NCBI GenBank assembly: GCA_036490175.1
Contig: DASXEJ010000122.1
Location: forward strand, 1-64,000
Direction of reading: 5' to 3'
Length of the DNA: 64,000 nucleotides
Origin: Pirellulales bacterium
Lineage (GTDB): Bacteria > Planctomycetota > Planctomycetia > Pirellulales > JACPPG01
Shown: positions 1 through 64,000 of the stretch, piece after piece
How the letters are laid out: the number at the start of each line of letters is the position of its first letter
Position numbering within the stretch: position 1 is the first letter of the stretch
The notes under the pieces: model-generated
What the model saw: only the letters and a program-made list of their open reading frames with translations
Database searches by the model: none
Told to the model about the DNA's origin: nothing
Program-made: the position numbers and the translations under genes

Positions 1-80
1 CGGATTCAGCACTTTTTTTATCACCTTTTGCGTTCTATAAACTGGCGACATGAGCGAAGCAACAAAACGCCGCCGCCTGC

Positions 81-86
81 TACAAT
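81..86 (+). promoter_or_regulatory. Possible -10 element upstream of first ORF
   Basis: A TACAAT hexamer lies 6 bases before the ATG of the first ORF. I see no convincing -35 box, and the short distance would make the transcript almost leaderless. Weak evidence. Confidence 0.2.
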
Positions 87-92
87 GCTGGA

Positions 93-443
93 ATGAGCGA
101 AGCAATGGAGAAAGATGCGGTTGTCGATGCTCTGTTTTCGCATGTCTTCCGCGACGGTGCAGCCGACGATGAGTTAATTTATCACGGCCGGTTTCCGCCG
201 AATTGGACGACCAAGTATCGTGAGCTGCTCGCAACCGCTTCCGATCACTGGGTAAATGAGCCGCTTTGGCCGCGAAAGCTGGTGGCATCAATCCACTTCG
301 CGTCGTGGTATTTGAACTCTCGCTATGACGTTTGGCTTAAATCCGATAGGTCACAAAGTCAACGATGCGAACAAACTGAACGGGAGCTAGCATCGCTCCG
401 GTCGCCGAGCGAGATTTTTCTAATGCACGGCTCAACCCCATGA
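93..443 (+). CDS. Hypothetical protein (116 aa)
   Basis: This 116-residue ORF is not a family I recognise. It has no signal peptide or membrane segment, is rich in Trp and other aromatics in its middle (around residues 35-80), and has a charged C-terminal third. No clear Shine-Dalgarno sequence precedes the ATG. A 13-base copy of its first codons also occurs at 50-62, so the start region looks duplicated. It sits beside a recombinase-like gene in a gene-poor stretch, which would fit accessory DNA. It could be a small accessory protein or a decayed fragment. Confidence 0.45.
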   Translation: MSEAMEKDAVVDALFSHVFRDGAADDELIYHGRFPPNWTTKYRELLATASDHWVNEPLWPRKLVASIHFASWYLNSRYDVWLKSDRSQSQRCEQTERELASLRSPSEIFLMHGSTP

Positions 444-775
444 CTTTCAGCGACTTCACCTAGCTAGGCTCCCTTAACTTAGTGCCAATCACTGCTAGGA
501 CACTACCCAACAGTGGGCCGACAAGAAATGAGACAACTGGCGTACATCGACACGTCGGACAGTAGGTGTGGTGGCGGTGTCCATTTGTGGGCGAGTATGT
601 ACTGAAAGTTGCCCTGTTGCTGAATGGGTATGTTTGTCCTCGTACGCGTGCTTTCGCCATTAACCCTTTTAGTACCCGGTTGTGCTGTATCGCAGTAATG
701 CGTACGTGCCGTATTTTCCAGGCCGAAACGCATGGCAATGTCCCGTGATCTGCAAACCAAAACCGTACAGCAAAA
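444..775. other. Gene-free spacer
   Basis: No convincing gene. Short ORFs exist on both strands but overlap one another, lack ribosome-binding sites and have no family character. No tRNA, strong hairpin or repeat was seen. Confidence 0.5.
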
Positions 776-1639
776 TCACTCGTCCAATTCCCAGCCTTGC
801 AACGTCGAGTGAGGTACGTCGATTGCCTCCGCGATAGCTCGAAACGACATTCCTTGGGCACGTAGCTCTTGAGCTTTTGGCAACAGCGTTGCCTTGCGAG
901 TCTTCTTTCGCATAGGTCTACCGCCGACATTGCCAGTGGCGTGCATATTCAGTCGAGTGAAAAAGCGGCGTTCCTTGCTTTCCGATCGATCTGGTCTGAA
1001 CCACGTTGCAGGCACCACGGATCCAATACGATCAAGAAACGCTTCGTACTCTGCGTCAGTCGGTAGCTTGAAATTGCCGCGAGTCATCGATCCGCGACCA
1101 CGAATAAATCGGCTCCGTACAGGCGTCAGCAACGGCTGTGCAATGTCTGCGGCGAATTCAGCCGCCTTGTTCAACACTGGTCGATCTACGCAGCTCATAT
1201 CGTGGCCAAGCTCCTGACCTGCAAAAACTCCCGAATGTTTGATTCCTCGATTCCGAAGTATTCTGAGCATCCAATCAACAAGTCGATTCAAGCTCCCGTT
1301 CTCAAGTTGCTGTTTTGTCGACACACGTGCATAAATCACCGGCCGCACATTTTCTTTTGCTTCTAGCAGATCGTGAAAATACGCAATGTGGTTGCTGGCG
1401 GTCCCCGGTGGATCGCTCAGCCCACGTTCTGCTTGTTGCTGCAACACAGCTCTCGCCGTTCGCTCGCGGCGTTTCTTGTCTCGTATCGTTTGCATCACTC
1501 GCCTTCCTTGCTTCGCCGCATTGTTTGCTTGGTTCGTTTGTCCGTTGTCGCCTTGGTTAGTTCGTCGGGCCGTCGTTAAGGCCCCTGGCTGGCCTGCTGT
1601 CGCGTTGCTTACCCCGTTTGCCTGCCCCGATGGCCCCAA
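776..1639 (-). CDS. Serine recombinase/resolvase-like protein
   Basis: The middle of this ORF (from about residue 100) carries VIYARVSTKQQ, the N-terminal motif of serine recombinases with the catalytic Ser, and a later PVRSRFIRG stretch resembling the conserved Arg region of the resolvase fold. The C-terminus (KAQELRAQGMSFRAIAEAI...STLQGWE) is a resolvase-type helix-turn-helix. The first 90 or so residues are low-complexity Asn/Gln/Ala and basic, so the true start may be an internal Met near residue 49. Catalysis would be DNA strand exchange via a phosphoserine. The gene is alone, with no partner transposase or visible att site, so it may be a remnant of an integrated element. Confidence 0.6.
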   Translation of the reverse strand: MGPSGQANGVSNATAGQPGALTTARRTNQGDNGQTNQANNAAKQGRRVMQTIRDKKRRERTARAVLQQQAERGLSDPPGTASNHIAYFHDLLEAKENVRPVIYARVSTKQQLENGSLNRLVDWMLRILRNRGIKHSGVFAGQELGHDMSCVDRPVLNKAAEFAADIAQPLLTPVRSRFIRGRGSMTRGNFKLPTDAEYEAFLDRIGSVVPATWFRPDRSESKERRFFTRLNMHATGNVGGRPMRKKTRKATLLPKAQELRAQGMSFRAIAEAIDVPHSTLQGWELDE

Positions 1640-1731
1640 GGCCCTGGCGGGCCGTATAGGCGATGGCTGGCGGTCGTACGTTGCGATACCATTTCGTGAC
1701 CCTTCATTCGTTCGTGTTGTGAGGTTTGGTT

Positions 1732-2649
1732 GTGGCGATACTCGGTGCCCATATGTCGATGGCTGGCGGCTACCACAAAGCAGTGGTGCGAGCTAACGCC
1801 GTTGGCTGCGATTGCGTGCAAATCTTCTTGGCTCCCCCGCGTCAATTCCTAGTAGGGCAAAGAGTCGCCCAATCTGGGCGGTTGTTGACGAAGAACAACA
1901 ATCAGTGGCGCGCCAAGCCGATCACGGACGATGACGTCACGCGCTTTCGCACGGCGCTCGTTGAGCTGAAGATCAAGCATCCGATCGCGCATGATTCGTA
2001 TTTGATCAATCTGGCCAGCCCCGACGACGTGCTGTGGCAAAAATCGATCGAGGCGTTTATCGAAGAGTTGCGCCGCGCCGAGCTGCTCGGCATTCCCTAT
2101 GTGGTGACGCATCCTGGCGCGTCGACCACTTCGGACGAAGCGACCGGCTTGCGCCGCATTATTCAAGCCCTGGACGAAGTCCATGCCCAGACGCCAGGCA
2201 TCACATCGCAATGCCTGCTAGAGAACACGGCCGGCCAGGGTTCTTGCTTGGGATGGAAATTCGAGCACCTGGGAACGATCATCGCGGGCGTCAAAGCCCC
2301 CGATCGATTGGGGGTCTGCATCGACACTTGTCACACCTTCGCCGCCGGCTACCCGCTGGGCACCAAGACGGAGTATCAAGCCACGATGTCGGCTTTGGAC
2401 AAACATGTCGGGCTAAAACGAGTAAAGGCCTTTCATCTCAACGACAGCAAGAAGGAGCTTGGCTCGCGCGTCGATCGGCACGCCCACATCGGCGAGGGGT
2501 TTCTGGGGATCGAGCCGTTTCGGCTGCTGCTCAACGACAGTCGCTTTCGCAGGATTCCCATGTACCTGGAAACCCCGAAGGGGTTGGTCAACGGCGAGGA
2601 GTTAGACGCGATCAATCTGACTCGCCTGCGGGGGTTGATCGCGCGATAG
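1732..2649 (+). CDS. nfo: Endonuclease IV (AP endonuclease) with in-frame insert
   Basis: Apurinic/apyrimidinic endonuclease of base-excision repair with a TIM-barrel fold and trinuclear zinc site. The metal ligands of the family are present: H87, H127 (VTHPGA), E164 (LLENTAG), D198 and H201 (IDTCHTF), H235 (FHLNDSK), D248 and H250, E280 (ETPKG). I chose the GTG at 1732, giving MAILGAHMSMAGGY; a GAGG lies 7 bases before it. A TTG at 1726 is the alternative. Residues 33-52, between VQIF and TKNNNQW, are an extra segment of about 20 residues absent from the usual family pattern. It is followed by aceE after a long spacer, so it is probably transcribed alone. Confidence 0.95.
   Translation: MAILGAHMSMAGGYHKAVVRANAVGCDCVQIFLAPPRQFLVGQRVAQSGRLLTKNNNQWRAKPITDDDVTRFRTALVELKIKHPIAHDSYLINLASPDDVLWQKSIEAFIEELRRAELLGIPYVVTHPGASTTSDEATGLRRIIQALDEVHAQTPGITSQCLLENTAGQGSCLGWKFEHLGTIIAGVKAPDRLGVCIDTCHTFAAGYPLGTKTEYQATMSALDKHVGLKRVKAFHLNDSKKELGSRVDRHAHIGEGFLGIEPFRLLLNDSRFRRIPMYLETPKGLVNGEELDAINLTRLRGLIAR
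1828..1887 (+). repeat. 60-bp in-frame insert within nfo
   Basis: The reading frame goes from VQIF to TKNNNQW through a 20-residue segment that endonuclease IV proteins normally lack. The segment holds a short inverted repeat, GGGC...GCCC. It may be a small palindromic element that landed in frame; no second copy was noticed in this window. Confidence 0.45.
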
Positions 2650-3033
2650 CAGGCGTTGCCGAGCGGGGGCTTGTGCGCCCTGGGGGCACTCGATAAATAA
2701 GAGGCGTCGTGCACTTGGCCCGTTGCTCGCCCCCCGCTGGACCGGTCCTGCGTGGATCGGTGGGCTTTACTGGAGGGCAAACTCGCCGGATAATAGGTCC
2801 GGATCGCCCCGCCGCAACGCCTTCGAGCAGAAGGAGCTTTTGCCGGTCAGCATGCGTCGCCGTGCCCGCGTGAGGGCCACTCATCGCCGCCCCAACATCC
2901 GTCCCACCCCCCCCGGCAGCGACCGATCCGACGGTTGTCGCCTCAGGGCAGGACCGAACGAATGATGGCCTAAGATTTTAGGAACAAATAGCGGACGCCG
3001 GCCGCAACCGGCGGTCCTAGGAAGGTCGGGTCC
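2650..3033. other. Intergenic region before aceE
   Basis: No supported gene. A hairpin with a 9-bp stem and one bulge (2993-3001 with 3008-3017) sits just upstream of the aceE ribosome-binding site AGGAAGG. It could affect aceE translation or mRNA ends. A small inverted repeat CCTAA...TTAGG lies at 2969-2982. No riboswitch consensus was recognised. Confidence 0.5.
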
Positions 3034-5700
3034 ATGGCACAGGCAGAGATCGTTAATTCTCATGGCGGCGACACAGACCCGGCCGAAACGGCCGAGTGGC
3101 TCGAGTCGCTCAAATACGTCTTGGAGACCAAGGGACCGGAGCGCGTTCGCTACCTCCTTTCGGTGCTCGACGAGACGGCTTACCGGCAAGGGGTCGAGCT
3201 TCCATTTTCGCTCAATACCCCCTACGTCAACACCATCCCGCCCGATCGCCAGCCCGTTTATCCGGGCAATCGCGAGATCGAACGCCGGATCAAGAGCTTC
3301 ATCCGCTGGAACGCCATGGCGATGGTGGTACGCGCCAATCGCGACCATCCAGGCATCGGCGGCCATATTTCCACCTATGCCTCGGCCGCGACGCTGTACG
3401 AAGTCGCGCTGAACCACTTTTTCCGCGCCACGGATCAGATTTATTTCCAAGGTCACGCCTCGCCGGGCATCTACGCCCGCGCGTTCCTCGAAGGTCGATT
3501 GAGCGAGGATCAGCTAGCGCACTTCCGTCAAGAATTGCCTGCCGGCGGCGGTCTGTCGAGCTACCCACACCCCTGGCTGATGCCCAGCTTCTGGCAGTTT
3601 CCGACCGTGTCGATGGGCTTGGGCCCGATCATGGGCATCTACCAGGCGCGCTTCAACAAGTATCTGATGGATCGCGGCATCAAGGACACCAGCGACTCGC
3701 GCGTGTGGTGCTTCCTGGGCGATGGCGAATGCGACGAGCCGGAATCGCTCGGCGCGATCACGCTGGCCTCGCGCGAGCGGCTCGACAATCTGTGCTTTGT
3801 CATCAATTGCAATCTGCAACGTCTCGACGGACCGGTTCGTGGCAATGGCAAGATGATCCAAGAGTTGGAAGGCGCCTTCCGCGGGGCCGGCTGGAACGTG
3901 ATCAAGGTCATCTGGGGCGATGACTGGGATCCGCTCTTGGCGCGCGATGAATCGGGCTTGCTCGTGCAGCGAATGGGCGAGGTCGTCGACGGCGAGTTCC
4001 AGAAATACGTCGTCAGCCCCGGCAGCTACATTCGCGAGCACTTCTTCGGCAAATATCCCGAATTGGAAGAGATGGTCAGCCATCTTTCCGACGAGAAGCT
4101 GAAGCGGTTGCGTCGCGGCGGCCACGATCCCGAAAAGGTTTACGCGGCCTATAAGGCGGCGATCGAGACCAAGGGGAAGCCGACCGTCATTCTGGCGAAG
4201 ACGATCAAGGGGTACGGTTTGGGCGAAGCCGGCGAAGGCCGCAACGTCACTCACCAGCAAAAGAAGCTCAACGAAGTCGAGCTGCGCGAGTTCCGCACGC
4301 GCTTTGGCATCCCCATCTCGGACGAAGACGTGGCCCAGGCGCCGTTTTATCGGCCCCCAGAGGACAGCCCCGAAATTCAATATCTGCGCGAGCGGCGCAA
4401 GGCGCTGGGAGGTTCGCTTCCGGCCCGCAGCACCGTGCAGCCGCGCCTGAACATTCCTCGCAAGGACGAGTTCCCGGAATCGTTCGAGTCCAGCGGCGAC
4501 CGCGAAGTGTCGACCACTATGGCCTTCGTGCGTATGTTCGGCCGCTTGTTGCGGCACAAGGACATCGGCAAGAACATCGTGCCAATCGTTCCCGATGAAT
4601 CGCGCACGTTCGGCATGGAATCGTTGTTCCGGCAATGCGGCATCTACGCCCACACCGGCCAGCTGTACGAGCCGGTCGATTCCGAGACGGTGCTCTATTA
4701 TCGCGAAGCCAAGGACGGGCAAATTCTGGAAGAAGGGATCACCGAGGCGGGCTCGATGTCGTCGTTCGTGGCGGCGGGCACCGCTTACAGCACGCACGGA
4801 ATCAGCATGATTCCGTTTTTCATCTTTTACTCGATGTTCGGCTTCCAGCGGATTGGCGATTTGATCTGGGCCGCCGCCGACCAGCGGGCCAAAGGCTTCA
4901 TGATGGGAGGCACCGCCGGCCGCACGACGCTCAACGGCGAAGGTCTGCAGCACCAGGACGGCCACACGCACCTGTTTGCCATGGCCTATCCAACGGTCCG
5001 CGCCTACGACCCGGCCTACGCCTACGAGACGGCGTACATCGTGCTCGAAGGCATGCGCGTGATGTACGAAGAGTGCCAGGATGCGATGTACTACATCACG
5101 ATCAGCAACGAAAACTACCTGATGCCCAACATGCCAGCCGGCTGCGAAGAGGGCATCCTGCGTGGCATGTACAAGGTCTCGAGCAAGGACGTCGGCACAG
5201 ATAAGCCGCACGTGCAGTTGTTCGGTAGCGGAGCTATCCTCCGCGAGGCGCTGCGGGCGCAGCAAATCCTGGCGGAACGCTACGAAGTTTCCAGCACCGC
5301 CTGGAGCGTCACCAGCTACAAGCAATTGCGCATCGAAGCTCAAGAGGCGCGTCGCTGGAACATGCTCCACCCGACCGAGACCCCGCGACGCAGCTATCTG
5401 GAAAACGTGATCGCCGGCGAAGAAGGGCCGTTCATCGCCACCTCGGACTACGTCCGCGCGGTATCCGAGCAGATCGATCCGTGGTTGCCCGGCGGCTTGT
5501 TTGCACTGGGCACCGATGGCCTCGGTCGCAGCGCCGATCGCGAGGCGTTGCGTCGTCACTTCGAGATCGATGCGGAACTGGTCACCGTGGCCGCGCTGTA
5601 TCAACTTGCCGAGCGCGGAAAAGTCGACAAGTCGCTAGTGGCACAAGCCGTTCGCGACCTGGGAGTCGACCCTGAAAAGGTCGATCCCTGGACCGCCTAG
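3034..5700 (+). CDS. aceE: Pyruvate dehydrogenase E1 component (homodimeric)
   Basis: Thiamine-diphosphate-dependent E1 that decarboxylates pyruvate and acetylates the lipoyl group of E2. At 888 residues it matches the single-chain, homodimeric AceE type rather than the alpha/beta heterotetramer. The ThDP and magnesium-binding motif GDGECDEPES begins at residue 229 and the matching NCN near residue 260. The transketolase-like middle and C-terminal domains run without interruption to the end. The ATG is preceded by AGGAAGG. aceF follows after 92 bases in the same direction, so the two are very probably cotranscribed. No dihydrolipoamide dehydrogenase gene lies in the window. Confidence 0.97.
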   Translation: MAQAEIVNSHGGDTDPAETAEWLESLKYVLETKGPERVRYLLSVLDETAYRQGVELPFSLNTPYVNTIPPDRQPVYPGNREIERRIKSFIRWNAMAMVVRANRDHPGIGGHISTYASAATLYEVALNHFFRATDQIYFQGHASPGIYARAFLEGRLSEDQLAHFRQELPAGGGLSSYPHPWLMPSFWQFPTVSMGLGPIMGIYQARFNKYLMDRGIKDTSDSRVWCFLGDGECDEPESLGAITLASRERLDNLCFVINCNLQRLDGPVRGNGKMIQELEGAFRGAGWNVIKVIWGDDWDPLLARDESGLLVQRMGEVVDGEFQKYVVSPGSYIREHFFGKYPELEEMVSHLSDEKLKRLRRGGHDPEKVYAAYKAAIETKGKPTVILAKTIKGYGLGEAGEGRNVTHQQKKLNEVELREFRTRFGIPISDEDVAQAPFYRPPEDSPEIQYLRERRKALGGSLPARSTVQPRLNIPRKDEFPESFESSGDREVSTTMAFVRMFGRLLRHKDIGKNIVPIVPDESRTFGMESLFRQCGIYAHTGQLYEPVDSETVLYYREAKDGQILEEGITEAGSMSSFVAAGTAYSTHGISMIPFFIFYSMFGFQRIGDLIWAAADQRAKGFMMGGTAGRTTLNGEGLQHQDGHTHLFAMAYPTVRAYDPAYAYETAYIVLEGMRVMYEECQDAMYYITISNENYLMPNMPAGCEEGILRGMYKVSSKDVGTDKPHVQLFGSGAILREALRAQQILAERYEVSSTAWSVTSYKQLRIEAQEARRWNMLHPTETPRRSYLENVIAGEEGPFIATSDYVRAVSEQIDPWLPGGLFALGTDGLGRSADREALRRHFEIDAELVTVAALYQLAERGKVDKSLVAQAVRDLGVDPEKVDPWTA

Positions 5701-5792
5701 CCCGCCCGTTGCGTCGTTGCCTATTATCTGCCGGCTGATACCGTATCGTGGGCGCGTTCGCCACGAAAACCGAGACGAGGAATCGAACACCG

Positions 5793-7196
5793 ATGGCCAT
5801 CGAGTTCAAGCTGCCCGACCTGGGCGAAAACGTAGAGTCGGGCGACGTGTTGAATATTCTGGTACACGAAGGGGACACGATCCAGGCCAACCAGAACGTC
5901 ATCGAATTGGAGACGGATAAGGCGACGGTCGAGATTCCCTGCCCGCACGCCGGTCGTGTTTCCAAGGTACACGTTCAGCCGGGTCAGAGCGTACCTATTG
6001 GCACGTTGTTGCTATCGATCGAAGCCGCGGCGCCTGCCGGCAACGAAGTGGCTGCCCCCGCGCAGCCCAAGCCTGCCGCGCCTGAAAAAGCCGCTGCGCC
6101 TGCCAAAGCTGCTGCCCCCGCAGCCAAAGCCGCGCCGGCAAAACCAGCTGCCGCCGCCGCGCCGGCCGACGATGAAGATGACGCTGACGACGACACGCCA
6201 CCCGCCCGCGCTGCCGAGGTCGACGGACATCGCAACGGCGGAGCACCGGCGCCCGCTGCGACTCCCCGCGAACCGGTCGAAGCTGGATCGGTCGCCGCAC
6301 CGGCTGGCCCTTCGACGCGCCGGCTGGCGCGCGAGCTGGGCGTTGATTTGCGCCGCGTGACCGGCACTGGTCCTGGCGGACGCATTACGCGCGAGGACAT
6401 CGTCTCGGCCGTGCGTCACTCGTCGACCGTGCTGAAGTCAACGCCGGTCCGCCAGAACATGCCCCCCGGCGGTGTCGAAGATCAAGACTTATACGGCTGC
6501 ATCCGCAAGCAGCCGTTGACGAAGATTCGCAAGACGATCGCGGCCAACATGGCCCGTTCGCATTCGACGATTCCGCACGTCACAAACTTCGACGATGCCG
6601 ACATCACGGAACTGGAGCGGATTCGCAAGGGAAGCATGGCCGATTACGTCGGCTCGGACCTGAAGCTGACCATGATGGCCTTTGTGATGAAGGCCGTCGC
6701 GCAGGCGCTCAAGCTGCATCCCACGCTGAATGCGTCGCTCGACCTGGAGAATAACCAGGTCATCTACAAGGAGTATGTCAACCTGGGTGTGGCCGTCGAT
6801 ACCGAGCGCGGCCTGGTCGTGCCGGTGGTGCGCGACGCGGACCAATTGACCATTCCACAAATCGCGCAAGCTCTGTCCGACGTGGCCAATAAGGGACGTA
6901 GCGGCCAGTTTGCCGTCGACGACCTGCGCGGCGGCACGTTCACGATCAGCAACATGGGCGCGGTCGGCGGCACGTATTCGACGCCGATCATCAATTACCC
7001 CGAAGTGGCCGTGCTGCTGATTGGCCGGTCAAGACAAATGCCGATCGTTATCAACGACGCCATGCAGATTCGGTTGATGATGCCGCTGAGCCTGTCGTAC
7101 GATCACCGCCTGGTCGATGGTGCGGTGGCCGCGCGGTTCCTCAACGAAGTGAAGAACTACCTGCAAGTCCCTGGCAGGCTGCTGTTGGCCCCCTGA
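5793..7196 (+). CDS. aceF: Dihydrolipoamide acetyltransferase (PDH E2)
   Basis: Core subunit of the pyruvate dehydrogenase complex; it transfers acetyl from lipoamide to CoA. One N-terminal lipoyl domain has the lipoylation Lys at 43 in ETDKATVE. A long Ala/Pro/Lys linker with an acidic patch follows (about 85-170). The peripheral-subunit-binding domain lies near 173-210 (PSTRRLARELGV), and the catalytic domain ends with the HRLVDG motif at 438-443 (His438, Asp442). I chose the ATG at 5793 because MAIEFKLPDLGE is the usual start; the frame is open 15 codons further upstream. It lies directly behind aceE, consistent with a PDH operon lacking E3. Confidence 0.96.
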   Translation: MAIEFKLPDLGENVESGDVLNILVHEGDTIQANQNVIELETDKATVEIPCPHAGRVSKVHVQPGQSVPIGTLLLSIEAAAPAGNEVAAPAQPKPAAPEKAAAPAKAAAPAAKAAPAKPAAAAAPADDEDDADDDTPPARAAEVDGHRNGGAPAPAATPREPVEAGSVAAPAGPSTRRLARELGVDLRRVTGTGPGGRITREDIVSAVRHSSTVLKSTPVRQNMPPGGVEDQDLYGCIRKQPLTKIRKTIAANMARSHSTIPHVTNFDDADITELERIRKGSMADYVGSDLKLTMMAFVMKAVAQALKLHPTLNASLDLENNQVIYKEYVNLGVAVDTERGLVVPVVRDADQLTIPQIAQALSDVANKGRSGQFAVDDLRGGTFTISNMGAVGGTYSTPIINYPEVAVLLIGRSRQMPIVINDAMQIRLMMPLSLSYDHRLVDGAVAARFLNEVKNYLQVPGRLLLAP

Positions 7197-7367
7197 CGGT
7201 GCCGCCCAGCCATGTCCGCATGGTTTGCCCGCAACCCTGCTGCGTCGGGCGCGACTTGCACAAGCTCGTCGGCGGATGTATATCGAGTCCGACGACATCG
7301 CGCATCCGTGTAAACTTCTGCACGGGCCGTACGATCGCCCAACCTACCGCATCCGCGAGGAGCATCC

Positions 7368-8153
7368 ATGGGCCCGCTGATTTTCACCCTGATCGCTTGC
7401 AGCATCGGCGCTGCGCCTGGAGAAGACGTGACGGCAAAATTCGAGGAGCACACGTTCAAGTTCACAGGGGGCGAGTACCAAGACGAGGCTTTTCGCTACC
7501 GCTTGCTCAAGCCAGAGCACGTCGAGCCCGGCAAGAAGTACCCGCTGGTCCTTTTCTTGCACGGAGCTGGCGAGCGGGGCGACGACAATGTCTCACAGCT
7601 TCAATATCTGCCCGAGCTGATGGCCACTGCCGAATTCCGCAAGAGGTTTCCCTGTTTCCTCATCGCACCACAATGCCGCAAGGATAAATTGTGGGTTACG
7701 CGCGGCAAGGACAAGGTAGGTGTGGGGGAACAGATGCAAGTAGCCGAGGGAATCCTGCAACATGTGGAAAAGGATAATCCGATCGAGCTCAACCGTGTTT
7801 ATCTAACCGGTTTGTCGATGGGCGGGTTTGGCAGTTGGAATCTGGCGGCGCGCCATCCCGATTGGTTCGCCGCCGTGGTTCCGATCTGTGGTGGCGGCGA
7901 TCCTTCGATGGCAAAGGTGCTGGCCGACGTCCCGATCTGGGCCTTCCATGGCGCCGACGACAAGGTCGTGCAGCCTGGGCTCAGCCGCAGCATGATCGAT
8001 GCGATTCGTGACGCGGGGGGCAAGCCAAAATATACCGAGCTCGAGGGCGTTGGCCACAACAGTTGGACGCCGGCCTACGAAGATCGCGACGGCGTTCTGC
8101 CGTGGATGTTCTCGAAGGTAAACGACCGGCCCAAGGCCGACGCCGCGCAATAG
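7368..8153 (+). CDS. Exported alpha/beta-hydrolase (esterase, prolyl-oligopeptidase-like)
   Basis: A 261-residue hydrolase with an N-terminal secretory leader (hydrophobic to about residue 17, then Ala-Ala). The fold is marked by LFLHGAGERG (oxyanion side), the nucleophile elbow GLSMGGFG, the acid in HGADDKVV and the catalytic His in GVGHNSW. It belongs to the carboxylesterase/dienelactone-hydrolase-like group common in planctomycete secretomes; the substrate cannot be read from sequence. The ATG has GAGGAG just upstream. It converges on the HEAT-like gene, with only 17 bases between the two stops. Confidence 0.85.
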   Translation: MGPLIFTLIACSIGAAPGEDVTAKFEEHTFKFTGGEYQDEAFRYRLLKPEHVEPGKKYPLVLFLHGAGERGDDNVSQLQYLPELMATAEFRKRFPCFLIAPQCRKDKLWVTRGKDKVGVGEQMQVAEGILQHVEKDNPIELNRVYLTGLSMGGFGSWNLAARHPDWFAAVVPICGGGDPSMAKVLADVPIWAFHGADDKVVQPGLSRSMIDAIRDAGGKPKYTELEGVGHNSWTPAYEDRDGVLPWMFSKVNDRPKADAAQ

Positions 8154-8170
8154 TTGCCAACAGCCTGCGC

Positions 8171-8935
8171 TTAGCCCAAGTGCTCGAGCGCCGTCTTGGC
8201 AGCCTTCTTCTGCGCTTCGTCAGCGCCGTCGGACGCTAACGCCTGATAGATGCCGCGTGCCGCGTCCTTCTGTCCCGCTTTGGCCAGGGTGCCGGCTAAG
8301 CGAAGTCGTGCAACGTCGGTTCGTTTGCTGGCCCGCGGGTTTGCGGGGCCGAGCTCTTTGCCGATTTGCACGATCACGGCGTCACCTGCCGGATCGACTT
8401 GCTGTGCGAGTGCTTCGGCGGCCGCCAGGCGTACATCGGTGCTGCTGTCGCCGGCAGCTTGTTTGATCGCGGCCAAGGCGCCGGCGTCGCTGCGCCGCGA
8501 CAGGGCATTCACGACACCCACGCGAAACTCGACACCGACAAGTTTTTGCGATGCCTCGGCCAGGGCGGCCCCCGCGGCCGGAGTGGGAATGCGGGTCAAG
8601 GCGAACCGAGCCATCTCGCGGACGTCGAAGTCGGCCAGCGTTTGCACGAGCGCCGGCACTTCGGCGTCGCCAGCGACCTCGGCCAGAGACCGGCAGATCT
8701 CGTTGCGTGCAGCGGCCGTATAACGGGGCAACGGCTCTTTCTTTTCCTTGTCGTCCTTGGCTTCGGCCTTGGCGACCAGGCAGCCGGCCAATTCGGCCGC
8801 GAATGCGGTCCGCTCGGCCTCTTTGCCAGGTGCGGCGGCCGCGGTTGCTTTGACTGCGAGTGCTCGGCGAGCCTGGAACGCTTTGGTTTGATCCGCTGAT
8901 CCCAACTGTTCGCAGATTTGTGCGATCGTGTCCAT
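8171..8935 (-). CDS. HEAT-like repeat protein
   Basis: A 254-residue, Ala-rich, all-helical protein without signal peptide or membrane segment. Helical pairs such as AEVPALVQTLADFDVREMARFAL and ADSSTDVRLAAAEAL-type segments match the HEAT/PBS-lyase repeat style, so it is likely a protein-interaction scaffold. A charged Lys/Glu loop (near residues 57-68) interrupts the repeats. It follows the Gfo/Idh/MocA oxidoreductase gene on the same strand after 121 bases, so the two may be cotranscribed. Planctomycete oxidoreductases are often next to such repeat proteins; a specific role is unknown. Confidence 0.7.
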   Translation of the reverse strand: MDTIAQICEQLGSADQTKAFQARRALAVKATAAAAPGKEAERTAFAAELAGCLVAKAEAKDDKEKKEPLPRYTAAARNEICRSLAEVAGDAEVPALVQTLADFDVREMARFALTRIPTPAAGAALAEASQKLVGVEFRVGVVNALSRRSDAGALAAIKQAAGDSSTDVRLAAAEALAQQVDPAGDAVIVQIGKELGPANPRASKRTDVARLRLAGTLAKAGQKDAARGIYQALASDGADEAQKKAAKTALEHLG

Positions 8936-9056
8936 GTCTTGGTCCTCGATTTCGGCCGATCGTTCGTTTCTGAGGATCGGCCGCCTGTTATTGATGGCGT
9001 GTTTGCGGTGATGTCTCGATATTGGTAACGGCCGCTGTGGGCCGTTTGCTCGCTAC

Positions 9057-10343
9057 TTACAAGCTCCACGGCGCCCGCATCGGCTTGCTGAGCAAACGAT
9101 TGGCCTGCTCGTCGCCGACAAAGACTTCATTCTGCGGATCCCAGGCCAGCTCGCGTCCGAGGCGGATGGCGATGTTGCCCAGGTGGCAGATCGTGCAAGA
9201 GCGGTGACCGATCTCGACGTCGCAAATCGGCCGCTCGCGGCTCTGGATGCAGTCGAGCCAGTTATTGTGATGATCCGCGCTGACGTACAGCCGCACGTCT
9301 TTGTCGCTGAAGTCGGTATTGAGAATATCGCGGTGCGACGATTCCGTGATTTGGCCGCGGCTGACGAACACATACCCGTCACTGCCGGTGAACTTGATGC
9401 CGTTCTCGCCGTCCGAGTGGCAGGTCAGCTCGACTCCGTTGGCGTACGTGTAGTTCACGTCGAATTTGCCAGGCACATCGTGCGGACCGTTCTCGTGAAA
9501 CGTGCCGGTTCCCTTGACCTTGACCGGGCCGGTGCCGTCGGTGCCCATGCCCCATTGGGCAATGTCGTTGTGATGGGCACCCCAGTCAGTCATCTTGCCG
9601 CCCGAGTAATCGCTGAACCAGCGGAACTGGTAATGGCAGCGATTGGGCGAGTACTCAGCCCACGGGGCTGGTCCGAGCCAGAAATTCCAGTCGAGTTCGG
9701 CCGGCGGCGTGGTCGGCGGCTGCCAAGTGCCGCCGTCGATATCGCCAATGTACGTGTCCACGCGTTGCAGCTTGCCGATACGACCATTGCGCACCAGCTC
9801 GCATGCCTGGCGGAAGCGCTTGTCCGATCGCTGCTGGCTGCCGGTCTGAAAGACGGTGCCATAGCGACGGGCTACTTCGACCATCTTCTTACCTTCGTCG
9901 ATGGTCAGCGTCAGCGGCTTCTCGCAATACACGTCCTTGCCGGATTGCATGGCGTAGATCGAAGTCAACGCGTGCCAGTGGTCGGGCACGGCAATCAACA
10001 CTGCATCGATATCTTTGCGATCGCACAAGTCGCGAAAATCTTTGTAGATGTCAACCGTCTTGCCCGTCCGGTTCAATACGTCGAGCGCGGCCTGGTCGCG
10101 ATGATTGCGATCCACGTCGCAGACGGCGGCCATCTGGATCCGCTTATTGGGGATTAGCTTGCCGGCCAGGTGATGGCGGCGGCCCAAGTCGCCGACGCCA
10201 ATCGAGCCGACAACCACGCGGTCGCTGGGAGCCGGCTCGCCCGGCTTGGCGAAAACGGACGAGGGAACAATCGTCGGCGCCGCTAGCGCGGCGGCCGATG
10301 CTTTCAAAAACGTGCGGCGAGTGGGCGCGGGACGTTGAGCCAC
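9057..10343 (-). CDS. Gfo/Idh/MocA-family oxidoreductase with Tat leader
   Basis: NAD(P)-dependent sugar-type dehydrogenase of 428 residues. The N-terminus has a twin-arginine leader (RRTFLKASAAALAAP), so it is exported folded with its cofactor. The Rossmann motif VGSIGVGDLGRRH follows at about residue 47, and the family's EKP signature is in DVYCEKPLTL. The C-terminal half (with TDWGAHHNDIAQWG) is the GFO_IDH_MocA_C-like domain. Such Tat-exported members are greatly expanded in planctomycetes; the substrate is unknown. The gene heads a possible two-gene unit with the downstream HEAT-like protein. Confidence 0.9.
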   Translation of the reverse strand: MAQRPAPTRRTFLKASAAALAAPTIVPSSVFAKPGEPAPSDRVVVGSIGVGDLGRRHHLAGKLIPNKRIQMAAVCDVDRNHRDQAALDVLNRTGKTVDIYKDFRDLCDRKDIDAVLIAVPDHWHALTSIYAMQSGKDVYCEKPLTLTIDEGKKMVEVARRYGTVFQTGSQQRSDKRFRQACELVRNGRIGKLQRVDTYIGDIDGGTWQPPTTPPAELDWNFWLGPAPWAEYSPNRCHYQFRWFSDYSGGKMTDWGAHHNDIAQWGMGTDGTGPVKVKGTGTFHENGPHDVPGKFDVNYTYANGVELTCHSDGENGIKFTGSDGYVFVSRGQITESSHRDILNTDFSDKDVRLYVSADHHNNWLDCIQSRERPICDVEIGHRSCTICHLGNIAIRLGRELAWDPQNEVFVGDEQANRLLSKPMRAPWSL

Positions 10344-10628
10344 GGTGGGAGACTCCTAAAGCAGTAGAGGACCGGTGGGTGGGAAGCGCGGGAGCGCCCA
10401 GTGCGATGCGGCGGCGCTCGCGTGCCAAACGTCGGCGGCCGATCTTTTTATCGGGCCCCGCCGCGAAATAGTCCGTGCAATCCACGCTAAGCGATTATGT
10501 TGCCTATTCTGGCCAGCCGGACAGCCGATTGCAAGCAAAGTGGCATGGCATGCCGGGAATCGCAAGGTGGGACAGGCAAGGCGCCCATCCGACCGGCCAT
10601 ATGGCTTGTCACGCGGCCGGACGCAGAC

Positions 10629-11831
10629 TCAGGTCGCGCTGCGCGGTGGCAGTTCTTGCGGCGGCGCAGCCCGGGCGGCGCGCCAGCGATAGGAAAAGGC
10701 ACCTAATAGCTCCGCGGGCTGGACCGTGTGGCACTGCAAACACTGCTGCAAGGCGCGAATGGCGCCCAGGGCACGCATCGTGCCCGTTTCGTCGGTGTCG
10801 ACAATGTCCTCGCCATTTCGCAACTGCGCGAGCGCCTGCTGCTCGTAAGCGTCGAGCGGGCGGGTGGGTCCATCGCGCAATTCGTCCATCCGCGGCAGAT
10901 TGTCCGAAATGTAAACGCGCGGCGCCGAGAACTTGAGCAGGCTCACTAATTCCACCCGCTCAGGCGGGGGGAGCGCCGAACCCATTTGCAGATTCGCGCG
11001 CGGTCCGATCCGATGGGCCAGAAAGCCCGCCACTTCGTCGCGGCTACGAATCAAACCGAATCGCTCGGGTGAAACAAAATCGGCCAGGGCCTGCGCATGA
11101 GTTTGCCAGAAATCGCTGGCAGTCGCCGGCCGACTAGATGCGTTCGGTGGCGGAGCGGAGTTAACTTCGCCACTCGCGACGAGCGAATCGGGCTCGGGCG
11201 TGGCATCGTCGGTTCGCAGAGAGTCGGATTGTGGCACAGCCGGATCATCGCCGCGGCTCAACCATTCCTCATTGGCAAGGAATGTCATCCGCCCCACCCC
11301 AAAGGCCGGGCTTCTCAAGAAGCTATCGACCGCGGACGAGTGCAATTGCGCTAGCGCCGTCCTGCGCAAGTTAAAAGTGTCCTCTTGTCGGCGCGATAGT
11401 TCGTTCCATCTATCGCTCAGCGGATGCGACATTTGCACTACGCTGCCAGCGCCATCGTTTTCTTGATGCCTCGCTTCATAAGCTAGTCGAGTCGCCATGG
11501 ATTCGATGCGGTACTTGGCGGCAAGAGTGCTCAAGTCGTGCTGTTCTCGAACGGCCATCAGCGCCGCGAATCCATAAGCCACCACAGTTGCCGCGACCAT
11601 CGAACGTCTAAAGGCGCTCGGCCCCGCGTGTCCGCGCGCGCAAATGGCCGTAGCCGCCAGTACGAATACGACCTGCAATCCGAGTACAGGAGAAAAGAAC
11701 ACGCAAAATGGAGGGACAAAAAATGCCGCTAGCCCCATCACCAAAACGTACGGCATTCGCGAGGGCGATTGCGCCACTGCAAACACGGCCAACAAAAAGA
11801 CCGTAGAGCAAACCAGGCTCATGACGATCAT
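10629..11831 (-). CDS. Membrane protein with C-terminal CxxCH haem-binding motif
   Basis: About 400 residues with three hydrophobic segments in the first 120 residues and a long soluble domain. Near the C-terminus CLQCHTV is a cytochrome-c-type CxxCH site, in the style of planctomycete cytochrome-like proteins that end soon after a single haem motif. I chose ATG 11831 because GGAGGGG sits 3-4 bases upstream; a GTG at 11843 is also open. The stop of the duplicated beta-domain gene is 36 bases upstream on the same strand, so they may form an operon. The central domain is unfamiliar; an electron-transfer or sensing role is only an inference. Confidence 0.6.
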   Translation of the reverse strand: MIVMSLVCSTVFLLAVFAVAQSPSRMPYVLVMGLAAFFVPPFCVFFSPVLGLQVVFVLAATAICARGHAGPSAFRRSMVAATVVAYGFAALMAVREQHDLSTLAAKYRIESMATRLAYEARHQENDGAGSVVQMSHPLSDRWNELSRRQEDTFNLRRTALAQLHSSAVDSFLRSPAFGVGRMTFLANEEWLSRGDDPAVPQSDSLRTDDATPEPDSLVASGEVNSAPPPNASSRPATASDFWQTHAQALADFVSPERFGLIRSRDEVAGFLAHRIGPRANLQMGSALPPPERVELVSLLKFSAPRVYISDNLPRMDELRDGPTRPLDAYEQQALAQLRNGEDIVDTDETGTMRALGAIRALQQCLQCHTVQPAELLGAFSYRWRAARAAPPQELPPRSAT

Positions 11832-11867
11832 GGCCCCCTCCACATTTCGAGGTAAGCTCGCCTCAAA

Positions 11868-12527
11868 TCATTTGGGCTCGACCTTGCGCTTGCCGGTCCA
11901 AGTTCCTTCGGCCTGGCCGGCGTAATCGGCTTCGCCCTTCATCGAATCCTTCGCAATCGTCCCCTTGTAGGCAATCTTGTTACCTTGGACTTCGAACGAA
12001 AATTCGATCTGGTCGCCGGTCACCTTGCCGGTGAGGTCAGCGTCGCCGAATTGCCCCTTGTACTTGCCCGTGACCTTGTCTGCCTCCTGTTTGAGCGTGA
12101 ACTCGGGCGTGCCCGAGTTGCCCCCCAGTTCGATCTCGACGTTCCAGGTGCCGGTGACGTCGATCTTCTTGGCCTTCCACGTGCCCGAGGCCTGTCCGTC
12201 GTAGTCGACGGTCCCTTCCATCCCATCCTTCTTCACGGTTCCTTTGTAGATGACCTTGGCGCCCTGCGCCTCGATCGTGAACTCGATCTCGTCCCCTTTC
12301 AGCTTGCCCGTTACGTCGGCCTCGCCGAAGCGGCCCTTGTAGCGACCGGCAAGTTTCTCGCCGTCTTGCTTGAACGTGAATACGGGCGACCCGGTGTTGC
12401 CGGCAATGTCGACGTCGACATTCCAGCCGCCCGAAACTTCGACCTTGTCGGCCGCATTACTGGCGATAGATACGTTCCACACCACCACCACGAGCAGGGC
12501 TGCGCAAACACGCGTGGGCAGATGCAT
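11868..12527 (-). CDS. Exported protein with two tandem copies of a beta-domain
   Basis: After a signal peptide (to about residue 25), this 219-residue protein consists of two copies of one domain of about 90 residues. The first starts VSGGWNVDVDIAGN, the second VTGTWNVEIELGGN; both continue through FKQDGEKLAGRYKG / LKQEADKVTGKYKG, a D-LTGK turn, an IEF(T/S) strand and an end in GTW(K/T). The pattern alternates like a small beta-barrel or lipocalin-like sandwich. The upstream frame is open but MHLPTRV is the only start followed directly by a leader peptide. Function unknown; similar strands occur as extra domains in planctomycete amidohydrolases. Confidence 0.75.
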   Translation of the reverse strand: MHLPTRVCAALLVVVVWNVSIASNAADKVEVSGGWNVDVDIAGNTGSPVFTFKQDGEKLAGRYKGRFGEADVTGKLKGDEIEFTIEAQGAKVIYKGTVKKDGMEGTVDYDGQASGTWKAKKIDVTGTWNVEIELGGNSGTPEFTLKQEADKVTGKYKGQFGDADLTGKVTGDQIEFSFEVQGNKIAYKGTIAKDSMKGEADYAGQAEGTWTGKRKVEPK

Positions 12528-12620
12528 AACGAATGTCCTTCTTGATTGAGGGCTCGAAACGAGCGGGGACATGCCGGACAATGCAAAATTGGAATCGCGT
12601 TGCATTTTGACTGTTGAAGC

Positions 12621-12644
12621 AGTATACCAAGTCTGATGCATCAG
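12621..12644 (-). promoter_or_regulatory. Possible promoter -10 and palindromic operator
   Basis: On the minus strand TATACT (12626-12621) would be a -10 box for the duplicated-domain gene, about 90 bases before its ATG. The perfect 12-base palindrome CTGATGCATCAG (12633-12644) lies just upstream of it. No good -35 is present, so a regulator-dependent promoter is possible. Confidence 0.25.
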
Positions 12645-12708
12645 AGCTTTTTGATGGGAAAACGGCAACACCGCGATCGCCCCACCACACAGTCCGACGG
12701 AGTTCGTC

Positions 12709-14049
12709 ATGCTTCGCAAATCCGCATGTCGAGGGCTGGGGTCTAAATCCATAAATCGCCGCGCGTTTCTGGAAACTACCGTCGCGGCGGGTGGCGCCGG
12801 GCTGTCTCTTTCGCGGCTGCTCGAGTCGCGCAGTGTGGCGCGACAAATCGGTGCCCCGTCCAACGACACGGCCGTGATCCAAATCTGGCTGGGGGGCGGA
12901 CCGACCCAATTCGAAACCTACGACCCCAAGCCCGAGGCACCAGCCGAATATCGCGGGCCACTGGGGGCCATTTCGACGTGCCTACCTGGCGTGCAGATTT
13001 GCGAGGTCCTGCCGCGCCATGCCGAGATGCTGGACAAGTTCGCGCTGATTCGCAGCGTCTCTCACAACAGTGCCGACCACGATGCCGGCATGTATTTTTG
13101 CGTTACCGGCAAAGCGACCAAGAACCAGCCCTCGACCGGTTCTTGCACCGCACGTCTGCGCGGTGCGAATCAGCCAGGATTGCCGGCTTACGTCCACCTT
13201 GGATTTCCACCGGTGGTGAACCTGGTGTTCGTGCCGAATTTCAAAGCCAGCTACCTGGGAGGCGGCCACGACCCGTTCTACATCACCGATGACCCAGCCG
13301 AGGCTAAGTTCCAGGTTCCCAACTTGCAATTGGCCGACGGCGTGACGATCGATCGCTTGGGCGATCGGCGGGCCTTATTGTCGCATTTCGATCGGCTGCG
13401 ACGGCAAAGCGAGCGTAACCCGGCGATGGGCGCCATGGATCAGTTCGAGCGCGCGGCGTACGACATGGTGGCCGGAGCGACGGCTCGCGAAGCCTTCGAT
13501 CTGTCGAGCGAGGAGAGCCAGACTCGCGAGCGCTACGGAATGCACCGTTGGGGCCAGAGCTGCCTGTTAGCGCGACGGCTGGTCGAAGCCGGCGTGACAT
13601 TCGTCACTGTGAATTTCGATCCACATTCGTTCTCCTTCGACCAGCACGTCGATATCGAAAGGGGAATGCGCAGCGCCGGGCCGCGGATGGACTCGGCCAT
13701 TACATCGCTCGTGGCCGACCTGTACGAGCGGGGGCTCGATCGGCGGGTGATGGTGATCGTGTGGGGAGAATTTGGACGCACGCCCCAAGTCAACGCAGCC
13801 GGAGGCCGCGATCATTGGGGCCAGGTGATGAGCGTCCTGCTGGCCGGAGGCGGCTTGCGCGTGGGCCAGGTCATTGGCTCGTCAACAGCCAAGGGCGAAG
13901 TGCCCAAGGATCGCCCGATTACCCCCTACGACGTATTGGCCACGATGTATCGGCACCTGGGGATCGATCCGAGCACCACGTTCAACGATCATGCCGGGCG
14001 GCCGCAGCCGCTGTTGAACGAAGGAACCGTGATTGCCGAGTTGGTCTGA
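12709..14049 (+). CDS. DUF1501 domain protein with Tat leader
   Basis: A 446-residue member of the DUF1501 group, which is related to the alkaline phosphatase/sulfatase fold and is heavily expanded in planctomycetes. The leader has twin arginines (NRRAFLETTVAAGGAGLSL). Typical family elements follow: IQIWLGGGPTQFETYDPKP, SVSHNSADHDAGMYF, VIVWGEFGRTPQVN and GGRDHWGQVMSVLLAGGGL. Family members usually sit beside a DUF1549/DUF1553 cytochrome-type gene; none is adjacent here, although the CxxCH protein is two genes away on the other strand. The ATG has ACGGAG about 5 bases before it. Confidence 0.92.
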   Translation: MLRKSACRGLGSKSINRRAFLETTVAAGGAGLSLSRLLESRSVARQIGAPSNDTAVIQIWLGGGPTQFETYDPKPEAPAEYRGPLGAISTCLPGVQICEVLPRHAEMLDKFALIRSVSHNSADHDAGMYFCVTGKATKNQPSTGSCTARLRGANQPGLPAYVHLGFPPVVNLVFVPNFKASYLGGGHDPFYITDDPAEAKFQVPNLQLADGVTIDRLGDRRALLSHFDRLRRQSERNPAMGAMDQFERAAYDMVAGATAREAFDLSSEESQTRERYGMHRWGQSCLLARRLVEAGVTFVTVNFDPHSFSFDQHVDIERGMRSAGPRMDSAITSLVADLYERGLDRRVMVIVWGEFGRTPQVNAAGGRDHWGQVMSVLLAGGGLRVGQVIGSSTAKGEVPKDRPITPYDVLATMYRHLGIDPSTTFNDHAGRPQPLLNEGTVIAELV

Positions 14050-14093
14050 CCTGCAGGTCGTGGTGTTCGGCCGGAGTGCTCGCCGCCCTGGCG

Positions 14094-14915
14094 CTATTTG
14101 GCGGCAGGCCGTGTGGCCGGGCGGACCGCCGGACGCACCGTGGGCTGGGGCTTTTTAGCAGCCTTTTTATCGTCCAGGCGCGGCGTGAGAACCAGAGACA
14201 GCTTTGTACCGGCCGGGGGAATACGGTCCGTCAGGGCCTCGAACAGCAAGGCTTCGTTCGACTGGCTGCTTTCTATGGGCAAGTCGAGCATGGCACTGGC
14301 GAAATTCGAGATGCAGATAAAGTCGCCATCCTCGGCCTTGTAGAACTGCTCGCCGGTTGTCTCATCTTTCCAAAAACCGCTACCGCCGAAGACCCAATAT
14401 TCGGTCATCGGCTTGCCGGTCTTGACGTTGCGAATCCAGTCCTGAGCGGTCGCACGTTGACGCTTTCCCTTGGCGTCGGTCCAAAACAGCGTTACATCCA
14501 CACGGGGGCCGTGCGCCGCCTGGTATTTGGGAATGAATTGGGCCGGCGAGCCCGGTTCGGCACCCAAAGCGACCAGCGCGGCGTGTACCACGTGCGCCTT
14601 GGTGGGGACGGCCACGATCGATTCGTGCTCCTTGGTTCCCTTGAGGCAGGCAAACATTTCCAGCTGCCCTTCGCGCAAGCAGACTTCACCTTCGAGCACC
14701 ACGCGCTTGTTCTTGGTATCCAGCCAAACTTTGCCGTCGGGCGCCAGGCGCCGCAGCCCGGGGGGATCTTGCGAACCATCGCGATCGACGCCGGGATCGA
14801 TATCCCGCGAGGCGAGCTGCTGCGCCGTCTGGGCGCTGGCGGGCCTAGAAACATATGGGAACACGCCCAGCGCCAATCCGCATGCCGCGATCCTGAGAAC
14901 CATCCGTAGTTTCAT
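14094..14915 (-). CDS. Exported YdjY-domain protein
   Basis: A 273-residue secreted protein: signal peptide to about residue 28 (ending ASAQ), then a domain with LEGEVCLREGQLEMFACLKGTKEHESI and KAHVVHAALVALGAEPGSP, the hallmarks of the YdjY-like family of planctomycetes. The domain extends through VFGGSGFWKDE and ends near residue 245; the tail is Lys/Pro/Arg-rich (PTVRPAVRPATRPA). The function of the family is not known to me beyond a periplasmic location. The gene converges with the DUF1501 gene. Confidence 0.8.
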   Translation of the reverse strand: MKLRMVLRIAACGLALGVFPYVSRPASAQTAQQLASRDIDPGVDRDGSQDPPGLRRLAPDGKVWLDTKNKRVVLEGEVCLREGQLEMFACLKGTKEHESIVAVPTKAHVVHAALVALGAEPGSPAQFIPKYQAAHGPRVDVTLFWTDAKGKRQRATAQDWIRNVKTGKPMTEYWVFGGSGFWKDETTGEQFYKAEDGDFICISNFASAMLDLPIESSQSNEALLFEALTDRIPPAGTKLSLVLTPRLDDKKAAKKPQPTVRPAVRPATRPAAK

Positions 14916-15177
14916 ATCCCCTCGTCGAAGCGCCCTCGCGGCGCATGGAAAAATCGCGATTCCAGCGGGTTCAAATCTGCTAGCGCACTGTTAAGATACT
15001 CCCGTATCGTAGGGGAGTCCAATCGTGATCCCCGCGGCTAGATTGCGATATCGCGACGGCCAACGACAGCTTGCGATGATCCGCGTAGTTGGCTCATTGG
15101 ACGCCGACAGGATTTTTGTCTGACGCCGGCCGGAAACTCGTCTGAAGCCGACAGGAAAAAAGGGAATTTGGCCACTG

Positions 15178-17028
15178 ATGGCTACTATCACATCTAGGAC
15201 TTTGCCGCTTCGTGATTGGGGCAATCGCAACGGCAACAGCGCGACCTTTCGTCCGCAATGGCACCGAACAGCTCCCAAGACCGTGGCGCGTGCCGACAAC
15301 TGGGACGATCAAAGCGCAGGCTGGGCAATCTGGACGGCCCACCTGACGCAGCGTCGCGAGCCATGCCCATTGACCGCATTGTTGCCCAGTAAAGGGCCGT
15401 CGCTCTTGTGGGGGATGCGCGCCGATAGTTTTCCCACGGCATCCCACGGCTCGCTGGCCACGCAGGAGATGCTCACAGCACTCGACCGCAGCACGCGGAA
15501 CAAAGCCTGGAAAACGGCAATTGGCCCGGCTGACCTTGCCCACCGCTGGAGCAGCGAGGCACTGCACCGCCGCAGTAGTAGCTTTGGATTGGAATGCCTA
15601 GCTTGGTGCCGGGCGCTGCCGGCGCTGAGTGGGCTATTGCCGGCCGGAGCCTGGTGGCATTTGTTCGAGATTCTACTAAGTGCCGCCGAGAACAGCGCCA
15701 GCCCCACCGACAGCAATGTTGAGTTGCTGTCGCGACAGTGGCTTGCCGCCGAGCTACCGCTGACGATGGCCTATTTGTTTCCGGAAATCTCGCAAACGCG
15801 CCGCCTGGCACGCGAGGGCGCGCGTGGCGTGTTTGCGGATATTGAGCCTGCGATCACTGCCGACGGAATGCCCTCAGCCCAGACCATGGCGCACGTACTG
15901 CCCCTCTTGGCCACCTGGGCCCGCGCGCGTGCGATTGCCCGCTGCCTGAAGAAGTCTAACTGGGATGACGCTGCCGAGACCCGCTACGCGGCGTTCGCGC
16001 GCCAAGTCGTGCGTCTCTTGCGGCGCGACGGCACGGCGATGCTCTCCCCCGCCCGCTCCGAGCCAGCCGATCGCGAGCTGTTCGCGGCCGTGTTTGTGGG
16101 GGCTGATCGTGCCGACCGCGCGATGGCCCGCCAGGCGATTCCTGGGCAAAGCGGCCCGTCCGGTGTCGCGGTCAAAGCGCTCCCTGCGCCGGCTGCCAAC
16201 AACGAATCTGCCGGCGTGACCGTGTTGCGGCCGAATTGGTCGCGCAGCCGCGAGCGGCTGGCCGTCACGCGCCACGGTAACGATTTGCGAACCGAGTTGG
16301 CCTGTGGGCGAGACGTGCTCTGGTCGGGTGTCTGGACATGTGAAATCCGTCGCAATGGTGTACCGCTGGTGCCGGAACCCGATGCCGAATGGGACGAAGT
16401 CTGCTGGACATCGACCGAGGATGCCGACTATCTGGAACTTGAGCTCGCGCTTCCAAACAACATACGCGTGCAGCGGCAAATGGTGCTCGCTCGCGAAGAT
16501 CGCTTCTTGTTCCTGGCCGACGCGATATTAGGCGACGAGAGCGCGTCGCTGGAATATCGTAGTGTCCTGCCGCTGAGTTCCGAGATCACGTTCGACGCCG
16601 CTACCGAGTCGCGCGAGGGCTACCTGGTGGGACGCAAAGCGCGGGCCCTTGTCTTTCCACTGGCACTGCCTGAGTGGCGCGCCGAACCATGCCCCGGCGG
16701 TCTCGAAGCCGTCGACGGCGGGTTGGCGCTGCGGCGTGCGACCACGGGGTCGAGAATGTACGCACCACTGTTTCTCGATCTCGATCCTCAGCGACTGGTC
16801 CGGCCAGCGACCTGGCGACAATTGACCGTCGCCGAAACGCGCCGGACGCTGCCCGCAGACCTGGCCGTTGGTTATCGCGTGCAAGTGCGCAACAAGCAGT
16901 GGCTGATCTACCGCTCACTGGGCGAACGCGGCAATCGCACCGTTCTCGGGCAGAATCTGGTTTCAGAGTTTCTCGTGGCCCGATTCAATACCACCGGCGT
17001 GATCGAGCCATTGGTCGAAATCGAATAG
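15178..17028 (+). CDS. Large hypothetical protein, possibly heparinase-like
   Basis: A 616-residue protein with a helical N-terminal half (about 120-350, with AELPLTMAYLFPEI) and a beta-rich C-terminal half (LWSGVWTCEIRRNGVPL, YLELELALPNNIRVQRQMVLAREDRFLFLADAI). An alpha-toroid followed by a beta-sandwich is the plan of heparinase II/III-type polysaccharide lyases, but I see no firm catalytic motif, so this is only a suggestion. No signal peptide is evident from this start, and the first 50 residues look poorly conserved, so a later start is possible. yggS follows 46 bases downstream. Confidence 0.6.
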   Translation: MATITSRTLPLRDWGNRNGNSATFRPQWHRTAPKTVARADNWDDQSAGWAIWTAHLTQRREPCPLTALLPSKGPSLLWGMRADSFPTASHGSLATQEMLTALDRSTRNKAWKTAIGPADLAHRWSSEALHRRSSSFGLECLAWCRALPALSGLLPAGAWWHLFEILLSAAENSASPTDSNVELLSRQWLAAELPLTMAYLFPEISQTRRLAREGARGVFADIEPAITADGMPSAQTMAHVLPLLATWARARAIARCLKKSNWDDAAETRYAAFARQVVRLLRRDGTAMLSPARSEPADRELFAAVFVGADRADRAMARQAIPGQSGPSGVAVKALPAPAANNESAGVTVLRPNWSRSRERLAVTRHGNDLRTELACGRDVLWSGVWTCEIRRNGVPLVPEPDAEWDEVCWTSTEDADYLELELALPNNIRVQRQMVLAREDRFLFLADAILGDESASLEYRSVLPLSSEITFDAATESREGYLVGRKARALVFPLALPEWRAEPCPGGLEAVDGGLALRRATTGSRMYAPLFLDLDPQRLVRPATWRQLTVAETRRTLPADLAVGYRVQVRNKQWLIYRSLGERGNRTVLGQNLVSEFLVARFNTTGVIEPLVEIE

Positions 17029-17074
17029 GCTGGGCAGTTTGCCTCGCGGTCCGGTGCGCTCCACTGGTAACACC

Positions 17075-17782
17075 ATGGTTGATGCACGCCGAATCGCCGA
17101 AGATGTCGCCAAGGTACGCGAGAGAATCGCCGCGGCCGCGACACGCAGCGGCCGCACGGCCGACGCCGTCGCCCTGGTCGCTGTGACCAAGTACGCTGAC
17201 GACGCGACGATCGCCGCGCTCGTCGAGGCGGGTTGCCACGACCTAGGCGAAAGCCGGCCTCAGCAGCTGTGGCAGCGCGCCATTGCTTTCGCCCCACAGG
17301 CAATTCATTGGCATATGATCGGGCATTTGCAGCGCAACAAAGTCGCGCGGACGCTGCCTGCGGTGGCGCTGGTGCATTCCTGCGATAGCCTGCGGTTGGC
17401 TGACGCCATCGATCAGTCTGCCGCGGTACAAGGAATCCCGCCGATCCCCGTGCTGCTCGAAGTGAACATCTCTGACGACCCGGCCAAGCATGGCTTCGCC
17501 GCGGCCGAAGTGGCCGACGCGTTGGCCCATCTGGCAACACTCGGCCAGATCGACGTGCGCGGGTTGATGGCGATGGCCGGCCGGCCTGATGACCCGGCCG
17601 CAACCCGCGCCGATTTCCGTCGCCTCCGCGAATTGCGCGACCGGCTGCGCGGCGAATGTCCGACAGCGATTACTTTAGACGAGCTGTCGATGGGCATGAG
17701 CGGCGACTACGAGATCGCGATCGAAGAAGGGGCCACGATCGTTCGCGTCGGTTCGGCGCTCGTCGAAGGCGAGTCGCAATGA
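17075..17782 (+). CDS. yggS: YggS-family PLP homeostasis protein
   Basis: Pyridoxal-phosphate-binding TIM-barrel protein of the YggS/PLPBP family, which balances vitamin B6 and amino-acid pools rather than catalysing a known reaction. The PLP Lys is K39 in LVAVTKYAD. HWHMIGHLQRNK, LLEVNIS and the C-terminal LSMGMSGDYEIAIEEGATIVRVGSALV are all diagnostic. The ATG at 17075 gives the usual N-terminus; the frame extends 12 codons further. Its stop overlaps the start of yggU by ATGA, so the pair is translationally coupled. Confidence 0.95.
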   Translation: MVDARRIAEDVAKVRERIAAAATRSGRTADAVALVAVTKYADDATIAALVEAGCHDLGESRPQQLWQRAIAFAPQAIHWHMIGHLQRNKVARTLPAVALVHSCDSLRLADAIDQSAAVQGIPPIPVLLEVNISDDPAKHGFAAAEVADALAHLATLGQIDVRGLMAMAGRPDDPAATRADFRRLRELRDRLRGECPTAITLDELSMGMSGDYEIAIEEGATIVRVGSALVEGESQ

Positions 17783-18081
17783 TCGACCTGCGACCGCACG
17801 CCGAAGGAACGATCTTGCCGGTGCGGGCACAGCCCGGAGCGAGGCGTACGGCCGTTTGCGGCGCGCACAACGGAATGCTCAAGGTCAGCGTGACGACGGC
17901 TCCGGAAAAAGGAAAGGCCACTCAGGCCGTGGCGGATGTACTCTGCGAGGCACTCTTGCTCAGCCGTGCGCAGGTAGAATTGCTGGCCGGCGCCACATCT
18001 CGCCAGAAGCAATTTCTGGTTCGCGGCCTCGATGTCGCCGAGTTGCATCAGCGAATCGCCACGGCGCTGGCACGTACATAA
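17779..18081 (+). CDS. yggU: DUF167 (YggU-family) protein
   Basis: A 100-residue protein with the DUF167 pattern: VRAQPGARRTAV, LKVSVTTAPEKGKATQAV, and ATSRQKQFLVRG. The family is small, cytoplasmic, and of unknown biochemical role; yggS and yggU are often neighbours. Its ATG overlaps the yggS stop (ATGA). It ends 68 bases before the convergent greA stop. Confidence 0.92.
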   Translation: MIDLRPHAEGTILPVRAQPGARRTAVCGAHNGMLKVSVTTAPEKGKATQAVADVLCEALLLSRAQVELLAGATSRQKQFLVRGLDVAELHQRIATALART

Positions 18082-18149
18082 AGGGCCGGGCCATCCCCTC
18101 TAGCGCGCTTCGCAAAGACGCTGCCACACATGCCGTAGCACGTTTGCGC

Positions 18150-18632
18150 TCAGTCGACGGCGGGGCGAATTTCCAGAATCTCGAATTTCATCTTGCCGCG
18201 GGGAACTTGGATCTCGACCTTGTCGCCGACTTTGTGCCCCACTAGTCCTTGGGCCAAGGGGCTGGTGATCTGGATTTTGCCGTTGTCGTAATCCTCGTCA
18301 CCGGCGCCGACCAGGGTGAATTCTTCGTTGTCACCAAAGTCCAGGTCCTTGACCACCACGGTCGACCCAAACACGACTTCGTCCTTGGGCAACGTCGCCG
18401 TATCGACAATCCGCGAGCGGCTCAGCTTGTCGCGCAACAGGTTGATCTTGGCCTGCATCATGGCTTGCGTTTCCCGCGCGCCGTGGTATTCGGCGTTCTC
18501 GCTGAGATCCCCCTCGCTACGGGCCGAGGCGATCCGTTGGGCAATCTTGGGCATCTCGACCGATTCCATATGGGTCATTTCGGCCTTGATCTTGTCGTAG
18601 CCGGCACGGCTCATGGGAATGATGTCGGACAT
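18150..18632 (-). CDS. greA: Transcription elongation factor GreA
   Basis: Binds the RNA polymerase secondary channel and stimulates cleavage of backtracked transcripts. The N-terminal coiled coil carries the essential acidic tip in [12 protein letters not shown], and the C-terminal FKBP-like domain has the [14 protein letters not shown] motif. I placed the start at [15 protein letters not shown] (160 residues), the family length; the frame is open 37 codons further upstream. The terminator of the preceding zinc-ribbon gene lies upstream, so greA needs its own promoter between about 18633 and 18744. Confidence 0.95.
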
Positions 18633-18744
18633 GGCTTGTATCACCTGGACAAAAGGAAACTCGCGGTATGGACGACCGATACGCCACGCCCGGTCGCCGA
18701 CGTTATCGCCCCAGACTCGTGTGGAGCGAATGACTCCTAACACG

Positions 18745-18775
18745 AAAAAAGCGGCCTCCCCAAGCCGGAAGCCGC
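18745..18775 (-). terminator. Intrinsic terminator after the zinc-ribbon gene
   Basis: On the minus strand a 9-bp stem (GCGGCTTCC with GGAGGCCGC, one G-U pair, 7-base loop) runs from 18775 to 18751 and is followed directly by six T. It separates the upstream zinc-ribbon gene from greA. Confidence 0.85.
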
Positions 18776-18922
18776 AATCAAGAGTTTTATTCTGCGCGCG
18801 CCCGGCTCACGTGTAAAGTGGGATCAGGCCGGCTCTGACGATCTTCCCACGGTCCTCGGCTGGCGCCAATCAGCGCCTGTGCCCAACCCACAGCATTGGC
18901 TGGACGCAGACGATGCTGGCAG

Positions 18923-19651
18923 CTACGAGGCCGATCCCGGTGAACGATCCTCGGGCAGATACAGCAAGCGACCGCAGGAACCCTGGCAAAAGACGATTCT
19001 GCCCATCAGCAGGGCGTTGTGCATGTTCTGCGTGATTTGTTGATAGCAGCCCGTGCAGGTGCCGTTTTCGACCTGTGCCATCGCGTCCGATCCCTTGCTT
19101 TTGACGATGCGATGATAGGCGTCGCGAAAGTCGTCCGGCAGGATCGCCTCGGCCTCTTTGACCTCGCCTTCCAACCGATGGAGATCGTCGACCAGCCGAT
19201 CGTGCTGCTCGGCGACCTGCTGAGTGATCTTGGTCAACTCTTCCTTGGCCTTGGCGAGCTTCTGCTCCGCTTCGGCGGTGGCGGTTCCCATCTCGTCGAT
19301 GCGTTCGAACATCTCGAGAATCTCGTCGGCCAGGACGCTGTTGGCCATCTGATCGGCGGCGATCTGATCGCGGAAAGCCTGGTATTCGCGATTGCTGGCG
19401 GCCTGATTCAACTTGGCCTTCAGGTCGCCGATCTTGCCTTCGCCGGTCTTCAGCAATAGCTGCTTCTGATCGGCCGCTACGCGGGCGGTTTTGGAATTCG
19501 CCTTGGACTGGGTCAGCTCGGCTTCGAGCCGCACCACGTTCGCTTCGCGGGCCTTGATCTGCTTGGGGCCGCGATCCATTCGATCTCGTAGATCGCCTAG
19601 CTGCTGATGAATGCGGTGCAAGTCGCGAAGTACGTTGGTCGTCGCTGGCAT
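18923..19651 (-). CDS. Coiled-coil protein with C-terminal C4 zinc ribbon
   Basis: A 242-residue protein of the zf-RING_7 (CT398-like) group: a long charged coiled coil (residues 5-180, with LEAELTQSKANSK and AEQKLAKAKEELTK) followed by a zinc ribbon whose ligands are in CTGCYQQ and, about 24 residues later, CQGSCGR, slightly divergent from CxxC. Related proteins are thought to bind nucleic acid or flagellar and secretion components; the role here is unknown. I chose the start MPATTNVL because longer forms would begin at or within the rpoD terminator. It is followed by its own terminator. Confidence 0.8.
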   Translation of the reverse strand: MPATTNVLRDLHRIHQQLGDLRDRMDRGPKQIKAREANVVRLEAELTQSKANSKTARVAADQKQLLLKTGEGKIGDLKAKLNQAASNREYQAFRDQIAADQMANSVLADEILEMFERIDEMGTATAEAEQKLAKAKEELTKITQQVAEQHDRLVDDLHRLEGEVKEAEAILPDDFRDAYHRIVKSKGSDAMAQVENGTCTGCYQQITQNMHNALLMGRIVFCQGSCGRLLYLPEDRSPGSAS

Positions 19652-19699
19652 AGCCCGATTTTCCCCGTCCTGATTGGAATCAGTTTTACTCATGTAATG

Positions 19700-19729
19700 A
19701 AAAAACCGCTGGCCGAAATCGGCCAGCGG
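19700..19729 (-). terminator. Intrinsic terminator of dnaG-rpoD
   Basis: A perfect GC-rich hairpin (CCGCTGGCCG with CGGCCAGCGG, loop ATTT) at 19729-19706 on the minus strand, followed by six T. It lies 14 bases after the rpoD stop. Confidence 0.92.
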
Positions 19730-19742
19730 TTGGATTCTCCTC

Positions 19743-21431
19743 TCAACTCGCGATTCCCTCAAGGAATCCTTCGAGCTGCTTACTCCTGACCGGATGCTGT
19801 AGCTTGCGGACAGCTTTGGCTTCGATCTGTCTCACCCGTTCCCTCGTCACTTTGAAGATCCGCCCCACCTCTTCCAAAGTATAGGTGTAACCGTCGCCAA
19901 GTCCATATCGCAGCCGAATGATCTCGCGCTCGCGATAGGTGAGCGTCTTGAGCAGGTTCTCGATGCGGTCCCGCAGCATGCTCTGCGCGGCGGTCGTCAG
20001 CGGGCTTTGCGAGGCATTATCCTCGATGAACTCCCCAAACGAGCTATCCTCGCTCTCGCCCACCGGCCGATCCAGGCTGATCGGGTGGCGGCCGATATTG
20101 AGCACCCGGCGGGTTTCCTCGACGCTGATGTCGGCCGCGCGGGCGGTCTCTTCGGTCGTCGGCTCGCGCCCTAGCTCCTGCACCAGCCGCTTCGACACAT
20201 TGCGCAGCCGCGACAATACGTCGATCATATGCACAGGAATGCGAATCGTGCGGGCCTGATCGGCGATGGCGCGGGTGATCGCTTGACGGATCCACCAGGT
20301 GGCATACGTCGAAAACTTGTAACCGCGGCGATACTCGTACTTATCCACGGCCCGCATCAGACCGGTATTCCCTTCCTGGATCAGGTCCAGAAAGCTGAGC
20401 CCGCGATTGCGGTACTTTTTGGCGATCGACACGACCAATCGCAAGTTTCCGCCGGACAACTCGCGTTTGGCATTCTCGTAATCGCGGAATTGCTCGCGCA
20501 TCAGCATGCAACGCTTCCGCAGGCTGGCCGGGCCCTCGAGCGTGATCAGCATCAGATCTCGCAGTTCTTTACGCAGGTTGGCCCGCTCGTCCTTGGCCGA
20601 GCCCAGGCCATCTAACCGCGTGATACGGCCCTGCAACTCGCCCATGCGACGGGCGATCTCGGAAAGCTGGTTGAGCAGCGGCTGCACGCGGCGAGTGCGC
20701 AGACTCAATTCCTCGACCAGCGTCAGCGCCTTATGGCGCCGCGACAAGAAGCGCCGACGGGCGGCGATGCGCTCGTCGCGGGCTACCTTGCGACTGATGA
20801 TCTGCCGGAAATCGCGCCGGTTCTCCGACAGCAGATGGTTGAGGGTCTTCAGATTATGGGGCATCCGCGCCATGATCTGCTCTTTGGTCAATCGCTCGGT
20901 CAGCGAGACCTTGATCGTGCGATCGAACGGCAGGCTGCCGTCATGTACGCACGACAGCGTGTTGATCGTGGCTTGCATGGCGTAATCGCAGCCCAACACC
21001 GTGCGGCGAAATCGCTTGCGGGTCACTTCGATTTTCTTGGCCAGAGCGATCTCCTGCTCGCGGGTGAGCAGAGGAATTTCCGCCATCTGGGTCAAGTACA
21101 TCCGCACGGGATCTTCGTTCCAACGCGACGTGTCGTCCATCGACACGACACGTACAGACTCCTTGGGCGGAGCGTCCTCGTCGAAACGAACTGTGACTTC
21201 GTGCGTGCTGACGTTGTCGCTCGACTCGCCGACCGGTTCGGCCACATCCAGGTCGGGCGCCTCGTTGCACAGCGAGATCCCCAAATCGTCCAACGCCACC
21301 AAAAGGCTGTCGAGCTTGTCGGGGTTGACGGCCTCGTCGGGCAGGTACTCATTGACCTGATCGTAGGTCAAATAGCCCTGGGCTTTACCCAACGCAACCA
21401 ATTCTTCGAGGTCGATATCCGAGTGATCCAC
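19743..21431 (-). CDS. rpoD: RNA polymerase principal sigma factor (RpoD)
   Basis: Housekeeping sigma-70 factor of 562 residues. Region 1.1 is at the N-terminus (about 1-75), region 1.2 near [22 protein letters not shown], then a basic non-conserved insert. Region 2 has [23 protein letters not shown] and [13 protein letters not shown], region 3 [14 protein letters not shown], and region 4 [17 protein letters not shown] with [15 protein letters not shown]. The GTG at 21431 follows GGGAGG at the right distance and gives [15 protein letters not shown]; the frame is open 32 codons further upstream. It lies 118 bases after dnaG, as in the classical macromolecular-synthesis operon, without rpsU. 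Confidence 0.96.
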
Positions 21432-21549
21432 CTGACATCCTCCCGCGCCTGTGTCATGCGCGTCTTGGACAACGATTATGATCTCCGCTGTCTGGCCGAA
21501 GCAAGGGTCACATCTGGCCAGCCACATCGATCAGGCGTCAATGCATCCT

Positions 21550-23388
21550 CTACCCATCCGTGGGCACGGAAATACCTTGACGACTTCGCTCACGCTCAAT
21601 GATCTGTTGCAAAATCTCTACTGCTGCCTGTCCATCCACACGGCGCTGCGCCAGCACCGAGGTTTGTCGACGTTGCTCCGCATCGTCGAGTTTTCCCTTA
21701 TAACGCGCTAAGATCTGTTCCAGCTTGGCGGACCCATCGGTCCCCCCCTTGGCTCGCCCACGCTCGTCGAGATCGACGAGCAGACTCTTCAGCTCGGGCT
21801 CTTCAAACTCCACGAGCAGCCGGTCGAATAAGGATGTGCTCGTACCGACCAACTCGTAGCATCTTGTCAGAATCGCGCGGGCCGCCGGCGATGTCAACTG
21901 TTCGGTCGAAATTTCCTCGCGCATGCGGGTCAAACACTCAGGAACCAGTAGTGCGACCTCTAGCAATTCTCGTTCCCAAGAATCCAGCACGGGCGTAGGC
22001 TTCGTCGGCGCCTGGGTTTTTCCGATCGGGCGCTCTCCCGATGTCTTCCGCATAGAAGTCAACCGATCCCGCACCCGTTCTTCGGCAATGCCGAATTTCA
22101 CGGCCAATCGATTCAAGATCTGTTCTTCTTTGAGCCGCGCGGCGCCGGCCGTGGCCGCGGGAAGACGTGGCGCCTTGGCCAGCGTACCCAACACCTCCTC
22201 CAAGGCCCGATTCGCGTCATGTACACCGGCATTGGCCGCTAGCGAGCCGGTCGCCGCCTGGAATTTGTGCTCGAGTGCATCCGCCGAGCCAGCCAGCAGC
22301 TCCTGGAAGGCTGGCGCTCCGCGGGTGAGCAGAAAATCGCATGGATCCAAGTTGTCGGGCAATGTCAAAACACGCAAATCGATCGGTTCGGCGATGAACA
22401 TTTCCAGCAGTTGGTCGGTCCGCTTGCGACCTGCTTCGTCGCCGTCGAGCACCAGGATTACCCGATCGGCGTAACGCCGCAACAGACGCAGATGCCGTTC
22501 ACCGAGCGCGACCCCCAAAACGGCCACGGCATTTGAGATGCCGGATTGCTGCGCGATCAGGCAATCGGTATACCCCTCCATCACGACCGCGGTCTGCTGC
22601 TTGGCAATGGCATCTCGTGCCACGTCCAGCCCGTAGAGCAAATTGCTCTTCGAATACAGTGGTGTCTCGGGCGAGTTGATGTATTTGGCGGTCGCCGCGG
22701 CCGGTTGGTCGCCGGCGTTGGGCATGATGCGCCCGCCAAAACCGACAGGACGCCCCTGACCATCGCGAATCGAAAACAACACGCGGCCGCGAAACCGGTC
22801 ATAGTGCCCTGGGCCGCTCTGCCGTCGCACCAACAGACCGATTGTTTCCAAAACTTGCGGTGTAAAGCGGGTCCCACGAGCCTGCGCGACGATCCATTCC
22901 CATTCGGGGGGCGCAAATCCCAAATGAAAGCTGCGTACCGTTTCTTCGGTCAGGCCCCGCTCAGTCAGGTACTGACGCGCCGGAGCCGCAGCCGGCGACT
23001 TGACGAGGAACTGGTGATACTGGTCTTCGGCCCAGGCCATGGCCTGGTGCAGCAGCTGCTTATCCTCGCCAGCGCGATTTCCTCTGCCTGACACGACGAG
23101 CTGAATCCCGGCGCGCTCGGCCAGTAGCGCAAGCGCTTCGGGAAAGCTCAGGTTCTCCATCTTCATGACGAAGCTGAAAATGTCGCCGCCAATATCGCAG
23201 GGATAGCATTTGAACGATTGCCGCTCGGGATTGACCTGCAAGCTCGGACGCGAATCGTCGTGCCAGGGGCAGAGTGCCTTGTAGTTGCGTCCTTCGCGGC
23301 GCAACTGTAGATAATCGCCGATCAGGTCGACGATGTTAATCGCCCGTTTGACCTGTTCCTTGATCTCGAAGGATGATCCGGAAGACAC
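21550..23388 (-). CDS. dnaG: DNA primase
   Basis: Synthesises RNA primers for replication. The CHC2 zinc finger is in CPWHDDSRPS and FKCYPCDIGG near residues 40-65; the primase core holds the TOPRIM acidic residues in VVMEGYTDCLIA and ILVLDGDEAGRK. The C-terminal part would contact DnaB. I chose the GTG at 23388 (612 residues) because GCGGAG lies just before it and the next codons match family N-termini (SSFEIKEQVKRAINIVDLI); a TTG at 23418 is the longer option. It is expressed with rpoD from the promoter at 23594-23622. Confidence 0.95.
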   Translation of the reverse strand: MSSGSSFEIKEQVKRAINIVDLIGDYLQLRREGRNYKALCPWHDDSRPSLQVNPERQSFKCYPCDIGGDIFSFVMKMENLSFPEALALLAERAGIQLVVSGRGNRAGEDKQLLHQAMAWAEDQYHQFLVKSPAAAPARQYLTERGLTEETVRSFHLGFAPPEWEWIVAQARGTRFTPQVLETIGLLVRRQSGPGHYDRFRGRVLFSIRDGQGRPVGFGGRIMPNAGDQPAAATAKYINSPETPLYSKSNLLYGLDVARDAIAKQQTAVVMEGYTDCLIAQQSGISNAVAVLGVALGERHLRLLRRYADRVILVLDGDEAGRKRTDQLLEMFIAEPIDLRVLTLPDNLDPCDFLLTRGAPAFQELLAGSADALEHKFQAATGSLAANAGVHDANRALEEVLGTLAKAPRLPAATAGAARLKEEQILNRLAVKFGIAEERVRDRLTSMRKTSGERPIGKTQAPTKPTPVLDSWERELLEVALLVPECLTRMREEISTEQLTSPAARAILTRCYELVGTSTSLFDRLLVEFEEPELKSLLVDLDERGRAKGGTDGSAKLEQILARYKGKLDDAEQRRQTSVLAQRRVDGQAAVEILQQIIERERSRQGISVPTDG

Positions 23389-23512
23389 CGGCAACTCCGC
23401 GGCAACGAGGAGAAACAATCCGTTACCCGCGCGCGCTCATAGAGAAAAATCAGCGCACGGCAATCGCCGTGACGCGTGGATCGAGAAGCGCGGGACTCAA
23501 GGCTGTGAACAG

Positions 23513-23547
23513 AAAAACGCGCGGCACCAAATGTCGGGGAGTGCCGC
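23513..23547 (-). promoter_or_regulatory. Attenuator-like hairpin in the dnaG-rpoD leader
   Basis: On the minus strand GCGGCAC pairs with GTGCCGC (7 bp, 13-base loop), followed by GCG and then five T. It lies about 40 bases after the predicted transcription start and 125 bases before dnaG. It looks like an intrinsic terminator placed to limit read-through into dnaG and rpoD; this is inference. Confidence 0.6.
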
Positions 23548-23593
23548 CTTGCAGTTCACTCGTGCTAACGTCTCTGGGTCAAAAGCGGCGGGG

Positions 23594-23622
23594 ATTATAG
23601 CCCTCATAAAAATAGGGGTCAA
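23594..23622 (-). promoter_or_regulatory. Sigma-70 promoter of dnaG-rpoD
   Basis: TTGACC (23622-23617), 17 bases, then TATAAT (23599-23594) on the minus strand: a near-consensus promoter. The start would be near 23587, about 200 bases before the dnaG GTG. Confidence 0.85.
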
Positions 23623-23751
23623 GCTAAGACTCGGGTAGCTGCGAATGCACGGTTTTCATCGGCAATTACGCAATTTTATACGACACATTTCCGCGGCGCG
23701 CCACGTGCTATCACGCTGTGCCAGCGCACTGGCGAACGCGGCATGACGTCG

Positions 23752-24954
23752 TTAACGCCGCCCGCGGAGGTTGTCTGGTCTCTGCCCCACTTTCACTTCG
23801 ATGGTCTGCTTGGCGCCGTTACGCCACACAATGACCTTGGCCGTCGAGCCCACATCGGAAGCGGCGACGGCCAGCACCAAATCGGTTGCGTCCACGACGG
23901 CGCGCCCATTCCACTCCACGATCACGTCTCCCGCTTCTACGCCGGCGGCACTGGCCGGCGAATTGGCCAGCACCTCGGCCACCAGTGCGCCGTGCTCGCT
24001 CGGCAATCCCATGTTCTGCACGATCTGTTCGTTCAATTCTTGAAAGCGCACACCGAGCCAGCCACGCGGAACACGACCGTTCTTGATAATTTGTTCATAA
24101 CTGTGCCGGGCGGTCTCGCTGGGGATCGAGAAACTGATCCCCTGGTACGAGCGGCCCACGATCGCGGTGTTGACGCCCACCACCTGGCCCACCATGTTGA
24201 CCAACGGTCCGCCGCTGTTGCCGGGATTCACCGCGGCATCGGTTTGCAAAAAGTCCTGATAGGAGTTGGCCGGCGCGATCTTGCGACGTTGCGTGGCGCT
24301 GACGATGCCGCAGGTCACCGTACGGTCCAGGCCGTAGGGGTTACCGATGGCCAGCACCCAGTCCCCCACGTCCAGGTCTTCGCTTTTTCCCCACACGACG
24401 CTCGTCAGATCGGGGGCATTGATCTTGAGCACGGCCAAATCCGTGAGTTCGTCGTCGCCGACCAGCGAAACCTCCTTGATCGTGCGGCCGTCGGCCAGGT
24501 TGACCTGAATCGCCGTGGCATTTTCCACAACATGGCGGTTGGTCAGAATGTAACCGGCGGAATCGACGACAAAGCCCGATCCCTGACCCTGCAACATCTG
24601 TTGCCGGCGCCCCGGCAGCCTGAAGACCATTTCGTCCTGGCCGCTGCCGGCAAGCTGTTCGACGTCGATGTGAACGACACAGAGTTCGACCTTCTGCGCG
24701 ACAAGGCTGAACACGCGCGATGTGTCGGCGAGCGTCACCAGCCCAGCGGTGGTCGAGAGCTTTGCCAATTCCTCGCTGGCGACGTCCGCTCGCGCCCGCA
24801 TTTTGCCCCGCGCCGCGGCGTATTGAACGCGTTCGACCAGGTACGGAAGCGCCGCTACAACGACCAGCAGTGCCAGCAAGAAAAACAGCGCCAAAGGTCG
24901 GCGCGGCGGCGGAGGCGGCGGTGAAGGGGGACGATTGTAGTCGAAGTCCTGCAT
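23752..24954 (-). CDS. HtrA/DegP-type serine protease with one PDZ domain
   Basis: Membrane-anchored quality-control protease of 400 residues. A Pro-rich cytoplasmic N-terminus is followed by one membrane helix (about 24-42). The trypsin-like domain has its triad in ILTNRHVV (His), LTDLAVLKI (Asp) and NPGNSGGPL (Ser). One PDZ domain follows (RGWLGVRF... to VIVWRNGAKQTIEVKV). I chose ATG 24954, which gives MQDFDYNRPPS; the frame is open 33 codons further. The predicted promoter -10 is at 25001-25006, giving a leader of about 40 bases. Confidence 0.93.
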   Translation of the reverse strand: MQDFDYNRPPSPPPPPPRRPLALFFLLALLVVVAALPYLVERVQYAAARGKMRARADVASEELAKLSTTAGLVTLADTSRVFSLVAQKVELCVVHIDVEQLAGSGQDEMVFRLPGRRQQMLQGQGSGFVVDSAGYILTNRHVVENATAIQVNLADGRTIKEVSLVGDDELTDLAVLKINAPDLTSVVWGKSEDLDVGDWVLAIGNPYGLDRTVTCGIVSATQRRKIAPANSYQDFLQTDAAVNPGNSGGPLVNMVGQVVGVNTAIVGRSYQGISFSIPSETARHSYEQIIKNGRVPRGWLGVRFQELNEQIVQNMGLPSEHGALVAEVLANSPASAAGVEAGDVIVEWNGRAVVDATDLVLAVAASDVGSTAKVIVWRNGAKQTIEVKVGQRPDNLRGRR

Positions 24955-25000
24955 CGTCCCCTCGTTTCCGCAACGGTGTCGTGGCTGGTAGCTAGTTCTC

Positions 25001-25006
25001 ATTATA
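25001..25006 (-). promoter_or_regulatory. -10 element of the protease gene
   Basis: A perfect TATAAT on the minus strand about 47 bases before the protease ATG. No close -35 match is present at 17 bases, so the promoter may be activator-dependent. Confidence 0.45.
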
Positions 25007-25060
25007 GTTGAACTGCGAGGCATGTGCAGCAAACGCGTCGCACCGTCGCGCACGAATTGC

Positions 25061-25089
25061 TTGTTCGCTCGACGTGCCTCTGTTATAAG
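25061..25089 (+). promoter_or_regulatory. Promoter of aat
   Basis: TTGTTC (25061-25066), 17 bases, TATAAG (25084-25089). The predicted start near 25096 leaves a leader of about 50 bases before the aat ATG. It is back to back with the protease promoter. Confidence 0.55.
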
Positions 25090-25145
25090 AGCGCCGAGGG
25101 GACCGCGAGTTCCCCAGGCTTTACCTACAGACCGTGCAGTGCGAG

Positions 25146-25844
25146 ATGGTCCGAGTCTCGAGCCGCGCTAGCGTGAGTCGAACGCCGCAGTTCTTTCCGC
25201 CTGTCGAGCAGGCGGACGCGGCGGGCCTGATCGGCGTGGGCGGAGAGCTCAATACCTCGTGGTTGCTGGATGCATACCAGCACGGGATCTTTCCGTGGCC
25301 ATTGTCGGACGGCCTGCTGGCCTGGTGGTCGCCCGACCCGCGCGCGGTGATCGAGTTTGATCGATTTCATCCGTCGCGCCGCTTACTGCGCACGTGCCGT
25401 GCCGGTCGGTTTCAGGTCACCTTCGATCGTGACTTTCGCGGCGTGATCCACGGCTGCGCAAATTCGCAAGAACGTCCGCACGGCACTTGGATTACGCCCC
25501 AGATGCAAACTGCCTATGTGGCCCTGCACGATCTCGGTGTGGCACACAGTGTCGAAGCTTGGGACCAGGGCATCTTGGCCGGCGGCGTGTACGGCTTGTC
25601 GCTGGGAGCGTACTTTGCGGCAGAATCGATGTTCTACCAGGTGCGTGACGCGTCCAAGGTTGCGCTTGTGGCGCTGGTCGACCGACTGCGCAGCCAAGGC
25701 TTCCAACTGCTCGATATCCAACAGCTGACGCCGCACACCGAAAGCCTGGGGGCCAGCACGATTCCTCGCGCAGAGTTTTTGGCTCGCTTGCGACAAGCCC
25801 AGGCCGAATCCGCGGACTTTAGCGCGCGTTCGCCAACCGCGTAA
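25146..25844 (+). CDS. aat: Leucyl/phenylalanyl-tRNA--protein transferase
   Basis: Adds Leu or Phe from aminoacyl-tRNA to N-terminal Lys or Arg, marking proteins for ClpS-ClpAP degradation (N-degron pathway). Diagnostic elements are QFFPPVEQADAAGLIGVGGEL, YQHGIFPWP, WWSPDPRAVI, TWITPQMQTAYVALHDLGVAHSVE and GGVYGLSLGAYFAAESMFY. The start is the ATG at 25146; a GTG at 25134 is in frame. The gene converges with the epimerase gene, 11 bases between stops. clpS and clpA are not in the window. Confidence 0.95.
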   Translation: MVRVSSRASVSRTPQFFPPVEQADAAGLIGVGGELNTSWLLDAYQHGIFPWPLSDGLLAWWSPDPRAVIEFDRFHPSRRLLRTCRAGRFQVTFDRDFRGVIHGCANSQERPHGTWITPQMQTAYVALHDLGVAHSVEAWDQGILAGGVYGLSLGAYFAAESMFYQVRDASKVALVALVDRLRSQGFQLLDIQQLTPHTESLGASTIPRAEFLARLRQAQAESADFSARSPTA

Positions 25845-25855
25845 GCGCGGCACCA

Positions 25856-26764
25856 TCAGCCAATCAATGGCCGCAGTACGTTACGCGAAATGCGCAGCGA
25901 GTGCTTGCGCGCTTCCATCGTGTCGCGGAATGAGTCGTCCTCGACTTCGATGCAGATGGGCCCTTGATAGCCGACGTCGGTCAGGGCCGAGATCCAGGCC
26001 GCCCAGTCGATCGACCCCAGACCGGGGATTTTCGGCGTGCTCCAGCCGAGGCCCAAGATCCCTCGGTCGTCAAGCTTCTGGCGGTCGAGCTTCATATCCT
26101 TGGCGTGCGTGTGGAACAGCCGGTCGCGGAAATCGTAAATCGGTCGCAGATAATCCATCATCTGCAGGATCATGTGCGAAGGATCATAGTTCAGTCCAAA
26201 ATGGCTCGACGGAATCTTCTCGAACATCCGCCGCCAGACGGCGGGCGAGTAAGCCATGTTCTTGCCCGCCGGCCATTCGTCCCAGCTAAACAACATTGGG
26301 CAGTTCTCGATGCCGATTTTCATATCGTGATCTTCGGCAAAGCGGATCAGATCGGGCCACACGTTGACGAACAGCGCGAAGTTATCGTCGGCATTGCGGC
26401 GATGGTCGGCACCGATGAAGGTGTTGACATTCTTCAGACCGAGCAGCCGGGCCGCACGAATGACTTTTTTCAGATGGTCGGTCGCCACCTGCGCCTCTTC
26501 GGCGTCGCCCGAGAGAATGTTCGGGTAATAGCCCAGCCCAGATAGGCTGACTCCCTGTTTGGCCGCCAAGGCCTGCACGTCGTCGGCCGCGGCTTGCGAG
26601 AAATCTCCGACGTCGATGTGCGTGACACCGGCGAACTTGCGTTCTGCCTTGCCGACGGGCCAGCACATCACCTCGACGCAGTCGAAGCGTTCTGCGGCGG
26701 CAAACTGCAGAACTTCGGCGAGGCTCAGGTCAGGAAGGATGGCGGTAACAAAGCCGAGTTGCAT
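25856..26764 (-). CDS. Sugar phosphate isomerase/epimerase-like TIM-barrel protein
   Basis: A 302-residue member of the xylose-isomerase-like AP2Ec fold family. Characteristic strands include FDCVEVMCWPVG, GLKNVNTFIGADH, MKIGIENCPM, FGLNYDPSHMIL, FHTHAKDMKL and GPICIEVEDDSF, which supply the usual Glu, Asp and His metal ligands. It is cytoplasmic, with no leader. Such genes usually serve sugar or inositol catabolism next to Gfo/Idh oxidoreductases; here it stands alone, so the substrate is unknown. AGGAG lies 6 bases before the ATG. Confidence 0.88.
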   Translation of the reverse strand: MQLGFVTAILPDLSLAEVLQFAAAERFDCVEVMCWPVGKAERKFAGVTHIDVGDFSQAAADDVQALAAKQGVSLSGLGYYPNILSGDAEEAQVATDHLKKVIRAARLLGLKNVNTFIGADHRRNADDNFALFVNVWPDLIRFAEDHDMKIGIENCPMLFSWDEWPAGKNMAYSPAVWRRMFEKIPSSHFGLNYDPSHMILQMMDYLRPIYDFRDRLFHTHAKDMKLDRQKLDDRGILGLGWSTPKIPGLGSIDWAAWISALTDVGYQGPICIEVEDDSFRDTMEARKHSLRISRNVLRPLIG

Positions 26765-26923
26765 GCGTCACTCCTGGCGGGAAAACCGGCGGCGCCCCGC
26801 GACCACAGTACGCAGCCATGTCGCGCACAGGCGATTGATCGGGCGAATTTTCCCACGACACAAGCAGACACGCAAGCCACCGCGAAATCAGCGCAAGGGG
26901 GCGCCAACGTATAGGGCCGGATG

Positions 26924-27595
26924 TTACTCGTCGTGGAAGCCCTGGGCGTCGAGCGCCACGTCGGCTTGTCCGTCGTGCGAGTAGAAGTGCCGTCCTACGA
27001 TGTCTGCCAGGTGCGCCACAAAGCGGCGACGGAAGTCATCCTCGGGCAGCGATGTGTCTACGCCACGATTCGGTGGATAGACAACACGCGGAATGGACTT
27101 GTTGTAGACGGTCTTGCCGCCATCGGCCACGTCGTACACGGTGACCGACAGCCGGGCCTTGCCTTGATACAGCGTCTGGCTCTGGTAGAGGCTGAATTCT
27201 TCGACGTCGATGCCTACGACCATATCGGCTTTGAGCGCCTTGCCGACTTCGGCAAAATCATCCCAGTCGTTTTCGTCGGTCCATTCGGCGACCTCGCGCG
27301 GATCGACGATCGATATCTTACGCACGCGCTGCGACATCAAGCGGCCGACTTGAACGGCCAGCTCCTGTGCACTGCGCGTGCCTGTGGAATATTGCAGCTC
27401 GACAAGGGGCCGGCAGACGACCGCCACGCGTTTGTTCCGTAGCCCATTCCAATCGGCGTCGACATCATTGCCTTTGACCAGCCAGGCGGCCGTCGCCAGG
27501 GCGTTGACGCAGCCGGTTTGCAGCGGCGCGAGCGCCACAATCATGAGCCAGGCGACAATTTGCCGAAATTGCCAACGACGAGTCGAGCGGTCCAT
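26924..27595 (-). CDS. Predicted lipoprotein, unknown function
   Basis: A 223-residue protein with an N-terminal basic region, a hydrophobic stretch and a lipobox (LQTGC, Cys29), so it should be lipid-anchored. The mature part has a nucleotide-hydrolase-like alternation (RVAVVCRPL, ADMVVGIDVEEFSL, KARLSVTVYDVADG) but no motif I can name; related planctomycete lipoproteins exist. GAGGTAG precedes the ATG. The DUF2752 gene begins upstream on the same strand at a distance. Confidence 0.65.
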   Translation of the reverse strand: MDRSTRRWQFRQIVAWLMIVALAPLQTGCVNALATAAWLVKGNDVDADWNGLRNKRVAVVCRPLVELQYSTGTRSAQELAVQVGRLMSQRVRKISIVDPREVAEWTDENDWDDFAEVGKALKADMVVGIDVEEFSLYQSQTLYQGKARLSVTVYDVADGGKTVYNKSIPRVVYPPNRGVDTSLPEDDFRRRFVAHLADIVGRHFYSHDGQADVALDAQGFHDE

Positions 27596-27649
27596 CGTTC
27601 TACCTCGTTCGGTACGGTTTCAGCTTGCCTTTGCGGCCACGATTTAACG

Positions 27650-28213
27650 TCAGCCGGTCGCTAGCCGAATTGCCCAATCCAAAAGCGTTATTGCCGCCAG
27701 CGCCAGCGCGCCGGTGGCCCATACCCAATCGTTGGGAATTTTCACTAACCATCTGCCACGAACTGCGGAGATCACGCACACCGTTGCCACCACCACCGCC
27801 ACGACGGCCAGCAGCGTGCCACCAACGTTTGCCGCCAGAGCCTGGCGCCAGTGGCCATGAGTCGCGTGCGACCACGACGTCGTCATTCCACAGGACGGAC
27901 AGCGAATGCCGAATAGCGATCGAAAGGTGCAGGGGGGCAACCCCAGCTGTTCGTGTGTCCCCAAACCTGCCGGATTCGGGTGCAAGCTGGCTGCCACCAC
28001 AAGCAACCCAGCTAGACCTGCTCCGCACGCGCCGAGCAACAGACGCCGGCGGAACGAAAGCTGACAGGAATTCGAGAAAACACTCGTATTCACGATAACG
28101 GGAAAGGCGAGGGAGAATAGCGGGGCACCACTTGGGCCGCAATACCGATTAACCGCTGTCGCCACGGTAGCAGAGCCCTGGCCCAGTAAGCCAGTGGTCC
28201 CGTGCCCTAACAT
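27650..28213 (-). CDS. DUF2752 membrane protein
   Basis: The C-terminal half carries the DUF2752 signature PPCTFRSLFGIRCPSCGMTTSW, with two flanking membrane helices (about 150 residues in, VGGTLLAVVAVVVATVCVISAV and GALALAAITLLDWAI) and one helix before it. The family is a small membrane protein of unknown function. The start is uncertain: ATG 28213 gives 187 residues; a GTG at 28093 gives 147. Neither has a strong ribosome-binding site. Confidence 0.65.
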   Translation of the reverse strand: MLGHGTTGLLGQGSATVATAVNRYCGPSGAPLFSLAFPVIVNTSVFSNSCQLSFRRRLLLGACGAGLAGLLVVAASLHPNPAGLGTHEQLGLPPCTFRSLFGIRCPSCGMTTSWSHATHGHWRQALAANVGGTLLAVVAVVVATVCVISAVRGRWLVKIPNDWVWATGALALAAITLLDWAIRLATG

Positions 28214-28335
28214 CGTTCTCGGGGAGTTGCTATGGCAGGCAGACCGGCAGAGCCCACGCGGCGGGCGGATCACCAGCTGCGCACGTAAAGCATCGTTAGC
28301 ATAGCTCCCAGGACCAGTGGTTGCCTGGGCCCGAA

Positions 28336-29169
28336 CTAGTTGGTCTGCGCGGCCGGATTCTGCGCGAGTTGCCCAAGCTTGACTGCCTCGGCCGCCGCAA
28401 TGCATACCCGGCGAATGCCGCTCGCCCGGCCAGTCGACTCGTCGACGTCCACAATCGAGCCGCATAGCCGCGGGTCGCCCGAGGCGACCTCAAAATGCGT
28501 AGGCAAAAACGTGCGTGTCGTCTCCAGCACGCGGTCGATGCGCCGTCCAAGAATGCTTTCATACGGGCCCGTCATGCCGACATCGCACTGAAAGGCCGTC
28601 CCGCCGGGGAGGATTTGCTCGTCAGCCGTTGGCACGTGGGTATGCGTGCCCAACACCGCCGACACGCGACCGTCCAAATAGCGCCCCAACAGCTGCTTGT
28701 CGCTAGTGGCCTCGGCGTGGCAATCGAGCACCACCACCTTGACCGTCTCTGGCAAGTGAGACAACACGCGATCGGCCGCGGTGAACGGACAATCGACCGG
28801 ACGCATGAAGACGCGCCCCAGCAAGCTGAACACAGCCACTTCGACACCATTGCGCGCTTTGACGACGGCAAACTCGTGGCCCGCCGCCTCGGCCGGATAG
28901 TTGGCCGGCTTGACGATGTTCGATTCCTGGTCCAACAACGGCGCAATTTCCTGCCGCCGATAGATGTGGTCGCCCAGCGTGATGCAATCCACGCCGGCCC
29001 GGATCAACTCGCGATAAATGGCGGGCGTTATGCCCGACCCGCCGGCCGCGTTCTCGCCGTTCGCCACGACGAAATCGAGGCCTTCGCGAATGATAAGTCC
29101 CGGCAGCGCCTGCACAATGATGCTGCGCCCAGGCTTTCCGACGACATCTCCGATTAGCAGAATGCGCAC
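28336..29169 (-). CDS. ymdB: YmdB-family metallophosphoesterase
   Basis: A 277-residue metallophosphoesterase of the YmdB type (cyclic-nucleotide phosphodiesterase in Bacillus, linked to RNase Y). Metal-binding motifs are IGDVVGKPGR, NGENAAGG, TLGDHIY, CHAEATSDK and GTHTHVPTAD, all intact. It starts 19 bases after the rny stop, so it is very probably cotranscribed with rny, the same pairing seen in Firmicutes. Confidence 0.93.
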   Translation of the reverse strand: MRILLIGDVVGKPGRSIIVQALPGLIIREGLDFVVANGENAAGGSGITPAIYRELIRAGVDCITLGDHIYRRQEIAPLLDQESNIVKPANYPAEAAGHEFAVVKARNGVEVAVFSLLGRVFMRPVDCPFTAADRVLSHLPETVKVVVLDCHAEATSDKQLLGRYLDGRVSAVLGTHTHVPTADEQILPGGTAFQCDVGMTGPYESILGRRIDRVLETTRTFLPTHFEVASGDPRLCGSIVDVDESTGRASGIRRVCIAAAEAVKLGQLAQNPAAQTN

Positions 29170-29188
29170 GGCCGAAAATCCTTGGATG

Positions 29189-30748
29189 CTAACGTGCCAC
29201 TTCGGTGAATCGCGATTCGCGTAGTACGGTTACCTTGATTTCGCCGGGATATGTCAGCTGCTCCTCAAACGCCTTGGCGATGTCGTGGCAGATCTTGGCT
29301 GCCGAGTCGTCGGTAGTGTCCTTGGCGCTGGCCAGCACGCGCAACTCGCGTCCCGCTTGAATGGCGAAGGCGTGATCGACCCCCGGGAAACCGCAGGCAA
29401 TCGTTTCCAGCTCTTCCATACGCTTGATGTACCGTTCGAGCGTTTCCCGACGGGCACCTGGGCGCGATGCGCTGCAGGCATCGGCCGCCGCCACCAACAC
29501 GGTATAAGGATTGTCGATCCGCAGATCGTCGTGATGACCTAGAGCGGCATGTACGACCTCGGGCCGTTCATTGTGACGCTTGAGGATGTCGGCGCCGATC
29601 TTGGGATGCCCCCCCTCGGCTTCGTGATCCGCCGCCTTGCCGATGTCGTGCAACAGGCCGCAGCGCCGCGCCAACCGGCCGTCTAGGCCGATTTCCTCGG
29701 CCATCATGCCCGTCAAGAACGCCACTTCGATCGAATGCCGCAGCACGTTCTGGCTGTAGCTGGTGCGAAATCGGAGCCGCCCCAGCAGATGGATGATCTT
29801 GGGGTGCAAGCCCGGAACGTCGGCCTCTTGAGCCGCCTCCTCGCCGAGCTGCTGCAGGTGCTTTTCCAGCTCGGTCTGCGTCTCGGCGACGATTTCCTCG
29901 ATCCGCGTGGGATGGATCCGTCCGTCGGCGATCAGCTTGCTAAGCGAGATGCGGGCCACCTCGCGGCGCACCATGTCGAAGCCGCTGACGATCACCACGC
30001 CCGGCGTGTCATCGATAATGACGTCCACGCCCGTCGCTTTCTCGAAGGCGCGGATGTTGCGTCCCTCGCGACCGATGATGCGTCCCTTCATATCGTCGTT
30101 GGGGATGTCGACGGTGCTGGTAGTGGTCTCGGCCGTATGTGCCGCGGCATAGCGCTGCAATGCGGTGATCATGATGTCGCGAGATTTCTCCTCGCAGACT
30201 TCGGCCATGTGCCGCTCATGCTTCATGATCAGCGCCCCGGACTCGTGCTGCAGCTCGCTATCGAGCCGCTCGAGCAAGCGCCGGGTGGCCTCCTCTTTGG
30301 AAAGCCCCGAAACCTGGTGCAATGTCTGGCGCTGCAGGTCGAGCACTTTGCCTAGTTCCTCATTTCGGCGGTTCGTCTCCTCGATGCGTTCGGCCAGTTT
30401 GCGTTGGTTGCCCTCGACCATTTTTTCCTGCTTGCGCAGTTGGTCGGTCTGTTGGTCGAGCGTGTCTTGTCGCTTGTCGAGCATGCGATCGCGTTCGTGC
30501 AGTTCCTGGCGCACGATGCTCAGTTCTTTTTCCCCTTCGGCCTTGGTGTGAATGGCCAATTCCTTGGCCTCGAGCTCGGCCTCTTTGCGGCGGTTTTCGA
30601 CGTCGCGATTGGCACGCTCGATGATCTCGGCCGCGCGTTTCTCCGCGTCCGTGTGGCGAAGGTAATCCAGTAGCTTGACCGCCACCAAGGTCATGATCGC
30701 GGCGCCACCCGCGGTGACTAGCACAAGCAAAGCAGTAGACGAATCCAC
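29189..30748 (-). CDS. rny: Ribonuclease Y
   Basis: Membrane-anchored endoribonuclease that starts mRNA decay. It has an N-terminal membrane segment (about residues 4-27), a long charged coiled coil (to about 190), a KH domain ([21 protein letters not shown]) and an HD domain with HD in [10 protein letters not shown] plus [13 protein letters not shown] chose the GTG at 30748, which follows GGGGGAG by about 6 bases and gives [14 protein letters not shown], 519 residues, the family length. ymdB follows directly. Confidence 0.95.
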
Positions 30749-31587
30749 GTTGAACTCCCCCTCAGCAAAAAATGAACGCCGCGAGGCGTGACCGATCACG
30801 CGCACGACGATTGGCCCGAAGATTGGCTCAGGCGCAAGGCCGGCCAAGGGGAAGCGCGCCAAGAAGCGGTCGATGACGACCGTCTACGGCTGGCGAGAAC
30901 CAGATAGGCGCTAATGCGAAGAAGAACCGACCAGCGTTTTTCAGCGACGATCGTTAGGGGGTTCGATCGCTGATCGACCGCTCGACCAGCGCACCTTCCC
31001 CGGTGGCGGCACGCTATGCCGCCAAAATCGCGCATCAACACTGCAAACCACGGTGACCATCGTCATCCAGTCGGCTGTCGGAAGCTGAAAGCCAAGGCAC
31101 GGGCTGGGGTCAGTCCCACGAGGGGTCTGACGAGGTGGCCGTGCTAACTCGACTTGGGGGGCCTTCTTGCCTTCGCCGTTCGGGAGCAATCCCAGCAGCT
31201 GTTGCAAGATAATGATCAGTAGGTGCATCGTTTCGGCCTGCTCCGAGAGTGACTGGTTCTTCCCACGTCAGGCAGATCCAGTTGCAAACTCGCTATAACT
31301 TCCCTTGGCAGACGCTCACTAGGATGAGCCGCCGCCGCGGTACAAACTCGCCAGCGGAAATCACATTTTGGCAGGTTGCTGGCATGTCGGCCCGCGGACA
31401 ACCACGATAAAAACCGTGGCCAAATGGCGGGAACTCGCTGCCGGTCCTGGACTTGTAATACTAACAGAGTCTGAACAGTCTGCAACCATTTTGGAATGTG
31501 CCGCGCACGGGGCAGCATGCCATGACCGATGGACCCACGGCCGAGGCACGGTAAGACGCTGCCAGCACCCCCAACTTCTCAGAAATC
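30749..31587. other. Long region without a supported gene
   Basis: About 840 bases between divergent rny and tilS. A minus-strand frame at 30941-31228 (95 residues, starting MHLLIIILQQLL) is the best candidate gene, but its composition turns basic and proline-rich, and it has only a weak ribosome-binding site, so I do not call it. Promoters for rny and tilS should be here; none is clear. No tRNA or known structured RNA was recognised. Confidence 0.5.
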
Positions 31588-32685
31588 ATGCGGCAACTTG
31601 AACACTCTTTTGCCCAGGCTTGGCCCAGCCCGCGGTGGCATGACGTCACCGTCCTGCTGGCCGTGTCGGGCGGGCCCGATAGCGTGGCCCTGGCCCGGGC
31701 TGTGGCCGCCCTGAGCCCGTCCTCCAGCGGCAGGATCCTGGTGGCTCACTATAATCATGCCCTGCGCGGCGAGCGGTCCGACGCCGATGAACGCTTCGTC
31801 GTCGAATTGTCCCAACAGCTCGGCTGGCAATGTCATGTTGGTCGTGCCCAAAGCGGCGTGACGCCTGTGAGCCGCTCCGCAGCCGACGAACATCGACCTA
31901 TGCCCGGCGCGGATGCCGTCGACGTCGGTTCCGACTCGCTGGTACAGCGGACGCATGCCCTATCAAGCAGCGAAGAATACTCCCGCACCGCGCGGTACGA
32001 CTTTCTGAAAGCTACCGCCCAACAAGTCGGAGCGCGCTATGTAGTCACGGCGCATACGGCCGACGATCAGGCCGAAACCGTGCTCCACCATATTGTGCGC
32101 GGAACAGGATTGACTGGTCTGGCAGGAATGTCCCACGCACGCGAGCTAATACTCGGTATCGCGCTGGTGCGACCATTGTTGGCCGTGCGGCGTGCTGAGG
32201 TGTTGGCCTATCTGCAGGACCTAGGCCAGGACTATCGCGTGGATGACTCCAACGTCGATCGGGGTTATACGCGCAATCGACTACGCCACGATTTGCTGCC
32301 GCAATTAACGGCCCAATACAACCCGCGGATCGTGGACTCGCTATTGCGTCTGGCGGCACTCGCGGGTGGAGCGCAGGCGGCACTCGAACCGCAAACGGCT
32401 GCCCTTATGGAGCAATGCGTCGCCGCTACGGACAAATCGCAACTGCTGATCGCCACGGGCCCTCTCACCTGCGCGCACCGCTATCTGGTCCGCGAGGCGC
32501 TGATTGCCGCCTGGCGAATCCAGGGCTGGCCAATGCAGGCCATGGGCTACGAGCAATGGGAGTTGCTGGCCACTCTCGCGACAGATCCCGTCACACCTGG
32601 CAACGGGTTAAAGCGAGTGCTTCCTGGCGAGATTGTCGCAGAACGCTCCGGCAATCATCTGATTCTGAGTCGACCATCCCCTTAG
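31588..32685 (+). CDS. tilS: tRNA(Ile)-lysidine synthase
   Basis: PP-loop ATPase that converts C34 to lysidine in tRNA-Ile(CAU), required to read AUA. The PP-loop is LLAVSGGPDSVALA near residue 24; further motifs are HYNHALRG, RYDFLKATA, TAHTADDQAET and VDDSNVDRGYTRNRLRH. A segment of about 40 residues between the HVGR strand and EYSRTARYDFL is longer than usual. The C-terminal TilS domain is short. The gene stands upstream of an acetyltransferase on the same strand. Confidence 0.95.
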   Translation: MRQLEHSFAQAWPSPRWHDVTVLLAVSGGPDSVALARAVAALSPSSSGRILVAHYNHALRGERSDADERFVVELSQQLGWQCHVGRAQSGVTPVSRSAADEHRPMPGADAVDVGSDSLVQRTHALSSSEEYSRTARYDFLKATAQQVGARYVVTAHTADDQAETVLHHIVRGTGLTGLAGMSHARELILGIALVRPLLAVRRAEVLAYLQDLGQDYRVDDSNVDRGYTRNRLRHDLLPQLTAQYNPRIVDSLLRLAALAGGAQAALEPQTAALMEQCVAATDKSQLLIATGPLTCAHRYLVREALIAAWRIQGWPMQAMGYEQWELLATLATDPVTPGNGLKRVLPGEIVAERSGNHLILSRPSP

Positions 32686-32837
32686 AACTATCGGAGTCTG
32701 GCGTTGAGGCTGCCGTCGACCTACCCCATATACGTTCCCGCGTGAACCGCTTGCCGGTCTGCCGTGTCTTTCGCGCGATAAGCAGCACGTCAGCGACCCG
32801 CACGTTTCTCGATTTCCCTCCGCGGCCAATTGCGCCT

Positions 32838-33755
32838 ATGCCGATCACGATCCGTCCGCTCGTCGAGATTGACTTGCCCGTGGCTGACCGCATCCTGCAA
32901 GCGGCCTTTGGGCGCAATCAAAGTTTCGTGGAAATGCTGCAGCTTAACGGGGCCGCGCAGCCGGGAAATCAACTGGTCGCTGTTCGCGCCGGACAGGTCG
33001 TCGGTACCGTGGGCGCCGTCAACTTCGGCCAGTTCGCCTACATAGCCTTGATGGGCGTTGATCCTGCGCAACAGGGTCGTGGCATCGCGCGGCGCTTGAT
33101 GGAGCACGTATTGGCACGGCTCGACGATCACGGCTGCCCGATTGTGCTGCTGGATGCCACGGACGTCGGCGCTGTGCTGTACGAAAAGCTCGGCTTTGCC
33201 GACGATTCGAGCGCCTATGAATTCGAAGGAGACAATTCGCTCGCTAGCAATGTCGCGTCCACGCTTGGCTCGCAGCGTGGCCCGGACTCGATTCGCGCGA
33301 AGGATTCGTCGTTGTCGACGGCGACGCGAAATCTAGGTGTCGCGCGCATGACCGATGCCGATCTGGTCGAGGTCATCGAATTCGATTTACCGAGGTTCGG
33401 AGCCGATCGGGGCCAGGTCTTGCAAATCCTGCTGAACGAGTTCCCTGAGCGGGCCTTTGTCTGCCGAGACGTCACGGGCCAGGTCACCGGATACTTGTTC
33501 GCCCGCACGGTCCTGGGACCCTGGGTGGCCGCGAATGCCGCGACCGCCGAAGACCTGCTGGCTGTTGCCCGCACGCTGCCCTCGCCGGAACCGCTACGCG
33601 TGCTCGTGCCACGATCGAACCATGCTGCTTGCGATCTGCTGGCGCGGAACGGCCTGCATTCGATTCGAAAACTTCGGCACATGCGGCGTGGTGGCACCGT
33701 ACCCCCGGGCAGGCCAGAGTGCCTGTTCGGACAAGTGAGCTTTGGCTTGGGCTAA
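32838..33755 (+). CDS. GNAT acetyltransferase, two-domain
   Basis: A 305-residue protein. The N-terminal GNAT domain (about 1-130) has the acetyl-CoA loop VDPAQQGRGIARRLMEHVL and the LYEKLGF element. The C-terminal half (from RNLGVARMTDADLVE) resembles the Acetyltransf_18 domain, with LVPRSNHAACDLLARNGL at its end. The frame is open far upstream into the tilS end, but MPITIRPLVEID is the natural N-terminus. Substrate unknown. It may be cotranscribed with tilS (152-base gap). Confidence 0.88.
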   Translation: MPITIRPLVEIDLPVADRILQAAFGRNQSFVEMLQLNGAAQPGNQLVAVRAGQVVGTVGAVNFGQFAYIALMGVDPAQQGRGIARRLMEHVLARLDDHGCPIVLLDATDVGAVLYEKLGFADDSSAYEFEGDNSLASNVASTLGSQRGPDSIRAKDSSLSTATRNLGVARMTDADLVEVIEFDLPRFGADRGQVLQILLNEFPERAFVCRDVTGQVTGYLFARTVLGPWVAANAATAEDLLAVARTLPSPEPLRVLVPRSNHAACDLLARNGLHSIRKLRHMRRGGTVPPGRPECLFGQVSFGLG

Positions 33756-33927
33756 ACCGGAATCGCGGTCCTCTGACCAGATGATCGTGCCGCGTGTGCG
33801 TGACGATCCAAAACCGCTTTAGATCTGGCCGATTTTGCCGCCAGATTGGCGAGCATTCTCAGATAGTGTTCGCCAGGTATGAAGCGCCTTGGATCGACGC
33901 GCGATGGCAGATTCGACCTTCACCAAC

Positions 33928-33963
33928 AAAAAAAGTCTGCCCGGGATTGCTCCCGGGCAGACT
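33928..33963 (-). terminator. Intrinsic terminator of the Cys-rich gene
   Basis: On the minus strand AGTCTGCCCGGGA... forms a near-perfect 13-bp stem with its 3' arm (33963-33934), followed by six T. It lies 36 bases after the Cys-rich stop. Confidence 0.93.
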
Positions 33964-33998
33964 TCAGGGTTCACACACAACCGCCAATTATATGCGGC

Positions 33999-34733
33999 TT
34001 AGTTGCGACGAGCGACCGAGCTGGTCTGGACGATCCGACGCTTGCCCTGCACCGAAGCCGATTGATCGGCAACTGGAGGAGCGGGGGGGACGTCGCTGCC
34101 CGAATCAGCCGCGGCGCCACCGCCACAGCTGTTGCAGCCACCGGCACAGCCGTTGTTGTCACCGCAGCAGCTGTTGCAGCTGTTGCAGCTCGAGCAGCTG
34201 TTGCAGCACGACTTCTTGCAGTGGAACAGGCCACTGAACAAGCCGCAGTGCTTTTTCTTGCAGCAGCCGCTGTTGCAGCTGTTGCAGGCCGGAGCCTCGC
34301 AGCAGGTGGGCTCAGCAGCACAGCAAGCCGGTTCGCAAGCGGGAGCTGCACAGCAGGTCGGCTCGCAAGCCGGGGCGCAGCAGCTCTTCTTGCAGCTATG
34401 GCAACCACCAAACAGGCCATGGCAACCACCGAACAGGCCGCAGTGCTTTTTCTTGCAGCAGCCGGTGTTGCAGCTATTGCAGCTGTCGCAGGCCGAAGCT
34501 TCGCAGCATGTCGGTTCAGCGGCACAGCAAGTTGGCGCAGCAGCACAGCACGTGGGCTCAGCGGCACAGCAGGACGGTTCGGCGTCACAGCACGAAGCTT
34601 CGCAGCAGCTGTTGCAGCCGCCGCATCCGCCCGAAGAGGCGCCGAGCAAGCGATCCAGAAGCTCGAAGCCAAAGCTCTGGCTACACAAGCCTACGCTAAC
34701 GACGAGCGCTCCAAAAAGCATGTTCCATTTCAT
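33999..34733 (-). CDS. Exported Cys-rich repeat protein
   Basis: A 244-residue protein with a signal peptide (to about residue 22, GLCSQSFG) and a mature part in which about one residue in five is Cys (some 50 in all). Repeats of EPTCCAA type, NSC tripeptides and two copies of GCCKKKHCGLF fill most of it; the C-terminal 40 residues are ordinary and end in RRIVQTSSVARRN. Export plus this density suggests a disulfide-linked or metal-binding envelope protein; that is inference. GGAGA lies 8 bases before the ATG, and a strong terminator follows. Plus-strand frames here are mirror artefacts. Confidence 0.8.
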   Translation of the reverse strand: MKWNMLFGALVVSVGLCSQSFGFELLDRLLGASSGGCGGCNSCCEASCCDAEPSCCAAEPTCCAAAPTCCAAEPTCCEASACDSCNSCNTGCCKKKHCGLFGGCHGLFGGCHSCKKSCCAPACEPTCCAAPACEPACCAAEPTCCEAPACNSCNSGCCKKKHCGLFSGLFHCKKSCCNSCSSCNSCNSCCGDNNGCAGGCNSCGGGAAADSGSDVPPAPPVADQSASVQGKRRIVQTSSVARRN

Positions 34734-35334
34734 CGACCAACGTCTCCTTTGCAACGAACTGAGGGCGGCAGGGCATGCCGTACTGACGAACGCCACGAGC
34801 TACACCGTATTTCAGTCGAGCGAGTGGCTCGCTCTTATCCGTGGGTTGGTTCTGCCTTTGTTGTCGGGGGTAGAACCGGATTGCGGTGGGTACGCTTGGC
34901 GGTCGCAGGAGGGCAGCTTGGGTCGGAACCCGCAGTTCAAACCGTTTTGCATCGAGGGCCGTCGAACCATTCCTTGGCTCGATGTATAACTGGCGGCTGC
35001 TCAATGCCTCCCTGACTTGCCTTTGCGGGCAGGTGTTCCTCGGTGAGGGACAGTGAGGGTATCGGCTGCCCTGAGAAGACGCCTTGAGAGTGCGGAAGTA
35101 ATTTTCAGCAAATGGCTTAACGCTCTTCCTGCGCAAACTTTGCTATGCTGGCAAGGTAGCCAAACCTTGACGATAGTAGCGCCCTGGGACTCGGTTTAAA
35201 GAGCCGCATTTATGGCCCTGGTTTGACGCCGTAGCCGCTGGGTTGACGCTACCGTAAACTGGTAATTGCTATCCACATGGCGATCGCTGGCCACGTTGGT
35301 TCGGTCTGAATTTTCCCCCACAGGACACCGTTAA
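34734..35334. other. Intergenic region between Cys-rich and cupin genes
   Basis: About 600 bases with no supported gene. It should hold divergent promoters; on the plus strand TTGACG at 35243-35248 with TGCTAT at 35267-35272 is a weak candidate. No tRNA or strong hairpin was recognised. Confidence 0.45.
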
Positions 35335-35697
35335 ATGTCGTCGGCCATTGCCCGCCGCTTCGAGGTCGCAGACTTGACCCAGATTCCGCCGATCGACTGT
35401 CCGTGCGGATCGGCACGCCGTGCCTTTGTGGATTTGGAGGACTATCCTGCGACAGTGCATCGCACCGAGATCTCGGCTGACGCGCGGTTGCACTATCACA
35501 AGCGGCTTACCGAGACCTATTACTTCCTCGAATGCACGCCCGCAGCACGCATGCAGCTCGACGAGGAGCTGATTCCCGTGCGGCCGGGGATGTGCGTAGT
35601 TATCCGACCGGGATGTCGGCACCGCGCTGTTGGCCAGATGACGGTGCTGGTGATCTGCACGCCGAAGTTTGACCCGGCCGACGAGTGGTTCGACTGA
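35335..35697 (+). CDS. Cupin-domain protein
   Basis: A 120-residue single-domain cupin. Motif 1 is LHYHKRLTETYYFLE (His-His-Glu metal ligands) and motif 2 VRPGMCVVIRPGCRHRAVG with the last His. No leader, so cytoplasmic. The function of such small cupins ranges from dioxygenase to isomerase or ligand binding; the sequence does not decide. It stands alone between two long spacers. Confidence 0.85.
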   Translation: MSSAIARRFEVADLTQIPPIDCPCGSARRAFVDLEDYPATVHRTEISADARLHYHKRLTETYYFLECTPAARMQLDEELIPVRPGMCVVIRPGCRHRAVGQMTVLVICTPKFDPADEWFD

Positions 35698-36116
35698 CTC
35701 TGCGAGCAGCGTGTTGGGCCGGGTCACATGTGGCGAGCGACCATGCAGAACGTCGCGCATCATGTCGGCCGCAGGCGGACGCCAAGTAGTCTTTCGCATG
35801 GTGCGACGGCCAGGTTCCGAAACCACTCTCAGCCGCAGGCAATATCTAGGGCCTGGCAAGCTGGTCGATCATCGGGCAATCGGGTATGATGTCGGCCGAC
35901 TAGATTCAACCTCCCCCTCGTCGGCGGGGAGGTTGCAACTAGGCAGCTCGAGCCTGGGGTTGCTTTTCGCGGGGGACTCCGTTGGTGATCTGAAGCGGGG
36001 GGTGCGTGGGTTGCCCTCCAGCGATCGCTGCGGTCTGGTCCGCCGACAACAATACAAGAATGAAGCTTCGTTTGAGGGAGCTTCCGGTTGGCATTTGAAG
36101 CGGGGGGAACAACGCC
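35698..36116. other. Leader region of the small basic protein
   Basis: No supported gene. It has a perfect 9-bp hairpin (35908-35916 with 35926-35934, loop of 9) without a T-run. TGAAGCGGGGGG occurs twice, at 35991-36002 and 36096-36107; the second copy is the ribosome-binding site of the next gene. Confidence 0.55.
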
Positions 36117-36407
36117 ATGGCGCGCAAGCTCGTAAATCGAAAAGAATTGCGGAAAGAAAACGACGCGGCCGAAGCCGCTGCGCCGAAGCCGGCGAAAAAG
36201 GCCCCGGCCAAGCGCAAGAGCCGTGCCAAAGCCGCCAAGGACGTGCGACTGAAAGCCTTCTGGGGCGTCTTCAACCAGTCGCTCAAGCGGGTCGCGCTGT
36301 TCGAGTACAGCGAGAAGAAATCGGCCGACAAAAAGGCGGCCGAACTAACGGCCTCGCAAAAGACACCGCACTTTGTCCAACCGGTCAAAGAAGCCATCGC
36401 TGAATAG
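36117..36407 (+). CDS. Small basic protein with Ala/Lys-rich N-terminus
   Basis: A 96-residue protein. The first 40 residues are Lys/Ala/Pro-rich (APKPAKKAPAKRKSRAKAAK), like histone-H1-type tails, and the rest is a short compact segment (LKAFWGVFNQSLKRVALFEYSEKKSADKKAAEL). No leader. A nucleic-acid-binding role is plausible but not shown. A strong CGGGGGG ribosome-binding site precedes the ATG. I do not recognise the family by name. Confidence 0.65.
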   Translation: MARKLVNRKELRKENDAAEAAAPKPAKKAPAKRKSRAKAAKDVRLKAFWGVFNQSLKRVALFEYSEKKSADKKAAELTASQKTPHFVQPVKEAIAE

Positions 36408-36463
36408 TCGGCATCTTTCTGCTGGCCCCTACGATGCTGCCGGCCGAACGGGCTCTTGGCGAG

Positions 36464-37426
36464 CTACTGCGGCGATTGCAGCTCGATTTCTGTGCGAACT
36501 CGGCACGTTGCGCCATACAGGCCGCTGACTACCTGCAACCCAGAGGCGTTGGTGGTGTAAGCCGTGTCCGAGTCGTCTGGTGTCGTCGCGCGGCGTTCGA
36601 TTGGGCCTCGTCGATGGTCGGTTGCCGAACTAAGGTTACGGTACGACGGGCGAGCAGTCCCACTTTGATGAGCCGTGGAGGACACATGGCGTAATCTGAG
36701 CGGTGTCGGCCGCGGAGCCGTACCAGTCTCGCGGCGAATCATCACGAGCAACACTGCTATCTCCTCGTGTACGTCCTGCATCTGGCTGATTACGAGCAGA
36801 TCACCCACCGCAAACGGCTGAATGCTACCGGGGCCGCCATTGTCGTCCCACGAGTCGGGTTGAATCGTGTTCGTAATTAAATTCATAAGCGGTCCCCAGT
36901 TGTGACCGACGCCGATCAGGTCGCTGACGGGGTAGATCTTGGTCGTAAGAATCTCGTCGGCCTTTTCCTTGCTCGTGATCTTCACGACTTCGTCTTGGAT
37001 GACCCAGGTCAGATCGAATTCTTCGAGAATCAGGTCGAGGGCCCCGCGCAAGGATACCCCCCGGACAGATCGCGTTACCGGTGCTTTCTGATCGACGGCG
37101 GCGTCCGCAAGTCCCTTGTTATCGAGTTGCATCGGCACGCCATATCTTGTCGACAGCTGTGCAATGGCATCGTCCAGCTGTGTATTGTGGAAGTCAATCG
37201 AGACGGTCTCTTCGATTGCTTGTCCAAGGCGTTCCTCAACGGCCGTGGCGCGATCGACGCGCAGGACTGCGCGATCGACGCGCGACATAGGTCGAACGAT
37301 TGGTGGCGCCACGGAATTGTCAGTTGCGCCGCGGCCAAGTTGCGCATGAGCCGGTTCGATGCCAGGCTGCGCGAGCAACCAGGCAATGCCCGTGATCGCG
37401 GAGAATATGCGAAGCTTTGTAGGCAT
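36464..37426 (-). CDS. Exported STN/secretin-type domain protein
   Basis: A 320-residue exported protein (leader to about residue 29, cleavage after AHA). Residues about 75-180 form an STN/secretin-N-like domain: VSIDFHNTQLDDAIAQLSTRYGVPMQLD, LRGALDLILEEFDLTWVIQDEVVKITSKE. A second small domain (LLVISQMQDVHEEIAVLLVMI) resembles the secretin N1 repeat. The C-terminal 100 residues are low-complexity. No secretin barrel follows, so this is a periplasmic partner-type protein; planctomycetes have many. Confidence 0.7.
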   Translation of the reverse strand: MPTKLRIFSAITGIAWLLAQPGIEPAHAQLGRGATDNSVAPPIVRPMSRVDRAVLRVDRATAVEERLGQAIEETVSIDFHNTQLDDAIAQLSTRYGVPMQLDNKGLADAAVDQKAPVTRSVRGVSLRGALDLILEEFDLTWVIQDEVVKITSKEKADEILTTKIYPVSDLIGVGHNWGPLMNLITNTIQPDSWDDNGGPGSIQPFAVGDLLVISQMQDVHEEIAVLLVMIRRETGTAPRPTPLRLRHVSSTAHQSGTARPSYRNLSSATDHRRGPIERRATTPDDSDTAYTTNASGLQVVSGLYGATCRVRTEIELQSPQ

Positions 37427-37528
37427 GGTGCCAGCTCCCGAAGATCGGCACGTAGTGAAGGGGCGTGCCTGATTGCCACTGACAATTCTGTCGGGTTATG
37501 CAACAGGGCACGAAGGATGTCGCGGAAA

Positions 37529-37645
37529 TCATTCCCCGTCCGGCGCTGCCGGTGCGGGCGTGGAGATGCCTGCACGCGCCATGCCACCGCCGCCGATTCC
37601 GTTATCAATCACAAGCGCTGCCACTAACGCGAAAGTGCGTGACAT
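37529..37645 (-). CDS. Small ORF, 38 residues, with strong ribosome-binding site
   Basis: A 38-codon frame starts 5 bases after GAAGGAGGGG, the strongest Shine-Dalgarno match in this part of the window. The peptide begins MSRTFALVAALVID, a short hydrophobic run, followed by a Gly stretch and a Pro/Ala tail. It lies 102 bases before the STN-domain gene on the same strand. It may be a small membrane or exported peptide or a leader peptide; no family recognised. Confidence 0.45.
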   Translation of the reverse strand: MSRTFALVAALVIDNGIGGGGMARAGISTPAPAAPDGE

Positions 37646-38122
37646 CTGGGCCCCTCCTTCGGCTGATGAAGAATTCACGGAACCGTGAATCGAGCAGAGA
37701 CGTGGGTCGTCGCGCGGTTCCGGTCGCTCGACGCTCCTAGCGCGAATGCTACCGCTGCCCCCAGGAACTTGCAATGAAAATCCGCAGTTCGTTGTCAGGC
37801 CATTGATTGGCGCTTGCCGGGTTCCAAACTCTCGCCGACCCGTGCTGCAATTTACCACCCGTGGCGGTGGTACGTCGGACGTCGATCGCGGGAGTGTCAG
37901 GTTGCCACTTCCCCGGGCTACGGACCGAGCGTAGAGTCTATCAGGCGACGCTTCGTTGACTCGCGGTCGCGGCCAGCCCACAATCGTTTTTCCGAGCTGG
38001 GGAAAAGCGCCGCCGGTCTGCGCTGGGCGTTGAGAACAGGCTCTTCTTGCCACGTCCAGCTCGACGGTCAATGCGCCTCGCCAGCCGATCATCCACCGAC
38101 CAACGCGGAAGCAACGTTTCCT
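37646..38122. other. Intergenic region before the Hsp70-like gene
   Basis: About 480 bases between divergent genes. Apart from the promoter candidate at 37956-37984 I see no gene, repeat or strong hairpin. Confidence 0.5.
37956..37984 (+). promoter_or_regulatory. Probable sigma-70 promoter of the Hsp70-like gene
   Basis: TTGACT (37956-37961), 17 bases, CACAAT (37979-37984). The predicted start near 37991 leaves a leader of about 130 bases. No CIRCE inverted repeat was seen. Confidence 0.5.
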
Positions 38123-39700
38123 ATGGAGTTCCAACCCGGTAAGACCGTCGGCATCGATCTAGGAACGACCTTTTCGGCCATTGCCCACCTGGACGAGCAG
38201 GGAAACCCTGTGGCGCTGCTGAATGAGGACGAGGAGATCGAAACGCCCAGCTTGATTCTGCTGGCCGAAAGCGGCCATGTGATTGTCGGGCCCAGTCGCA
38301 TGCGTGCGGCGATGGAAGACCCCGAGCATGTCGTCGAGCGCGTCAAACGGCAGATGGGCAACGCCGAGTTCAAGAGAACCTTCGATGGTCGCGAGATCAC
38401 GCCCGAATTCCTGTCGGCCTTGATTCTGAAAAAGCTTCGCCAGGACGCGGAAAAACAAATCGGCCCGATCGGCAATGCCGTGATCACGGTGCCGGCGTAT
38501 TTCAACGATTCGCGCCGCAAGGCGACGCAAGACGCCGGCAAGATCGCGGGCTTGAACGTGGTGGACATCATCAACGAGCCGACGGCGGCCACGCTGACCT
38601 ACGCCTGGCATCGTGGTGAACTGGGCGCCGCCAAGCACAGCTTCGATCGACCGCATCAAGCGCTCGTGTACGATTTGGGCGGAGGTACATTCGACGTCAC
38701 TGTTGTCCGTTACACGCCGACGCATTTTCAGGTGCTGGCGACCGACGGCGATGTGCAGCTAGGGGGCGTCGACTGGAACGATCGGATACTCGAACACGTG
38801 GCCCGCGAGTTTCAGTCGCGGCATGGCATCGATCTCCGCACGTCGCCCGCCACGATGCAGATGCTGAGGCACGATTGCGATCAAGCAAAGATTGCGCTCA
38901 CGGAAGATAACCAGACGTCGATCATGTGCCGCCACGAAGGCAAGAGCGTCTCCGTAACCATCACGCGCGAACAGTTCGATGACATGACCGCGGACTTGAT
39001 GCAACGCACGATCGACACCACCGAGCAAGTGCTCGAACAGGCCAAGATGACGGCCGACCAACTGGATGCCGTCGTGCTTGTCGGCGGTTCTACATTGATG
39101 CCAAAAGTCGCCCAATTGCTCGAGCAGGCGACCGGCAAAAAACCTTACCAGGGCATTTCACCCCATACCTCGGTGGCGCAGGGAGCGGCAATTCATGCGG
39201 CCATCCTGGAAGCCAAATTTCGTGGCGACAAGAGCGAGCTGGGCGAGAAAGTACGCAAGTACCTGCAACAGATCAAACAGGAAGACGTCAATTCTCACGG
39301 GCTAGGTGTGGCCGTAAAGCATCCCAGAACCGGCAAGATGATCAATCACCTGATGATCCGCCGCAATACGCGGCTACCGGCCGAGACGAAGCAGACATTC
39401 AGGACCAACGCCGCCGCTCAGCAACGTGTCACTGTAAGAGTCATCGAGGGAGACGCTCCCGATCCCGACGCCTGCCTGTTGATTGGCAACTGCCGCATCA
39501 CCGATTTGCCGCCGAACCTGCCGCAGGGTTCACCCATCGAAGTGACCTACGCTTTCGACGGTTCAGGCCGCGTCCGCGTGCGGGCGCGTGACGTGACAGG
39601 TGGCCACGAAGCCACGATCGAAATCGAGCGCAAGAGCGGACTGGATGAGACCCAGGTCGACGCCTATACGAGTCTGGCGAACGATTACGTCGTGGAATAG
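38123..39700 (+). CDS. Hsp70/DnaK-like protein without C-terminal lid
   Basis: A 525-residue Hsp70 homologue, shorter than DnaK (about 640). The ATPase domain is complete: GIDLGTTFSAIA (phosphate 1), NEPTAATLTYA, LVYDLGGGTFDVTVV (phosphate 2) and VVLVGGSTLMPKV (adenosine). The substrate-binding beta domain is recognisable (about 390-505) but the helical lid is missing; the end is KSGLDETQVDAYTSLANDYVVE. It is a paralogue rather than the main DnaK. I chose ATG 38123 (MEFQPGKTVGIDLG); the frame is open 103 codons upstream. The membrane J-like gene follows after 199 bases. Confidence 0.92.
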   Translation: MEFQPGKTVGIDLGTTFSAIAHLDEQGNPVALLNEDEEIETPSLILLAESGHVIVGPSRMRAAMEDPEHVVERVKRQMGNAEFKRTFDGREITPEFLSALILKKLRQDAEKQIGPIGNAVITVPAYFNDSRRKATQDAGKIAGLNVVDIINEPTAATLTYAWHRGELGAAKHSFDRPHQALVYDLGGGTFDVTVVRYTPTHFQVLATDGDVQLGGVDWNDRILEHVAREFQSRHGIDLRTSPATMQMLRHDCDQAKIALTEDNQTSIMCRHEGKSVSVTITREQFDDMTADLMQRTIDTTEQVLEQAKMTADQLDAVVLVGGSTLMPKVAQLLEQATGKKPYQGISPHTSVAQGAAIHAAILEAKFRGDKSELGEKVRKYLQQIKQEDVNSHGLGVAVKHPRTGKMINHLMIRRNTRLPAETKQTFRTNAAAQQRVTVRVIEGDAPDPDACLLIGNCRITDLPPNLPQGSPIEVTYAFDGSGRVRVRARDVTGGHEATIEIERKSGLDETQVDAYTSLANDYVVE

Positions 39701-39899
39701 ACTCGTGGCGTATCGGCCCGCGGGAATGCCGGGAAACCAGCTCGTGTCCCGCGGACGAGTGGCTGGCGATCGATCACCCCTTTTTTCGGCCTTCTGCCAA
39801 CCCGGCGGCGGGCTCTTGTGCTGTCCAGGGTTGGCCAGTTTTCCCGCTCGAATTTCGACAAGACCCGCGCCGCATTCCAGATATCCACAGACGACTGTC

Positions 39900-40952
39900 A
39901 TGGCAAAGCAGCTAGAAGTTTATCGCGATTGGTTGGGCATTACCGACGAGACGCGGCCCCTGAGCCACTATCAGCTCTTGCGGTTGACCAAATTCGAAGA
40001 CGATCCGGCCAAGATTCGCTTGCACTACCGCAAGATGAACTCCCACGTGCGCAAGTTCGCCACCGGAGATTTTGCCCAGCAGTCGCAAGATCTGCTCAAC
40101 GAACTGGCCAAGGCCATGCTGTGCCTGACCGACACGCGCCGCAAGGGAGAATACGATGCGTCCCTCGGTCGCGGCGAAGGGAGCAAACGGCGCAAGCACA
40201 CGCTCGAAGAGATTCTTATCGGCCGCAAGATCATCGACAGCGCCGGGCTCGACAAGGCCCGCAACCTGGCCAAGGCCATCAACCTGGAAATCCGCGATGC
40301 GGTCATGCAGCAAAAAATGGCCCCGGCCGATGCTGTAATGATGGCCTATGCCGAATCCTTGGGCCTGCCGTATATCGACCTGGGAGACGTCGGAGTCGAC
40401 GAGCAACTGGTGCCCAAGGTGCCGGCGGTGCTCGCGCGGCAGCATTCCTGCGTGCCGGTGATGGCCGACAAAGGGGAACTGCTAATGGCCTCGCCGAATC
40501 CGTTGATTCCGGAAATCGAAGAGGAGCTGCGTTTACGCATCGGCATGCCGGTGCGCACCGTGCTGTGTACGCCGGGCGAGGTGAACGCCGCGCTGGCCAA
40601 GTACTTTCCCAAAGAAGCCGCCGTCGCTCAGATGGCGGCCGGAGTCGGATCCGGCACGCCGCCGGCCAGTGTCGCCAAGCCTGCACCCAAGGAACAAGCG
40701 ACTGCCGAAGCAGGGGACGCACCGGAAAAAGCTGACAAGGCCACCATGCGCAAGCGTATGCAGATGGGAGCTGGGCTGGGCTTTATGTGGGGCTTTATCA
40801 GTCTGGTGCTAGTCGGCAACATCGCCTCGGCCCGCACGCTGAAAGGCTGGCACTTGGACGGTAGTCTAAAGCTTTATGGGGTGGCCTTGGGCCTGGGGCT
40901 GATCTTGGCTGCTATCGGCTTTTTCGTTGGTGGACAGTTCAAGCGCGCTTGA
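39900..40952 (+). CDS. Membrane protein with J-like and GspE_N (MshEN) domains
   Basis: A 350-residue protein with three parts. Residues 20-90 are a J-like domain as found in many planctomycete proteins (SHYQLLRLTKFEDDP...LLNELAKAMLCLTDTRRKGEYD); the HPD tripeptide that stimulates Hsp70 is absent. Residues 104-236 form an MshEN/GspE N-terminal-type domain (SLGLPYIDLGDVGVDEQLVPKVP). A Pro/Ala linker leads to two C-terminal membrane helices (290-308 and 324-344). It follows the Hsp70-like gene, so it may anchor or recruit that chaperone; this is inference. No ATPase domain of a secretion motor is present. Confidence 0.75.
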   Translation: MAKQLEVYRDWLGITDETRPLSHYQLLRLTKFEDDPAKIRLHYRKMNSHVRKFATGDFAQQSQDLLNELAKAMLCLTDTRRKGEYDASLGRGEGSKRRKHTLEEILIGRKIIDSAGLDKARNLAKAINLEIRDAVMQQKMAPADAVMMAYAESLGLPYIDLGDVGVDEQLVPKVPAVLARQHSCVPVMADKGELLMASPNPLIPEIEEELRLRIGMPVRTVLCTPGEVNAALAKYFPKEAAVAQMAAGVGSGTPPASVAKPAPKEQATAEAGDAPEKADKATMRKRMQMGAGLGFMWGFISLVLVGNIASARTLKGWHLDGSLKLYGVALGLGLILAAIGFFVGGQFKRA

Positions 40953-41309
40953 TCTCCATTGACTTGGTTGCTGGGGAACCTTGATAGGCGCCGTCAAACT
41001 CTCACACCAGGCTGGGGGTGGCGAGCCCTTACTGCAAACTCGCGCCGAAATCTTCACCGCCGACGTTTGCTTTCCGATCGGAACGCCCCTACGCTGACGG
41101 AAGCGGGCCATGCCATTCTTCGGCAACTCAATGACGGGGCATTCGATGCGTAGTCGGCTGCATCGCAGCGGCGCTGGTTTCAAAAGCGCCTGCGCGGGCG
41201 CCCACGAACGCCAATCAATCGACTGAACTCGATGAGCGCGGCTGGTATTGCTCGACGTGCTCGCGCTTGGCGGTAGCGCTATTCAACAGGCATTTTTAGG
41301 GGATTCAAC
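40953..41309. other. Gene-free spacer
   Basis: No supported gene. AGGGG at 41297-41301 is the ribosome-binding site of the next gene. No clear promoter or terminator. Confidence 0.5.
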
Positions 41310-42830
41310 GTGCCAGTTATTGAACCTGTGCTTGGTCAATTGTGGATGCCCGTTGTCGCCATCGTCACTGCGACTGCGCATTTCATGGCAAGGCACCTAC
41401 TTTGGTTTTTGGTTCTCGCGATGGTGACGTTCGGCGTACTCTTTGGCTGGTCCGAGTACACGCGGCAGAACACGACCGACATCACGCTCTGCGTGGGACC
41501 TGCCGGCAGCGATGGCTGGGACGACGCGCGACGTATCGCCGATCGCATTAATGCTTCGCCGCCGCATATCGGCGCACGATACAACGTAACCTTGGTCGAG
41601 ACGGACGGATTTGAGGAAAATCGAAAGCGTGTCTCGCGCGATACTAGCGGCAGCACGATTGGTTTTGCGCACGACGGATTTGGCGATTCGTCGCGCATAT
41701 CGATTCTTACGCCACTCGAGTACTCCTTTCTACATGTGTTTTGTACAAGAAAGTTCCTCAAGGATCACAAGATCCCGATACATTCTAATCGGGCGCCGGC
41801 CCTGGCCGAGATTGTCCGAAAGTTTGACCACGGTCTTGTGTTTCTAGGTCCGCCCGAAAGCGGCACTCGCCAAGCCGCGGAGATCGTGCTGAGAAACTAC
41901 AATATCGAGCCTGCCAAGTTGGCGACTAACGGAGTGGCAGACTACAACGAGATGCGCGCCGCGCTAATCAACGGTACTATTTGCGCGGCGTTCTACTCTG
42001 GACCGTGGGGATCGTCGCTCGTACGTCAGATTGCTGACGATCAATCGTGCCGCCTTGTCAATTTCGAAGATGTCCGCGACGCATTAGTGCAGCAAAATCG
42101 GCAACTGCACAAAGCAGCCATTAACAGGAATTCGTACATCGACGGCGACTTTTGCGCTACGGATATTCAGACGATCGGAACCCGCCGCGTAATTATTTGC
42201 CCCCGCACCATGTCCGCGCAAGACGCGTACTTCATCGGCAAATGCGCGCACGATGTGATGCAGGATCAGGTGGGTGCCTTGGATTGGGAAGCAAAGGAGC
42301 CTGCAGACGTCGCGACAAATCGATTTACGTATCCGATGCATCCAGCCGCGATTCTCTTGAGCAAGGACATGGCCCCCACGACCTGGATCACAAAGTGGAG
42401 CGTGGTGCTTTCCACGTTGTTGGTGTGGGTTGCAACCAGTCTGTTGCACGATTGGAACACCCGGGCAACTCGGCAGGAGAGCGCCAAGGCAGCCACGGGC
42501 GAGAATCTCGCGACGCAAAAGTTATCCACGTATGACGAGTTTGAGGCCGCTATAGAACGTGAACATCAGTGTCTGCATCAGGCATCGGATCCGCTGGAGC
42601 CTTCGTGGTGCCAAAAGTTCCGAGCGAGTCTGCGAGGTCTTTTTCAAAACATTAAAACGGCGCTTCGCCGTGCCACATTGACGGACGAACAGGCGGAATC
42701 GCTGCTTGAGGGCGTCCTCGAATTGTACTACGAAATAGATTTGCGGAACCCGCCGCAAAGCGGCGCGGTGCATGCCGTACCAACGCCGGATCCAAAGAAG
42801 GACTCCGGGGAGGAAGCCGTTGCGGTTTGA
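41310..42830 (+). CDS. Membrane-anchored TAXI/TRAP-type solute-receptor-like protein
   Basis: A 506-residue protein. After one or two N-terminal membrane segments (about 15-47) comes a type-2 periplasmic-binding fold (DITLCVGPAGSDGWDDARRIADRIN, then GSTIGFAHDGFG, LVFLGPPESGTRQAAEIVLRNY, AAFYSGPWGSSLV) in the style of TAXI-family TRAP receptors. A further membrane helix near 358-378 and a charged cytoplasmic tail of about 125 residues follow. Free TAXI receptors are soluble, so both-end anchoring is unusual, and no TRAP transporter subunit is nearby. A receptor or sensor role is inferred. GTG start with AGGGG upstream. Confidence 0.7.
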   Translation: MPVIEPVLGQLWMPVVAIVTATAHFMARHLLWFLVLAMVTFGVLFGWSEYTRQNTTDITLCVGPAGSDGWDDARRIADRINASPPHIGARYNVTLVETDGFEENRKRVSRDTSGSTIGFAHDGFGDSSRISILTPLEYSFLHVFCTRKFLKDHKIPIHSNRAPALAEIVRKFDHGLVFLGPPESGTRQAAEIVLRNYNIEPAKLATNGVADYNEMRAALINGTICAAFYSGPWGSSLVRQIADDQSCRLVNFEDVRDALVQQNRQLHKAAINRNSYIDGDFCATDIQTIGTRRVIICPRTMSAQDAYFIGKCAHDVMQDQVGALDWEAKEPADVATNRFTYPMHPAAILLSKDMAPTTWITKWSVVLSTLLVWVATSLLHDWNTRATRQESAKAATGENLATQKLSTYDEFEAAIEREHQCLHQASDPLEPSWCQKFRASLRGLFQNIKTALRRATLTDEQAESLLEGVLELYYEIDLRNPPQSGAVHAVPTPDPKKDSGEEAVAV

Positions 42831-42872
42831 TCCACGACAGCACGCCCGACTGCGGCTTGCAATTTGCAACGG

Positions 42873-43247
42873 CTAATTGCCCAGCACGCCGCGCAACTTT
42901 TCTTCGGTTTCGGGGCGGCCAAGCTCGGCCTTGCCGAACCCAGTGATTGCTCCGGCTTCGACGGCCGTGGCTTGTGCATCGGCATAGTTGCTGACCAGCA
43001 TCACCGGCACGCTCGAAAGCGCGGGGTCCGCCTTGATCGCGTTCAAGATTTCCAGGCCATCGCTGTAATCAGCATCGAGCTTGCGGTTGATCAGCACCAG
43101 GGAGAATGGCTCGCGCCGTAAGTGCGCGAGCGCATCCGTCGGTCCGTGCGCTTGCACCACCTCGGCACCAAACCGCGACGAGAGCAAGCGACGAATGGCC
43201 GCATGATCTGGCCCACATTGCCCAACGTCGAGTACGCGCTTGGCCAT
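42873..43247 (-). CDS. Receiver-like domain protein without phospho-acceptor Asp
   Basis: A 124-residue CheY-like fold standing alone. The strand that normally ends in the phospho-Asp reads SLVLINRKLDADYSDGLEIL, with Asn54 in place of Asp; the acidic pair after strand 1 is also missing (VLDVGQCGPD). The Ser of LVSN and the Lys of GFGK are kept. So it is unlikely to be phosphorylated in the usual way and may be a protein-interaction receiver. I chose MAKRVLDVG as start; the frame is open 24 codons more. Confidence 0.75.
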   Translation of the reverse strand: MAKRVLDVGQCGPDHAAIRRLLSSRFGAEVVQAHGPTDALAHLRREPFSLVLINRKLDADYSDGLEILNAIKADPALSSVPVMLVSNYADAQATAVEAGAITGFGKAELGRPETEEKLRGVLGN

Positions 43248-43302
43248 AAGTCTGCACAGCTCGAACCGGAAAAGGGAAGACTCGACTAAACAGAAACTCA
43301 AA

Positions 43303-43406
43303 GCATCCACAGATTTCACAGATTACGCAGGCAAGGCTCCGAGCGCCGCGCCTACGCGTCAATCTTTCCTGGATTTCTCTGCGTCGTCTGCGAAATCTGC
43401 GGATCC
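43303..43406. repeat. Inverted-repeat element (28-bp arms)
   Basis: The left arm 43303-43330 (GCATCCACAGATTTCACAGA...) and the right arm 43379-43406 are inverted copies with about six mismatches over 28 bases, enclosing 48 bases. Similar CACAGATTTCACAGATTACGCAG sequences are common dispersed repeats in bacteria, so this is likely a REP/MITE-like element in an intergenic site. Confidence 0.65.
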
Positions 43407-43453
43407 CATGCTCGCGCGATGACATGTCACCGCCGGTGCCTCGGACAAGCAGA

Positions 43454-45235
43454 CTATTTGTCTTCCATGTTTTCGATCGCGAACAAGTGGGTTTTGTTGG
43501 CGATGTACATGATGTCGTTGGCCACCACCGGCGTGCTGTAGACGGAATTGCCCATGTTGTTCTCGGCCAGAATTTCCTTCTCGGGGCCGAGTTTGAACAC
43601 GGTGACTTTTCCCTCTTCGTCCCCGATGTAGACCTTGCCGTCGACAATCAACGCCGAGCCCCAGGTGGCTGCGAACAGGTCGTGCGTCCAGTAGGGCTTG
43701 CCGGTTTTGGCGTTCAGACAGTGAAACAGTCCGCTGAAGTCCGACAAGTACAGCAGGTCATCCTTGATGACCACAGTGCCGCAGGTGCGATGCATGGTTT
43801 CTTCGAACTCGACTTTGCCGTTACCGTTCTGATCGAAGTCCGCGTAGTGCCAAACCACGGCCGAATTCGGATTGGGACGGGCCACTTCGCCTTGCGTCGT
43901 ATCGACCGCCTGCAGACGCTTATGGGGGATGGGCGCATTGAGATTCTTGACGTTGAAGGCCAGTTCGCCGCTGACATCGCCGCGCTTCGTGGGGTCGATG
44001 CACCACAGGTGGCCGGGGCCTTCGCCGTGCTCGGGATCCTGCCCGACAGCCAGATAAACCAGGTCGTCGTACACGACCGGCGTGGCGATGATCTCGTTGC
44101 GCGTTCCACGGCCGCCGAGGATGTATTTCGATTCCTTGGGATTGGCGTCGAATTTCCACAGCATCTGGGCCTTGCCGCCCGGGGTGGCCTCGCCCAAGAA
44201 GCTGTACAGGTATCCGTCGCCGCCGGCAAACATGACCTGCGGAACACCACCCAGGATCGCGTACGTGGGGCTCGACCATTGGCCGTGCAAGATGTTCATG
44301 CCCGGCGAGCTATCTGCCCACAGCACCTTGCCGGTGTTTTTATCTACGGCCAGGAAGCTGGGAGCTTCTGGAGCTGGCAAGTTGACGTGCGACTCGTCCA
44401 CGCCGTTCGAGGTGCAAACCCACAAGACGTCGCCGGTGGCCGTGATCGAGCAGCTGCACATGTTGTGCTGCGAAACACCAAGCTGCTTCATCATGTCGAG
44501 CGACCAGATGACGTCGGCCTCGTCCTTCTCAGTACTTTTCTCCGACTTGAAAGGGCCGTCGTTCTCGCCGTCGTAGAAGCCCTCGGTGTCGAGACACTGC
44601 ACTTCGCCACGGCTGGTGACGAACCACAACCTTGGACCTTCCACGTACGGTGCACAGCAGATACCCTGCAGGGGCCAGTCATGGACGCGGCCCGATGCGA
44701 GCTTCTCGCTCGAATGTTGCCAGAGGAACTTGCCGTCCTCCTCGTTGAAGCACAGCAAGCAGCCCAGATCGGTCTCGGCCGGATAGCGCTTCAGCCAGCC
44801 CGCGCCATTGTTGGTGCCGACCCAGATTTTGCCGTCGGCCACCACGGGGTTGCCATAGCTCTGCGAACCGAGCTTCGAAACCCATTTAATGTTCTTGCTG
44901 CCTTCGTTTTTCCAATCGCCTGTTTTGCTGTCGAACTCGCCTGGTTCGAACTCGGCCGGAATGTTCTTGCCGATCGGCGTGTTGTTGCGAACCGACGAGC
45001 CTGCCCACTGGTTCCACCAGCGATTGCTGGTCTCCTCGCCGGCCGGCTTGGCCGGTGCTTTCGGCGTGACGGCTGCAGGGGCCTTGGCGGCCGTCTTTGT
45101 AGCTCCTTTCGCGGCTGCCGCGGGTGCCTTGGCGGCGCCCTTAGCTGGTGCCTGTTGGGCAACCAACCGCGAATGCCCACACAGTCCCAGCGCCGAAAGG
45201 GCCAGCAAAATGGCCGCGATGCGTATCGATTTCAT
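43454..45235 (-). CDS. Exported PQQ-like beta-propeller protein
   Basis: A 593-residue exported protein: signal peptide (to about residue 28), Ala/Lys/Pro-rich linker (to about 65), then a propeller with repeated PQQ/quinoprotein-like blades (KIWVGTNNGAGWLKRYPAE, KFLWQHSSEKLA, GDVLWVCTSNGVDE, DLVYLAVGQDPEHGEGPG, KVYIGDEEGKVTVFKL). An EF-hand-like DQNGNGKVEFEETMHR lies within it. Ligand or enzymatic activity cannot be read; planctomycete homologues are outer-membrane or periplasmic. It lies behind the larger paralogue with 71 bases between them, so they are likely cotranscribed. Confidence 0.85.
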   Translation of the reverse strand: MKSIRIAAILLALSALGLCGHSRLVAQQAPAKGAAKAPAAAAKGATKTAAKAPAAVTPKAPAKPAGEETSNRWWNQWAGSSVRNNTPIGKNIPAEFEPGEFDSKTGDWKNEGSKNIKWVSKLGSQSYGNPVVADGKIWVGTNNGAGWLKRYPAETDLGCLLCFNEEDGKFLWQHSSEKLASGRVHDWPLQGICCAPYVEGPRLWFVTSRGEVQCLDTEGFYDGENDGPFKSEKSTEKDEADVIWSLDMMKQLGVSQHNMCSCSITATGDVLWVCTSNGVDESHVNLPAPEAPSFLAVDKNTGKVLWADSSPGMNILHGQWSSPTYAILGGVPQVMFAGGDGYLYSFLGEATPGGKAQMLWKFDANPKESKYILGGRGTRNEIIATPVVYDDLVYLAVGQDPEHGEGPGHLWCIDPTKRGDVSGELAFNVKNLNAPIPHKRLQAVDTTQGEVARPNPNSAVVWHYADFDQNGNGKVEFEETMHRTCGTVVIKDDLLYLSDFSGLFHCLNAKTGKPYWTHDLFAATWGSALIVDGKVYIGDEEGKVTVFKLGPEKEILAENNMGNSVYSTPVVANDIMYIANKTHLFAIENMEDK

Positions 45236-45306
45236 GGTCGTTCGATCTCGAATGTGGTTATGTCCAGAGCGGGGACAGTCCCCGAAAAGTTTAGGTCAGA
45301 AGTGAC

Positions 45307-47781
45307 TTACTTCGCCGGAGCGGGCGTCACCAAAATATTGTCGTAGAACAGTTCCGCGTTTCCGGCGTTGCCGAACAAGCCCGGACTTCCCTCAGTATTG
45401 GGGGCGTCGTCCGTGGCTTCAATCGTCCAGGCCTCTGGTTCGGGCTCGCCGCGCAGCCAGACCTTGCCTTTGAGTACGGCCTTGCCGTCGATGACGTTCG
45501 CCTGCAGCTTCATCGTGTACCAGGTGTCCGGCTTCCAGGCGAAAGGGACCGACTTCGAGAACCGGTCCAGAACGGCAGTCCACGAGCGGATCTGCAGTTG
45601 CTGGCTCGCCCCCATCAGGTCGAGCGTGTAGCGCTGCGCGATCAGTCCGATGTCGGGCATTTTGCCGACTTTCTCGGTCTTCGCCGGCGCACCGTCGGCC
45701 TTTTTGTCGGCTGATGCGTCACCCGTTGCAGCGGACCCAGCCTCGTCTTTTTCCTTGTCATCCCCTGTGGCCACTTCGGCGGCCGCGCGGGCATCAATGA
45801 ATGCGATGCTGCCGCGGACGTCGGCCTGAATGGCATAGTCGTGCAAATTCGTGGGGCCCATCCAGCTTTGGCTGCGCGTCCCCTTGGGGATCGTTGTAAT
45901 CTTGGCAATTACGTGCTCGCCATCGAGATCGCGCGGCACGTGGCGGTAGCGAGCGCCGACCCAGGTGACCGGCACCTGGTCGTCGTTGAAGTCGAATTTC
46001 CACGGCAATGGCGGCTCGATCCGCACGCGGGCCGTGCCGGCGAGATCGCCTACCTTGGCCGTCACGGTCGCGGCCGAGTGGGCCTGAGGAGTACCCGCCA
46101 CGAACAGCCCTTGCGGGTTGATCTCGGCGGCGCCTTCGACCGTATATGCGGCGACAGACTCTTGGAGCAACTGGCCGATCGCGTTGAAGACGCGGGTCTT
46201 GTACTGCACCTTCTCGCCCGGCTTGACCAACGCCTCGGCCGGCACGACTTGCACCAAGGCTGGCTTGGTATCAGTCACCGCGGCCTCGGCTATTGGCGCC
46301 GGCTGAGGATCAGACGTCGGCTTGGCATTGGGCGTGCCGATGCAATACATGAAAGACGTCGAGGGCAGATAGATCCGGCCATGCGAAACGGCCGGCGACC
46401 CGTAAATCTCCTCGCCGTTGGGGAAGCGTTGCCGCTGCGAAATCTTGACGCCGTTTTCGGTTGGAGTCAGCACGTGCCAGGCGCTGGTGGTGCAGGCAAA
46501 AATCTTGCCGTCCGCATAGACGGGACTGGCGCGTGTAATCGTGCCGAGCAGCCGCTGCCGCTTGCCGATCTCTTCGCCCGTCGCCGCGTCAAGCACGTAG
46601 ACGATGTTCGAGTCGTCCAGGCCATAAAGACGCCCATTTAGAAGGAGCGGCGAGCTTTTGCCGATCATCACTTCCTTGCGGCGCCATTTCTCGTTTGTTT
46701 TGGTGATGTCGCCGGACCCTATGGCGCTGTATGCGCCTATCGCGCCCATCGTGCTGTCGTCGTGGTTTTCTTCGCTTTGACCCATATAGACGATGTCGTG
46801 ATCGACCAATGGCGAAACGTTCATGCCACGCAGCGAAAAACGGAAATTCCAAACGGGTTTGCCCGTGCGCGGCTGGAGGGCCCATACCGAGCCATCGCCC
46901 GAGCCGAAGATCATCAGCGGCTGCCCCTGCACTACGGCCAAAAAGGGAGTGCTGTAAGTTGTATCGTCGGGCAGCGGACGGGTACCGTTAATCCACACCA
47001 GTTCGCCGGTTGTCTTATTGAAAGCCATAAAGCGGTGGACCGGGCGGGCCAGGTCGCCCCAACCCGTCGTCACGGCGCTGATGATCGCCAGGTCTTCGAA
47101 TATCACGGGCACATTCGTGCGGCCTCCATAGGTGCTCAGCAGGCCGAACTCCTCGCTCAGCGAGTGCGACCAGAGAGTCTTGCCCGTGTCACCGTCGATG
47201 CATTGGAAATATCCGCAGACACCCATCGCATAAATGCGCCCAGTGGTGGGGTCTCCCACGCAGCAGCTCCAGGCGACGCGGGTGTCGGGCACGTCCGACA
47301 AAAAGACGTTGAATTTGTTTTCCCACAACACCTTTCCGGTCGCGGCGTCCGCGCAAATTACCTTTTCGCCTTCGTCGTGGGTGGCGGGATCGCTACTGGC
47401 CAGTGTGTACAGCTTGCCGTGCATCACGATAGGCGTGCTACGGGTGCGCAACTCGGCATTCTTCCAGAGCACGTTTTGTCCGGTGGCCGCATCCCACTTA
47501 TCCGGCAATCCGGTCTCGCGTGAGATGCCATTCTGCTCGGGCCCGCGCCAATTGGGCCAGTCGAGCGGATCGACCTTCTTTAGGGCGGGTGCCGCGCTTT
47601 TGGCCGCAGCCGTGGCGACCGCTGGGGCAGCCTGCGCGGGTTTGCCCTTGGCAGGCGCGGCGGCCTGCGGCTTGGCTTTCGCCTTGGGCGCCGTTTGGGC
47701 TGCCAGGCTGTGCCCCGAAGCCAGCACGGCTCCGGCAGTGGCAATGCACGTCAATAGGCTGGCGTAGGAACTAGCTCGCAT
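45307..47781 (-). CDS. Exported PQQ-like propeller protein with C-terminal beta-sandwich domains
   Basis: An 824-residue secreted paralogue of the following gene. Signal peptide to about residue 26, Ala/Pro/Lys linker, propeller from about 70 to 470 (DWPNWRGPEQNGISRETGLPDKW is a typical opening of this planctomycete group; blades with GKLYTLASSDPATHDE, GDGSVWALQPRTGKPVWNF). Then a BIG2-like domain (VKPGEKVQYKTRVFNAIG) and a concanavalin-like C-terminal domain (about 610-824, ending ELFYDNILVTPAPAK), with an Ala/Lys/Glu insert. I chose ATG 47781, which is followed by a leader; the frame extends 31 codons upstream. Confidence 0.87.
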   Translation of the reverse strand: MRASSYASLLTCIATAGAVLASGHSLAAQTAPKAKAKPQAAAPAKGKPAQAAPAVATAAAKSAAPALKKVDPLDWPNWRGPEQNGISRETGLPDKWDAATGQNVLWKNAELRTRSTPIVMHGKLYTLASSDPATHDEGEKVICADAATGKVLWENKFNVFLSDVPDTRVAWSCCVGDPTTGRIYAMGVCGYFQCIDGDTGKTLWSHSLSEEFGLLSTYGGRTNVPVIFEDLAIISAVTTGWGDLARPVHRFMAFNKTTGELVWINGTRPLPDDTTYSTPFLAVVQGQPLMIFGSGDGSVWALQPRTGKPVWNFRFSLRGMNVSPLVDHDIVYMGQSEENHDDSTMGAIGAYSAIGSGDITKTNEKWRRKEVMIGKSSPLLLNGRLYGLDDSNIVYVLDAATGEEIGKRQRLLGTITRASPVYADGKIFACTTSAWHVLTPTENGVKISQRQRFPNGEEIYGSPAVSHGRIYLPSTSFMYCIGTPNAKPTSDPQPAPIAEAAVTDTKPALVQVVPAEALVKPGEKVQYKTRVFNAIGQLLQESVAAYTVEGAAEINPQGLFVAGTPQAHSAATVTAKVGDLAGTARVRIEPPLPWKFDFNDDQVPVTWVGARYRHVPRDLDGEHVIAKITTIPKGTRSQSWMGPTNLHDYAIQADVRGSIAFIDARAAAEVATGDDKEKDEAGSAATGDASADKKADGAPAKTEKVGKMPDIGLIAQRYTLDLMGASQQLQIRSWTAVLDRFSKSVPFAWKPDTWYTMKLQANVIDGKAVLKGKVWLRGEPEPEAWTIEATDDAPNTEGSPGLFGNAGNAELFYDNILVTPAPAK

Positions 47782-48153
47782 GGGAAAGGCTCTCAGAGGC
47801 CGGGTTGTCCGGATCGGGCAGGGCGGGTTCAGCAAGCGCGCCACGAATCGAGCGCACCAGTGACCACGAATCATGATCGTTCGAGGGCATGTGGTTTAGC
47901 GGTCGCAGCCGCTTTAAGGATAAGGCACCTTGAAACGCCGGGCAAGCCGGCCGGGGGCATTGGACACCGTCATGCTCGCTGGCTGGATACGTCCCCGGGA
48001 TGCTAGTTCCGGGATCGTGGATGCGTCGGGCCAACCCCCCGCGTAATTCATACGTTGCGCAGCGTCCCCAGGCACGTATGCCTTACGGCCAATTGACATG
48101 CCGCGACAGCAACATCCCCCGATCCGCGTCCACAACTGGCCCGATCTGTTGCG
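47782..48153. other. Gene-free spacer
   Basis: About 370 bases with no gene. Nothing beyond probable promoter sequence for the propeller operon; no repeat, tRNA or strong hairpin recognised. Confidence 0.5.
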
Positions 48154-48459
48154 CTAGTCCGCATCAGGGTCAGGTACGGGCGTGGCCCCAGGAGGCGGGG
48201 TGCCGCCGCCCGAACGGATATAACCGCTGCGCGCGCGGGCGTAGTCCGCCGGGGTTGGTTCGTCTTCCACCGTTATGCCCCCGGTGACCGCGGCCTGGAA
48301 CATGCGCTCGAGATAGCTGCGGCACCATCCGCAGCCGGTGCCGGCGCCGAAGCAATCGCTCAACTGGCCGGCGCGGCGCGGTTTCTCGACGCGCAGATAA
48401 TTGACAAGCTTGCGCTTGGTAACGTGAAAACAGAGGCAAACTTCGTCGTCGAGATCCAT
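48154..48459 (-). CDS. BFD-like [2Fe-2S] protein
   Basis: A 101-residue protein with the four-Cys pattern of bacterioferritin-associated ferredoxin-like domains: CLCFHVTKRKL near the start and GAGTGCGWCRSYLERMF about 38 residues later. It should bind one [2Fe-2S] cluster. The C-terminal 40 residues are Pro/Asp-rich and dispensable-looking. It begins 12 bases after the M20 peptidase stop, so the two are cotranscribed. No bacterioferritin gene is in the window, so an iron-release role is not established. Confidence 0.8.
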   Translation of the reverse strand: MDLDDEVCLCFHVTKRKLVNYLRVEKPRRAGQLSDCFGAGTGCGWCRSYLERMFQAAVTGGITVEDEPTPADYARARSGYIRSGGGTPPPGATPVPDPDAD

Positions 48460-48471
48460 GGCCGATTGTGG

Positions 48472-49743
48472 TTACTCCGTAGCCGTGGCCAATCGCAAGG
48501 CGATGCGGCAGGCCTGCCGAAACATGACCAGATCCAGTTGCTCTGTGACCATGTGTGCGTGCAACTGTCCGCAGCCCAGCGTCACGGTAGGTATGCCGCG
48601 GGCCGTAAGCCAGTTGGCGTCCAGCCCGCCGTTAGAGACAAAATGAAATGGCTCGCCCCCGGTTGCGCGCACGGCGGCTTCGGCCGCTTGAATAGACGGC
48701 TCCTCGGCCGACAAGCGAAACGATTCGTAATCCTGCCGGCTCTCGCAAGTGACCTTGCCATGGGCGCCGACGATGTTGCGCACTTCGCTTGCCGCTTTGT
48801 GAAATGCTTGTTCAATGGCGTCGCGAATGACGCGGCGGAAGACCGGGTTGTGGCTGCGGGCCTCGGCCTTTAGCTCGACGCGATCGGTGACGACGTTCGT
48901 GGCGGCGCCTCCTTGGATGACGCCGATATTGCTGGTGCCGCGCTCTCCCTCCTTGCGGACATCACCCAGCCAGCCGCCCCGTTCGAGATCCGCGATGGCC
49001 AGCCCCGCGATCGTGATGGCACTAACGCCTTGCTCGGGTGCGCCGCCGGCATGGCTGGCAATACCTTCGACGATAATCTGAATTCGATAAGCGCCGGTCG
49101 CGCCGATGGTGAGCTTGTCCGCCGGTCCACCGTCCCAGTTGAAGGCCAGTTTCGGCTGGCCGAGAAGAGCCAGATTGGCATGCCGCGCGCCGAACAGGCC
49201 AACTTCCTCCTGTACGGGCCACAGAAACACCAAGGGGGGATGCGGTAGCCGCCTCCGCAAGATCTCGAGCGCCGCGGTCAGAATCACGGCACAACCGGCC
49301 CGATCATCGGCACCCAGTCCGGCATGCTTGGCCGCTGAGTGGACAACTTGCCCCTTCACAACCGGTTTCGAGCCGACACACAAAGGGACCGTGTCCAGGT
49401 GTGCCATCAACAGGCGGCGCGGACCGCGCATGATGCCCGGCATTCGAAAAACCAGATTGCCGATTTCACCATCGAGCGGCGTGTGACGATGTGCGTGATC
49501 GCTACGGATGGCCGAGGCCGGCGCGCCGGCGCGCCGCAGTTGGTCGACGATATAGTCCCGCACGCCACGTTCTTCGCCACTGCGGCCGGGAATGGCCATC
49601 AGCGCCAGCACCAACTTTTGGGCGGCGCGTAGATCGGGCTCCGGTCCGGCGGTCACGGTTTTTCCAGTTGACGGCGTTCCGGATAAAGGCTTCACGGCGC
49701 GTCCGGACGTGGCGCGCTTCGATTTTTTCCTTGCCGTACTCAT
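48472..49743 (-). CDS. M20-family metallopeptidase (PepT-like)
   Basis: A 423-residue dizinc aminopeptidase/amidohydrolase. The zinc ligands are in LLMAHLDTVP (His), GLGADDRAGC (bridging Asp), VQEEVGLFGARH (Glu pair), AFNWDGGPAD and GCGQLHAHMVTE (His). The dimerisation domain has IASHAGGAPEQGVSAI. A basic N-terminal tail of about 40 residues is not part of the fold. I chose ATG 49743; eleven more codons are open. It is followed within 12 bases by the BFD-like gene. Confidence 0.9.
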   Translation of the reverse strand: MSTARKKSKRATSGRAVKPLSGTPSTGKTVTAGPEPDLRAAQKLVLALMAIPGRSGEERGVRDYIVDQLRRAGAPASAIRSDHAHRHTPLDGEIGNLVFRMPGIMRGPRRLLMAHLDTVPLCVGSKPVVKGQVVHSAAKHAGLGADDRAGCAVILTAALEILRRRLPHPPLVFLWPVQEEVGLFGARHANLALLGQPKLAFNWDGGPADKLTIGATGAYRIQIIVEGIASHAGGAPEQGVSAITIAGLAIADLERGGWLGDVRKEGERGTSNIGVIQGGAATNVVTDRVELKAEARSHNPVFRRVIRDAIEQAFHKAASEVRNIVGAHGKVTCESRQDYESFRLSAEEPSIQAAEAAVRATGGEPFHFVSNGGLDANWLTARGIPTVTLGCGQLHAHMVTEQLDLVMFRQACRIALRLATATE

Positions 49744-49886
49744 CGCCGGCCTCGCAATCTGCTGTTGGCAATACACCTCGGACGTCTTGCCACGGCGCCC
49801 ACTGGTTCTATCCTACCGTTTAGCGAGGGCGTGCCCCAGTCGCCGCCTGGCCTATAGCGCAGCGCTTTCTACAGTCTCTTTGGCGT

Positions 49887-50357
49887 GTGACCGATATGCG
49901 ATTCTTTTTGGCCGGCATCATGCAGGGTTCGCAACTCGGGGCCGTGATCCACGACCAGGACTACCGCGCGCGACTCAAGGTGCTGCTACAGGAGCATTTT
50001 CCTGAGGCCGACATCTACGATCCGTTGGCCGACCACGGCAACTCGCTGGATTACGACGACGATCGTGGGCGACAGGTGTTTTTGCACCACAATGATCTTT
50101 CGGCCAAGGTCGACGTGCTGGTGGCATTTGTGCCCGAGGCCTCGATGGGGACTGCCATCGAAATGTGGCAGGCTTATCGCGCTGGCCGGGCGGTGGTCAC
50201 GATCAGCCCTTTAGCGCTGAATTGGACCGTCCGTTTTCTCAGCCACGCGTTATATGCGACGTATGACGAGTTTGCCTTGGCGGTTGCCAACGGATCGCTC
50301 GGCCGGCGGCTGGAGGAGGTTCTGGATCCCGGCATCGCCGGACGTGCCGCGCGATAG
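49887..50357 (+). CDS. Nucleoside 2-deoxyribosyltransferase-like protein
   Basis: A 156-residue protein (or 153 from the ATG at 49896). Features of the family are the N-terminal RFFLAGIMQG loop, NDLSAKVDVLVAFVPEASMGTAIEMWQAYRAG (with the catalytic-type Asp and Glu) and VVTISPL. Real members exchange nucleobases or cleave nucleotides; relatives act in phage or immune contexts. Nothing around it points to either. No leader, cytoplasmic. Confidence 0.75.
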   Translation: MTDMRFFLAGIMQGSQLGAVIHDQDYRARLKVLLQEHFPEADIYDPLADHGNSLDYDDDRGRQVFLHHNDLSAKVDVLVAFVPEASMGTAIEMWQAYRAGRAVVTISPLALNWTVRFLSHALYATYDEFALAVANGSLGRRLEEVLDPGIAGRAAR

Positions 50358-50613
50358 CAGTTCGCTTGGCAGGCCAGTTGTAGCGATTCTGGCGATCCTG
50401 TGGCGACGAATGATGCCCCGTCGAACGCCGAGATTCGGCTTGTTTGCCACGTCTCGGTGCGAGGCCTATATACCTTACGAGCGGAACGCTCGTGCGGGCC
50501 GTACGCCGCGCCGTCCACGGCGGGCTGCGCAGGCAACCGTGCCACGATTATGTCCGCGAAACGAATCAATCCCTGATTTTTTGATACACCACATTCAAGC
50601 GAGGAATCTTGTC

Positions 50614-51192
50614 ATGTCCACCGGACTCAAAGGACCGTCGGAGCTGATTCGCCACGAACTAGAGACCATGAAGTCGGAATGGTATTGGTTCTTGCTGCTT
50701 GGCATTCTGCTGATCGTGGGCGGCACGCTGGCCATCGGCTACTCGGTGTTTGCCACACTCGTCGCAGTGACTTTCTTCGGCATCTTGTTGGTCGTCGGCG
50801 GCGGGGCACAGATTCTGAGCGCTTTTTGGGCTGGTCAGTGGAGCGGCTTCCTGTTGTCGTTGCTGGCCGGCATCTTGTATGTCGTCGTCGGCGGCATGAT
50901 GGTTGCCCGGCCTTTTGTGGGCGCCGAAGCTCTCACGTTGTTGGTCGGCTCGTTCTTCCTCGTGGGCGGTATTTTCCGCGTCGTCACCGCCATGACATTG
51001 CGACTGCACCACTGGGGCTGGATCCTGCTGAACGGTGTGGTGACCTCGCTATTAGGATTGATCGTGCTGGCAGAATGGCCGAGTTCGGGCCTGTTTGTGA
51101 TTGGCCTGTTCATCGGCATCGACATGCTGTTCAACGGTTGGACCTGGGTCATGCTCAGCCTTGGGTTGCGCAGCCTTCCCAAGGCCGCCTAA
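50614..51192 (+). CDS. HdeD-family (DUF308) membrane protein
   Basis: A 192-residue protein of six membrane helices in paired hairpins (FLLLGILLIVGGTLAIGYSVFATLVAV, GILLVVGGGAQILSAFWAGQWSGFLLSLLAGILYVVVGGMMVARP, and so on), the DUF308 repeat. HdeD of E. coli is linked to acid stress; the function here is not shown. I chose ATG 50614 (GAGGAAT upstream); 120 more codons are open but not coding-like. Followed by an opposite-strand gene. Confidence 0.9.
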   Translation: MSTGLKGPSELIRHELETMKSEWYWFLLLGILLIVGGTLAIGYSVFATLVAVTFFGILLVVGGGAQILSAFWAGQWSGFLLSLLAGILYVVVGGMMVARPFVGAEALTLLVGSFFLVGGIFRVVTAMTLRLHHWGWILLNGVVTSLLGLIVLAEWPSSGLFVIGLFIGIDMLFNGWTWVMLSLGLRSLPKAA

Positions 51193-51232
51193 GGATGGAC
51201 TGAGGCACTACGAGAATCTGCGGCGACTTCCC

Positions 51233-51877
51233 TTACTGCGCCGACGTCGGCGGCTCGCTGGGAAACTGCTCGGCCAGAAAGGCGTCGATCGCGCCCGCGA
51301 CAGGGCGCGTCGACACCGTGCGCATGAACCCTGTGCGTGCCGGCGAGGCGCTGTTTGGTGCGGACTGGGAGCCATCGACGAGCGCTACGCGGACGGCGTG
51401 ATCGGCGAAGGCCACCACGGCTGTCTTGCCGCCTTCGTCGAACTCGACGGCATATTTCCAAAGGGGCGGCCGATCGCCGGGCGGCTCATCCCAGGCAAAG
51501 CTGCGGTCATGGATCAGGCCCTGGCGGATGTGCGAAAAGCCGCGTGCCTGGCTTACATCGCGCTCCGCGGTCGCCACATAGCGCAGTCCATCAATGACGA
51601 ACTGCCGTTGGGCACTCTCCGGTTCCGCCGTCTTGGGCTCCGCCGCATCTGGCGCCACGGCCAACAGGTAGGCGCGGGCCGCGGGAGCGCGCAGTATCAG
51701 TTCCGCGGCCGGGCTGCCCCACAACGCCAGCGGGCGTTCTTGCAGCCGGGCATAGTAGATCCAACTGACGAAGGCCGCGGCGACGGAAAAGCAAAAAACG
51801 CCCAGAATCACGACCTTGCCCGACACCATCGGTCCGGCGTCGGCTTGGATTGGTGGGACGCGATCGGGTGAAGTCAT
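51233..51877 (-). CDS. Single-pass membrane protein, unknown
   Basis: A 214-residue protein with one membrane helix (about 22-42) after a short cytoplasmic tail, then an extracytoplasmic domain (QFVIDGLRYVATAERDVSQARGFSHIRQGLIHDRSFAWDEPP) with no motif I recognise. It lies 13 bases after the CoA-transferase stop on the same strand, so it is probably cotranscribed with it. Confidence 0.65.
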   Translation of the reverse strand: MTSPDRVPPIQADAGPMVSGKVVILGVFCFSVAAAFVSWIYYARLQERPLALWGSPAAELILRAPAARAYLLAVAPDAAEPKTAEPESAQRQFVIDGLRYVATAERDVSQARGFSHIRQGLIHDRSFAWDEPPGDRPPLWKYAVEFDEGGKTAVVAFADHAVRVALVDGSQSAPNSASPARTGFMRTVSTRPVAGAIDAFLAEQFPSEPPTSAQ

Positions 51878-51890
51878 GCGGAACTCGAAT

Positions 51891-53099
51891 TCAGCTGATG
51901 GCGCCGCAGCGACGCAATTCGGCCAGTTTCGTATCGTCGTAACGGAGCCATTCCTGCAGCACGGCGTCTGTATGCTCGCCGATCTCGGGGGGCGCGGTCG
52001 CCTGCCGCGGCGGTTCTCCCTGCCAGTGTACGGCTGATCCCAATACCGAATAGCTGCGCCCCTGCCGATCGACGACCGGCAGGACCATTTGGCGGGCGGC
52101 GACTTGCGGAGTGGCCAGCGCTTCGTCTACTGCCAGCACGGGACCATGCGGCAAACCGATCGTGGCTAGCAACTGTTGCCAGTGGCGCGTCGTTCTTGCC
52201 CGCACCAGCGGTCGCAGCAAAGTCAACAGTTCGTAGCGGTGCTCGACGCGCTGGGCATTCTTTTGAAAGCGCGCGTCGGTCGACCAGTCCGTATGGTCGA
52301 CGGCGGCGCAAAATTTGCGCCACTGGTCATCCGTGCCGACGCCGATGACCAGATGGCCGTCTGCCGTCTCGAAGGTCTCGTAGGGGACGATCTGGGGATG
52401 CGCGTTCCCCCAGCGCTGTGCTCTTTCACCCGTTACGAGCACGCTCTGGGCAACATTCACCAGACTGGCCAGCGTGCAGTCGGCCAGCGCCAGATCGAAC
52501 GCCCGACCGGGTTGACCCCGCTCGCGGGCGTACAATCCTGTCAGAGCGCTCAATGCGGCGTAAAGTCCCGTGAGCACGTCGGCGATTGCCACTCCCACCT
52601 TCAGCGGCGGGCCCTCCGGCTCTCCCGTGATCGACATCAAGCCCATTCCAGCTTGGGTCACCAGGTCGTAGCCGGGCACCTCGGCCAGCGGGCCGGTGCG
52701 GCCAAAGCCCGAAATGGAGCAACTAACCAATCGGGGGTTGATGCTGGCCAGTCGATCAACGGTAAGGCCGAACTCGCGCAAAGCGGCCGGCAGGAAGTTT
52801 TCGACCAGGACATCGGCCTCGCGTAGCAGATCGTCGACTACCGAACGCGCGGCAGGGTTTTTCAGGTCGAGTGCCAGCGAACGCTTGCCGCGATTGCAGG
52901 AGAGAAAGTAGGCGCTGGGACCCTCCCCCCCCAGAAACGGCGGTCCCCAGGCACGCGTGTCGTCACCGATGCCGGGCCGCTCGATCTTGACGACGTCGGC
53001 CCCCAGGTCCGCCAGCAGCTGCGTGCAAACCGGACCTGCCAAGACCCGCGACAAGTCGAGGACTTTCAGTCCGGCGAGCGGGTAGGCGCGATCGTTCAT
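51891..53099 (-). CDS. CaiB/BaiF-family (class III) CoA-transferase
   Basis: Transfers CoA between carboxylic acids. The 402 residues show the family's N-terminal Rossmann-like fold (LKVLDLSRVLAGPVCTQLLADLGADVVKIERP), GDDTRAWGPPF, and the catalytic Asp in VPGYDLVTQAGMGLM. The start MNDRAYPLAGLKVLDL follows family practice; a longer frame is open. Donor and acceptor acids are unknown, and no adjacent acyl-CoA gene helps. Confidence 0.93.
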   Translation of the reverse strand: MNDRAYPLAGLKVLDLSRVLAGPVCTQLLADLGADVVKIERPGIGDDTRAWGPPFLGGEGPSAYFLSCNRGKRSLALDLKNPAARSVVDDLLREADVLVENFLPAALREFGLTVDRLASINPRLVSCSISGFGRTGPLAEVPGYDLVTQAGMGLMSITGEPEGPPLKVGVAIADVLTGLYAALSALTGLYARERGQPGRAFDLALADCTLASLVNVAQSVLVTGERAQRWGNAHPQIVPYETFETADGHLVIGVGTDDQWRKFCAAVDHTDWSTDARFQKNAQRVEHRYELLTLLRPLVRARTTRHWQQLLATIGLPHGPVLAVDEALATPQVAARQMVLPVVDRQGRSYSVLGSAVHWQGEPPRQATAPPEIGEHTDAVLQEWLRYDDTKLAELRRCGAIS

Positions 53100-53286
53100 A
53101 ACGGCCCAAAAGACGGAACATCGAGGTTCAAAGGCGGGGCGTCGAGCAGTGGCGACGGGCAGACCGTCGCCGCGGCCGGCGAGTACTTCCCAGCGCCAAA
53201 GCGGCAAGTATACTACTGCGCACCAAGCCGCGACTATGCCCGCGTTTGTCGCACCGTTTCTCTCGTTGCAACCATTTGGCACCCTT

Positions 53287-53508
53287 ATGCCGAACGCCTT
53301 CGATCCCTATCGCGAAGCACTGGTCGTCGAGACCTCGACCGTCTGGCCCGACGAATACGACTCTTGGGAACCGGCCCAGCGGGAACAAGTCGAAGCACGC
53401 CTTCACGCTGAACCCCAGGCGGCTGCCGATATGGACTATGTCCGCCTGCACACGGGTTTTTGCCGCCAGATCACCGTCACGCCGGCCGACATCGATCGCG
53501 TGAAGTAG
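53287..53508 (+). CDS. Small hypothetical protein
   Basis: A 73-residue acidic protein (MPNAFDPYREALVVETSTVWPDEYDSW) of unknown function, with a helical pattern (QREQVEARLHAEPQAAADMDYV). The frame is open further upstream, with Met at 53236 as the alternative. aroB follows in the same direction after 195 bases. No family recognised by name. Confidence 0.55.
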   Translation: MPNAFDPYREALVVETSTVWPDEYDSWEPAQREQVEARLHAEPQAAADMDYVRLHTGFCRQITVTPADIDRVK

Positions 53509-53702
53509 ATCGGACCTCGAAACAAGCCGCAACAAATGCTGCCGGCACGCGGGCCACGCTACGGCGAACCAGGCACGACGTTCTGGCCTGGGCAGCCCCC
53601 CTATGGCGATCTACAGTGGGACTCTGGGCCAAATTCCAGCCCGGAGTCTGACTGCTGTCGGGGCTAGTCTCGCTTTCTTTTTGATTTCGGAGCACACAGC
53701 AC

Positions 53703-54794
53703 GTGAGCCGTGCGACAACCATTGTTGAAGTTGCGCTCGCCGAGCGCACCTATACGATCGAGATCGGCACGGGCAATCTCAGCGAAGCCGGCCGCTTTGT
53801 CGACGAGCGGATGGCCCCGTCGCACTTCGCATTGATCACAGACGATAACGTGGCAGATCGCCATGCGCGCCCGGTGGCCGAAAGTCTCGCCGAGAACGCC
53901 GACGTCGACATTCTCTCTGTAGAAGCTGGCGAAACGGCCAAGAGTATCGCCACGGCCGAGGTGCTGTGGCAAAAATTGCTCGAAGTCGGCGCCGATCGCG
54001 GCACCGTCGTGGTGGCCGTGGGCGGGGGGGTCGTGGGGGATCTGGCCGGCTTCGTCGCGGCCACATTCGCACGCGGATTAGCCTTCGTGCAGATTCCGAC
54101 CACGCTCCTGGCCCAGGTCGATAGCTCGGTCGGCGGCAAGGTGGGTGTCAACCTGCCCGGCGCAAAAAATATGGTGGGCGCCTTTTGGCAACCACGCGGC
54201 GTGTTGATCGACACAGCCGTGCTCGCGACGCTGCCCGAGCGTGAATATCGCGCCGGCCTGGCCGAGGTGGTGAAATACGGTGTGATTCTCGACGCCGAAT
54301 TCTTCAGCTATCTAGAGTCACACGTGACCGAATTGCAAGCCCGTCAGGACGACGTGCTACGGCAAGTAGTTGCACGCAGCTGCCAGCTCAAGGCCGACGT
54401 GGTCAAGGCGGACGAACGCGAGGAAACGGGACTACGGGCAGTCCTCAATTACGGACATACGTTTTGCCACGCGTTCGAGACGTTGACCGGTTATGGCCAA
54501 CTGTTGCATGGCGAGGGAGTTTCCATCGGCATGACCTGTGCCGCACGACTTGCCGAGCGCTTGGCACGCGTCGACGGAGCATTTGTGCGTCGGCAATTCG
54601 AACTACTCACTGCGTTAGGGCTGCCGACGGTGGCCCCGCCACTGGATGCCGACGAAGTGTTGGCAGTGATGGCCCGCGACAAAAAGGCGGCCGCCGGAAA
54701 GCTCCGCTTCGTGCTACCCACTCAGTTAGGGCACGTCGAGCTTGTCGGCGGCATTGCCGAATCCGACGTCCGCGCGGCGCTCGACTCGGACTAA
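53703..54794 (+). CDS. aroB: 3-dehydroquinate synthase
   Basis: Second enzyme of the shikimate pathway, NAD- and zinc-dependent, 363 residues. The NAD site is GGGVVGDLAGFVAATFARGL, and the active-site region includes STTLLAQVDSSVGGKVGVN-like sequence and NYGHTFCHAFE with metal-binding His. GTG start; GGAG lies 11 bases upstream. No other aro gene is in the window. Confidence 0.97.
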   Translation: MSRATTIVEVALAERTYTIEIGTGNLSEAGRFVDERMAPSHFALITDDNVADRHARPVAESLAENADVDILSVEAGETAKSIATAEVLWQKLLEVGADRGTVVVAVGGGVVGDLAGFVAATFARGLAFVQIPTTLLAQVDSSVGGKVGVNLPGAKNMVGAFWQPRGVLIDTAVLATLPEREYRAGLAEVVKYGVILDAEFFSYLESHVTELQARQDDVLRQVVARSCQLKADVVKADEREETGLRAVLNYGHTFCHAFETLTGYGQLLHGEGVSIGMTCAARLAERLARVDGAFVRRQFELLTALGLPTVAPPLDADEVLAVMARDKKAAAGKLRFVLPTQLGHVELVGGIAESDVRAALDSD

Positions 54795-54857
54795 GTCGGT
54801 CACTGCCCGATCAAGTGTTCGATCGGAAAACTTGTTTCCACGGAAGGGACCCAATTC

Positions 54858-55499
54858 ATGCGATCGAAGGTGCAGTTGATCGTGGGAGTTCTGCTGGGAT
54901 GCCTCTTGTCCGCCGCATGGACGTCGCTCTCTCACGAACGTGCGACGGCGGCCGTTGAGTCGGCCCCGGCCGCGGCCCACGAGCACGCGGAGTCCGACAA
55001 CGAAGAGCTGGCCGCGATGTACGACGCCGATCAGGCGGACCGGCGGCCGATGATGCAGGGGGATTGGCCCACGGACCGGTGGACGATCGGTCGCCTGCTC
55101 GCGCGTGATGTCTTGCGCCAGGCGCGGCTGATGACGCTGTACAAGGGAGGCGCCCTCTGCACCGGCAACGACTACTATCATGCGGCGATGATCTTGCAGC
55201 ACTCGCAACGTCCGGATGGCTTTCTGCTGGCCCACGAATTCTGCGTCGTGGCTATTGCCAAGGGGAACAAGCGCGCCTTGTGGCTGGCGGCCGCCACGGA
55301 GGATCGTTTCTTAATGAACATCAAGCGACCACAGCGGTTTGGAACTCAATATTGCACGGTCGCCGATGGGCCGATGGCGCTCTACCGTGTAGAGCCGGGA
55401 GTGACCGATGCCTTGCGCAAGGAATTGCACGTGCCGAGTTTGGCCGAGGGTAAGGAGCTAGAGGCTAAATTCCAGAAGTTATATCCCGGCAAAAGATAG
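54858..55499 (+). CDS. Exported protein, unknown (DUF6624-like)
   Basis: A 213-residue exported protein with leader to about residue 32, then RRPMMQGDW...RRDVLRQ-type helical region and AHEFCVVAIAKGNKRALWLAAATEDRFLMNIKRPQRFGTQY, a pattern shared with a family of small planctomycete and Bacteroidetes helical proteins (my memory of DUF6624 fits it loosely). No catalytic motif identified. Ribosome-binding site GGAAGGG precedes the ATG. Confidence 0.6.
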   Translation: MRSKVQLIVGVLLGCLLSAAWTSLSHERATAAVESAPAAAHEHAESDNEELAAMYDADQADRRPMMQGDWPTDRWTIGRLLARDVLRQARLMTLYKGGALCTGNDYYHAAMILQHSQRPDGFLLAHEFCVVAIAKGNKRALWLAAATEDRFLMNIKRPQRFGTQYCTVADGPMALYRVEPGVTDALRKELHVPSLAEGKELEAKFQKLYPGKR

Positions 55500-55581
55500 C
55501 CACTCTTTCTGCGACGCTACTTTTCTAGCGTCCGTCGCGAGACTACGCTAACGTGCCTGTACTTCTCACTGCCGCGCGTTT

Positions 55582-56751
55582 TTGGGGCTGCCACTTTTGA
55601 GCGACACGAGCGACGTGACCCGCGGTGCTGGGAGGGATCAAACGTCGCAGGACGAGGACCTCATTGGCGCGCTCCGTTTGGCGATGGTCTCCGGGATCGG
55701 ACCGCGGCTGACCGTTGCGCTCCTCGAACGATTTGGCACGGCCGCGGCCGCGCTCGCAGCGGCTCCCAGCGAGCTGCGCGATGTCCCAGGGATCGGCAGC
55801 AAGCTGAGCACCGCCATCGCGCGGGCGCCGAACCGCCAGGACGCCGAGGACGAAATCGAACGCTGCCGGCAGGCGGGCATCTCGATTCTCACCCCGCAGG
55901 CGGCCGGCTACCCGCGGCTACTTCGCGAGATACATGACCCTCCGGCGGTGCTGTTCGCCCGCGGAACGATCGAAGCGCACGACGCGCTGGCCGTTGCCAT
56001 CGTTGGTTCCCGGCATGCCACGCAGTACGGCGTTGCCCAGGCAGAACGGTTGGCGGGCAGTCTGGCGCAAGCCGGACTCACCATTGTGAGTGGACTGGCG
56101 CGCGGCGTCGACGCGGCCGCACATCGCGGCGCGCTGGCGGCCGGGGGCCGTACGATCGCCGTGCTGGGATCCGGACTAGCGAATATCTATCCGCCTGAGC
56201 ACGTGCAATTAGCAGACGAAGTGGCCGACGGCGGAGCGCTATTGAGCGAAGCGCCGCCTCGCACGCAGCCCACCAGCGGCGCCTTCCCGCAGCGCAACCG
56301 ATTGATCAGCGGCCTTTCGTTGGGTGTGATTGTCGTCGAAGCTTCCATCCAATCGGGCGCGCTCATCACGGCCCGGCATGCCACTGAGCAGGGTCGCGAT
56401 ATTTTCGCCGTGCCGGGACGAGTCGATAGCCGCGTCTCGCACGGCTGCCATCGACTGATCCGCGACGGCGCAAAGCTGGTCGAAACAGCCGACGACGTAC
56501 TCGAAGAATTAGGTCCTTTGGTCGAGGCCACCTCGGACGCTGCCGGCCAGAGCGTGCATCATCCGGCCGAACTACTGCTCAACGAACTCGAGCGCCAAGT
56601 GCTGGCCGCCGTATCGGCCGAGGCGACGACGATCGATCACGTGGTCGCCACCTCAAAGCTGCCGACGCCCCAAGTACTGGCAACCTTGAGCGTCCTCGAA
56701 ATGCGCCGGCTCGTGCGCCGCGTGAGCGGCAATCGAGTGGCTCGGGCGTGA
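55582..56751 (+). CDS. dprA: DNA-processing protein DprA
   Basis: Loads RecA on incoming single-stranded DNA in natural transformation. The N-terminal SAM/HhH-like part has AMVSGIGPRL and DVPGIGSKL; the Rossmann core has IVGSRHATQYG, GLARGVDAAAHRGAL, GSGLANIYPPEH, FPQRNRLISGLS and SGALITARHA. A C-terminal winged helix follows (ELLLNELERQVLAAV). The TTG at 55597 is an alternative start. Competence genes are not in the window. Confidence 0.94.
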   Translation: MGLPLLSDTSDVTRGAGRDQTSQDEDLIGALRLAMVSGIGPRLTVALLERFGTAAAALAAAPSELRDVPGIGSKLSTAIARAPNRQDAEDEIERCRQAGISILTPQAAGYPRLLREIHDPPAVLFARGTIEAHDALAVAIVGSRHATQYGVAQAERLAGSLAQAGLTIVSGLARGVDAAAHRGALAAGGRTIAVLGSGLANIYPPEHVQLADEVADGGALLSEAPPRTQPTSGAFPQRNRLISGLSLGVIVVEASIQSGALITARHATEQGRDIFAVPGRVDSRVSHGCHRLIRDGAKLVETADDVLEELGPLVEATSDAAGQSVHHPAELLLNELERQVLAAVSAEATTIDHVVATSKLPTPQVLATLSVLEMRRLVRRVSGNRVARA

Positions 56752-56797
56752 TGGGCTCGCGTGGTCCAAGGCACCCTAAACGACCTGCCGCTCGCCG

Positions 56798-57988
56798 TCA
56801 TTCTTCCGCGATCGCGATGCGCTCGGCGATGGGCGGGTGGCTGTGGAATAACATCACCGCCAGGCGAGGCGGATCTGGGTCGTCCTTGTTTAATTTTGCC
56901 AGCTTGCGAAAGGCAGAGATGTAAGCCTCGCGCAGCCCGGTCTTCACCAGCGCGAAGCGATCGCACTGCCGCTCGAATCGCCGGCTGGCCACATTTTGCA
57001 ACGGTCCTAGCACCAGCGAAAACGCCCCCAACACAAACATCAGCATCGGCAGCGCGTACACTGGCATCTGTCGTGGATCGTAAACGCTGGGCCCGATCCA
57101 CAACGCCAGCGCACGGTCGCAGATCCAGAATCCCACCAAGCTATAGACGAAACCCAGCGCCATGAGCTTTGGGATGTGGCGATAGACGTGGTGGCCAATC
57201 TCATGGGCGAACACGACCTCGATTTCGTCAAGCGTGAAACCATCGAGCAGCGTATCCCCCAACAGCACGCGTCGTGTGCGCCCCAAGCCGGCCAGCATGG
57301 CGTTGGCCTTGGACGTCTCGTCGCTGAGGACCATGCGGTACACGCCCTCGATCGATAATCCGGACTCCGCTGCCAGGTTTGAAACCCGGTCGGCGATCTC
57401 GGGCCGGTCGAGCCGCTCGATTTTGTAAAACAGCGGAAGAATCAGTACCGGCGCCAGTTGGCCCAGCACGACGCTCAGCAAGAAGAATCCCACGGCCGCG
57501 GCTACCCACCACCAGGTACCGACGTACCAGAACAGCGCGTACATCGCCAGAACGATGGCCGCACCGAAGAGCGCGGCCAGCGAAAATCGCTTCAGGTGCC
57601 GCGCCACCCAATGCCCGAGAGATTGTCGGCTGAGACCGAAGCGATGTTCGATCACGTGGCCAGAGAACCAAGCCAACGGGAATGATGCGCACTCGTGTGC
57701 GGCCATCATGATTCCGTACAGGGCGAGCAATCGCAGCGTGGGCGTGGATATTCGCGTGGCCAACCAGCCGTCGAGTGGCACCGCGGCCAAGAGGGCGAAG
57801 AGGCTCAAAAAAATCAGGTCGACTGCCGCGTCTGCCAAATCGAGCCCCAACTGCCAGCGACCGTAAAGCTTGGCTTCGGCCAGCTGCGCGGGCGACATTA
57901 CTTGCTCGGATGTCTTTGCGACCCCGTCTGGGTGTCCGACTGGCGAATCCAAGGGGCTATTTGTTTCCGTCGAAGACTCATCAGACAC
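56798..57988 (-). CDS. M48-family metallopeptidase (Ste24/CAAX-type)
   Basis: Membrane zinc endopeptidase of 396 residues. The catalytic HExxH is in VVFAHEIGHHVYRHIPKL; several membrane helices precede and follow it (LSLFALLAAVPL, LSLAALFGAAIVLAMYALF, AAVGFFLLSVVLGQL). The Ste24 pattern also appears in KANAMLAGLGRTRRVLLGDTLL and a C-terminal Glu of FERQCDRFALV. I chose the GTG at 57988, with GGGAG upstream; the longer frame lacks family support. It converges with dprA. Confidence 0.9.
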   Translation of the reverse strand: MSDESSTETNSPLDSPVGHPDGVAKTSEQVMSPAQLAEAKLYGRWQLGLDLADAAVDLIFLSLFALLAAVPLDGWLATRISTPTLRLLALYGIMMAAHECASFPLAWFSGHVIEHRFGLSRQSLGHWVARHLKRFSLAALFGAAIVLAMYALFWYVGTWWWVAAAVGFFLLSVVLGQLAPVLILPLFYKIERLDRPEIADRVSNLAAESGLSIEGVYRMVLSDETSKANAMLAGLGRTRRVLLGDTLLDGFTLDEIEVVFAHEIGHHVYRHIPKLMALGFVYSLVGFWICDRALALWIGPSVYDPRQMPVYALPMLMFVLGAFSLVLGPLQNVASRRFERQCDRFALVKTGLREAYISAFRKLAKLNKDDPDPPRLAVMLFHSHPPIAERIAIAEE

Positions 57989-58362
57989 GGCAAGTTTCTC
58001 CCTCGAGCTGCTGCCTGGCGCCGGCAGAAGCCGCCTGAGATCTGTCCAATTGCGCGGGAAAGGCCCCGCACTCCCCGCGTGCAAAACCTAACGCCGACAT
58101 GGCTTAAGTCAAGGATCGCGATCGTTGCGGCAGTCGCGATGAACGGTCGCGCCGTCGTCGTGCGCGTGACCGGCCGTGGGCAGTGCGCCCACGCTGTGAC
58201 GGGTCACAGGAAGAGGGTTCGGGTGGTCCTACCGGTTCTATCAGCCGGCGCTTGACCCCCGTACCGAACGCTAATTAAGCTAAATACTTATCTCGTCCCT
58301 CCAGGGAGCCGGCGTCTCACTTCCAGACTATCCGGCCACGATGACGACAGAGAAGCGATTCC
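57989..58362. other. Gene-free spacer
   Basis: About 370 bases between divergent genes. TTGACC at 58252-58257 with TTAAGC at 58275-58280 is a poor promoter match for the following gene. Otherwise nothing recognised. Confidence 0.45.
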
Positions 58363-59346
58363 ATGCTGCACGTCTGCGCATTTAGATCATCCTCGGTGTT
58401 TGTCGGGCTATTGGCCTTGGCACTTGCGTCGGGCAGTCCCTCGTACGCCCAGCCGGCGACGCCAGCCCGGACGGCCGCCGCTAGCGCCGCACGACCGACG
58501 CGACCGAAGTTCCGGCCCTTGGCCCCCGGCGTGATGACGACCGTGGATCCGCAACGACAGACGGCCGAAGGATCGAGTCGGCATAATGCGATCGAAATCC
58601 TCACGGCTGATCCGACCTACGGCGAGCGCGAGTGGTCGGAAGGAAAATCCCCAGCGCGCGATACCGTATTTCGACGCGACATCTGGTCTTTGGAATTTGC
58701 CTTCAAGCCGATCCGGTTTGTACACATTGACGAGCCGTCGCCCGATGGTCGCATGCAGCGCAAGCTGGTCTGGTATCTGATGTACTCGGTGAAGAACGCC
58801 GGCAGCGAGCCGGTCCGATTCTTTCCCGAGTTCGTGCTGGTGAGCAAGGATACCGGCAAGGTCTACCCATCGCGATTGATACCGTTGGCCGTGCCGCTGA
58901 TTCGCAAGCGCGAGGACGCCAATCGGCCGCTTTTGAATACGGTCGAGGTGAGCGGCAAGATCGCCCCCACGCCCAAAGGCCAGGATCCCACAATCTGGGG
59001 CGTGGCCACCTGGGAGGACATCGATCCTAGTACCGACTATTTCGCAATTTTTGTGCAAGGGTTGACCAACGCCTACCAATGGACAGACCCACCGGGAGTG
59101 TTCCAGCCGGGGGATCCGCCCGGCAAGGGACGAGAGTTCTTCGCCAAAACCCTGATTCTCAATTTCTGGCGTCCTAGCGACAAAGAGGAAGAACACGAGG
59201 GAGAAATCCGCTTCGAGGACTACTCTTGGGCGTATGGCCAATTGACGCCGCAAGGATTTATCGCTAAAAAACCCGATCCGGCCCCTGCGGCGGTCCCGGC
59301 TGAACAGCCAGCTGAGGAACCTGCCGGGGCCGAAGAAAATCCCTAA
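58363..59346 (+). CDS. Exported protein, unknown, planctomycete type
   Basis: A 327-residue exported protein: leader to about residue 28 (SYAQP), Ala/Pro-rich linker, then an all-beta domain ([71 protein letters not shown]) and a Pro/Glu-rich tail. The immunoglobulin-like alternation is visible but no function is. rpmA follows 70 bases downstream. Confidence 0.75.
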
Positions 59347-59416
59347 GGCTCTACGACGCAGGACAGCAGACGAACCTGTCCGACGTCCCGGATGCCCCCC
59401 CGAGGAGACGCAAGTC

Positions 59417-59668
59417 ATGGCACATAAAAAAGGTCAGGGTTCCAGCCGCAACGGTCGTGATTCCAACGGCCAGCGACGTGGAATCAAGAAATACGGTGGC
59501 GAGCAGGTCATCGCTGGCAACATTCTGGTGCGCCAGGTAGGCACCCGTTACCAGGCGGGCCGCGGCGTAGGTCAAGGCAAGGACTACACGCTCTTCGCCC
59601 TGATCGAGGGAATTGTGACGTTCGACCGTGGTGGACGTCGAGTGAGCGTCCTGTCCGCAGCTTCGTAG
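59417..59668 (+). CDS. rpmA: 50S ribosomal protein L27
   Basis: L27 sits near the peptidyl-transferase centre. The 83 residues match the family: [19 protein letters not shown], then [31 protein letters not shown]. It normally follows rplU (L21); here rplU is not upstream. A strong terminator separates it from obg. Confidence 0.97.
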
Positions 59669-59693
59669 CAGCCGCTCGATCTAGTGATTCACG

Positions 59694-59730
59694 CGGGGAC
59701 GGTCCATGTCGGGTCGTTCCCGTTTTTTTT
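59694..59730 (+). terminator. Intrinsic terminator of rpmA
   Basis: CGGGGACG (59694-59701) pairs with CGTTCCCG (59715-59722) with one G-T pair and a 13-base loop, followed by eight T. It lies 26 bases after the rpmA stop. Confidence 0.85.
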
Positions 59731-59886
59731 GGTAGACATTCGTGCCCCCGCGCCGTGGGGCGCGGCGCGTTGTCTGGCCCTGGCGACGACGCATAGCCGA
59801 CCAATGTGCGTTCGTCCTTTGCTCAGCGATCGTCTCTTGCCTCGTACTACTGCGGTTCGCGCGTCGGCCACTCCGGGCGTCTTTAC

Positions 59887-60897
59887 ATGTTTGTAGATCG
59901 AGTGAAGATTCAAGTCGAAGCAGGCAAGGGAGGAGACGGCTGCCTCAGCTTTCGCCGCGAGAAGTTCGTTCCGCACGGCGGACCCGACGGCGGTGACGGC
60001 GGCGACGGCGGCAGCGTCATCATCGAAGCGCGCGACGGCGTCAACAACCTGGCCGCGCTCACGCACCGCTTTCATTGGCGCGCCGAAAGTGGGCAGGCCG
60101 GTAGCGGCTCGAACCGGCACGGCCGTAGCGCCGAAGACATGCTATTACTTGTGCCCCCTGGCACCGTGATCATCGACGCTGCGGGCGGATTCATCATCAA
60201 GGACCTGACGCGCGCCGGCGAACATGTCACCGCGGCGGCCGCAGGGCGCGGTGGCAAGGGCAACCTGCATTTCAAATCTTCGACCAATCGCGCCCCGCGA
60301 GAATGGACCAAAGGGCAGCCGGGCGAGATACGAGAAATCGTGCTCGAACTGAAGGTCATTGCCGACGTGGGATTGGTCGGCAAACCCAATGCGGGCAAGA
60401 GCACACTCCTCAGTCGATTGTCTCATGCGCGTCCGCAGATCGCGGCCTATCCTTTTACGACCAAGTATCCCAACCTGGGAATCGTAAAACTCGACGCTGA
60501 GCGGTCGTTTGTCATGGCTGACCTGCCCGGTCTGATCGAGGGCGCACATGACGGCGCCGGGCTGGGCCATGAGTTTCTTCGTCATATCGAACGCGCCGGC
60601 ATCCTGGTACACCTGGTCGAGCCGATGCCGGCCGATGGCAGCGATCCGCTGGCGAACTATCTGGCCATCCGTCACGAGTTAGAGCTGCACGACGTGCAAC
60701 TGGGCCAACGCCCCGAGATCGTCGCGATCTCCAAAAGTGAGTTGCCGGGCGCAGAGGACATCCGTCAGCAATTGTGCGAACACTTGGGACGCGATGTTCT
60801 GGCGATGTCTGCCGTCACGGGCCAGGGCTTGGACAAGCTGCTGGCCGCGATTACACGACAACTAGATGCGCAGCGTACTCCGGAGACGACCGCATGA
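59887..60897 (+). CDS. obg: Obg GTPase
   Basis: Ribosome-associated GTPase for 50S assembly and stress control, 336 residues. The glycine-rich Obg fold is at the N-terminus (GKGGDGCLSFRREKFVPHGGPDGGDGGDGG), the GTPase has GLVGKPNAGKSTLL (P-loop), DLPGLIEGAHDGAGLG (switch II) and ISKSELPG (SKxE-type G4). The usual C-terminal OCT domain is absent. I chose ATG 59887 (MFVDRVKIQVEAG). Its stop overlaps coaX by ATGA. Confidence 0.96.
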   Translation: MFVDRVKIQVEAGKGGDGCLSFRREKFVPHGGPDGGDGGDGGSVIIEARDGVNNLAALTHRFHWRAESGQAGSGSNRHGRSAEDMLLLVPPGTVIIDAAGGFIIKDLTRAGEHVTAAAAGRGGKGNLHFKSSTNRAPREWTKGQPGEIREIVLELKVIADVGLVGKPNAGKSTLLSRLSHARPQIAAYPFTTKYPNLGIVKLDAERSFVMADLPGLIEGAHDGAGLGHEFLRHIERAGILVHLVEPMPADGSDPLANYLAIRHELELHDVQLGQRPEIVAISKSELPGAEDIRQQLCEHLGRDVLAMSAVTGQGLDKLLAAITRQLDAQRTPETTA

Positions 60898-61679
60898 GCG
60901 CCGCAAGCAATGCGCCGCTTGTCGCCGTCGATGTGGGCAACAGCCGCGTGAAGCTCGGTCTGTTTACGACGATCGACGGCCAACCGCTTCCCACGCCCAC
61001 CAGCACTCTGGACATCGGACCGGCGCCCGAGGAGCTCGATCGTATCCGCGGCTGGCTTGCTACGCTTGCGGTGACAGAGCCTTCCTGGTGGATCGGCAGC
61101 GTGCAGCGCGAAGTTGCCGGCCGACTCGTCGGCTGGCTGCGCAATGAAGGGGCCGCGCGGATCACGATGATCGCCTCCGGTGATTTGCCCCTGACGGTGG
61201 CACTGGCGCGGCCCGACAAGGTGGGCATCGATCGACTCCTGGATGCCGTGGCGACGAATCGTTTGCGTCGGCCCGGCGAGCCGGCCATCGTGGCGGATTT
61301 GGGCACGGCGATCACGATTGATCTGATCTCGCCCGACGGTGCCTTTCTCGGCGGCGCCATTATGCCGGGCATCGCCACCAGCGCGCGAGCGATGCACGAG
61401 TTCACCGACCTGTTGCCGCTGGTCGAGATGTGGAAGCTGGGCGAACCTCCATCCCCCTTAGGCACAGCCACGGCCGAAGCCATGAAGGCCGGGCTCTATT
61501 GGGGCGCGGTCGGAGGTGTGCGTGAGTTGGTCGACCGCCTGGCCGAGGGCTTGCCTACGCGGCCGCGACTTTTCCTCAGCGGCGGCGCGGCACCTTCGGT
61601 GGCCCGGCTGTTGTCGGAGGATGCCCTCTATGTTCCGCACTTGACGCTGGCCGGCATTGCTTTGACTGCGGCACAGTGA
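60894..61679 (+). CDS. coaX: Type III pantothenate kinase
   Basis: First step of coenzyme A synthesis from pantothenate, 261 residues. The ATP-binding DVGNSRVKLGLF motif is at the start, and ADLGTAITIDLIS, DKVGIDRLLDAVA and GGAIMPGIATSARAMHEFTDLLP are conserved sites of the CoaX family. Overlapping starts with obg (ATGA) and the following GTPase suggest a coupled operon. It is not the usual partner of Obg. Confidence 0.93.
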   Translation: MSAASNAPLVAVDVGNSRVKLGLFTTIDGQPLPTPTSTLDIGPAPEELDRIRGWLATLAVTEPSWWIGSVQREVAGRLVGWLRNEGAARITMIASGDLPLTVALARPDKVGIDRLLDAVATNRLRRPGEPAIVADLGTAITIDLISPDGAFLGGAIMPGIATSARAMHEFTDLLPLVEMWKLGEPPSPLGTATAEAMKAGLYWGAVGGVRELVDRLAEGLPTRPRLFLSGGAAPSVARLLSEDALYVPHLTLAGIALTAAQ

Positions 61680-61735
61680 TTGTTGAACGACCGATCCCGC
61701 GCGGAACGTGCGCGTTCAAAGACGATTGGGCAGTG

Positions 61736-62932
61736 ATGTCAGCGTTCAGTCCTCATGTCTCGGATCGCTTCACGATGCATTCGGCCAACCAGCTCGCGAT
61801 CTGCGTGTTGACGCCGCCCGGACGTGGTGCCGTGGCAACCGTGGCCTTGGCTGGTGCCGATGCCGCGGCGGCGTTGGGGCGGTTCCTTCGTGCTTCCTCG
61901 GGACGGTCTGCCAGCGAATTACTCGTGGAAAGGGTTTATCACGGGCGCTGGGCTACCGAGTTGGGGGAAGAACTTGTCGTCTGCCGCACGGCCACCGACG
62001 CGTTCGAGATCCACTGCCACGGTGGTCCGAGTGCCATTAAATCGATTACGGAGAAATTGTCGGCCGCCGGAGCGACGGAAATCGGCTGGCGGAATTGGAC
62101 AACACGGTACGCTGTCGGCGCCATCGAGCACGATGCATTCGTGGCTTTGACTACCGCGCGCACCGAACGTGCGGCAAGTGTCTTGCTTGACCAGTGGCAG
62201 GGCGCGCTGCGGCAAGAACTGCGCGGCATTGTGGCTGATTGCGGTCTGCGTGACGTTGCACGCGCGCAGGATCGCTTGCGCGAATTGGCCGGCCGAGTGT
62301 CGCTTGGGCGGCGGCTTACCAGACCCTCGCAGGTCGTGTTGGCGGGTCTTCCCAATGTGGGCAAGAGCAGCCTTATCAACGCCTTGGTTGGGTACGAAAG
62401 AACGATCGTCTTTGACGAGCCTGGCACTACGCGTGACGTAGTCACTGCCGAAATTGCCGCCGATGGCTTGCCGATCGTGCTATCGGATACCGCTGGCCTG
62501 CGTCCTAGTGACGATCCGCTAGAGGAAGCTGGCATGCGTCTGGCTCGCGAACGTTTGGCGTCGAGCGACGTCATCATCTTGGTTTTCGACGCCAGCACAC
62601 CACCGTCGATCGATGACCAGCAGTTGCACGATCAATGGCCGAACGCAATCGTCGTAAAGAATAAGTGCGACTTATTAACACGCGAGCCTGTTAGTGGCGG
62701 GCCAGGAGAAGTTCGCACCAGTGCCGTGACGGGCCAGGGAATCGGCGAATTGCTGCAAGCGGTCAGCCAGCGCCTCGTTGCCCACTGGCCGTCGGCCGGC
62801 GCCGCCGTTCCCTTCACGGAAGAGCAAGCGTTGGCAATTCGTCAGGCGCTCGCTGCTCTTGGCCGCGGCGATAGCGAGCTAGTAACCGGTGCGCTGACAG
62901 TGCTGCTAGCGGCGCCACCAGGATCTCTCTAG
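61736..62932 (+). CDS. MnmE-like GTPase lacking the catalytic Cys tail
   Basis: A 398-residue relative of tRNA-modification GTPase MnmE. The N-terminal TrmE-like domain is recognisable (LTPPGRGAVATVAL, FEIHCHGGPSA), and the GTPase has GLPNVGKSS at about 204-212, DEPGTTRDVV, DTAGLR and NKCDLL. MnmE ends in C(I/L)GK, used in catalysis; this protein ends VLLAAPPGSL, and the helical domain is short. It is therefore probably not a functional tRNA modifier. The GTG at 61676 overlaps the coaX stop and is an alternative start. Confidence 0.85.
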   Translation: MSAFSPHVSDRFTMHSANQLAICVLTPPGRGAVATVALAGADAAAALGRFLRASSGRSASELLVERVYHGRWATELGEELVVCRTATDAFEIHCHGGPSAIKSITEKLSAAGATEIGWRNWTTRYAVGAIEHDAFVALTTARTERAASVLLDQWQGALRQELRGIVADCGLRDVARAQDRLRELAGRVSLGRRLTRPSQVVLAGLPNVGKSSLINALVGYERTIVFDEPGTTRDVVTAEIAADGLPIVLSDTAGLRPSDDPLEEAGMRLARERLASSDVIILVFDASTPPSIDDQQLHDQWPNAIVVKNKCDLLTREPVSGGPGEVRTSAVTGQGIGELLQAVSQRLVAHWPSAGAAVPFTEEQALAIRQALAALGRGDSELVTGALTVLLAAPPGSL

Positions 62933-63197
62933 GCGCAAGCAGCTTCGCCGCTATACTCACCCAGCTTTTCACGGCGATTTCGTGTCGCCCGGCGGCGCGA
63001 GGTCCCTGTCGGCGCACGCGCAAGACCACGTTTCCTTGTGCGGTCGGGCGCGGCGGCGACGCACTTTGTCGTTAGTCGTTTCCGGCGTGCAGTCGTTACG
63101 TCATCCGCAGCACGATAGTCGCGTGTTGCGTTAATTGTTCAGACGCCGCGTGAAACGCACAGATACGTCCGAGCTTCCAGAGAAGGAGAAGTGTGTC
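62933..63197. other. Spacer before the last gene
   Basis: TATACT at 62952-62957 could be a -10 box. AGAAGGAG directly before 63198 is the next gene's ribosome-binding site. Confidence 0.35.
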
Positions 63198-64000
63198 ATG
63201 CGTTCGACACTCATTCGCTCGTGGCTGATTCTCATCGGGGGAATCTGCGCTTTGTTGATGGGGAGCATTAGCACTCTCGCGCGCGACAAGGCACCGGCTC
63301 CAAGCCCAACCCCGGCTGTACAGGAAGAGGATGAGGCAGACTCGGACGAAGCCCCGGCGCCGGAACCCGAGCCTGAAGGCGCCGCCGAGTCATCGAATGA
63401 CGATCCTCCCGCAGTTCCAGAAACTGTGATGGAGGACGATGCGACCGAGAATTCCGCCAGCGACCAGGATGACCAGCCCGAGGATGCTGAGCCGGCCCCA
63501 ACTCCCGCCGCAAAACAAGAAGGCGATGCGGCCGCGGAGACGAAGGCGGACGAAAAAGATGATGCCGATCTTCCACCCCCCGACATGCCGGACGAGCCCG
63601 ACACGTTGCCTCCACCTCCGCCTGGCGGAAGCTTATTGGAAAAGATCAAAGGAGCGACTACCTCGCTCGATCGGCCCGAGCCAGCCGAGTTTCACGGCAT
63701 GCGCGCCGGGCGCTCGACAGTCGTTGACTTGGAAAAGGGGTGGGGAACTCCGTTGAACGTGACGCGGAAGAAAGAAGTCGTACAGCGAACCTATCGCCTC
63801 GACGAAATGGGACGCGTCGAAGTGCGCTGCTTGCGCGACATCGTACAAGCGATCTCGCTGCACTATGACGAGAGCCCACGTTGGACCGATCTAGCTCCCG
63901 CGCTGTCGATGGATAACGCCGAGACCGTGGAAGTGAAGGACGAGTTTGGCCAGTTGGTGGGCATCGCCATGCCGGAAACCGGCATGCTCGCCGTCTTCAA
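63198..64000 (+). CDS. Exported acidic Pro/Glu-rich protein, cut by window end
   Basis: Open to the window end with no stop, at least 267 residues. A membrane-type leader (MRSTLIRSWLILIGGICALLMG) is followed by an extremely acidic Pro/Ala/Glu/Asp stretch (about 35-140) and then an ordinary domain starting SLLEKIKGATTSLDRPEPAEFHGMRAGRSTV and continuing VRCLRDIVQAISLHYDESPRW. AGAAGGAG lies 8 bases before the ATG. Many planctomycete giant secreted proteins look like this, but I cannot name the family from the visible part. Confidence 0.75.
   Translation, partial: MRSTLIRSWLILIGGICALLMGSISTLARDKAPAPSPTPAVQEEDEADSDEAPAPEPEPEGAAESSNDDPPAVPETVMEDDATENSASDQDDQPEDAEPAPTPAAKQEGDAAAETKADEKDDADLPPPDMPDEPDTLPPPPPGGSLLEKIKGATTSLDRPEPAEFHGMRAGRSTVVDLEKGWGTPLNVTRKKEVVQRTYRLDEMGRVEVRCLRDIVQAISLHYDESPRWTDLAPALSMDNAETVEVKDEFGQLVGIAMPETGMLAVF

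Follow-up and report, generated by a model that had tools for sequence, protein, structure and literature searches.

A conserved promoter and candidate CsrA-type leader hairpins at the dnaG-rpoD operon of Pirellulales, the hairpins being absent from one genus

In Escherichia coli, dnaG and rpoD belong to the rpsU-dnaG-rpoD operon, which has a terminator before dnaG. The locus described here lies on the minus strand of the window, i.e., the whole 64,000-nucleotide stretch of a Pirellulales genome that was analyzed (genome G000, contig C122), and it resembles the E. coli operon in that dnaG, which encodes primase (21550..23388, with a GTG start at 23388), is followed downstream by a gene for an rpoD-like housekeeping sigma factor (19743..21527, with a putative start codon). 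Unlike in E. coli, rpsU is located on another contig (C238), the upstream neighbor of dnaG is an HtrA-like trypsin/PDZ protease gene on the same strand (23752..25053, minus), and the hairpin before dnaG is inside the leader of dnaG's own promoter. This untranslated leader is approximately 200 bases long (23389..23588, minus), with a putative transcript start near 23587 as judged from the -10 box. The preliminary description of this DNA took rpsU to be gone and a terminator-like site, comparable to the terminator between rpsU and dnaG in E. coli, to have stayed in the leader. The former is incorrect, and the latter is not supported: rpsU is elsewhere, a protease gene is upstream, and no sign was found that the hairpin descends from the E. 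coli terminator. The protease reading frame ends just before the dnaG promoter, and, by eye, similar reading frames seem to end at the same spot in the upstream regions of relatives from several families (L014, L016, L022, and L025).

The other described systems that are close to this locus are leaders controlled by CsrA. NMR work places the high-affinity site of CsrA/RsmE in a hexaloop, ANGGAX, that sits directly on top of a stem (PMC4005645), and a second source likewise gives an ANGGAN hexaloop on a stem as the high-affinity site and states that a CsrA dimer bridges sites 10 to 63 nt apart, best above 18 (PMC7652899). The glgC-type CsrA-repressed leaders of E. coli combine a GGA in an upstream loop with a GGA at the ribosome-binding site, which is also the arrangement in relatives of the window's genome, where the GGA spacing likewise falls within the bridging range (PMC7652899). 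CsrA repression of rpoE in E. coli is similar in that the mRNA of a sigma factor has CsrA sites at and near its ribosome-binding site (PMC7652899). The present case differs from the glgC type in that the predicted target is an operon for primase and the main sigma factor, in Pirellulales, and in that the window's genus is without a stable hairpin; it differs from rpoE, which encodes an alternative sigma factor, in that the operon holds the housekeeping sigma factor together with primase. The occurrence of CsrA in Planctomycetes is already in print (PMC10729762). Among titles and abstract openings of the open literature, there was no report of CsrA acting on the mRNA or leader of dnaG or rpoD and none of such a CsrA target in Planctomycetes or Rhodopirellula, and the main text of an E. 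coli CLIP-seq paper (PMC5694010) mentions neither dnaG nor rpoD. The mechanism is known, and dnaG-rpoD would be a new candidate target of CsrA.

The promoter consists of the -35 box TTGACC (23617..23622, minus) and the -10 box TATAAT (23594..23599, minus), which are separated by a 17-base spacer and are both conserved in the order. This sequence (23622..23594, minus) is present as originally described, matches the consensus at 11 of 12 positions, and is approximately 205 bases upstream of dnaG. A promoter scan gave 3 promoter-like sites in 2 kb versus 0.4 in shuffles. Exact TTGACN-16/18-TATAAT is a rare sequence, because it occurs 3 times in 884,062 sampled strand-bases of the window's genome; in G025 it occurs once in 776,328 strand-bases, at dnaG. 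When at least 10 of 12 positions matching TTGACC-16/18-TATAAT within 400 bases of dnaG were counted as a promoter match, 38 of 53 loci in a first set from the order Pirellulales, the window's genome included, had a match (30 exact), as did 23 of 49 loci in a held-out set (8 exact), with antisense controls of 0 and 1, respectively. These matches lie mostly 60 to 300 bases before the gene across the order. Because of this conservation before dnaG, the promoter is taken to be real, and the near-consensus promoter proposed earlier for dnaG-rpoD is borne out: the operon is predicted to be driven by a housekeeping-type (sigma-70) promoter conserved across Pirellulales. The promoter is far beyond chance, whereas the GC hairpin in the leader is only mildly so. 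Among the papers listed by a literature search, none is, judged by its title, about transcript starts in planctomycetes.

Many dnaG leaders in the order carry one or two ANGGAN hairpins, often together with a GGA at the ribosome-binding site. Hexaloop stems of at least 5 pairs with at least two G-C pairs were counted in a first set of 52 promoter-bearing leaders (8,390 bases), from which loci L071-L094, leaders lacking a promoter call, and any leader that was no longer than 60 bases or contained N were excluded; duplicates of one species between two sources were also kept out of the counts. A.GGA. loops account for 26 of the 102 hexaloop stems (next class, 3), compared with 0 on the antisense strand, 0 in an equal stretch upstream of the -35 box, and a mean of 0.16 (maximum of 2) in 100 rounds of shuffling. 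This corresponds to approximately 310 per 100 kb in the leaders versus 1.1 to 8.0 per 100 kb, depending on the class of region, in two genome samples. The A.GGA. class had been spotted by eye in the first set before counting, and the clean test is thus the held-out set only, which comprises the upstream regions of 60 further genomes minus L216 (30 bases) and ten duplicates, i.e., 49 leaders, and which also includes close kin of the first set. In the held-out leaders, 24 of 70 hexaloop stems are A.GGA. (next class, 2; antisense, 0; upstream control, 1). With stems of at least 4 pairs, ANGGAN hairpins are present in 27 of 52 leaders of the first set and 21 of 49 held-out leaders and absent from 25 and 28, respectively, counts that overstate independence because many carriers are close kin; within the held-out set, none was detected in the 11 leaders of family f7 or the 4 of f8. 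The stems differ between families (TTGCC/GGCAA, GGTC/GACC, CGGCAA/TTGCCG, and CGTGCT/GGCACG); families f18, f3, and f16 include carriers of the hairpin. In L007, L008, L010, and L018, GGGTC-AAGGTG-GACCC stands where other families have GGTC-AAGGAA-GACC, so that GGT replaces GGA. Upstream of genes in general, A.GGA. hairpins are in small excess at most (5 in 62 kb of G025 and 2 in 88 kb of G000), and given this small excess in the two sampled genomes, a genome-wide Csr regulon is not claimed.

Covariation was evaluated in 16 leaders (14 of family f18 and two of unknown family) that were picked by eye for their layout, and the result accordingly tests the stems, not the frequency of the layout. 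Pairing holds in 91.4% of the cells of the two stems, compared with 20-43% when they are slid by 1-3 columns, and the covariation score is 0.297 versus 0.208 in shuffles, with 0 of 500 as high. Nine cells changed on both sides of the stems versus 3.3 in shuffles, and the GGA in the loop of the second hairpin is identical in all 16 leaders. In seven leaders outside the window's genus, GGAs are found at -34 and -10, 24 bases apart. The equivalent upstream GGA is unpaired with a probability of 0.96-1.00 in seven folded f18 leaders; leaders of family f3 fold less clearly, with unpaired probabilities of 0.12-0.72.

The five leaders of the window's genus are all without an ANGGAN hexaloop hairpin under the rule of at least 5 pairs and at least two G-C pairs. 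The window has ACGGAT (23418..23423, minus), with its GGA 33 bases before the start codon, where family f18 carries its CsrA-type hairpin but here with no stable stem, and GCGGAG in the Shine-Dalgarno region (23395..23400, minus), with its GGA 10 bases before the start codon. A-C-GGA is found at -33, -33, -32, and -30 in four of the five genus leaders, close to the f18 spacing, and GGAG is found at -10 or -9 in all five. Two GGAs within bridging distance (one at -30 to -34, the other at -10 or -9) are present in 4 of 5 genus members and in 7 of 7 other leaders examined. The genus GGA at -33 is mostly paired in folding, with an unpaired probability of 0.01-0.39, and we regard this site as eroded or weak. 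For the window itself, CsrA control was rejected as an established feature, given that the hairpin test fails in all five genus genomes and the GGA is mostly paired. On a quick tree of 50 DnaG proteins, which has 11 open forks and for which some of the labeled leaders had no promoter call, 10 changes are required to explain the hairpin label (mean of 15.8 in shuffles), and the window's genus is placed among carriers and non-carriers. Carriers occur on both sides of the midpoint root, which is compatible with either gain or loss; loss of the hairpin in the window's genus is plausible.

CsrA is encoded in all 57 genomes searched, in 2-14 copies (14 in G017). Ten paralogues, several with long divergent tails, occur in the window's genome, with paralogue contigs C208, C119, C311, C359, C356, C299, C245, and C153. 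Because the loops match the published high-affinity site and CsrA is present in 57 of 57 genomes, we infer CsrA control of the operon in relatives. In the mechanism proposed, the strong housekeeping-type promoter would transcribe dnaG-rpoD with the approximately 200-base leader, CsrA-family proteins would bind the ANGGAN loops in the dnaG leaders of relatives and, where the spacing allows, bridge the loop to the ribosome-binding site, and this binding would set the amount of primase and main sigma factor made. In the window's genus, the strong hairpins are absent and only the GGA pair at -33/-10, poorly exposed in folding, is left, so that CsrA control would be at best weak or lost there. A conserved promoter with a CsrA-type leader in many relatives, weak or lost in the window's genus, is the best explanation overall, and we give it a slight preference. 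With similarly modest confidence, CsrA proteins may well govern dnaG-rpoD translation directly via ANGGAN hexaloops across much of Pirellulales, the window's genus having shed the hairpins.

A different binding partner for the A-N-GGA-N hairpins of relatives, or a role for them as ribosome standby sites, appears improbable to us. CsrA binding is itself a prediction, and three of the hairpins (L011, L019, and L026) hold GGAG, which could be a ribosome-binding word; however, the loop is exactly the published high-affinity CsrA site rather than GGAG in general, most of the hairpins are located well before the start codon, and no genome searched is without CsrA. In the window's genus, which lacks the ANGGAN hairpins of relatives, the leader carries another hairpin. 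This GC hairpin (23521..23547, minus) is composed of GCGGCACT and GGTGCCGC on either side of an 11-base loop, begins approximately 46 bases after the -10 box, and has a GC-rich stem of 8 pairs with an energy of -12.3 kcal/mol; it is followed by GCG and then by T5 (23513..23517, minus). The preliminary description was correct in placing a GC hairpin (23547..23521) and T5 (23517..23513) downstream of the promoter and well before dnaG, and it interpreted them as an intrinsic terminator that attenuates dnaG-rpoD.

This attenuator seems unlikely. In its favor, a hairpin is found at the same place in all five genus genomes with different, self-complementary stem sequences, which suggests some constraint within the genus, and shuffles attain the stem score of the window's hairpin 10 times in 200 and, for its counterparts in the other four genomes, 5, 9, 30, and 104 times in 200. 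The bases that follow are mostly T-rich, with T6 in G001, but the T run is short or broken in G003, G004, and G002. Hairpin-plus-T sites are somewhat more frequent in regions of the window's genome labeled upstream than in coding regions (21.8 versus 15.2 per 100 kb), location classes that are rough because the gene calls behind them are longest-ORF calls; the GC hairpin itself is labeled antisense to a spurious ORF. Against the attenuator, the hairpin is 33rd when the 142 hairpin-plus-T4 sites in a 442-kb sample of the window's genome are ordered by energy. The strongest of these sites have -16 to -33 kcal/mol and T6-9, mostly at a gap of 0-1, while the T run here is only T5 and starts after a 3-base gap. 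A terminator scan with a loop limit of 8 did not list the GC hairpin, the loop of which is 11. The folding energy of the 83-base stretch around the hairpin is not unusual for the composition, being matched by 95 of 200 shuffles. On the weak rank and the gapped T5 relative to the strong terminators of the genome, a terminator was set aside as the main explanation. Conservation in relatives, which had been named as potential support, extends across the order for the promoter, whereas the hairpin was noted only in the genus, with a variable T run, and no comparable hairpin-plus-T element stood out by eye in the leaders of other families. The hairpin may instead be a mere stabilizing or spacer structure near the mRNA 5' end without conditional regulation, a reading that is possible but that we hold tentatively. 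The stem keeps its position and not its sequence, and the fold of the window's whole leader is equaled by 150 of 200 shuffles. A plain spacer, however, would need neither the T-rich bases that recur past the stem nor the GACCCACA that is shared by three of the five loops. A 5' stem, or a weak site of pausing or termination, is a more probable role for the GC hairpin and its T5 than efficient attenuation. No Rfam family reached its gathering score in the window, and 20 upstream regions taken from relatives had no match with E values up to 1. A T run and then GCGC (TTTTTTTTGCGC) is a frequent ending of the clear terminators in the sampled 442 kb of G000.

The attenuator as earlier proposed would be ordinary. 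If CsrA control of dnaG-rpoD holds in relatives, the reach of a CsrA network would extend beyond metabolism, motility, and alternative sigma factors to primase, which is essential, and to the housekeeping sigma factor. Both the priming of replication and the supply of main sigma factor would be coupled to the Csr network, in bacteria that have as many as 14 copies of CsrA. Such control would also suggest a testable function for the numerous CsrA copies in Pirellulales and make the order a natural comparison of the dnaG-rpoD operon with and without Csr control.

The leader of the window contains a second hairpin, CACGGC-GATT-GCCGTG (23456..23471, minus), which is unusually stable for its composition (z of -3.8), is followed after six bases by T5 (23449-23445, minus), and does not recur in this form across the genus. 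A GCTT(N)TTGACCC-like word occurs in up to four copies in the promoter and leader of genus members (23460-23625 in the window; L003-L006), the positions being the -35 box, the vicinity of the transcript start, the hairpin loop (three of five), and a site approximately 110 bases further on; these copies may be repeats that bind a protein at the DNA level or may have arisen by duplication. An AAGGAG hairpin in L019 has this word as its arm.
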